Assembly: GCF_003612125.1 (NCBI RefSeq)
Contig: NZ_RAWI01000061.1
Coordinates: 1 to 32,390, forward strand
DNA length: 32,390 nucleotides
Source of the DNA: Corallococcus praedator
Lineage (GTDB): Bacteria > Myxococcota > Myxococcia > Myxococcales > Myxococcaceae
Direction: 5' to 3'
Shown here piece by piece: positions 1 through 32,390 of this stretch (its first letter is position 1; each line of letters begins with the position of its first letter). The notes under the pieces are model-generated. The model was not told the origin of the DNA, ran no database searches, and saw only the letters and a program-made list of their open reading frames with translations. The translations under genes were made by a program, and so were the position numbers.

Positions 1-89
1 AACAGTGGCAGGGCACGCGCCTGCTTTGGAGCGCCCTGCTGTGCCTGGCCATCATCGGTGCGGCCATCGCCCTCGAGCGGTGGATGTGA
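1..89 (+). CDS. C-terminal end of an unknown membrane protein (partial)
   Basis: An open frame enters from the left edge (first full codon at 3) and stops with TGA at 87-89. Only 28 residues are visible. They form one hydrophobic stretch (LLWSALLCLAIIGAAIALE) ending in RWM, which fits a final transmembrane helix with a short tail. The other two forward frames give Pro/Arg/His-rich peptides typical of off-frame reading in GC-rich DNA. The family cannot be named from this fragment. It is followed by a 138-bp gap with no obvious hairpin before the antiporter gene on the same strand. Confidence 0.5.
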   Translation, partial: QWQGTRLLWSALLCLAIIGAAIALERWM

Positions 90-227
90 GCCCGCCCTAA
101 CTTCCAGTGAGCCCCCGGCTCCGCGCGTTCCAGGCGGGGTCGGGGACCGCGAGTCCAGACGCCCCTCCTGAAGGCGGGGTGTCCCCCATCCCACGACGGC
201 CCCTGTCCCGGTCCCGAGGCGCCTCCC

Positions 228-2321
228 ATGCACGACGCCCACGCCTTCCTCCAAGCCCTCGCCACCGTCCTCTGTGTCGCGGCGGTCACCACGGTCCTCT
301 TCCAGCGCCTGCGCCAACCGGTGGTGCTGGGCTACATCCTCGCGGGCTTCATCATCGGGCCGCACGTGCCCATCCCGCTGGTGGCGGACCCCAACATCGT
401 CACGACGCTGTCGGAGCTGGGCGTCATCCTGCTGATGTTCTCCCTGGGGCTGGAGTTCAGCCTGCGCCGGCTCGTCCAGGTGGGCCCCACCGCGGGGCTC
501 ACCGCCGTCATCCAGTGCAGCGTGATGGTGTGGCTGGGCTTCATCGTGGGCCGCGCCTTCGGCTGGACGATGCTGGAGAGCCTGTTCACCGGCTGCTGCA
601 TCGCCATCTCCAGCACCACCATCATCGCCAAGGCGTTCGACGAGCAGAACATCCGGGGCGCGCTGCGCAGCATCGTGGTGGGCATCCTCATCGTGGAGGA
701 CCTCATCGGCATCCTCTTGATGGCCATGCTCACCGCGGTGTCCACCGGCTCCGGGCTGTCCGCGGGCGACCTGGCGCTGACCGTGGGCAAGCTGGCCGCG
801 TTCCTGGTGGGGCTGGTCGTCATTGGCCTGCTGGTGGTGCCCCGGGTGATGCGCGCCATCACGAAGCTCCAGCGTCCGGAGACGACGCTGGTGAGCGCCA
901 TCGGCATCTGCTTCGCCGTCGCGCTGCTGGCGCAGTCGTTCGGCTATTCGGTGGCGCTGGGCGCGTTCCTCGCGGGCTCGCTGGTGGCGGAGTCCGGCGA
1001 GGGCAAGGAGATTGAACACCTGGTGCAGCCGGTGCGCGACCTGTTCGGCGCGGTGTTCTTCGTGTCGGTGGGCATGCTCATCGACCCGGCGCTCATCCGC
1101 GAGCACTGGATGGCCATCATGGTGCTCACGCTGGTGGTCGTCTTCGGGAAGATCATCAGCGTCACGCTGGGCGCCTTCTTCACCGGCAATGGCACGCGCA
1201 CGTCCGTGCAGGCGGGCCTGAGCCTGTCGCAGATTGGTGAGTTCTCCTTCATCATCGCGGGCCTGGGCCTGACGCTGAAGGCCACGGGCACCTTCCTGTA
1301 CCCGGTGGCGGTGGCCGTGTCCGCCATCACCACGCTGACGACGCCGTGGCTCATCCGTGCCTCCGGGCCGCTGGCCAACTGGGTGGACCGCAAGCTGCCC
1401 GCGCCGCTGCAGACGTTCGCGTCGCTCTATGGAAGCTGGGTGGAGAACCTGCGCACGTCGCCGCGCCAGAAGACGGTGGGCGCGCGCGTGCGGCGCATGG
1501 CGATGATGCTGCTCCTGGACGCGGCGCTGCTGACGGTCATCGTCATCGGCACGTCGGTGATGCTGCCCCAGGTGACGGCGTACATCGACGCGCGCATCGA
1601 GGGGAACGTCACCTTCACGCCGATGATCGTCATCGGCCTGGGCGTCGCGCTCGCCCTGCCCTTCTGCGTGGGCATCGTCCGGGTGGCGCGCCGGCTGGGC
1701 GTCACCCTGGCGGAGGGCGCGTTGCCGGCGGTGCCGGGCGGCAAGGTGGACCTGGCGGCGGCGCCGCGCCGGATGCTGGTGGTGGCGCTGCAACTGGCGA
1801 GCATCTTCATGGTGGGCGCGCCGGTGGTGGCCATCACCCAGCCGTTCCTGCCGGGCTTCCCGGGCGCCGTGCTGCTGCTCATCATGCTGGGGGTGCTGGG
1901 GTTCGCCTTCTGGCAGAGCGCCACGCACCTGCAGGGCCACATGCGCGCCGGAGCGCAGGTCATCGTGGAGGCGCTGGCGGCCCAGTCCCACGCGAAGGGC
2001 GGCGACGACGAGCCCGCTCCGGACGTGCTGCACGGGGTGCGTCAGCTGCTGCCGGGCCTGGGCGAGCCGGAGTCGGTGGCGTTGGGCACCTCCAGCGCGG
2101 CGGTGGGCCGCACGCTGGCGGAGCTCAACCTGCGCGGCATGACGGGGGCCACGGTGCTGGCCATCCGCCGGGGCACGGAGGGCGTGCTGGTGCCGTCCGC
2201 GCAGGAGGTGCTGCGCGCGGGTGACATCCTGGCGCTCGCGGGGACGCACGAAGCCATCGACGCGGCGAAGGGCGTGCTCGGCGGGGGCGTTGGAGCCGGG
2301 GTGGATGCCGCACCGGTGTGA
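228..2321 (+). CDS. CPA2-family cation:proton antiporter with C-terminal TrkA-C domain
   Basis: The 697-residue product is an inner-membrane monovalent cation/proton antiporter of the KefB/CPA2 type. Residues about 8-385 form the Na/H exchanger domain, with many hydrophobic helices, the conserved GYILAGFIIGPH segment near residue 35, SSTTIIAK near 130 and an acidic pair in VEDLIGIL near 160. A second hydrophobic block follows (about 425-560). A soluble TrkA-C (RCK_C) domain at about 615-690 (RTLAELNLRGMTGATVLAIRR) probably binds a regulatory ligand. The Rossmann-type TrkA-N domain that normally lies between these parts in KefB/KefC is not visible; two extra membrane segments stand in its place. 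The ATG follows a weak Shine-Dalgarno-like stretch. The family call is strong; the ion (K+ or Na+) is not deducible. Confidence 0.9.
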   Translation: MHDAHAFLQALATVLCVAAVTTVLFQRLRQPVVLGYILAGFIIGPHVPIPLVADPNIVTTLSELGVILLMFSLGLEFSLRRLVQVGPTAGLTAVIQCSVMVWLGFIVGRAFGWTMLESLFTGCCIAISSTTIIAKAFDEQNIRGALRSIVVGILIVEDLIGILLMAMLTAVSTGSGLSAGDLALTVGKLAAFLVGLVVIGLLVVPRVMRAITKLQRPETTLVSAIGICFAVALLAQSFGYSVALGAFLAGSLVAESGEGKEIEHLVQPVRDLFGAVFFVSVGMLIDPALIREHWMAIMVLTLVVVFGKIISVTLGAFFTGNGTRTSVQAGLSLSQIGEFSFIIAGLGLTLKATGTFLYPVAVAVSAITTLTTPWLIRASGPLANWVDRKLPAPLQTFASLYGSWVENLRTSPRQKTVGARVRRMAMMLLLDAALLTVIVIGTSVMLPQVTAYIDARIEGNVTFTPMIVIGLGVALALPFCVGIVRVARRLGVTLAEGALPAVPGGKVDLAAAPRRMLVVALQLASIFMVGAPVVAITQPFLPGFPGAVLLLIMLGVLGFAFWQSATHLQGHMRAGAQVIVEALAAQSHAKGGDDEPAPDVLHGVRQLLPGLGEPESVALGTSSAAVGRTLAELNLRGMTGATVLAIRRGTEGVLVPSAQEVLRAGDILALAGTHEAIDAAKGVLGGGVGAGVDAAPV

Positions 2322-2337
2322 TGCGGTGGATGCAATG

Positions 2338-2377
2338 GGGGGACGGGGCCGGCCGTAGGCATGGCATGCCGTCCCCC
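2338..2377 (+). terminator. Hairpin after the antiporter gene
   Basis: GGGGGACGG at 2338-2346 pairs perfectly with CCGTCCCCC at 2369-2377, and the intervening sequence holds further GC self-complementarity (GGCCGGCC, GGCATGCC). The tail is TTCCGC..TTCC rather than a clean U-tract. It lies between the antiporter stop and the next start on the same strand, so it may be an imperfect terminator or an attenuating hairpin. Confidence 0.45.
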
Positions 2378-2410
2378 TTCCGCATCTTCCGTGTCACGGA
2401 GGCTTCCACC

Positions 2411-2941
2411 ATGCGCAGCCCACTCCTGCCGACCCTCGTTCTTGTCTGCTCGCTGGCCGTGCCCGCGCTGGCGGCGGAGCCCGCGAAGCCGTCCAAGGTT
2501 CCCGTGAAGCGTGTCTGCGTCAACGTGAAGGACGGGAGCAAGGCGGTCCAGGGCACGGACCTGGTCATCGAGCCCGGGGAGAAGATCAAGGACGCGGTCG
2601 CGGTGGACGGGGACGTCATCGTGAAGAAGGGCGCGGTGGTGGACAACGACGTGGCCGCCGTCCGGGGCCGCGTCATCCTGGAGGCCGGGGCTCGGGTGAA
2701 GGGCGACGTGGTGTCCCTGGGCGGCGAGGTGCGGGTGCCCGCGGGCGCGCGCGTCGACGGGAATGCCATGGCCCTGGGCGGCAAGCTCAAGCTGGACAAG
2801 CAGGAGGACGTGGGCGGCGAGAAGGTCAACTTCTCGATGGAGCTCAACGGCGAGGACCTGGTGAAGCAGGTCATCGGCAAGGCGCTCGACGAGGATCAGA
2901 AGTGCCACATCCTCGACGACGATGACGACAAGGACGTCTGA
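2411..2941 (+). CDS. Exported bactofilin-like (polymer-forming type) repeat protein
   Basis: The start at 2411 is chosen because GGAGG lies 8 bases upstream and a clean signal peptide follows (MRSPLLPTLVLVCSLAVPALA, cut before AEPAK). A longer frame from 2318 lacks these marks. The 176-residue product has short repeats of the form G-x-V-x-(V/A)-x-G-x-V (VAVDGDVIVKKGAVVDNDVAAVRGRV) at about residues 60-120, typical of the beta-helix of bactofilins and related polymer-forming proteins. Unlike cytoskeletal bactofilins it has a signal peptide, so it probably acts in the periplasm or outside. The C-terminus is strongly acidic (DDDDDKDV). It converges with the next gene, 15 bp away. Function unknown; fold call moderate. 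Confidence 0.7.
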   Translation: MRSPLLPTLVLVCSLAVPALAAEPAKPSKVPVKRVCVNVKDGSKAVQGTDLVIEPGEKIKDAVAVDGDVIVKKGAVVDNDVAAVRGRVILEAGARVKGDVVSLGGEVRVPAGARVDGNAMALGGKLKLDKQEDVGGEKVNFSMELNGEDLVKQVIGKALDEDQKCHILDDDDDKDV

Positions 2942-2956
2942 GGCGCGCGGCCCCCG

Positions 2957-3598
2957 TCACTTCCATTCGGTCGGGGGCTTCCGGGTCGGAGCTCTCCGCG
3001 AGTGGCGGACGGGGTTCACCTCGTCACCGCGGCACACGCGCACCCGCAGGAAGCGCTGGAGCTGATCGAGGGCCAGGTCGTGGTCCTTGTCGCTCTCCGC
3101 GCAGCAGCAGTCGCTGAGCACGGTGATCTTGTACTCGTGCATGTGCGCGTCGTGGGCGCTGAAGAAGACGCACAGGTTGGTGGCGATGCCCGCGAGCAGC
3201 AGCTTCTTCGTGCCCAGGTGCTCCAGCAGCGGCACCAGGGACGTGGCGAAGAAGGCCGAGTGCTTGGGCTTGAGGATGAAGTAGTCACCAGGCAGTGGCT
3301 TGAGGGCCCGGGCGACCGCGTGGCCCCGGCTGCCCCGGCGGGTGCAGTGCTTGTAGACGTCCGTGAAGTTGCTGCGCCACAGGTCGAAGTTGTCGTTGAC
3401 GTAGATGACCGGCACGCCCGCCTTGCGCATCTTCCGCGCGAACGGGCCCAGCCGCTCCACCATGCGCAGCGCCCAGGGCAGGACGTTCTCCCCGCCGGGA
3501 AAGTCCAGGTCGTTGATGACGTCGATGATGAGCAGCGCGGTGTCGGAGCGGCGCTCCTGCGTCGAACGCTTCCGGACCGCCTGTCGGGGCTTCGCCAC
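2957..3598 (-). CDS. Isochorismatase-family cysteine hydrolase
   Basis: The 213-residue protein carries the Asp-Lys-Cys triad of the isochorismatase/nicotinamidase superfamily: Asp in LLIIDVINDLDFPGG (about residue 26), Lys in LKPKHSAFFATSL (about 112) and Cys in AGIATNLCVFFSA (about 143). Members hydrolyse amides or enol ethers such as nicotinamide, N-carbamoylsarcosine or isochorismate; the substrate cannot be deduced here. The C-terminus has an unusual basic tail (RHSRRAPTRKPPTEWK). The GTG at 3598 is preferred because AGGAGG sits 5 bases upstream; the GTG at 3604 overlaps that Shine-Dalgarno sequence. No signal peptide, so cytoplasmic. It stands alone, converging with the bactofilin-like gene. 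Confidence 0.85.
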   Translation of the reverse strand: MAKPRQAVRKRSTQERRSDTALLIIDVINDLDFPGGENVLPWALRMVERLGPFARKMRKAGVPVIYVNDNFDLWRSNFTDVYKHCTRRGSRGHAVARALKPLPGDYFILKPKHSAFFATSLVPLLEHLGTKKLLLAGIATNLCVFFSAHDAHMHEYKITVLSDCCCAESDKDHDLALDQLQRFLRVRVCRGDEVNPVRHSRRAPTRKPPTEWK

Positions 3599-3691
3599 GT
3601 CCACCTCCTGATGGCTTCAGGCTAGAGCGTGTCCGCAAAGAGGTCGAGGGCGCCCGGCGTTGAGAGAGCATGAGCCGGGGCGAACTGAAGC

Positions 3692-3870
3692 CTGCGCGAC
3701 TGGTGCCGCAAGCACCAGGTGCAGGCTGTCATCCCTACCCGCTCGGACCAGCCTCGCCTTCGCTCCTTCCGCCACGCGGCCTATCGCAAGCGCTGCCGCG
3801 TGGAGTGTCTCTTCAATCGTTTGAAGCAGAACCGGCGCGTGGCGACGCGCTACGAGAAGCGGTCGTGGGA
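3692..3870 (+). pseudogene. Relic of an IS5-type transposase C-terminus
   Basis: The 322-bp gap between the isochorismatase and SRPBCC genes holds the frame LRDWCRKHQVQAVIPTRSDQ, followed by YRKRCRVECLFNRLKQNRRVATRYEK. This matches the typical end of the DDE domain of IS5-type (IS427-like) transposases: the (A/V)IP.R.DQ segment, the catalytic Glu in (V)VECLFNRLKQ and the RxATRYEK motif. Only about 60 residues remain. A stop lies just upstream in frame, no start exists, and the usual hydrophobic tail after RYEK is absent. CTAG occurs near both sides of the relic (about 3623 and 3927), but terminal inverted repeats could not be matched. The rest of the gap holds only an 8-bp inverted repeat (3891-3898 with 3917-3924). 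Confidence 0.7.
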
Positions 3871-3926
3871 GTGGCCGAGGCAGCGAAGTTCCATGACCAA
3901 CCCGCGGACTTCACCCGGTCATGGGA

Positions 3927-4430
3927 CTAGACGCCCAGGGCGACGAGTAGCTCGTCCAGCTGCTCGAACGTCTCGCCCATCCCACAGGTGCTGCCGGAGG
4001 CGATGGCACCGTCGAGAGCTTCCTTCGAGGGATAGAGGTCGTGCACGACGACCCGCGTCTTGCCGCCTTTCTCTTCGAAGGTCACCGTGGTGACGGCCCC
4101 CTCAGCACTTTCCTCATTCGTCCAGGCGAGGCGCGAGTGCGGCGTCACTTCGATGTACTTACCGAAGAACGCCATCGGCTGCTCCGAGGCAGGGTGGCCG
4201 AACACGAAACGGTACGTGCCCCCGACACGAACATCGGCCTCGCAGGAAATGAAGGAAATCCCAAACGACTTCGGTGCCCACCACCGCTTGAGCAGCTCGG
4301 GCTTGGTCCACGCCTCGAAAATGATGCGCGCCGGGCCGTTGACGGTTCGCGTGACGACGTGCTCGCGCTCGGATTTCCGCTCCGTCGTTGTGACGTTCTT
4401 CACGGGTTCACTCTCTCTTCTTGCGTCCAT
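3927..4430 (-). CDS. SRPBCC / AHSA1-domain protein
   Basis: The 167-residue protein fits the START-like SRPBCC fold of the AHSA1 group. Characteristic segments are VVTRTVNGPARIIFEAWTKPELLKRWWAPK (about 25-55), DVRVGGTYRFVF (about 66), FFGKYIEVTPHSRLAWTNEE (about 88) and the final helix GMGETFEQLDELLVAL. Such proteins bind small hydrophobic ligands in a helix-grip pocket and in bacteria are often paired with an ArsR-type regulator; no such regulator is intact here. GGAGAAGG lies a few bases upstream of the ATG. The stop falls beside the CTAG at the edge of the transposon relic. Specific role unknown. Confidence 0.85.
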   Translation of the reverse strand: MDARRESEPVKNVTTTERKSEREHVVTRTVNGPARIIFEAWTKPELLKRWWAPKSFGISFISCEADVRVGGTYRFVFGHPASEQPMAFFGKYIEVTPHSRLAWTNEESAEGAVTTVTFEEKGGKTRVVVHDLYPSKEALDGAIASGSTCGMGETFEQLDELLVALGV

Positions 4431-4518
4431 TGACCTTCTCCTTTTGTTTCAGTTCCTCGACAACTTTGTCCAACTCATCCCCGGGCACCTGCCGCGTGTT
4501 GGTGGGTCCAACGCCGCG

Positions 4519-5499
4519 TCAGGCCTTCCGGGACGGGGCCACACCCCAGATTCCGACCTTGCCGTCGTCCATGCCCCAGCTCACGAAGCGTCCGTCGGGA
4601 GAGAAGGACACGGAGCTGCCCTCCATGTCGTCCAGGTCCGAATAGGCGAAGAGCGTTTGCCCGTCGTCGGCGTTCAGCACCACGAAGGCGCTCGTGTCCG
4701 GGCTTGCCGCGAGCAGGGAGCCCGCGGGGTTGAACTCCATTTGGAGGGTTCCCGAAGCCGGGCCCTCGACGACGCGCACGACATCGAGCGAGGGCAGGCT
4801 CAGGAACAGCAGCCTGCCCGCGGTGTCCGCGGCGATGACCTGGTCTCCCGAGGGGACAAATGCCGCGGTCCAGATGCGAAAGGATTCGAAGGAGCGACTG
4901 CCCACCAGCTTCCCGGTCTTCGCCTCCCAGAGGCGGAGCGACGCGAGCGTCACCGCGCCCTCCCGTTCCTCGGCGGCCCCCGCCGCGGCGAAGGCGCCAT
5001 CGGCAGAGAGCGCACAGCCGTAGAAGAGCGCGCGATCATCCCGTCGCCAGATCAACCAGCTCTTGCGCAAATCCCAGAGCAGGACGCGCCCTGCCGATCC
5101 CGTGAGCAGCAGTCGCGTCCCGTCCAATGACAGGCACGCGCTGGAAACGGACATGCCTGTCGTCACCGTGGACAGCAACGCACCGTCGGTGATCGACCAG
5201 GTCTGCAGGGCACCCCGGAACGTCACGGACAGGAGTGTCTGGGAATCCGGCAGGAACCACGCCGCCACGCCACCGGCCAGGGGGCGCGTGAAGAGCGGTG
5301 TGTTCCTGTCCGCCTCCAGGTCCCACCAGCGCAGCTGATTCTCCCCCCGATTCCGGACCGACAGCAGGTAGCGCGACGACGCGTCCCAGCCCAGCACTTG
5401 TCTCACGATGTGCGGGGAGCGCTCCGGTTCACCCAGCGTCCGAATCAGGGACAGGCTCCGCGCGGTGTCAGGGGTCAGAAGGGAGGAAGGCGCGCGCAT
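4519..5499 (-). CDS. WD40-like beta-propeller protein
   Basis: The 326-residue protein shows successive blade-like repeats ending in W-D or W-x motifs: QLRWWDLEAD, LQTWSITDGALL, GRVLLWDLRKSW, SLRLWEAKTGKLV and KVGIWGVAP, with SPDGRFVSWG-type turns. This is the signature of WD40 propellers, which act as protein-binding scaffolds. No signal peptide or membrane segment is visible, so it is probably cytoplasmic. About six blades can be counted; the first residues (LTPDTARSLSLIRTLGEPERS) may close the ring. It is divergent from the next gene across a 249-bp gap with no motif I could recognise. After its stop the same frame stays open for another 36 codons. Confidence 0.75.
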   Translation of the reverse strand: MRAPSSLLTPDTARSLSLIRTLGEPERSPHIVRQVLGWDASSRYLLSVRNRGENQLRWWDLEADRNTPLFTRPLAGGVAAWFLPDSQTLLSVTFRGALQTWSITDGALLSTVTTGMSVSSACLSLDGTRLLLTGSAGRVLLWDLRKSWLIWRRDDRALFYGCALSADGAFAAAGAAEEREGAVTLASLRLWEAKTGKLVGSRSFESFRIWTAAFVPSGDQVIAADTAGRLLFLSLPSLDVVRVVEGPASGTLQMEFNPAGSLLAASPDTSAFVVLNADDGQTLFAYSDLDDMEGSSVSFSPDGRFVSWGMDDGKVGIWGVAPSRKA

Positions 5500-5748
5500 T
5501 CACGCCCAGGATACGGGATCCGTCCTCATGCAGGGGCAGAAGGGACCGCAGGCTGCGAACATCCGGCCGCTGTCGCCAGCGCGCCGTGTGGGTTGCCTCG
5601 AAGGAGGGCGGGCACGACTCAGGGCGTCACCTTTGGCGCACCCACGGTGGTGCCCCTCCCGAATCCAGGTGGGGGGCTTGAGCGCCCGAGGACGGAGGGC
5701 CTAAGACGCCTCCGCCCCTTCCCGGGGCTGCTGTTCCGAGGACACCCC

Positions 5749-6414
5749 ATGCTCAAGAAGATCGCCATTGGCCTTGCCGCCGCGCTGGTGCTGCTGCTCG
5801 CCTTCATCGCCACCCGCCCCGACACCTTCACCCTGTCGCGCACCGCCACGGTGCCGGGCACGCCGGACATCGCCTTCTCTCTGGTGAACGACTTCCACCA
5901 GTGGAACCAGTGGTCTCCCTGGGACAACCTGGATCCGAACCTGAAGCGCGTCTTCGGCGGCGCGGAGTCGGGCACCGGGGCCACCTACGCGTGGACGGGC
6001 AACTCCGATGTGGGCGAAGGCCGGATGACCAACGAGGAGAGCCGCGCGAACGAGTCCGTCCGCATCAAGCTGGAGTTCATCAAGCCCTTCGCCGCCACCA
6101 GCACCACGACGTTCACGTTCAAGCCCGTGCAGGACGGCACCGCCGTCACCTGGACCATGACCGGTGAGAACGGCTTCATGAGCAAGGCGTTCTCGGTCTT
6201 CATCGACATGGACAAGATGGTCGGCAAGGACTTCGACAAGGGCCTCGCCAGCATGCAGGCCGCCGCCAAGGTCGAGGTCGCGAAGCGCGCGGAGGCCGAA
6301 GCCGCCCTCAAGCAGGCCGAGGCGAAGGCCGCCGAGGAGGCCGCCGCCGCCGCTGCCGCTGCTGCTGCCGCGCCCACCGAGGCCGCTCCCGCCGTGGCCG
6401 CGCCCACGCCGTAA
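5749..6414 (+). CDS. Membrane-anchored SRPBCC-family protein with Ala-rich tail
   Basis: The ATG at 5749 gives a 221-residue protein that starts with an N-terminal membrane anchor or signal (MLKKIAIGLAAALVLLLAFIA). A SRPBCC/polyketide-cyclase-like domain follows (about 25-180: SRTATVPGTPDIAFSLVNDF, WNQWSPWDNLDPN, TWTMTGENGFMSKAF). The tail (about 185-221) is a Glu/Ala/Lys coiled-coil-like segment running into a low-complexity Ala stretch encoded by GCC/GCT repeats near 6340-6375, then a Pro/Ala end. The anchor implies that the ligand-binding domain faces the periplasm. Longer in-frame starts upstream lack the anchor and are Arg/Pro-rich. A strong intrinsic terminator follows at once, so it is probably monocistronic. 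Ligand unknown. Confidence 0.8.
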   Translation: MLKKIAIGLAAALVLLLAFIATRPDTFTLSRTATVPGTPDIAFSLVNDFHQWNQWSPWDNLDPNLKRVFGGAESGTGATYAWTGNSDVGEGRMTNEESRANESVRIKLEFIKPFAATSTTTFTFKPVQDGTAVTWTMTGENGFMSKAFSVFIDMDKMVGKDFDKGLASMQAAAKVEVAKRAEAEAALKQAEAKAAEEAAAAAAAAAAAPTEAAPAVAAPTP

Positions 6415-6441
6415 TCCCCGCGCCAATCCCTTGCGGCTCCC

Positions 6442-6483
6442 GGCCCCTTGTTGCCTCCCAGGCAACAGGGGCCTTCTTGTTTC
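6442..6483 (+). terminator. Intrinsic terminator after the SRPBCC gene
   Basis: GGCCCCTTGTTGCC (6442-6455) pairs with GGCAACAGGGGCC (6461-6473) with one bulged T and a 5-base loop. TTCTTGTTTC follows at 6474-6483. The strong GC stem plus T-rich tail on the plus strand is a classic Rho-independent terminator. Confidence 0.85.
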
Positions 6484-6571
6484 AAGACAATATGTCATTG
6501 CACGACCGGGGGTCGCATCGGGATTCACCCATGGTATTTATCATGCCTCTTCGACACCTCGAGGTCTGGCA

Positions 6572-9022
6572 ATGCCTGTGTTTCATGGAGCCTCCCGGCT
6601 CGCGCTGTGCCTGCTCACGTTCGTCCTTGCCTGCGGTTCCACCGAACCTGACCCAACGCCTGGGGAGGGCGAAGACAACGACAAGGTCGCCGCGCTCACC
6701 CTCTCCCCGAACGGGGCGACGCTGCTGGTGGGTGAATCCCTGACGCTGGCCGCCCAGGCGGTCGACGACACCGGCCAGGTGCTCAAGAACGTCCAGGTGA
6801 CCTGGAGCTCCTACCTGCCGGAGTACGCCACGGTAGCGAACGGCCGGGTGAAGGGCGTGGCCGTCGGCGGCTCGGTCATCACGGCCAAGGCGGGGGCGGT
6901 GAGCGCGACCCTGTCGGTGATCGTGATGCCAACCGACGCGTCCCAGCCTTCGAGCGACGAAGTGCTGGCGTCCGCGCGTGAAGCCGGGCTCATCAACGAC
7001 GAGGAGCTGCTGGCCTACCAGGTGTACGCGGCGTTCAGCGACCCCCGCCTGCCCCTCCAGTACAAGGCCCGGGTCAAACCGGGGTTCGACGTCACCGTCC
7101 TCGAAACGCTGCGCGAGCGCTTCGACAGCCTCTCCGCGCCGATGCAGGAAGAACTCGGAATGTACCTGCTGCGCCCGGATGACCCGGGGAGCTGGCTCAA
7201 CGCGCCCCTGCCCGACGCCCGGCTGAGCAGCATGAAGCGGCCCTCCTGCCGCCCCAGCTCCGCCGGTTGGTACTCCCTGTCGAAGTCCACCGCGAAGGTG
7301 AAGGTCTGGTTCGAGTTCGCCGTCACGGGTCAGCGCGAGCAGGCCCAGCTGCTCGACGAGGCCATCGAGAAGGACATCTGGCCGAAGCTGATGGCGCTGG
7401 GGCTCAAGGCGCCGCTCACCGACGAGGACTACGCCGGCTGCAACGGGGGCAGTTCCCAGCTCGACCTCTACCTGGTCCGCAACATGGGCGGCTACGGGTT
7501 GACCCTCCCGGAAGGTTACGACAACACGCAGGCCCCCACCTACATCCAGCTGTGGGACGGGCTTGACGATGATTCACTCAAGGCCGGGGCGGCGCATGAG
7601 CTGATGCACGCCATCCAGTGGGCCTCCAAGACGAAGGGCCCGCAGAACAGCTACGGGTGGATCCGGGATGCGACCGCGAACTGGGCCATCGACCAGGTGT
7701 ATGGACAGTCGCTGCAACTCGAACAGCAATACGCCGACTGCTTCATGAGCACCCCGGACCTGCACCTGGAGAACCGCACCAAGGGCCACTGCACCGCGCC
7801 GGATGCGGGCGATGCCGAACGCGACTACGGCGCCTACCTGTTCTTCCAATACCTGTCGAAGAAGCACGGCCCGAGCGTCGTGGTGGCGGCGCTGGACAAG
7901 CTGACCACGGAGACCTCCAGCCTCACCGCGGTGGACTCCGCCGTCCCCGGCAAGCTGGAGAAGGTCTGGCCGGAGTTCGCGAAGGTGCTCTGGAACCAGG
8001 CGCCCATCGACACCAAGGCGGAGTCCTTCAAGGCGTGGGACAAGCTCACGGAGAAGGCGAAGTTCAAAGCGCTCAAGGGCGACCTGGCCGGCGCGCCCGA
8101 GCTCAAGGAAGAGCTTGGCACCGAGCTGAACAACCTGGCCAACAGCTACCACCACTTCACCTTCAGCGACCCGAACACGCGCTCCCTGCTGTTCCACAAC
8201 GGGTGGTTCAAGAACATCACCGAGTCGAAGGATCCGGTGAAGGTGCTCGCGCTCTGGAACGACGCGAGCGGGACGTGGCACGAGGAGGACTGGAGCGAAT
8301 ACGAGTACGTGGGCCTCTGCCGCGACATGAAGTCACAGCGGGCGCAGGACCTGATCATCATCACCAGCAACGCGAAGTTCGCGCCCGGCGGCGGCGGGAG
8401 CCTGACGGCGGCGAAGACGCCGTACCTCAAGCGAAGCAACGTGGGCTGCTGGAAGTACAAGGGCACGTCGAAGGCGGTCCTGGTGGGGGCGGGCTGGTCG
8501 GGCCGGGGGAAGATCATCGACGCGAACCTGGAGTACCAGGTGCTGGGGGCCTTCGCGACCGCGGACTATGATCATCCGAACCTCCCGCACACGAAGCGGC
8601 TCGGGGCCTTCATGATCCTGGCGGCCAGCGGGGACTTCACGCTCGATATCGGCTACTCGAGCCATGGCTGCAACTACTCGTTCGGGCCCACGAAGTATTC
8701 GATGGGGCCCACGGGCGGGGCGATGTTGATGAACCCGTTCAATGAATTGAAGTCACCGGATCCCGACACCCAGGAGTGGCTGTCACACCCATCGCGCGCG
8801 TACAGATCGGCGCTCGGCGACGGACGCATCGTGAGCGTCGCCGTCAGTGGCAAGGACTGCCAGGGACCGGAGCTGGATTCCCCCGGGAACATCCTCTTCA
8901 CGGACTCGGGTGAACCCAACGCCACACCTCAGCTCGTGAAGCCGAATGGCGAGCTGTCCGGGACGCTCTCCATGTTGGACACCGTCTTCAGTTGGACGCT
9001 GCAGCCGCAGATCGAACCCTGA
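6572..9022 (+). CDS. Big_2-domain lipoprotein with HExxH metallopeptidase-like domain
   Basis: The ATG at 6572 has GAGG 7 bases upstream and gives an 816-residue lipoprotein (signal to VLAC, Cys21; then an acidic Ser/Thr/Pro spacer). Residues about 41-118 resemble a Big_2 immunoglobulin-like domain (LTLSPNGATLLVGESLTLAAQAVDD...VTWSS..., GRVKGVAVGGSVITA). The central region holds AGAAHELMHAIQ with zinc-binding HELMH at residues 342-346, then WIRDATANWAID at 363-374, where related secreted metallopeptidases usually have W-x-x-E-(G/A)-x-A-x-W. Here the expected Glu ligand is Asp366. Residues beyond about 450 have several Cys and look like extracellular beta-rich domains of unknown type. Likely a surface protease or a catalytically altered relative. 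It ends 12 bp before a perfect hairpin and converges with the propeller gene. Confidence 0.75.
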   Translation: MPVFHGASRLALCLLTFVLACGSTEPDPTPGEGEDNDKVAALTLSPNGATLLVGESLTLAAQAVDDTGQVLKNVQVTWSSYLPEYATVANGRVKGVAVGGSVITAKAGAVSATLSVIVMPTDASQPSSDEVLASAREAGLINDEELLAYQVYAAFSDPRLPLQYKARVKPGFDVTVLETLRERFDSLSAPMQEELGMYLLRPDDPGSWLNAPLPDARLSSMKRPSCRPSSAGWYSLSKSTAKVKVWFEFAVTGQREQAQLLDEAIEKDIWPKLMALGLKAPLTDEDYAGCNGGSSQLDLYLVRNMGGYGLTLPEGYDNTQAPTYIQLWDGLDDDSLKAGAAHELMHAIQWASKTKGPQNSYGWIRDATANWAIDQVYGQSLQLEQQYADCFMSTPDLHLENRTKGHCTAPDAGDAERDYGAYLFFQYLSKKHGPSVVVAALDKLTTETSSLTAVDSAVPGKLEKVWPEFAKVLWNQAPIDTKAESFKAWDKLTEKAKFKALKGDLAGAPELKEELGTELNNLANSYHHFTFSDPNTRSLLFHNGWFKNITESKDPVKVLALWNDASGTWHEEDWSEYEYVGLCRDMKSQRAQDLIIITSNAKFAPGGGGSLTAAKTPYLKRSNVGCWKYKGTSKAVLVGAGWSGRGKIIDANLEYQVLGAFATADYDHPNLPHTKRLGAFMILAASGDFTLDIGYSSHGCNYSFGPTKYSMGPTGGAMLMNPFNELKSPDPDTQEWLSHPSRAYRSALGDGRIVSVAVSGKDCQGPELDSPGNILFTDSGEPNATPQLVKPNGELSGTLSMLDTVFSWTLQPQIEP

Positions 9023-9033
9023 GCCGAAAGGTC

Positions 9034-9060
9034 GCCGCAGGAGCCCCGCGCTCCTGCGGC
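9034..9060. terminator. Perfect 11-bp hairpin between convergent genes
   Basis: GCCGCAGGAGC (9034-9044) and GCTCCTGCGGC (9050-9060) form a perfect stem with a CCCGC loop. It lies exactly between the stops of two converging genes (9022 and 9073) and could act as a bidirectional terminator, although no T-tract follows on either strand. The same 25-bp core recurs at 13995-14019 and, with two changes, at 13253-13277. Confidence 0.6.
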
Positions 9061-9072
9061 CTGGCCGTCCTC

Positions 9073-10734
9073 TCAGGGCTCGGGGACGAAGCGGTAGAGG
9101 GCGCTCTCGATGTCGGACGTCAGGTAGACGGTGCCCGAGCGCCCCACGGCGACGCCCGTGGGCAGGTAGCCCGGCGGGAAGGGATCGCTCTCGGGCAGAC
9201 CGATGCGCAGCTTGCTCGCGATCACCGTCGACCGGCCCGTGGCGGGATCGATGCGCACCAACTGCTTGCGGCCCACCTCGGCGACGAAGAGCCCACCGTC
9301 CGGATGTCGGGCGATGCCCTCGGGGCCCTTGAGGCCCCTGGCCACCGTGCGTTTGGCGCCATCCGACAGCCGCACCCGGGTCACCTTCCCCGAGCGCACC
9401 TCGGTGACGTACACGCCGGGCTCCTTGGCGTCTGTATCGGCCGCGAGCCCCACCGGGCCCTCCAGCCCCTCGGTGAGCACCGTGGTGACCGCGGGCTCGG
9501 CCGTGTCCACTCGCACGAGCCGGCCCGTGGCGCCCTCGGCGAGGATGAGCGTGCCGTCCGCGAGCTCCACCACGCCCTGGACACCGTGGGTGTTGGGCAG
9601 GGTCCGCAGGAGCTTTCCCGTGGCCCGCTCCAGCACCTGCACGCTGCTGTGGCCGCCCAGATAGGATGTGCTGCGCACCACGTGCAGCGCGCTCACGCTC
9701 ACGTTCATGGGGAAGTTCGTCGGGGAGGAGAGCACCCGGTCCGTCTGGTGGATCTTCCCATCCAGGCCGCCCACCTGACGCAGGGCATACACATCCGCCA
9801 CGTAGACCCGCTCGTCCGGATCATCCGGCGCCACGGCGATGCCCGACGGCACGCTCAAGCGCGCCTCGACCAGCACCCGCACCGAGCCATCCGCGGGGTT
9901 GATCACGCGGATGTCGTTGTCGACCATGTTGGACACATACACCTGGTCGTCGGGACCCACGGCCAGGTTGTCGAGTCCGGTGGGCAGCGTCGTGACGACC
10001 TCCTTGTCGCCCGAGGGCAGCCGCACCCGCACCAACTCACCCCGCGCCGCGTCGACCACGTAGAGGTTCTCGCGCCGCGCGTCGAAGTTGACGGCCGTCG
10101 GCATCGCGAACCCCTGGGCCACGGGCTCGATGCCGCCCGTGTCCACGTCGATGCGGGCGATCTGCCCCTTGAGCAGGAGGGGGCCGTAGAGCTTGTCGTC
10201 CGGGCCGAACTCGAAGCCGTTGAGGAAGCCGGGCCCTTGGATGACCTTGCGTGGTGGCTTCCTGCCGTTCGGGTCCACTTCCCACAGCACATCCGCCGCG
10301 CCGAGCTGGGTGGCGTAGAGCCGGCCATCGCCGCGGAAGGCCAGCGAGTTGAGGCCCGGCAGCCCCCGCGCGATGACGCGCGTCTTGCCATCCGGCGTGC
10401 GCCGCATCAGCTGGCCGGTGAAGTAGCCGGTCCAGTAGACCGAGCCGTCGGGTCCCAGGGTGACGTCATCCGCGCCGCCCAGCGGAGGCCCCACCAGGGT
10501 GCTCACCGCGCCCGTCTTCAGGTCGACGGAGTGCACCGTCTGGCCCAACAGGTTGCTGGCCAGCAGGTGGCCCTTGCCGTCGACGACGAGCCCGTGGACG
10601 CCCTGGAAGGGGGAGCCGGCCACCACCACCTCCTGGCGCCAGGCCTTGGGCGGAGCGGCCAGCACCGCGGCCCCGGCCAACACCAGACTGGCGGCCAGGG
10701 ACCTGGAGAGGAATCGGAACATGGGAGCGCTCAT
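9073..10734 (-). CDS. Exported SMP-30/NHL-like beta-propeller protein
   Basis: The ATG at 10734 overlaps the stop of the upstream monooxygenase gene as ATGA, so the two are translationally coupled. The 553-residue product has a signal peptide ([20 protein letters not shown], cut before APPKA). Repeated blades of the SMP-30/gluconolactonase/virginiamycin-lyase-like type follow: [84 protein letters not shown] and [15 protein letters not shown]. The number of blades suggests two consecutive propellers (about 30-300 and 300-553). Pairing with a Baeyer-Villiger-type enzyme suggests, by inference only, lactone or ester handling; metal-binding residues could not be assigned with confidence. The signal peptide means it acts outside the cytoplasm, unlike its partner. 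Confidence 0.75.
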
Positions 10735-12545
10735 GACGGGACCTCCGCCCCGCCGCGCGTGAACTCCAGGCCCACGAGCTCCTCGCCCTTGCGCCACTCG
10801 CGCAGCACGTCGATGAACGCGAGCGTGTCACCGCCGAAGGTGGCGAACTTCATCATCTCCGGGCCCGCCTTCATTCCCTCGTTGTTGTAGTAGCCCGGCG
10901 TGCAGTCGGCCCCGCCAAAGGTGGCGCTTGTCTTGAGCCGGCCGAGGATGACGTCCCACCACTGCTGTTGCGCCTGCTCCGAGGGCTCGGACACCTCGAC
11001 GCCCTGTTGCAGGCACCGCGCGATGATGTGGGCGGCGTGCTGTGATTGCTCATCGAGGATGTGCACGAAGTTGATCGCCCAGCCGCTCTGGGTCGTGGTG
11101 AACAGCATCAGGTTGGGGTAGCCGCGGCTGTGCATGCCGTGCAGCGTGGCCGGGCCCTGGGCCCAGGCATCACGCAGCGACCGGCCGCCCCTCCCGCGGA
11201 TGTCGAAGCCCAGCTTCTGGGTGAACTCTCCCGCCACCTCGAAGCCCGAGGCGTAGATGAGACAGTCGACCGGGTATTCCCTTCCGTTGACCACCACGCC
11301 GGTGGGCGTGATGCGCTCCACGCCCTTTCCCTCGGTGTCGACGAGCTGGACGTTGGGCCGGTTGAACGTCGGCAGGTATTCGTCGTGAAAGCAGGGCCGC
11401 TTGCACATCTGGTTGTAATAGGGCTTGAGCGCCTCGGCCGTCGCGGGATCCTTCACGATGGCGCCCACGCGCGCGCGGATCTCCTCCATCTTGCGGAAGT
11501 CAGACACCTGCGCGAGTTCGGCGGCCTCCTCCGCCGAACGGGCCTGGGTGAGGTCCAGTCCCTGGAAGATGTAGGTCCAACCGTCGTTCACCATGTCGAC
11601 GGGCTGCTGGCGGCCGGAGACGATCGCGGAGAAGTTGCGGATGCGCTCCTGCTGCCAGCCCGGCTGGAGCGACTTCGCCCAGGCTTCGTCCGTCGGCTGG
11701 TTGGCTCGCACGCCGACCCCCGAGGGGGTGCGTTGAAAGACATACAGATGCCGGGCCGTGGCGCCCAGGTGCGGAATGGCCTGCACCGACGTCGCGCCCG
11801 TGCCGATGATACCCACGCGCTTGTCGCCCAGCTTCGTCATGGGGCGCGTCGGGCTGCCCCCCGTGTATGCGTAGTCCCAGCGGCTCGTGTGGAAGCAGTG
11901 GCCCTGGAAGGTCTCGATGCCCGGGATGCCCGGCAGCTTCGCCTTGTGGAGGATGCCGCCCGCGATGATCACGAAGCGTGCCGCGATGAGGTCACCCCGG
12001 TCCGTCGTGATGTTCCAGCGACGGGTGCCCTCGTCCCAGTCCATCGTCCGCACCAGCGTCTGGAACAAGGCGGCCTTGTAGAGGTCGAAGTGCCGTCCGA
12101 TGCGCTGGCAGTGGGCGAAGATCTCCGGCGCCTTGGCGTACTTCTCCTTGGGCATGTAGCCCGTCTCCTCAAGCAGCGGCAGGTAGATGTACGACTCCAC
12201 GTCGCAGGCCGCGCCCGGGTAGCGGTTCCAGTACCAGGTGCCGCCGAAGTCGCTGCCCTTCTCGATGATGCGGAAGGACTCCACCCCCGCCTGACGCAGG
12301 CGAGCGCCGGCCAGCATGCCGCCAAAGCCACCGCCGACGATCAGCACGTCTGTCCGCTCGGTCAGCGCCGGGCGGGTGAAGCCGGGCTCGACGTAGGGGT
12401 CCTTGTCGAAGTCCGCGAAGACGCCCTGGAGCGGGAGGTACTGGGCAGCGCCATCCGCGCGCAGCCGCTTTTCCCGCTCCTGCCGGTACTTCTCCTTCAA
12501 CGCTTCCGGAGAGAAAGACAGCTCGCCCTTCGTCGTCGCAGTCAT
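10731..12545 (-). CDS. Baeyer-Villiger-type flavin monooxygenase
   Basis: The ATG at 12545 gives a 604-residue FAD/NADPH-dependent class B flavoprotein monooxygenase. Residues 69-76 (IVGGGFGG) form the FAD Rossmann motif. Residues 213-224 ([12 protein letters not shown]) match the Baeyer-Villiger fingerprint F-x-G-x-x-x-H-x-x-x-W-(P/D). Residues 245-255 ([11 protein letters not shown]) form the NADPH Rossmann motif. The length and the N-terminal extension before the FAD site resemble cyclohexanone/phenylacetone monooxygenase relatives. These enzymes insert oxygen into ketones to give esters or lactones; the substrate is unknown. It is the first gene of a two-gene operon and divergent from tetR, across a 93-bp gap with palindromic operator-like sites, so it is probably repressed by that regulator. 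No signal peptide. Confidence 0.9.
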
Positions 12546-12580
12546 CCGCGCACTTCCCCTCGGCTGGGCGGCCGCGTACG

Positions 12581-12600
12581 ATATACACGGCCGTGTACAT
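12581..12600. promoter_or_regulatory. Palindromic operator-like site, probable TetR binding site
   Basis: ATATACACGGCCGTGTACAT is a 20-bp palindrome with a perfect 14-bp core (TACACGGCCGTGTA, 12584-12597) and only one mismatched pair outside it. It lies 36-55 bp upstream of the monooxygenase start, in the intergenic region divergent from tetR. Size, symmetry and position fit a TetR-family operator. That this TetR binds here is inferred. Confidence 0.75.
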
Positions 12601-12629
12601 TCCGGATATACCTGAATTCCTGACATAGG

Positions 12630-12643
12630 TAAACAGCCGTGTA
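12630..12643. promoter_or_regulatory. Second, degenerate operator copy over the tetR start
   Basis: TAAACAGCCGTGTA keeps one perfect half-site (CCGTGTA, continuing as CAT like the first site) and 5 of 7 bases of the other half. It spans the GTG start of tetR, 46 bp from the first palindrome. Binding here would block tetR expression, which suggests autoregulation. Confidence 0.55.
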
Positions 12644-13226
12644 CATCCCGCCTCCGCCCGACCCCAGGTCCTCGACGCGTCAACGTGACGCCGAGCGCAC
12701 GCGTGCCACCCTCATTGACGCCGCCCGGACGCTGTTCTCCACGCGTGGCTTCGCCAGCACGGGGGTGCGCGACATCGCGGACCTGGCGGGGGTGAACTCC
12801 TCGCTTGTAGGCCGCTACTTCGGTTCGAAGCAGGGGCTGTACCGGGCGACGCTGGAGCAGGTGCTCGACATCACCCCCTTGTTGCAGGTGGAGCGTCGGC
12901 GCTTCGGTGAGGAGGTGGTGTCGCTCTTCTTCGGCGCGGAGGACGCTCCGGGGCCCCTGGCGATGTTGATCCTCTCGGCGACGGATCCCGAGGCCTACGC
13001 GACGACGGTCGAGCTGCTGCGGGAGAAGGCGCTGGAGCCGCTGGCGCGCTGGCTCGGCCCACCGGATGGCGAGGGGCGCGCGGCCCGGCTCAACATCCTC
13101 TGGAGCGGCTTTCTCATCAGCTGCCGGTTGATGCCCGGCCATCACCTGTCCGCGTCGGGCAACACCTCCACCCGCCGCTGGCTGGAGCAGGCCATCCAGG
13201 CGGTCGTCGACGAAGGCGGGACCTGA
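12639..13226 (+). CDS. TetR-family transcriptional regulator
   Basis: The 195-residue protein has the typical TetR N-terminal DNA-binding domain: [38 protein letters not shown].. with the helix-turn-helix at about residues 38-58 and the [21 protein letters not shown] segment after it. A divergent ligand-binding half follows (about 70-195). The GTG at 12639 is the only good start before the domain; its Shine-Dalgarno sequence is weak and the codon lies inside an operator-like half-site. It is divergent from the monooxygenase operon, the usual layout for a TetR repressor controlling its neighbour. The inducer is probably the enzyme's substrate or product, but this is inference. The stop lies within the first copy of a direct repeat. 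Confidence 0.9.
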
Positions 13227-13286
13227 AGCCTCCGCTGAATGAGGGCAGGTTCCCGCAGGCTCCCCGCGCTCCTGCGGTTGACCACC
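13220..13286. repeat. Direct repeat copy A (about 67 bp) with hairpin
   Basis: This segment matches 13962-14028 at 63 of 67 positions, offset by 742 bp. It starts inside the end of tetR (its TGA stop is in the repeat) and contains CCGCAGG (13253-13259) and CCTGCGG (13271-13277), a weakened form of the hairpin in copy B. The two copies bracket the DUSAM gene. Confidence 0.9.
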
Positions 13287-13332
13287 TTTGAGCGAGCGGC
13301 AACGTCAACGCCGCGCTGTAGGCTCCGTCTCC

Positions 13333-13554
13333 ATGACAACCCCGATAGCCGCCCGCTGTCGGCACCACCTTGCTCCCATCCTCGTGGCCCTCAGTCTGGC
13401 CCGCGCCTTCCTGTGTGGAAGAACCGGTGTCTCCGGTCCTGGAATAACTGCGCGGCCGGTAGACTCTTTGGCCCCTGCACCGATTGCCTGCGCCGCTGCG
13501 AAGGCCAACACGTATGGCCCGCGGATAAGTGCGGGCCGAAGAGGAAGCGCTTGA
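13333..13554 (+). CDS. Possible small ORF upstream of the DUSAM gene
   Basis: An ATG at 13333 opens a 73-codon frame starting MTTPIAARCRHHLAPILVALSLARAFL, which resembles a signal-like N-terminus. Its TGA (13552-13554) shares the A with the ATG of the DUSAM gene (TGATG), which would allow coupled translation. No clear Shine-Dalgarno sequence lies before it and no family is recognised. In the frame of the DUSAM gene the last part of the same stretch reads as a Cys-rich peptide (CTDCLRRCEGQHVWPADKC), so the region could instead be a frameshifted remnant of a small secreted protein. Low confidence that it is expressed. Confidence 0.25.
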   Translation: MTTPIAARCRHHLAPILVALSLARAFLCGRTGVSGPGITARPVDSLAPAPIACAAAKANTYGPRISAGRRGSA

Positions 13555-13928
13555 TGACAACCCAACCCGACTGGGACGCGATACGGGACCTATCGCAGCG
13601 TGTGCTCCGCGAAGGAGCCCCCCTTGTCCTTACAGAGGACACGCGTGCGCTTCTGCACCGCACGGCGGATGAGGTTGCCATCCCTGACGCAACATCCGCA
13701 CTCCAGTCAGATGACGGAGCACTTGCGCTCCTCCGCGAGTGCTCCCACCGCATCTCGGAAGGCTCCAACCGACTCATGGACGCGCTGGACCGGATGTACA
13801 GGCACCAGGACGCGGGCAACTACGAGGACGCTCGCAAGGAAATGCGCGACGTGCTGTCCGTCGAAGTCGTCCCCTACTACCGCGAGGCAGCGCAGGGGCA
13901 GCTTGACGATATGGCCGACACCCCGTGA
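13554..13928 (+). CDS. DUSAM domain protein
   Basis: The ATG at 13554 has GAGGA 9 bases upstream and gives a 124-residue protein. Its sequence (WDAIRDLSQRVLREGAPLVLTEDTRALLHRTADEVAI..., GALALLRECSHRISEGSNRLMDAL, MYRHQDAGNYEDARKEMRDVLSVEVVPYYREAA) fits the DUSAM domain as I remember it, a family described from Myxococcus xanthus paralogues. The domain fills the whole protein. It is predicted to be alpha-helical and soluble, with no signal peptide. Function is unknown for the family. The gene is isolated between two copies of a direct repeat, which suggests it arrived as a cassette between tetR and the peptidase gene. Confidence 0.8.
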   Translation: MTTQPDWDAIRDLSQRVLREGAPLVLTEDTRALLHRTADEVAIPDATSALQSDDGALALLRECSHRISEGSNRLMDALDRMYRHQDAGNYEDARKEMRDVLSVEVVPYYREAAQGQLDDMADTP

Positions 13929-13961
13929 CGACCGGGGCGCGAGGCACCCTCGTGCAACGAT

Positions 13962-14028
13962 GACCTACAGCCTCCGCTGAATGAGGGCAGGTTCCCGCAG
14001 GAGCCCCGCGCTCCTGCGGTTGACCACC
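13962..14028. repeat. Direct repeat copy B (about 67 bp) with perfect hairpin
   Basis: Second copy of the repeat at 13220-13286 (63/67 identical). It holds a perfect 10-bp stem: CCGCAGGAGC (13995-14004) and GCTCCTGCGG (14010-14019) with loop CCCGC. It overlaps the last codons and stop (TAG, 13965-13967) of the minus-strand peptidase gene and lies 33 bp after the DUSAM stop, so it may also serve as a terminator. Confidence 0.9.
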
Positions 14029-15698
14029 CTGCTCCGGGGATCCACCGCCACCCGCCGGACGGTCCACGGCGGGAGCGGCACGGTGGTCTGCACCGTCGCG
14101 GACACGGGCTCCAGTCCGTAGGAGACGGTGACACGCTGACGCTGCTCCGGGGCCTCCCCCTGGAGCTCCAGTTCCACCACACAGGGATACACGGTGCCCG
14201 TTGTCGTCTTCTGCGTCACGGTCAATGACAGCGCATCCTCCTCACGCCACTCCACCTGGAAGAAGGGCCAATCCGGCTCCCCTTCCCCATCCACCCAGGT
14301 CTCGAAGTAGCGCTGGAGACTGACGCCAGACGCACCTTCGAGCGCGGCGCGAAGGTCCTCGATGCTCCGCGCACCCGGCTCGGCCAGGAACGACTGGAGC
14401 GCGGCGAGCACGGGGGCCCGGCCCAGCAGTGACTCCAGTTGCAAGAGGAGGATCATCGGCCCCGAGCCGTAGATGTCATTGACGAAGGAGATGAAGGGCG
14501 GCGCCGGTTCGTCCGCAGGACGCAGGTAATAGGACGTCGTGCGGGCCAGCCGGTCCCAGTACGCGAGCGTGGATGCCGCCTCGCCGTCCCGGTGTTCGTC
14601 CTCATAGACATACGTGAGGTATTCAGCCACCGACTCCTTCCACGGATAGTCCTGGGCGCTGGCCAGGGTGGTCCGGTTGCCGGCCCACTGGTGCACCACC
14701 TCGTGCATCCACGTGTGCAGCGTCATGTTGGCGTAGTCCTTCGGCAACAGCGGCAGGTTGTCGCGCAGGAGGATGTTGGCCGGATGCTCCATGCCCAGCC
14801 ACTCCGTGGGCGCTGACGCCACGCGCAGCTCGCGGCCATACGGAAGCGGACCGAAACGCGCGATCATCCACCTCAAGAAATCCTCCATCACCGCCGCGTC
14901 CAGTGCCGGCCCCAGCAGGCCACCCGGAGCCTCATAGAGCTCCACCAAGGCCACGTCCGAGTCCACCAGCCGCGTGCGCTTCCACGCCGGGAGGGAGGCC
15001 ACCATGAAGGAGGAGTACGTGGGCGCCGGCGTCTCCAGCAGCTCGCAACGTGTATGGGTTTCATCCCGCCGCGACAGGCGTCCGGGGCACAGCACCACCT
15101 CCCCCGACGCATGCTTCACGTCGAACGTAAAGCGCGCGAGCCGCGCGGGCGCGTCATCACATGGGCCAAAGAGGTCGCAGGACTCCAACCACCCCAGCAG
15201 GTACGAGAAGTCTCCGCCGACGACCGGACGGCGGGAGAACCCCACCTGCGTCGACAGGTGCGTGGCTTCCGGGACGACATACTGGCTGTCGAGGAAGAGC
15301 GGCCCTCCTTCGTACCACCCGCAGAGTTCCAGCCTCCCTTCCGCCGTGCGCATGCGCGTGGGAGCCCCGCCCTGCCATCGCACGCCCGTCACCCCCTCCG
15401 GGGCCGGGATGGACAGACACCCTTCGCCCTCATCTTGCTCCTTCACGTCCAGCCACAGCCGGGAGCGGGCCTCCCGCGTCGTGAGGTCGAAGGTGTAGTC
15501 GTAGCGCTCCACCGCGTAGGTCAAAGCCCTCGGAGGAGCGTCCGGAGGAGGAGGGGGTGTGGCAGGCGGCTCCGGCGCTTCGCACCCCAGGCCCAGGACG
15601 ACGACGACGAACAGGAGCGGCGGGACGCGGCACAGCAAGGACAGGGGTTCGGGCACACAACGGATACGGACCCTGCCCCCCGCGCCGGTCACCGCCAT
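13965..15698 (-). CDS. M1-family-like metallopeptidase lipoprotein
   Basis: The protein (577 residues from the ATG at 15698) has a hydrophobic leader ending LFVVVVLGLGC and a Pro-rich spacer, suggesting a lipoprotein with an imperfect lipobox. The catalytic core shows HEVVHQW (His332, Glu333, His336) followed after exactly 18 residues by Glu355, the HExxH-x18-E zinc signature of M1 peptidases. The exopeptidase motif (normally GxMEN) appears as WLGMEHPAN (about 301-308). A beta-rich N-terminal domain with several Cys precedes the core. The start must lie downstream of the terminator at 15700-15730; a GTG at 15656 would give a shorter leader and is equally possible. The last 19 residues ([19 protein letters not shown]) are encoded by repeat copy B and are probably not original to the family. 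Confidence 0.85.
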   Translation of the reverse strand: MAVTGAGGRVRIRCVPEPLSLLCRVPPLLFVVVVLGLGCEAPEPPATPPPPPDAPPRALTYAVERYDYTFDLTTREARSRLWLDVKEQDEGEGCLSIPAPEGVTGVRWQGGAPTRMRTAEGRLELCGWYEGGPLFLDSQYVVPEATHLSTQVGFSRRPVVGGDFSYLLGWLESCDLFGPCDDAPARLARFTFDVKHASGEVVLCPGRLSRRDETHTRCELLETPAPTYSSFMVASLPAWKRTRLVDSDVALVELYEAPGGLLGPALDAAVMEDFLRWMIARFGPLPYGRELRVASAPTEWLGMEHPANILLRDNLPLLPKDYANMTLHTWMHEVVHQWAGNRTTLASAQDYPWKESVAEYLTYVYEDEHRDGEAASTLAYWDRLARTTSYYLRPADEPAPPFISFVNDIYGSGPMILLLQLESLLGRAPVLAALQSFLAEPGARSIEDLRAALEGASGVSLQRYFETWVDGEGEPDWPFFQVEWREEDALSLTVTQKTTTGTVYPCVVELELQGEAPEQRQRVTVSYGLEPVSATVQTTVPLPPWTVRRVAVDPRSRVVNRRSAGLLREPALIQRRL

Positions 15699-15699
15699 G

Positions 15700-15736
15700 A
15701 AAAAAGGGGCGGCCGTCGTCCGGCCGCCCCTCCCCT
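15700..15736 (-). terminator. Intrinsic terminator of the GH3 gene
   Basis: GGGGCGGCCG (15706-15715) and CGGCCGCCCC (15721-15730) form a perfect 10-bp stem with a 5-base loop. On the minus strand the stem is followed by six T (complement of A at 15700-15705). It lies about 28 bp after the GH3 stop, a textbook Rho-independent terminator that closes the glucan locus. Confidence 0.92.
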
Positions 15737-15757
15737 TCACCTCAAACCCTCACCCGC

Positions 15758-18700
15758 CTACTTCGTGAAGGTGACGGGGCCGGAGGACAGCGTGGTGTTG
15801 TTCGCGCCGTCCACCGCGCGCACGCGCCACGTGTGCGTGCCCGTGGACAGCCCGTTCACCGTCGTCTGCTCGGTGCCCACGCCGTACACCTCGAACTCCC
15901 ACAGCGAGTAGCCGTAGGCCGTCGCACGCTGCACACCTCGCATGCGCACATAACGGCCCACGCCGGTGAGGCCCGTCCAGTCGTCGATGCCACCGTCGCC
16001 GGTGTCCACCGTCTTCAGCGCCACCCAGTTGGTCGCGCCGTCCAGCGACGTCTCCAGGACGTAGCGCCGGCCGTACGCGGCCTCCCAGTTCAGCAGGATG
16101 CGCTTGAGGGAGTAGATGGCGCCCAGGTCCACCGTGATGGAGTCGGTGTCACCCGTCGTCGCCGTGCCGACGCTCGACCAGCGCGTCGTCAGGCTGCCGT
16201 CCACCGCGTCGTTCGGGCTGCCGAACTCGGACGAGGTGGCCGCCACGTTCTTGCCCCTCGCCAGGTTCGTCCCGGCCGGGGTCGCCGCGCTCCGGAGGAT
16301 GGTCGGGGTGCGGTCCGCGTTGTCCACGATGAGCACGTACTCCGACACGCCCGCGCCCACGTCCGTGGTCTGCTCCCAGATGAAGCGCGTGGACGTGCCC
16401 GGCACCGCCTGGCCCGCCGACGGCGACAGCGCCGCGAAGGCCGCCGGAGGCGTCGTGTCGTTCAGCGTGAAGGTGAACGTGGGCGACTGCGTCACCCCGT
16501 TCGCCCAGTTGAACGCCTTGACGAACCAGGTGTGCGTCCCGTTCGCCAGCTTCAGGCTCTCCAGCGGAGCGGACGGCGTCTTGGTGATCGCCACCGGCGC
16601 GGGGTTGCCGTCGATGAAGACCTCGTAGCGCTGGATGCCCGTCTGAGGATCGCTGCTGGCATTCCAGGTGAACGCCGGCCGCGTGCCGGTGATGACCAGG
16701 TTGTTCGCCGGCGTCAGCAGGCTGAACGCCACCGGCGCCGTCGCATCCGTCAGGCCAAAGCCCTGGATGCCCGCGCCATACTGGAACAGCGGGTTGCCGT
16801 AGATGGGCTCGATGTGCTGGCCCAAGGCGATCTTGGAGCGGATCGTCGCCCGCTCCGCGTCCGTCGCGCCCAGGTCGTAGGGCAGATCCCAGCGCTCCAA
16901 CTGGCCGCTCTCCACGTCCGTGCCCACCTGGCTCATGGCGCGCGGCAGCTGCCACGGCGTCTTGCCGCGCGGCAGCACGTCACCGAACAGCACGTCCGCC
17001 ACCGCGAAGCCACCCATGTCACCGGGGCGATAGGCGATGAGGAACGCGTTGGAGATGGGCATTACGTTCGTCAGGACATACGGCCGCGGCATGATCATCA
17101 CCGTGGTCGTGGGGATGCCCCGCGACTTGAAGCTGTTGATGACGCCGAACTGGTCGCCCCACTTCGCGTCGTGGGCCGGGCCAATCGGGTCGCCGGGCAG
17201 GTACGGCTTCTCCTTGTCCCACTCCGTGCCGTGCGTGAAGTAGCTCTCGCCCACCACCACGATGGCCGCGTCCGGCGTCACGCCCGCCGGGGCGTTGTCC
17301 TTGTAGACCGTGAGGCCCGCCGCTTCCGCGCGCGCCTTCACCGCCGCGTAGATGGTCGGGTCGCCGAACTCGTAGCCGTGGAAGTCCGAACGCCAGGTCA
17401 CCATGCAGGACATGTCGTCCGCGCGGGGACCCGCGATGACGATCTTCCCGCCCGCCGGCAGCCGGATGGGCAGCGCGCCGTCGTTCTTGAGCAGCGTCAT
17501 CGCGCCTTGCGAAGCGCGGCGCACCGCGGCCTTGCTGGTCGCCGTGTGCCACTCGGAGGTCCCCGCGGGGCCGTTCTTGTACGGGTCCTCGAAGATGCCC
17601 AGACGGAACTTCAGGTCGAGGATGCGCCGCACCGAATCGTTGATGCGGGAGAGCGGAACCTCGTTCTCGAAGTTGGCCATGGCGGACGGCGTCGCGCCGC
17701 CCATGACGTCCGAACCCGCCGTGGCGGAGCGCACCCACGCGCCGGAAGGCAGCCAGTCCGAGCAGATGACGCCGTCGTAGTTCAGCTTCGTGCGCAGGTA
17801 GTTGAGGATGCCCGGGTTGTCACCCGCGCCGTACCCCTCCGGCCCCAGCAGCCAGCTGCCGGCGTAGCCCGGCATGATGCCGCTGGTGCCCGCCTCGATG
17901 GCCGCGTGCCACGGACGCATGTGGTAGTGGATGGTGGTGCCGTCGTAGGTGATGCCCGCCTCACCGCCGGCGCCCTGCCCCGGCCAGTGCTTCGTCGTCA
18001 CCCAGATGGAGTTCGGGTTCACTTCCGGACCGCCCTGGAGGCCGGCGATCAACGCGCGGGTGATGCCCGACGCCAGCTCGGCGTCCTCGCCGTTGCCCTC
18101 CTGCGTGCGCGGATAGAGGACCTTGGTGTTCACCTCCGCCAGCGGCGACAGCGTGCCGCGGCTGCCAATGGCGATCTGCTCCTTGCGCTGGATGTCACCC
18201 ATCTCATAGACGGTGTCCAGGTCGCGCGAAGCGGCGAGCGCCGGCTGCGTGGGCCAGCTCGTCTTGTAGCCGTGAATGGAGTCACCCGCGTCGATGTGCG
18301 GGATGCCCAGCCGCGTGGCCGCGGACGCCTTCTGGAACATCGGGATGTCCGTGGGAGACAGCGGCCCCATCTGGAAGCCCGCCAGCGGGTACTCCTTGGC
18401 GTCGTAGAACATCTGCATGGCCTTCTCATGCAGCGTCATGCGGCCCAGCAGGTCGTTCACGCGCACGGAGATGGGGTTGCGCCAATCCTCGTACGGCTCG
18501 ATGACGCCGTTCTTGTTCAGGTCGCGCGCGCCATTGATGAGGTTGACGCCGTCCGCCTGCGTCTCCACCGTTGGCAGGTACACGCTGAAGTTGCCGATGT
18601 CCGAGCGCGGCGTGCTGCCCGACAACGTCGCCACCACGTACCACTTGTACGTCCAGCGATCCGGCAGGTCCTCCGTGAAGGTGAAGGACGTGCCCGTCTG

Positions 18701-20260
18701 CGACGCCACCTGCGTGTAGCGATCCAACAGGCTGCCCGGCGCCATCCAGTCGTAGTCGTTGCGCGACAGGTTGACGTAGAGCTTGTAGTTCGTCGCGCCC
18801 GTGACGGGGGCCCACGTCAGCGTGGGACGGCGCGTCGTGGTCACCATCGTGTTGTTCGTCGGCGTCACCAGCCGGAACGAACCCGTCACCGGCAGCGGCG
18901 CGGGCGCCACGTACGGGTCCGGGATGATGGTCGGGTCGCGGGGATCCGTGGGGCCGTTGCCCGTGGAGTAGATCTCCACGTTCCAGTCCGCGCCCTGCAC
19001 CGCCAGCGCGCTGACGGACTGCCCGCGCTGCTGGTTGCCATTGTAGTCCACCACCGCCAGCCGGATGTCCGTGTTGGGCTGGGTGGGAGAGAACTGGTTC
19101 TTCGACAGCGTCACCGTCGTGTTGGGCGGGAACGTGAGCTGGTAGGTGAACGGCCCGGGCGGGTTGCGCACGGACGGCGTGGTGTTGCCCTCCTCCGGCA
19201 CCGGCGTGACGCTGATGGGCGCGGGCGACACGTTGATCTTCGCGTACGCCAGCTCCGGGAAGTTCAGCTTGAGGGTCTGGTTGGTGGTCTGCGTCGGCGG
19301 AGGGTTGGTGCCGCCGGACTGATACACCTCGAAGGCCCACAGCGAATAGCCATACCCGGTGCCACGCTCCGTTCCGCGCATGCGGATGTAGCGGTAGGTG
19401 CCGGAGACGGGGATCTCCCGCCGGCCCGCCACACCGTTGGTCACCGTGTTGAGGGTGACCCACGTGGTGTCGTTGTTGGAGCCGTCAATCGTGTACGTCT
19501 TGCCGTAGGCGCCTTCCCAGTCCAGCACCACCTTGCCCACCACCTGGGAGGACCCCAGGTCCACGCGGATCCACTGGGGATCCACGGCGGGGACGGAGGC
19601 CCAGCGCGTCGTGCCCAGCCCGTCGAAGGCGAAGCCCGGCAGCAGGTACTCGGAGTCACCCTCCACGCTGGACGCCGTGGCCGGCTTGTTCCTCGCCAGG
19701 TCCGTGGTGACGGGCGGAGGCGTGGTGCCCCCCGTCTCGTAGATGGCGAACTCCCAGAGGGAATACCCGAACGCGCCCGAGCGGGCGACGCCCTGCATGC
19801 GGACGTAGCGGCCGGTGGTCCCCGCCGGCAGGGACAGGTCATCCACCGCGCCGTCGCCGTTGGTCACGGTGAGCGCGTCGGTGAAGGTCGTGCCGTTGGC
19901 GGACACCTGGATCTTGTAGCCGGTGGCGTAGCCGGCCTCCCAGGTCAGCACCACGCGCGAGATCGTGCGCGTCTGCCCCAGGTCCACGGTGATCCATTCA
20001 TTGTTCGTGAAGGCACTACCCCAGCGAGTGCCGCCATTGCCGTCCACCGCGTACTCCCCCAGGAAGTTGCCTTCCGCGGAGGACGTCGTCGTGGGGCGGT
20101 TCAGGGCGACGTTCGTCTGGGCCTGGGCCGGTGAAGCGGCCAGCACGGACACCAGCAGCGCGACCGCCGCGAAGGCCCGCTTCAGCCAGACACCGGGGGG
20201 TGCTTCGAGCAGAACTGGCTTTGCGCCCGTTCTTGACAACTCCGCTGAATATTCACACAT
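15758..20260 (-). CDS. Multidomain GH3 beta-glucosidase/exoglucanase with three F5/8C (CBM32-like) domains
   Basis: The 1500-residue exported enzyme starts at an ATG with AAGGAG upstream. The signal peptide (LKRAFAAVALLVSVLAASPAQA) follows an unusually long 27-residue lead; a GTG at residue 24 is an alternative start. Domains: F5/8-type C at about 49-178 and 188-315; a beta-rich linker and Ig/FN3-like module (about 330-565); a DLNKNGVIEPYEDW calcium-loop-like motif at 580; the GH3 N-terminal barrel (about 595-870) with TTKHWPGQG and the presumed nucleophile Asp835 in VICSDW; the GH3 C-terminal domain (about 905-1165); Ig/FN3-like modules (1175-1270, 1271-1325 and 1465-1500); and a third F5/8C (about 1331-1460) lying inside the last module. 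It probably removes glucose from beta-glucan chains at the surface or outside. Last gene of the locus, 215 bp after its neighbour and closed by a strong terminator. Confidence 0.92.
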   Translation of the reverse strand: MCEYSAELSRTGAKPVLLEAPPGVWLKRAFAAVALLVSVLAASPAQAQTNVALNRPTTTSSAEGNFLGEYAVDGNGGTRWGSAFTNNEWITVDLGQTRTISRVVLTWEAGYATGYKIQVSANGTTFTDALTVTNGDGAVDDLSLPAGTTGRYVRMQGVARSGAFGYSLWEFAIYETGGTTPPPVTTDLARNKPATASSVEGDSEYLLPGFAFDGLGTTRWASVPAVDPQWIRVDLGSSQVVGKVVLDWEGAYGKTYTIDGSNNDTTWVTLNTVTNGVAGRREIPVSGTYRYIRMRGTERGTGYGYSLWAFEVYQSGGTNPPPTQTTNQTLKLNFPELAYAKINVSPAPISVTPVPEEGNTTPSVRNPPGPFTYQLTFPPNTTVTLSKNQFSPTQPNTDIRLAVVDYNGNQQRGQSVSALAVQGADWNVEIYSTGNGPTDPRDPTIIPDPYVAPAPLPVTGSFRLVTPTNNTMVTTTRRPTLTWAPVTGATNYKLYVNLSRNDYDWMAPGSLLDRYTQVASQTGTSFTFTEDLPDRWTYKWYVVATLSGSTPRSDIGNFSVYLPTVETQADGVNLINGARDLNKNGVIEPYEDWRNPISVRVNDLLGRMTLHEKAMQMFYDAKEYPLAGFQMGPLSPTDIPMFQKASAATRLGIPHIDAGDSIHGYKTSWPTQPALAASRDLDTVYEMGDIQRKEQIAIGSRGTLSPLAEVNTKVLYPRTQEGNGEDAELASGITRALIAGLQGGPEVNPNSIWVTTKHWPGQGAGGEAGITYDGTTIHYHMRPWHAAIEAGTSGIMPGYAGSWLLGPEGYGAGDNPGILNYLRTKLNYDGVICSDWLPSGAWVRSATAGSDVMGGATPSAMANFENEVPLSRINDSVRRILDLKFRLGIFEDPYKNGPAGTSEWHTATSKAAVRRASQGAMTLLKNDGALPIRLPAGGKIVIAGPRADDMSCMVTWRSDFHGYEFGDPTIYAAVKARAEAAGLTVYKDNAPAGVTPDAAIVVVGESYFTHGTEWDKEKPYLPGDPIGPAHDAKWGDQFGVINSFKSRGIPTTTVMIMPRPYVLTNVMPISNAFLIAYRPGDMGGFAVADVLFGDVLPRGKTPWQLPRAMSQVGTDVESGQLERWDLPYDLGATDAERATIRSKIALGQHIEPIYGNPLFQYGAGIQGFGLTDATAPVAFSLLTPANNLVITGTRPAFTWNASSDPQTGIQRYEVFIDGNPAPVAITKTPSAPLESLKLANGTHTWFVKAFNWANGVTQSPTFTFTLNDTTPPAAFAALSPSAGQAVPGTSTRFIWEQTTDVGAGVSEYVLIVDNADRTPTILRSAATPAGTNLARGKNVAATSSEFGSPNDAVDGSLTTRWSSVGTATTGDTDSITVDLGAIYSLKRILLNWEAAYGRRYVLETSLDGATNWVALKTVDTGDGGIDDWTGLTGVGRYVRMRGVQRATAYGYSLWEFEVYGVGTEQTTVNGLSTGTHTWRVRAVDGANNTTLSSGPVTFTK

Positions 20261-20425
20261 TGGGGGACGACTCCTTGAGTAGGAACACCGTGAGGCATGC
20301 GTCTGGACGCACGACCAGGACGCGCGTCAAACGCAGGGGGACTGCCTGGCTGGAGGAGCTGCTTCCCTGCCCTGACGGCGCTGGACGCGGGGGCGCCGGC
20401 GACGTCACGACAAGGCTCGGGCGTT

Positions 20426-20449
20426 CCGGCTGTCATCCTCGACAGCCGG
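20426..20449 (-). terminator. 9-bp hairpin in the gap before the GH3 gene
   Basis: CCGGCTGTC (20426-20434) and GACAGCCGG (20441-20449) form a perfect stem with a 6-base loop, just after the stop of the CBM-like lipoprotein gene. No T-tract follows, so it may be a Rho-type or attenuating structure, or protect the 3' end of the upstream mRNA. The remaining 20261-20425 stretch contains a GACGCGCGTC palindrome at 20319-20328 and no promoter I would assert. Confidence 0.5.
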
Positions 20450-20475
20450 CCCACCCTCCTGGCACTGCGTCCTGC

Positions 20476-21156
20476 CTAGTTCGCGGTGAAGTACAAGTTG
20501 TCGAGCAGGAGAGACTGACCGGCGGCGCCACCTTCAGCGGCGAAGGTGAACGGTGACGACACGGCATTGAGCTTCAGGCCCGCCGCGGTGAAGTCCGCGA
20601 TGGGGATGGCCAGGTGATGCCACGCACCGTCATTCACGTAGCCGTACTTCGAAGCGGCGAGCGGATAGCCCTTCTCTTCCGTCTTCACGCCGCTGGACAT
20701 GCCGACCTTCACGTTCGCGAAGGCGACGTCCGCGGACTTCATGCTGACGTGGAGCGTCTTCCACGTGTCCAGGTTGCGCACGCTGGTCCAGTGCACGCCG
20801 AAACCCATCCACGGCTTGCCGTTCTGGACGATCTTCGTGGCGAACTTGCCCTCCACGCGGTCCGCCACGGGGTCGAAGATGTCCTCCACATAGACGGTGT
20901 TGTCGTAGAGGTAGAAGTTGGTGTCCACGTTGTCGAGCACCACCTCCTCGGAGTGGCCCGTCTCGTAGAAGATGCCCACCATCAGGCGGCGCTGGCCGTC
21001 CTCGAAGGGGAACGGCCCGGGCAGCACATCCGCGGCGGGCTCTGAACCGCCGTCGGTGTTGTTCCCGATGGGCCCCTGGTCCGAGTAGTCCGCCGGGCCC
21101 GGATCCGGGCGGCAGGCGGACAGCATCAACAGCAATCCCCACAACGGCTTCTTCAT
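20476..21156 (-). CDS. CBM-like lipoprotein
   Basis: The 226-residue lipoprotein (MKKPLWGLLLMLSAC, lipobox LSAC with Cys15) has an acidic/Asn/Gly spacer to about residue 45 and then one beta-rich domain. The segments FYLYDNTVYVEDIF, TWKTLHVSMKSADVAFANVKVGM, GYVNDGAWHHLAIPIADF and the end SLLLDNLYFTAN fit a galactose-binding-like jelly roll of the CBM11/CBM-like kind, in which the D-N-(L/I)-Y-F ending is common. It probably binds glucan at the cell surface or outer membrane. Its ATG overlaps the stop of the preceding lipoprotein gene as ATGA, so the two are probably co-translated. Fold call moderate; ligand inferred from the locus. Confidence 0.75.
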   Translation of the reverse strand: MKKPLWGLLLMLSACRPDPGPADYSDQGPIGNNTDGGSEPAADVLPGPFPFEDGQRRLMVGIFYETGHSEEVVLDNVDTNFYLYDNTVYVEDIFDPVADRVEGKFATKIVQNGKPWMGFGVHWTSVRNLDTWKTLHVSMKSADVAFANVKVGMSSGVKTEEKGYPLAASKYGYVNDGAWHHLAIPIADFTAAGLKLNAVSSPFTFAAEGGAAGQSLLLDNLYFTAN

Positions 21157-21707
21157 GGCTTCACCGCCCGGTCCGCACCACTGGAGGTCTTCACCATCAC
21201 CCAGCCGCCCGTCACCGTGCCGCCCAGCTCCACGACGCCCTTGTACGCGGGCGTCACCAGGTCATAGGCGATGGTGCCGGACGCGTCGTACGTCACCGCG
21301 TCCGGGAAGTTGTCGAGCACGGACTGGAAGGCCTTCACCGCCATCTCCCGCGTCTGCGGAAGGCTGGCCTGATCCGCCAGGCCCCGCTGGTAGATGGCCG
21401 CCAGCTGCACGCCCACGTAGTACTGCGCCTCGCCGTACGGCCCCTGCGCCAGGATGGTGGCCCAGGAGTAGAAGCCCGCCACGGGGCTCGCCCCGGACTG
21501 GATGTCCCACTTCGTCTCGGTGCCCACGCCCGACAGCCGGAAGGGGTTGTACGGGTCGTCCAGGACGGACGTGTTCGGGTAGACGCCCATCAGGGGGTCG
21601 GTGACCACGAAGGTCAGGTCCTCCAGCGAGCGGCCGTAGACGATGGTCGGGTCGTCGTAGCAGCCGGACAGCGACGCCACGGCGGCCACCAGCAGAGCAG
21701 TCCTCAT
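21153..21707 (-). CDS. Small lipoprotein of unknown function in the glucan locus
   Basis: The ATG at 21707 gives a 184-residue lipoprotein (MRTALLVAAVASLSGC, lipobox LSGC with Cys16); a longer frame from 21740 would overlap the upstream gene and bury the signal. The mature part begins YDDPTIVYGRSLEDLTF and contains a helix-rich region (GEAQYYVGVQLAAIYQRGLADQ and TREMAVKAFQSVLDNFPDAV) resembling a short TPR-like or helical-bundle segment, then a Gly/Val-rich end. I do not recognise the family. It sits 13 bp after the GH2-barrel gene and overlaps the CBM-like lipoprotein gene by 4 bp (ATGA), so it is part of the glucan machinery by position. A partner of the barrel protein is a reasonable guess only. 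Confidence 0.75.
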   Translation of the reverse strand: MRTALLVAAVASLSGCYDDPTIVYGRSLEDLTFVVTDPLMGVYPNTSVLDDPYNPFRLSGVGTETKWDIQSGASPVAGFYSWATILAQGPYGEAQYYVGVQLAAIYQRGLADQASLPQTREMAVKAFQSVLDNFPDAVTYDASGTIAYDLVTPAYKGVVELGGTVTGGWVMVKTSSGADRAVKP

Positions 21708-21720
21708 GATGCGTCGTCCC

Positions 21721-24700
21721 TCAGAGAGAAAGGATGGCATACGCGCCCACCTCGTATTCGCGGCCCTTCAGGCCCTCGGCGATGCCCCGGTCGTTGAGGC
21801 CTTCCGAGTACTCATCCAGCATGCGGACCAGGCCGCGCAGACCGAAGCGCGTGGACACCGCGCCCAGCACCGGCTTCTTCAACCCGTAGGACAGGTCCCC
21901 GCCCAGCTGCACCGGGTAGGTGAGGTTGAAGACGCGGTGGTAGTCGTACGGACCCCAGTCGTTGAAGTGGAACTGGGCCGCGAGCAGCAGCGTGTCGTAG
22001 AGCACGGAGCCGTCCAGGCCGAAGCGGTGGATCTGCCGGTCGTCCTCGCCGGAGGACTGGTTGCTGCCCACGAACGCCGTGCCGAACAGGCGCAGGCGCT
22101 GCGTGGGATTGCCCACCAGACGCAGCGTCGTCTCCCACTCGTCGCGGGCGACGGGCGAGCGGCCGAAGGCGATGGTGCTGCCATCCGCGAGGATGGCGAT
22201 GCCGGCGTCACGCGACGTGGGCTGGTGGCGGTAGACGATGTCCAGGCCCGCCGCGAACGGCGCGTCCTCGCGCAAGTCGCGGTCCCACGCCCAGAACCAG
22301 GTGCCGGGCGTCGGGTCGAAGGTGATGAGCAGCTCCGCGCCCAGCGTCTCGCGGTTGTCCAACACGGTGAAGGCATCCACCAGCACGTTGCGCGGACGCA
22401 CGCCCGCGAAGTACTGGCCCGTGGCGGGGTCGAACGCGTCCTCGATGGTCGGGTTCGGCCCGACGAGGGGCTTCTGGTAGAGCAGGTTCGGGGAGACTTG
22501 AATCGTGCCGAACTGCAGCGCGGCGCCCAGCTGGCCGGCGTAGTGGTTGCCTCGGCCGCTCTCGCGCAGGCTCCAGCCGGTGATGATGTTGGCCTGCTCC
22601 GGCCCGCTGTCCGCGACGAGGCCGCGGATGGAGGACTGGAGGAGCCAGCGCACCATGCCCATGTCGTAGGTGAGCCGCGCCTTCGCGCCCAGGGTGTCCA
22701 GGAACTGCACCTGGTCCTGGAGCACGTCGTAGCCGCTGTTGAGGTAGCTGGGCGCGTCCGCGGCCGCCTGCCGCGTATAGGTGAACGTCTCGCCGATGCG
22801 CTGGGGCGCGGACATCAGGCCGCCCACGTCCAGGACCATCTTGCCGGTGGCGTACTGGAAGTTCAGCGCCGTCCTGCGCGCGATGCGCTCACGCACCACG
22901 GAGGCGGTGTTGGACGAGGCGCCCTGCGCCAGGTCCTCCTGGTGCACCAGGGTGATGTTCACCGGGCCCACGTTGTTGCGGTACTTGGCCACCGCGGACG
23001 GGTTGGCGCCCCAGTACAGCTCCGGGCCCACCGCCACCTTCAGGCCCTCCAGGTTGCGCTTGCCCGTGAACACGACGCCGAAGGGCGCGTTGCCGTGGTA
23101 GATGTCCAGGTTCGGCCCGTAGTTCGCTTCACGGTAGAGGCCGAAGAAGTCGCCCTCCTCGCCCCAGTGGTAGTGGCCGGTGCGGTAGTAGCCGTCGAGC
23201 GCGAAGTCCGTCCGGTCCAACTTGAACTCCGCCTGGTAGAGCGCGAAGCGATCCAGCGGGTTGTTGGACGTCGGCGGTGAGCCGGGGCTCGTGGGGATGC
23301 CCGCGCCCGGCGCGGCGGGCGTGCCGCGGTTCTCGTAGAACAGGTTGTTGAGCCGGTTCTGCGCCACGTTGCCCACGACGTTGAAGGACGCGCGGCCGTA
23401 GACGCCGCTGGCCGGCTGCAACGCCAGGTCGAAGAAGATGGATTCGGTGTGGTCCGCGGAGCTCTGGTTGGGCCGCACCGTCGCGATGCTGCCGCGCGAC
23501 AGGGAGCTGTCCAGGAGCAGCCGCAGGTTGGACACCCGCACCGCGCTCAGCTCTTCCGTGCGCGCCAGCGCCACCGACGACGTGTAGCTGCTGGTGAGCG
23601 CGGAGGGACGGATGCCCGCGAAGAACTGGCGGATGGTGTCCGGGTTCGTGGTGGGCGCGTACGGATCCAACCGGAAGGCGGCCTGGAGCACGTAGTAGGC
23701 GGTGCGCGGCTGGATGCCGCTGATGCCATTGGCGTCCGGCGGGCCCAGGGCCGCGATGCCGAACCACTCCTCGTTCATGTTGTTCTGGCCGGGGACGAAG
23801 TCGGACGTGTAGCCCCCGTTGGGCCAGGACGCGGTGGTGTCGTGGATGGAGAGGTTGGCCTCCTGGCCCATCTTCCACCAGCCATCCACCCACTGGAACA
23901 CGAAGCCGCCCACTGCCGTTCCAGACAGGCCCTGGCCATAGCTCTCCAGGTAGATCTGCTCCCACTGCGTGCGCAGGTATTCCGCCTGCGCGACGTGGTC
24001 CTCGCGGCCCGCGCGGGCGTCGTACGCGTCCGCGCCGAACTCGGAGAAGAACACCGGCTTGTTGAGCTTCTGCTTCACCTCCGCGAACAGGTCTCGCGCG
24101 GTGGCACCCCGGTAGACGTTCGTGCCCAGCACGTCCAGGTCCTGGCAGTGCTTGGCGATGAGGTCGATGTACTGCAGGTCGCCGTTGGCGATGGACACGG
24201 GGTGGTTCGTGTCCCGCTTCTTCACGGTGCGCGTCGCTTCACCGTAGAGCGTGTACAGCGACTCCGCTCGGGCGGCGTCCTCGTGGCCGGGCAGCGCTTC
24301 GATTTCAAACGACGTCCAGTGCAGGCCGTAGTTGTTCTCGTTGCCCAACAGCCACATCAGGACGCCGGGCACGTCGCGGTAGACTTCGACCTTCTCCGCC
24401 AGCGCGTCGAGGATGGCCTTGCGGTGCGCGGGGTTCGAGTAGTCGATGTTGGGGACCATCACTCCGTTGACGGCGTGGCCGTAGCGGCCCATCAGCGGGT
24501 TGAGCATCGTGTAGATGCCGTAGTTCCGGTAGATGTACTCCACCCAGAGGGGCGGGATGTCGTCGAACTGGCGGATGGCGTTGATGCCCGCGTCGCGCAG
24601 CAGGCCCATCTCCTTGGCCAGCACCTGCTTGATGAAGTCCTCCGGCTGCGTCCAGAGCGAGTACCGGTAGTTCTCACCGATGGGCGTGTAGCCCCAGTTG

Positions 24701-25014
24701 ATGCCGTGGATGGCGAAGTCCCGGCCGTCCACCTGGAGCTTGAAGCCGCGCTCGTCGTGGATCACGCGCGTCACCGTCGTCCGCACGGCGGCGCCGTGCA
24801 CGGTGGTTTCGGGCGGGGGCGCGGGCGCGGCCACCGGGGCCGGTGCGGCCTCGGCGGGGACGACCGGAGCGGCCGGCGCCGTGGCGTCCACGGGGCCCGC
24901 GGTGGGCGGCTGGCTGGCGGCCGGCGCCTGGGCGGGAGCCCCTGCCCCGGGCTGCTGCGCCACGGCCTGCGCGCCACACAGCGCCAGACACGTCGTCAGA
25001 AAGAGCTTTTTCAA
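21721..25014 (-). CDS. GH2-type TIM-barrel glycosidase fused to a probable outer-membrane beta-barrel
   Basis: The TTG at 25014 overlaps the GH1 stop as TTGA and directly starts a signal peptide (LKKLFLTTCLALCGAQAVAQ); the longer frame upstream is antisense-like and inside GH1. The product has 1097 residues: a Pro/Ala linker (about 21-72), then a GH2 C-terminal-type TIM barrel (about 80-450) with VDGRDFAIHGINWGY, GINAIRQF, the acid/base candidate Glu226 in LLGNENNYG and the nucleophile candidate Glu325 in FFSEFGADA. The N-terminal sugar-binding and Ig domains of classical GH2 enzymes are absent. Residues about 480-1097 are a long series of amphipathic, aromatic-rich beta strands (RFALYQAEFKLDRTDFALDG, GAELLITFDPTPGTWFWAWD, TLLLAAQFHFNDWG) ending YEVGAYAILSL, typical of outer-membrane barrels. 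Likely role: glucan processing and outer-membrane passage. Confidence 0.85.
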   Translation of the reverse strand: MKKLFLTTCLALCGAQAVAQQPGAGAPAQAPAASQPPTAGPVDATAPAAPVVPAEAAPAPVAAPAPPPETTVHGAAVRTTVTRVIHDERGFKLQVDGRDFAIHGINWGYTPIGENYRYSLWTQPEDFIKQVLAKEMGLLRDAGINAIRQFDDIPPLWVEYIYRNYGIYTMLNPLMGRYGHAVNGVMVPNIDYSNPAHRKAILDALAEKVEVYRDVPGVLMWLLGNENNYGLHWTSFEIEALPGHEDAARAESLYTLYGEATRTVKKRDTNHPVSIANGDLQYIDLIAKHCQDLDVLGTNVYRGATARDLFAEVKQKLNKPVFFSEFGADAYDARAGREDHVAQAEYLRTQWEQIYLESYGQGLSGTAVGGFVFQWVDGWWKMGQEANLSIHDTTASWPNGGYTSDFVPGQNNMNEEWFGIAALGPPDANGISGIQPRTAYYVLQAAFRLDPYAPTTNPDTIRQFFAGIRPSALTSSYTSSVALARTEELSAVRVSNLRLLLDSSLSRGSIATVRPNQSSADHTESIFFDLALQPASGVYGRASFNVVGNVAQNRLNNLFYENRGTPAAPGAGIPTSPGSPPTSNNPLDRFALYQAEFKLDRTDFALDGYYRTGHYHWGEEGDFFGLYREANYGPNLDIYHGNAPFGVVFTGKRNLEGLKVAVGPELYWGANPSAVAKYRNNVGPVNITLVHQEDLAQGASSNTASVVRERIARRTALNFQYATGKMVLDVGGLMSAPQRIGETFTYTRQAAADAPSYLNSGYDVLQDQVQFLDTLGAKARLTYDMGMVRWLLQSSIRGLVADSGPEQANIITGWSLRESGRGNHYAGQLGAALQFGTIQVSPNLLYQKPLVGPNPTIEDAFDPATGQYFAGVRPRNVLVDAFTVLDNRETLGAELLITFDPTPGTWFWAWDRDLREDAPFAAGLDIVYRHQPTSRDAGIAILADGSTIAFGRSPVARDEWETTLRLVGNPTQRLRLFGTAFVGSNQSSGEDDRQIHRFGLDGSVLYDTLLLAAQFHFNDWGPYDYHRVFNLTYPVQLGGDLSYGLKKPVLGAVSTRFGLRGLVRMLDEYSEGLNDRGIAEGLKGREYEVGAYAILSL

Positions 25015-26381
25015 GCGGCCTGCTCCACGTCCAGGCCGTTCTGGGCCACGACGTCGCGGTAGAGGTGGGCACTGTCCTTCGGGGTGCGCTGCTGGGTGGC
25101 GTAGTCCACGTAGACCAGGCCGAAGCGCTTCTCGTAGCCATATGCCCACTCGAAGTTGTCCAGGAGCGACCAGGCGAAGTAGCCCGCCAGGTTCACGCCC
25201 TGCCCGATGGCGTCCGCGCACGCTTCCAGGTGCGTGCGCAGGTAGTCCACGCGCTGCGTGTCGTGCACGCGTCCATCCGCGCTCAGGCCCGTGGAGTACG
25301 CACAGCCGTTCTCCGTGATGTAGATGGGGCCCGGCTTGTATTCAGACTCCAGGTGGACGAGCAGCTTCGTGAGGCCCTTCGGGTAGACCTCCCAGTCCAT
25401 GTCCGTCTTCGCCGGGTTCACGAACACCGTGCGGGGCGCGTTCTTCTCCTCCGGGATGCGGTTGCTGCGCAGCACCGCGCGCGAGTAGTAGTTCACGCCC
25501 AGGAAGTCGGTGGGCTCCGCGATCGTCTTGAGGTCGCCCTCCTGGATGAAGTCCAGCTTCCCGTTCGGGATGCGACCCGCCTTCACGTGGTCCTCCACGA
25601 CGTCCATGGGGTAGCCACGGCCGTAGAGGGGCTCCAGGAACCAGCGGTTGAAGCCGCCGTCGAAGTCGCGGCAGGCGTCCGCGTCCTCGGGGCTGGGCGA
25701 CGCGGGCTCGCCGGGCGTGAGGTTGAGGGTGATGCCCACCTCCGCGTTCTTCACGTTGGAGCGGATGACCTGCACGGACTTGCCGTGGGACACGAGCAGC
25801 TGGTGCGACGTGGCCAGGGCCTTGGACCAGTCCTTGTGGCCCGGCGCGTGCTCGCCGTTGCCGTAGCCCAGCACGCTGATGCACCAGGGCTCGTTGTGGG
25901 TGATCCACCGCTTCACGCGATCCCCCAGCGCGCGGCTCATCACGTCCGCGTACTCCACGAAGGCGTCGCCGGTGGAGCGCATGGGCCAGCCGCCCTGGTC
26001 CTCCAGCACCTGCGGCAGGTCCCAGTGGTAGAGCGTGACGAACGGTTCGATGCCCGCGCCCAGCAGCGAGTCCACCAGCTTGGAATAGAAGTCCACGCCC
26101 GCGGTATTCACCTGGCCCCGGCCCGCGGGGAGGATGCGCGGCCACGCGATGGAGAAGCGGTAGGACTTCAGCCCCATCCAGCGCATCAGTTCGATGTCCT
26201 CCGGCCAGCGGCGGTAGTGCTCACAGGCCACCGAGCCGTCGGACTTGTCGTTGATCTTCCCGGGCGTGGCGGCGAAGCGGTCCCAGATGGACTCGCCACG
26301 ACCGTCGACCGTGGTGGCACCTTCAATCTGATACGCGGAGGTGGCCACACCCCAGAGGAAGTCAGGAGGAAACTGACGCAT
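25011..26381 (-). CDS. GH1 beta-glucosidase
   Basis: The 456-residue enzyme has full GH1 length and motifs: FLWGVATSAYQIEGA at the N-terminus, the acid/base Glu164 in WITHNEPW, the nucleophile Glu357 in YITENGCAY, and AWSLLDNFEWAYGYEKRFGLVYVDY near the C-terminus. There is no signal peptide, so it works in the cytoplasm on imported beta-linked gluco-oligosaccharides (cellobiose or laminari-oligosaccharides) and releases glucose. The ATG has AAGGAG 9 bases upstream; it lies within the end of the ATPase gene, so the two overlap by 20 bp. Its stop overlaps the TTG of the next gene. Placement directly after the importer genes supports the import-then-hydrolyse order. Confidence 0.96.
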   Translation of the reverse strand: MRQFPPDFLWGVATSAYQIEGATTVDGRGESIWDRFAATPGKINDKSDGSVACEHYRRWPEDIELMRWMGLKSYRFSIAWPRILPAGRGQVNTAGVDFYSKLVDSLLGAGIEPFVTLYHWDLPQVLEDQGGWPMRSTGDAFVEYADVMSRALGDRVKRWITHNEPWCISVLGYGNGEHAPGHKDWSKALATSHQLLVSHGKSVQVIRSNVKNAEVGITLNLTPGEPASPSPEDADACRDFDGGFNRWFLEPLYGRGYPMDVVEDHVKAGRIPNGKLDFIQEGDLKTIAEPTDFLGVNYYSRAVLRSNRIPEEKNAPRTVFVNPAKTDMDWEVYPKGLTKLLVHLESEYKPGPIYITENGCAYSTGLSADGRVHDTQRVDYLRTHLEACADAIGQGVNLAGYFAWSLLDNFEWAYGYEKRFGLVYVDYATQQRTPKDSAHLYRDVVAQNGLDVEQAA

Positions 26382-27357
26382 CGGCGGTAACTCCTTTCGA
26401 AGCTTCAAGGTGGCAGCGAACGAGGTGGTTCGCGGCCGGCAGGACGTCGGGGGGAGGAAGGGTGGAGCAGCGCGGCTCCGACACAGGACAACGGGGGGCG
26501 AAGGGGCAGCCCACGAGCGGAGGCAGGCCCGTGGAGGGGCGCACCGGCAGCGCGGCCTGGAGGAAGTCCACGCCATCCGGCACGGCCGACAGCAACAGCT
26601 TCGTGTACGGGTGGCGCGGCTGGCCCAGCACCTGTTCGGCGCGGCCCGCCTCCACCACCGTGCCCGCGTAGAGCACGAGGATGCGGTCGGCCAGGTGCCG
26701 CGCGCTCGCCAGGTCGTGGGTGATGAACAGGATGCCGATGCCGCGCTCCTGCGTGAGGCCGCGCAACAGTTGCAGCACGCCCTTGCGCGTGGACACATCC
26801 AGCATCGACGTGGGCTCGTCCGCGATGATGACCTGCGGCTCCACCGCCAGGGCGCGCGCCACCGCCACGCGTTGGCGCTGGCCGCCGGACAGCTCATGCG
26901 GGAAGCGCTTCGCGAAGTGCTCCGCGGGCGTCAGGCCCACCGACTCCAAGAGCGACAGCACCTTGGTGCGCAGCCCGGACTTTGGCACCCGGCCATGGCG
27001 CACGAGCGGCCGCTCCAGGTGGTACGCCACCGTGTGCACGGGGTTGAGCGAGGCGAACGGATCCTGGAACACCATCTGCACGCGCCCGCGGTAGTCGAGC
27101 GACGCCTGCGCGCTGCCGTCCGCGAGCACGTCGCGCCCCGCGAGCCGCAGCTGTCCCGCGTCCGGCATGTCCAGCCGCGCCAGCAGCCGGGCCAGGGTGC
27201 TCTTGCCGCTGCCGGACTCGCCCACCAGCGCGACGATCTCCCCCGGCTGGAGGGAGAAGGACACGCCCTTGAGGATGGGCCGGCGCTCGCGGGAGAAGAA
27301 GCCGCCCACGGAGAAGCTGCGGGTGAGCCCTTCCGCCTCCAGCAGGGGCGCGCTCAT
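26362..27357 (-). CDS. Opp/Dpp-type ABC transporter ATPase (second ATPase, F-type)
   Basis: The 331-residue ATPase contains Walker A GESGSGKST (about 47-55), the Q-loop in VFQDPFASLNP (about 96), signature LSGGQRQRVAVARAL (about 155), Walker B VIIADEPTSMLD (about 176) and the switch His in FITHDLA. The C-terminal Cys-bearing motif CPFAPRCPVSEPRC is the oligopeptide-transporter ATPase tail (an iron-sulphur or zinc type motif known in OppD/F and DppD/F). Its ATG overlaps the stop of the fusion gene as ATGA. It forms a heterodimer with the ATPase half of the fusion protein. In glycan loci such Opp-like importers often carry oligosaccharides instead of peptides, which fits here. Confidence 0.93.
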   Translation of the reverse strand: MSAPLLEAEGLTRSFSVGGFFSRERRPILKGVSFSLQPGEIVALVGESGSGKSTLARLLARLDMPDAGQLRLAGRDVLADGSAQASLDYRGRVQMVFQDPFASLNPVHTVAYHLERPLVRHGRVPKSGLRTKVLSLLESVGLTPAEHFAKRFPHELSGGQRQRVAVARALAVEPQVIIADEPTSMLDVSTRKGVLQLLRGLTQERGIGILFITHDLASARHLADRILVLYAGTVVEAGRAEQVLGQPRHPYTKLLLSAVPDGVDFLQAALPVRPSTGLPPLVGCPFAPRCPVSEPRCSTLPPPDVLPAANHLVRCHLEASKGVTADASVSS

Positions 27358-29123
27358 CGGTGACCTCCGGGGATGGCGGCGACGCGCGTGGACGGCCGGG
27401 ACACCGACAGCTCCGGTGCCGCCGGCGCGTGCGACGTGACGGACACGTCGCCCGCGATGAGGTGCGGGAACGACGACAGCAAGAGCTGCGTGTACGGGTG
27501 GCGCGCCCCGGTGCGCAGCCCCTCGGAGGTGTTCACCTCCACCAGCTTGCCGCCCTGGAGGACGCCCACGCGGTCCGCCAGCGCGAGCAGCAGCGGCAGG
27601 TCGTGCGTGATGAAGAGGATGGCGAAGCCCAGCCGCTGCTTCAGCTCCACCATGCGCTGGAGCAGCTCCTTCTGCACCACGACGTCCAGCGCCGTGGTGG
27701 GCTCGTCCATGATGACCAGCCGGGGCTCCAGGGCCAGCGCCAGCGCGATGCCCACCCGCTGCCGCATGCCTCCGGAGAGCTGGTGGGGATACGCCGTGAC
27801 GAGGTCCGGCGACAGGCCCACCATGCCCAGCAGCTCCCGCGCGCGGGCGTAGGACGTGGCGCGGGACACGCGGCCGTGCGCCGCCAGCGTGTCGTGGAAC
27901 TGCTCGCCCAGCGTGAGCACCGGGTTGAGCGCGCTCATCGCGCTCTGGAACACCATGGACACCTGACGCCAGCGGAAGGCGCGCAACCCGGCGCCCTCCA
28001 GCGCGGTGACGTCCATGCCGTTGAAGAGGATGCGCCCCTGCGTGACGCGCGCGGAGGACGGCAGGAGGCCCAGGAGCGCGGAGCCGATGGTGGACTTGCC
28101 GCTGCCGGACTCGCCCGCGAGGCCGAAGACTTCACCCGGCGCCAGGTCGAAGGACACGGTGTCCACCACGCGGGAGGCCCCCTTCTCCGTCGCGTAGTCG
28201 ATGCACAGGTCCTGCACGCTCAGGAGCACGCCCGGCGCGGGCCGGTCCACGTGCACGGGCGCCACGGTCCCCCTGGGCAGCGGCGCGGGCTTGTGCACGC
28301 GCAGCGCGGGGTTGGTCAGCTCATCAATGGCGGAGCTCACCAGCGTGAGCGCGAAGCCCACCAGCGCGATGCACATACCGGTGGGGACGAAGATCCACCA
28401 CGAGCGCGTGAGCAGCGCCGCGTCGTTGCCGGCCCAGTACAGGTTCGTGCCCCACGTCACCGCGCTGACGTCGCCCAGGCCCAGGAACTCCAGGCCCACC
28501 TGCGCGCCCACGGCATAGAGCGTGTTTCCAATGAAGGACGAGCCCAGGAGCGACGCCATGTTGGGCAGCAGCTCCCGCGACACGATGCGCGCGTGGCTCT
28601 CCCCCGTCACCACCGCCGCGGACACGAAGTCGCGTCCGCGCAGGGCCAGCGACTCCGCGCGGAACACGCGCGCGTTCCAGGCCCAGCCCGCCACCGTCAG
28701 CACCGCCACCATGCGCATGGGGCCGGACGGCAGGTAGGCGCCCAGTACGATGGCCAGCGGCATGCCGGGGATCACCAGGAACACGTTGGTGGTGAGCGAC
28801 AGCACGTCGTCCACGCGGCGGCCCAGGTAGCCCGCCGTCACGCCCACGAGCGCGCCCACCAGCGTGACGAGCGCGCCCACCGCGAAGCCCACCGCCAGCG
28901 TCTCGCGCGCGCCCACCACCGTCTGCGCGAGCACGTCCTGGCCCTGGCCCGTGGTGCCGAACCAGTGCGCCGAGGACGGCGGCTGGTGCGGACGGCCGAC
29001 GAGGTCCGTCGGATCCATCACGAACCAGGGGCCCACCAGGGCGAGCAGGAGGAAGAACAAGAGCAGGCTGCCGCCTACCGCCGCCTTCCGGTGGCGGAGG
29101 AGCCTTCGCAGGGAGTCACGCAT
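27354..29123 (-). CDS. ABC transporter permease-ATPase fusion (C-type permease + D-type ATPase)
   Basis: The 589-residue protein joins two Opp/Dpp subunits. Residues about 1-285 are a C-type permease: N-terminal helix SLLLFFLLLALVGPWFV, HWFGTTGQGQDVLAQ, several membrane helices and the EAA-like loop (SHARIVSRELLPN). Residues about 305-560 are an ATPase: Walker A GESGSGKST, Q-loop MVFQSAMSALNP, signature LSGGMRQRVGIALAL, Walker B LVIMDEPTTALD and switch FITHDLP. The ATG overlaps the upstream permease stop by 8 bp. The fusion fixes the ratio of one membrane half and one ATPase; the importer is completed by the other permease and ATPase. It acts in the inner membrane. Confidence 0.93.
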   Translation of the reverse strand: MRDSLRRLLRHRKAAVGGSLLLFFLLLALVGPWFVMDPTDLVGRPHQPPSSAHWFGTTGQGQDVLAQTVVGARETLAVGFAVGALVTLVGALVGVTAGYLGRRVDDVLSLTTNVFLVIPGMPLAIVLGAYLPSGPMRMVAVLTVAGWAWNARVFRAESLALRGRDFVSAAVVTGESHARIVSRELLPNMASLLGSSFIGNTLYAVGAQVGLEFLGLGDVSAVTWGTNLYWAGNDAALLTRSWWIFVPTGMCIALVGFALTLVSSAIDELTNPALRVHKPAPLPRGTVAPVHVDRPAPGVLLSVQDLCIDYATEKGASRVVDTVSFDLAPGEVFGLAGESGSGKSTIGSALLGLLPSSARVTQGRILFNGMDVTALEGAGLRAFRWRQVSMVFQSAMSALNPVLTLGEQFHDTLAAHGRVSRATSYARARELLGMVGLSPDLVTAYPHQLSGGMRQRVGIALALALEPRLVIMDEPTTALDVVVQKELLQRMVELKQRLGFAILFITHDLPLLLALADRVGVLQGGKLVEVNTSEGLRTGARHPYTQLLLSSFPHLIAGDVSVTSHAPAAPELSVSRPSTRVAAIPGGHR

Positions 29124-30099
29124 TCGAGCGGGTCCTCGGGTCCAGCCAGAGGCAGATGAGATCCACTGCGAAGTTCGCCGCGAGCACCGCGAGGGTGATG
29201 ACCAGGAACAGCCCCTGCATCAGCGGGTAGTCCTGATTGCGCACGGCGAGGATGAGCAGGTAGCCCGTGCCCGGATAGGAGAAGACGATCTCCGTGAGCA
29301 GCGAACCGGAGAGCACGAAGCCCACCGCCATGCCGAAGCTGGTGACGTTGGGCAACAGCGCGTTGCGCGCCGCGTACCGCAGCATCACCTGCCGGGGCGG
29401 CAGGCCGCGCGCGTGCGCCAGCCGGATGGAGTCCGTGCCCAGCGTGGCCACCATCGTGTTGCGCATGCCGAGCATCCACCCGCCCAGCGTCGCCACGACG
29501 ATGGACGTCGCGGGCAGCACCGCGTGCCGGGCCACGTCCGCGGCGAACGCGAACGTCATCCCCGGCTCCATGTCGTGCCCGTACGCGTGGCGCAGCGGGA
29601 ACCACCCCAGCACGAAGCCGAAGAGGTACAGCGCCAGCATCGCCAGCCAGAAGTACGGAAAGGCGCCCAGGAACGCGAGCGCGGGCGCGAGGCCGGAGTC
29701 CAGCCACCCTCCCCGGTTCCATGCGGCCAGCACGCCCAGGAAGGAGCCCAGCGCGAAGCTGATGAGGACCGCCACACCCGCCAGCGCCACCGTCCACATC
29801 AGGCCGGTGCCAATCACCTCCGTCACCTGCGACGGGAAGTACGCGTACGACATGCCCAGGTCGCCCTGCACCAGGTGCTTCAGGTAGGTGAAGTACTGGG
29901 CGTACAGCGGCGCGTCCGTGAAGCCGAAGGCGGCCTTCAGCGCGCCCATCGCCTCCGGGGCCACCTTGCCCTCGAAGCGCGCGAACATGGCCGCGGCCGG
30001 GTCGCCGGGCGCGAGGCGCGGAATCACGAAGTTGAGCGTGAGCGAGGCCCACGCGGCGATGAGGTAGAAGCCCATGCGCCGGAGGATGTAGCGACCCAT
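29116..30099 (-). CDS. Opp/Dpp-type ABC transporter permease (B-type)
   Basis: The 327-residue integral membrane protein starts at an ATG with GGGAG about 8 bases upstream and only 2 bp after the stop of the solute-binding protein gene. It shows the family N-terminus (GRYILRRMGFYLIAAWASLTLNFVIPRLAPGDPA), a periplasmic segment with QYFTYLKHLVQGDLGMSYAYFPSQV, about six membrane helices and the EAA loop region DSIRLAHARGLPPRQVMLRYAARNALLPN that contacts the ATPase. The ending DLICLWLDPRTRSNA matches the usual (Y)xxLDPR(I/V)R tail. It pairs with the permease half of the fusion protein to form the import channel. Confidence 0.94.
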   Translation of the reverse strand: MGRYILRRMGFYLIAAWASLTLNFVIPRLAPGDPAAAMFARFEGKVAPEAMGALKAAFGFTDAPLYAQYFTYLKHLVQGDLGMSYAYFPSQVTEVIGTGLMWTVALAGVAVLISFALGSFLGVLAAWNRGGWLDSGLAPALAFLGAFPYFWLAMLALYLFGFVLGWFPLRHAYGHDMEPGMTFAFAADVARHAVLPATSIVVATLGGWMLGMRNTMVATLGTDSIRLAHARGLPPRQVMLRYAARNALLPNVTSFGMAVGFVLSGSLLTEIVFSYPGTGYLLILAVRNQDYPLMQGLFLVITLAVLAANFAVDLICLWLDPRTRSNA

Positions 30100-30101
30100 G
30101 C

Positions 30102-31745
30102 TCAGCGCTCCCTCGGGGTGAGCTCCGTCAGCACCAGGAGGCTGTCGGGCTCCGCGTGCGGCGCCAGCCGCGCGTAGGGGTTCTGTTCGGTGGGAAAGCC
30201 GGTGAAGCGCAGCGAGTTGGACTCGCCCCACGACGGGTTGGGGAACAGCGGGATGGCCGGCGCCAGCGCGGAGAAGCGCTTCTGCACCGCGGACATCAGC
30301 GCGTGCTGCTCCTCCGGCGTACCGGCGCGCTCGAAGCGGATGAGCAGCTCATCCGCCTCCGCGTCTCCCAGGCGGTGCCAGTTGGCCGCCGCCACCTCGC
30401 CCACCGGGCGCACCGTGCGCGGGGACAGGAGCCACTTGTAGAAGTTGTACGGCGTGGGCCCGTCCAGCGACCAGGAGATGGCCAGTTGGAACTCGCCCTT
30501 CTGCAGGCGCGTGAACCAGGTGCCGAACTCGTACGTCTTGAGCTGCACGGAGATGCCCAGCTTGCGCAGGTCGCGGCCCACCACCTGCCCCGCCCGCACC
30601 CAGTCCGACCACCCGCTCACGACCTCCAGGTCCACCGCGAAGGGCTTGCCGTCCGGCAGGCGCCGGATGCCGTCCTCGCCGCGCGCCAGCCCCGCTTCGT
30701 CCAGGAGCTTGTTCGCCTGCGTCAGGTCGTAGTGCGTCCAGGAATCCTTCGCGACCTCCGGATCCTTCCAGCCGGTGTACGCGTCGTTGAGGGCGGTGGC
30801 GTCCGCGGGGCGGGTGTAGCCGTACATGGCCACCTCCACCAACCGGTCGCGGTCCAACGCCATGCTCAGCGCCTTGCGCACGCGCACGTCGTCCAGCGGG
30901 GGGCGCGTGGTGTTGGGGTACAGGAAGACGGTGCTGCCGTAGAGCGGGAACCAGCGGTTGTGGTGCGCGGGGTCGCGGGAGACGAAGGTGCGGTCCACCG
31001 CCGGAACGAAGTTGCCCGCCCAGTCCACCTCCCCTTCCACGAGCGCCATGTTGGCCTGGTCGTTGGTGGGGAACGCCAGGAAGCGCAGCGCGGACACGGC
31101 GGGCTTGCCGGGCATCCAGTAGTGCGGGTTGCGACCCAGCTCGTAGACCTGGTTGCGGAACAGCGTCACCTGGGTGAAGGGCCCCGTGGCCACCGGCTCC
31201 GGGTTGGTGAACGTCACCGGATCCGCGACGTGCTCCCAGATGTGGCGGGGCACGATGATCTGGTGCGCGAGGTCCGCGAAGCCCGGCAGGTACACGCGGG
31301 AGAAGGTGAAGGCCACGGTGCGCGGCCCTTCCACCTTCACGTCGGAGATGAAGCGCCACACGCCGCCGGCATCCAGCGCCGGGTGCTTCTTCAGGAGGCC
31401 GAAGGTGAAGGCGACGTCCTCGGCGGTGAAGGGCTTGCCGTCGGACCAGAGGACGTTCTCGCGCAGCGTGAAGCGCAGCGTCTTCTGGTCCTCCGTCCAC
31501 GCGTGCTGGATGGCAAGCCACGGCACCCACCTGCCCTGCGCGGAGCTGAAGATCTGCATGCACTCGTAGACGCCGGCCCGGGTGGGCCAGCGCGCACCGG
31601 CGCCCGCGAACAGCGGGTTGAAGTTGCGCACCCACGCGCTCTGCTGCTCCACGGAGACGAAGAGCACGCCGGGCGGACGCGGGCGGGGCTCCGAGGAGCA
31701 CGCCAGCAGCAGCACCAGCGGCAGGAACACGCGGGCGAACTTCAC
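30102..31745 (-). CDS. Family 5 solute-binding lipoprotein of the glucan ABC importer
   Basis: The GTG at 31745 overlaps the GH16 stop as GTGA and starts a lipoprotein leader (KFARVFLPLVLLLAC, lipobox LLAC). The 547-residue product matches SBP_bac_5: FTLRENVLWSDGKPFTAEDVAFTFGLLKK, TNPEPVATGPFTQV, VRVRKALSMALDRDRLVEVAMYGY, LAISWSLDGPTPYNF. Family members bind peptides, nickel or, in several bacteria, cello- and other beta-oligosaccharides. The position between a GH16 glucanase and Opp-like permeases in a locus full of glycosidases suggests beta-gluco-oligosaccharide binding, anchored at the periplasmic face. Several Trp residues (WVRNF, WVPWLAI, WSDWVRAG) could stack on sugars, but the binding site is not proven. 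Confidence 0.92.
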   Translation of the reverse strand: MKFARVFLPLVLLLACSSEPRPRPPGVLFVSVEQQSAWVRNFNPLFAGAGARWPTRAGVYECMQIFSSAQGRWVPWLAIQHAWTEDQKTLRFTLRENVLWSDGKPFTAEDVAFTFGLLKKHPALDAGGVWRFISDVKVEGPRTVAFTFSRVYLPGFADLAHQIIVPRHIWEHVADPVTFTNPEPVATGPFTQVTLFRNQVYELGRNPHYWMPGKPAVSALRFLAFPTNDQANMALVEGEVDWAGNFVPAVDRTFVSRDPAHHNRWFPLYGSTVFLYPNTTRPPLDDVRVRKALSMALDRDRLVEVAMYGYTRPADATALNDAYTGWKDPEVAKDSWTHYDLTQANKLLDEAGLARGEDGIRRLPDGKPFAVDLEVVSGWSDWVRAGQVVGRDLRKLGISVQLKTYEFGTWFTRLQKGEFQLAISWSLDGPTPYNFYKWLLSPRTVRPVGEVAAANWHRLGDAEADELLIRFERAGTPEEQHALMSAVQKRFSALAPAIPLFPNPSWGESNSLRFTGFPTEQNPYARLAPHAEPDSLLVLTELTPRER

Positions 31746-32390
31746 GGCGTCGGCCTCGCGTAGACGCGCACGTAGTCCACCTTCATCGTCTGCGGGAACA
31801 CCGTGGAGGCGTCCGGAGGCCCCACGAACGAGCCGCCCACCGCGACGTTGAGGATGATGAAGAACGGATGGTCGTAGACCCACTTCTTGCCACTGCCAGG
31901 CAGGCTGTCCGGCGTGGCTTCGAAGTAGACGGTTTCGTCCAGCATGAAGCGCACGCGCTCCGGTTCGATCTCCACCGCGTACACGTGGAAGTCCGACTGG
32001 AGGGTGCCGCCGCCGACGGCGTGCTCGCGGCCCACGTTCTGGCCGCCGGAGTAGCCCGGCCCATGCAGCGAGCTGCGGACGATGGAGGGGATCTGCCCCC
32101 GGTGCTCCATGATGTCGATCTCACCGCACTGGGGCCAGCCGACCTGATCCACGTCCGCGCCCAACATCCAGAACGCCGGCCAGATGCCCCGGCCCGCGGG
32201 CAGCTTCAGGCGGGCCTCGATGCGGCCGTAGGTGTGCGTGAAGCGGCCCTTCGTGGAGAGGCGCGCGGAGGTGTAGTCGTTGCCCTGGTAGCGCTCGCGC
32301 CGAGCGGTGATGGCCAGGTTGCCCTCGCCGTCCAGCGACGCGTTCTGCGCGCGGTTGGTGTTGTATTCGAACTGCCCGTTGCCCCACCCG
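31742..32390 (-). CDS. GH16 endo-beta-1,3-glucanase (laminarinase type), N-terminus beyond window
   Basis: The frame is open to the right edge; the visible 215 residues are the C-terminal part. They show GNGQFEYNT, LAITARRE, YTSARLSTKGRFTHTYGRIEARLKLP, GRGIWPAFWMLG and the catalytic motif GEIDIMEH (E-x-D-x-x-E, first Glu nucleophile, last Glu acid/base), then SLHGPGYSGG, FHVYAVEIEPERVRF and the C-terminal DYVRVYA. This is the laminarinase/lichenase-type pattern of GH16 with the extra residue in the active site (EIDIME) usual for beta-1,3-glucanases. The signal peptide cannot be seen. It is the first visible gene of the operon and supplies oligosaccharides to the importer. Confidence 0.95.
   Translation of the reverse strand, partial: GWGNGQFEYNTNRAQNASLDGEGNLAITARRERYQGNDYTSARLSTKGRFTHTYGRIEARLKLPAGRGIWPAFWMLGADVDQVGWPQCGEIDIMEHRGQIPSIVRSSLHGPGYSGGQNVGREHAVGGGTLQSDFHVYAVEIEPERVRFMLDETVYFEATPDSLPGSGKKWVYDHPFFIILNVAVGGSFVGPPDASTVFPQTMKVDYVRVYARPTP

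Follow-up and report, generated by a model that had tools for sequence, protein, structure and literature searches.

A decayed lipoprotein-DUSAM gene pair in Corallococcus praedator and long target duplications around related units in myxobacteria

Many small lineage-specific genes such as those of the DUSAM family are scattered through myxobacterial genomes, multiplying without a visible mobile element, and it may be asked how they reach new sites. One such gene lies within the stretch of Corallococcus praedator DNA analysed here (32,390 nt of contig NZ_RAWI01000061.1, referred to as the window) between two copies of a direct repeat (Table 1). The initial annotation, made from the letters of the window, took this to be a cassette gained through the repeat, an interpretation that is partly supported by the present work, being right in kind and wrong in detail. 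The explanation that we prefer as a whole, and hold to be somewhat better than an even bet, is that the segment is a decayed two-gene unit which would have been captured at a DNA break, with duplication of its target, and would have encoded an effector and its partner protein. Genomes, contigs and loci are referred to where necessary by our own G, C and L numbers.

A repeat search of the window recovered the 67-nt pair at the coordinates and identity first reported (63/67, 94%), with the same 675-bp unique segment between the copies. Copy A does start inside the end of the tetR-family coding sequence, and copy B encodes the end of the M1 peptidase, as had been noted. In its first 7 positions the repeat is weak: copy A has the stop codon of tetR there and copy B that of the peptidase. 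The clean core is 60 bp with 58/60 positions identical. Local alignment of the two flanks of the DUSAM unit gave a score of 55 against a maximum of 15 in 100 shuffles. It had been suggested that the repeat be sought beside other DUSAM genes. A whole-genome search returned full copies only at the two positions bracketing the window's gene, which rules out its being a dispersed repeat. A 31-bp copy of the hairpin alone, 29/31 identical to copy B, lies at the far end of the block that carries tetR, and the remaining matches in the genome at E ≤ 1 (n = 6) are each 16-26 bp. What has been duplicated is the 3' end of the peptidase gene. The hairpin has a strong fold in copy B (z -3.9); the stem of copy A differs by 2 nt and its folding (z -0.6) is within the range of the shuffles.

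Table 1. Features of the DUSAM locus and its surroundings (window coordinates).
Feature	Position	Strand	Remarks
31-bp third hairpin copy	9029-9059		At the other end of the 4.2-kb block
4.2-kb block	9060-13228		Second insert between gene X and peptidase; beta-propeller/lactonase-like, FMO-like (named by eye) and tetR genes
tetR-family gene	12639-13226	+	End of the 4.2-kb block
Repeat copy A	13220-13286 (core 13227-13286)		Redundant peptidase 3' end without stop codon, directly after tetR stop
Unique segment (inserted unit)	13287-13961 (675 bp)	+	Homology to other DUSAM loci from ~13314 to 13956
Lipoprotein-like gene remnant	13333-13553	+	~166 bp missing near 13400-13407, frame shifted, stop changed to TTG at 13551-13553
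DUSAM gene (DUF2379, 124 aa)	13554-13928	+	Intact; profile matches
Hairpin	13937-13955	+	Follows DUSAM directly, close to where the unit ends
Repeat copy B	13962-14028 (core 13969-14028)		Coding 3' end of the peptidase gene
M1 peptidase gene	13965-15740	-	Its 3' end is the duplicated stretch

The gene in the unique segment is a clear member of the DUSAM family (PF09543 DUF2379/TIGR02267) by both profile libraries, with matches above the curated cut-offs to PF09543 (E = 1.3e-53; 180.9 bits against 21.1) and TIGR02267 (E = 4.7e-46; 156.2 against 60). The genome holds 10 DUF2379 matches at 9 places. Homology of the segment to relatives begins ~240 bp before DUSAM and ends 12-28 bp beyond it, the flanks being otherwise unrelated, and alignment showed that it reaches so far upstream because intact units carry there a lipoprotein-like gene of ~125-150 codons, the stop of which adjoins the DUSAM start. 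The unit or most of it is common to ten other loci with otherwise unrelated flanks, or eight sites, as G004/G011 and G007b/C837 of the window's own genome are orthologous places. The segment is thus a cassette, as proposed, but one of a lipoprotein-like gene and DUSAM and not of DUSAM alone. Intact copies of the partner protein have a hydrophobic start followed by Cys, as in LSLGCA (judged by eye), and a C-terminal part that is typically WK.RC ... C..C.R.CEGQ..WP ... C. This motif is kept in other genera, where 18/29 DUSAM loci have an upstream open reading frame that carries it. The window segment is a decayed copy of this two-gene unit (lipoprotein-like gene, DUSAM, hairpin), the length of the deletion in its first gene having been computed by hand from two matches to G010 and being relative to that genome. 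With the lipoprotein stop codon lost, the frame of the remnant continues through DUSAM, and the two form a single open frame (13239-13928).

The partner matched no Pfam or NCBIfam family above cut-off, and PADLOC gave no assignment for four proteins. The predicted fold of DUSAM is all-helical and confident (pLDDT 94.3), and a Foldseek search with this model gave no match at E ≤ 0.001. A likeness to helix pairs such as TPRs over residues 69-124 (Z up to 9.3) is within the range of unrelated helical models, so that no function is drawn from the fold; the lipoprotein model was unusable (pLDDT 53). In the literature search the names TIGR02267 and DUF2379 did not occur and DUSAM occurred only in rat studies, while TIGR02269 and TIGR02264 do appear.

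The unit resembles the SitA-SitI pairs of myxobacteria: both are small operons in which a lipoprotein-like gene is combined with another gene, and both have many paralogues. SitA toxins carry a lipoprotein signal peptide and depend on TraAB for transfer and killing. According to one report, sitAI loci often lie on mobile elements and SitA families have an N-terminal escort domain of ~375 aa (PMC8546572); such pairs are also treated in PMC12077181 and PMC5562445. The DUSAM partner, only 128-135 aa in five aligned proteins, has no room for such an escort domain and is therefore not filed as SitA. DUSAM lies directly downstream of the lipoprotein-like gene, where a SitA operon has its immunity gene, and its own immunity role is putative. 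This order suggests that the pair may encode an effector and an immunity or partner protein, in the manner of the kin-discrimination pairs of myxobacteria, and that the window DUSAM would be the orphan of such a pair. Gene order together with the decay seen here, in which the first gene is broken and DUSAM is kept, is consistent with DUSAM being the immunity half. What is added to the family as described is the conserved lipoprotein-like partner, so that an orphan domain of unknown function becomes one half of a gene pair, and a mode of insertion in which a long stretch of the target is duplicated.

Bracketing repeats were sought by comparing the two sides of 44 DUSAM genes in loci of the genus (the window included, and L210 kept with just 98 bp downstream) and 29 in other genera. 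Within the genus 8/44 loci were bracketed at E < 1e-9 with identities of 71.95-94.3% (the window, G010, G009, two in G004 and one site common to G002, G005 and G015), and in other genera 7/29. A strict rule (identity at least 80%, 40-400 bp, E < 1e-7) leaves outside the count G015 (72.6%), the second G004 site L204 (71.95%) and L360 (544 bp), and retains 6/44 loci of the genus and 6/29 of other genera. These 12/73 compare with 2/209 ordinary genes taken at even spacing from 400 kb of G009 (Fisher p = 2.5e-6); merging to events (L373 and L375 being one site, and L365 and L366 having the upstream part and the unit in common) gave 9/70 (p = 9e-5), and a looser rule (at least 72%, E < 1e-7) gave 14/73 against 4/209 (p = 2.7e-6), exact odds that should not be leaned on since the DUSAM loci were selected for their similarity or for being best hits, and a single genome supplied the control. 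Both strict control hits are taken as tandem paralogues. Two control genes in L280 have 1,200-bp matches on both sides, taken as tandem copies, and a third has a 74% match ~1 kb away. Of 183 random positions taken in the DUSAM loci of the genus, none reached 72% at E < 1e-7, two giving longer and more diverged matches (391 bp at 68% and 399 bp at 60%). In an earlier control 5/600 random positions scored 20 or more, three of these being DUSAM units of G010 and G009. Bracketing of DUSAM loci is well above background, but 61/73 loci have no strict repeat, which counts against the initial annotation and against the preferred explanation alike. Bracketing at L269 was rejected as an insertion, the matching sequences being neighbouring paralogues by eye.

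The repeats at eight bracketed loci differ in sequence from site to site, which argues for duplication of the target rather than for a mobile repeat carrying DUSAM. Some units, at a minority of sites, are flanked on both sides by ~50-190 bp of target. At three bracketed DUSAM sites other than the window the relatives without the unit carry a single copy of the repeated stretch and the occupied sites two. The G010:C21 unit lies at the end of a glycogen-debranching-type gene (named by eye), and this site is empty in G004 (one copy, 158 bp) and G013 (156 bp). The G002:C25 site is empty in C376 of the window's own genome (94 bp) and in G014 (86 bp), and the G004:C56 site in G001 (80 bp, both flanks joined). 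In the relatives at the first two sites, as in G001, both native flanks adjoin the single copy; two further counterparts of G004:C56, in G003 (80 bp) and G011 (71 bp), have one copy with a single flank matched. Gain by way of a repeat, as the initial annotation supposed, is thus borne out at these three sites in the form of gain with target duplication, the repeat itself being locally derived and not mobile. In such an event one copy of the target would keep the target gene whole while the other would be redundant and decay. At the one site tested (G010) the redundant copy diverges faster: compared with 11 orthologues, the gene-completing copy has 89-97% identity and the redundant copy 78-87%, both being nearest to the same genome. 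A site-specific sequence of ~50-190 bp, present once when the site is empty and twice when it is occupied, is a signature that can be tested elsewhere. Evidence on the other side comes from the unit at G007:C840, which has empty sites in G015, G005 and G002 and no repeat beyond 17 bp. This last site is also an insertion hot spot, with ~3.8 kb of other DNA in the window genome (G000:C659, 36129-39911) and other inserts in G014, G011 and G001.

No such counterpart was found for the window. It had been proposed that removal of the unit and one repeat would leave tetR and the peptidase gene facing each other over a single hairpin. A junction of that kind, with tetR beside the peptidase and one repeat, did not turn up in any genome searched, tetR being itself part of a second insert. 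The peptidase locus was recovered from 10 of 15 other genomes of the genus, and 9060-13981 is absent from it in all ten. Four of these (G012, G002, G005 and G015) have instead gene X, one hairpin region and the peptidase; in G012 and G002 the gene X match and the peptidase match have 27 bp in common where the one ends and the other begins, the hairpin region. In the other six (G003, G001, G006, G009, G008 and G004) gene X is also absent. The 4.2-kb block lies on another contig in G012, at 96.6% identity and with other flanks, and matches with almost identical limits came from 16 genomes of the family besides that of the window, the flanks differing where they were looked at; within the genus it was seen only in the window genome and G012, with about three candidates per genome scored. 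Flanking matches at E < 1e-6 occurred at 3/10 loci of the block, the best being 85% over 74 bp at 0.5-0.9 kb from the block. The two inserts, the DUSAM unit and the tetR block, meet at the same hairpin. Since no tetR-peptidase empty site was found, we infer from the other DUSAM sites that the window's 60-bp repeat arose in the way that theirs did; the window copy is a decayed example without its own empty site among the genomes searched.

An explanation confined to the window is that the peptidase end was duplicated locally in tandem and that the DUSAM unit arrived separately, the bracketing being a coincidence. It would agree with the failure to find a one-copy empty site and with a junction that has taken up the tetR block as well and at which G014 has lost the peptidase. 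We regard it as very improbable, given the same bracketing, with empty-site support, at unrelated DUSAM sites. In G014 the junction left by the loss is near the hairpin after gene X (window 9049 and 15692; L126, 7313-7316).

Identity of the window to G012 is 93-98% over most of its length, falling to 79-91% at 6.5-9.0 and 14-16 kb and to 86-89% at 4.5-5.5 kb, so that part of the tract has probably been exchanged by recombination. A stretch that takes in gene X, the hairpin and the adjoining 187 bp of the gene beyond is found at 93% identity in G052, of another genus (L119, 11607-14431; window 6433-9259). Here gene X is 90-95% identical to that of the window and closer than that of the congener G012, and the shared stretch is taken as a recent transfer. 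The presence of the gene X-hairpin-block junction in G052 as well speaks against an assembly error at that junction; this independent support is limited to it and does not extend to the DUSAM junctions, in an assembly that is a draft of 1491 contigs.

Exchange with other lineages is thus likely here, and this bears on the main rival to capture at a break, namely that incoming DNA already carrying a piece of the target beside the cassette recombined with the chromosome, as a circle by single crossover or as a linear molecule by homology-facilitated illegitimate recombination. Either route can leave a duplicated homologous stretch. One-sided integration has been described in competent bacteria and in E. 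coli (PMC3240628), and transformation is reported to give duplications in a streptococcus (PMC3784515). The donor would however need to hold the cassette beside the same gene already, which moves the question back a step; in G010 the redundant and the functional copy are nearest to the same genome, and the targets vary between sites. We consider this rival unlikely, though to be taken seriously.

The preferred reading, capture at a break, is less certain as a mechanism than the duplications themselves. A fragment bearing the cassette would be captured at a break with widely staggered ends, and these would be filled in before joining, giving a duplication as long as the stagger. In eukaryotes break repair has been reported to insert extra DNA or to duplicate DNA at the break (PMC2671141). 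The literature matched on long target duplications consisted of eukaryotic work, casposons and a Listeria resistance study. Homology-facilitated illegitimate recombination and repair capture likewise integrate DNA without a transposase; the difference here is that the same classes of two-gene cassettes have inserted repeatedly, with 50-190 bp of target doubled. Insertion mediated by repair or recombination is already known, and what is unusual is that the same small-cassette classes are involved again and again.

Integron cassettes and insertion sequences are likewise compact gene units that move between sites. Transposases give short duplications of fixed length, usually 2-14 bp for insertion sequences, and integrases act at a fixed attachment sequence. 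The DUSAM unit has neither integrase nor transposase, no common recombination sequence was seen among its repeats, and the duplications are far longer than those of insertion sequences. It holds only the lipoprotein and DUSAM genes, and inverted matches between its flanks scored 9-14, no more than shuffles. Long, variable and site-specific duplications, together with the filler-like copy described below, fit repair of a staggered break better than a transposase or integrase. A dedicated enzyme might nevertheless act in trans, as a recombinase or by reverse transcription of the two-gene message, and long variable duplications are like those of some retroelements. The limits of the unit lie close to the two genes, the downstream copy beginning within 40 bp of the DUSAM end in 12/15 bracketed loci; a hairpin directly follows DUSAM, and myxobacteria carry retrons. 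This proposal is nonetheless improbable in our view, as the unit contains no enzyme gene, the flanks of 11 units showed no terminal inverted repeats scoring above shuffles, and repeats of the same kind surround cassettes that are unrelated in sequence.

These cassettes belong to DUF5953, another lipoprotein-linked family. In G009 (L286, 14319-16754) a cassette of DUF6310 (with a lipoprotein-like start), DUF5953 and a DMP19-like gene, carrying a terminator-like hairpin, is bracketed by a 67-bp repeat of 88% identity. It is the one bracketed insert at 80% or more in the 400-kb sample that is not a paralogue pair, the weaker repeat pairs examined there being the two at 80% identity or above. Among 40 further DUF5953 loci from six genomes, out of 130 matches counted, three were bracketed (repeats of 99, 133 and 172 bp; p = 0.03 against the 209 control genes, in a comparison that covered more sequence than the control did, both upstream of the gene, with 2,600 bp instead of 1,500 bp, and downstream). 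Judged by eye, two of the three duplicate the 3' end of a gene and one a 5' end. In G014:C10 (L355, 1542-1823 and 3781-4503) the cassette is bracketed by a 172-bp repeat of 98.8% identity, and beside the upstream copy is a 112-bp copy of sequence from ~440 bp downstream, which resembles the templated filler of break repair.

A more specific form of break capture would apply to kin-discrimination-type cassettes: the breaks would be cut, perhaps by the nuclease toxin of a neighbour, and a fragment with the matching cassette would seal the break so that the cell survives, the duplication left behind being as long as the cut is staggered. This is speculative and, as a specific proposal, distinctly improbable. 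If true, it would amount to transposase-free gene mobility selected by the damage itself, and it would explain why such paralogues are many and scattered.

At the bracketed site common to G002, G005 and G015 (L206, L207 and L208) the upstream junctions differ, so that later changes have reworked the site, a point against the preferred explanation. Both G005 copies of the repeat carry one variant and both G002 copies another, which suggests gene conversion between the repeat copies.
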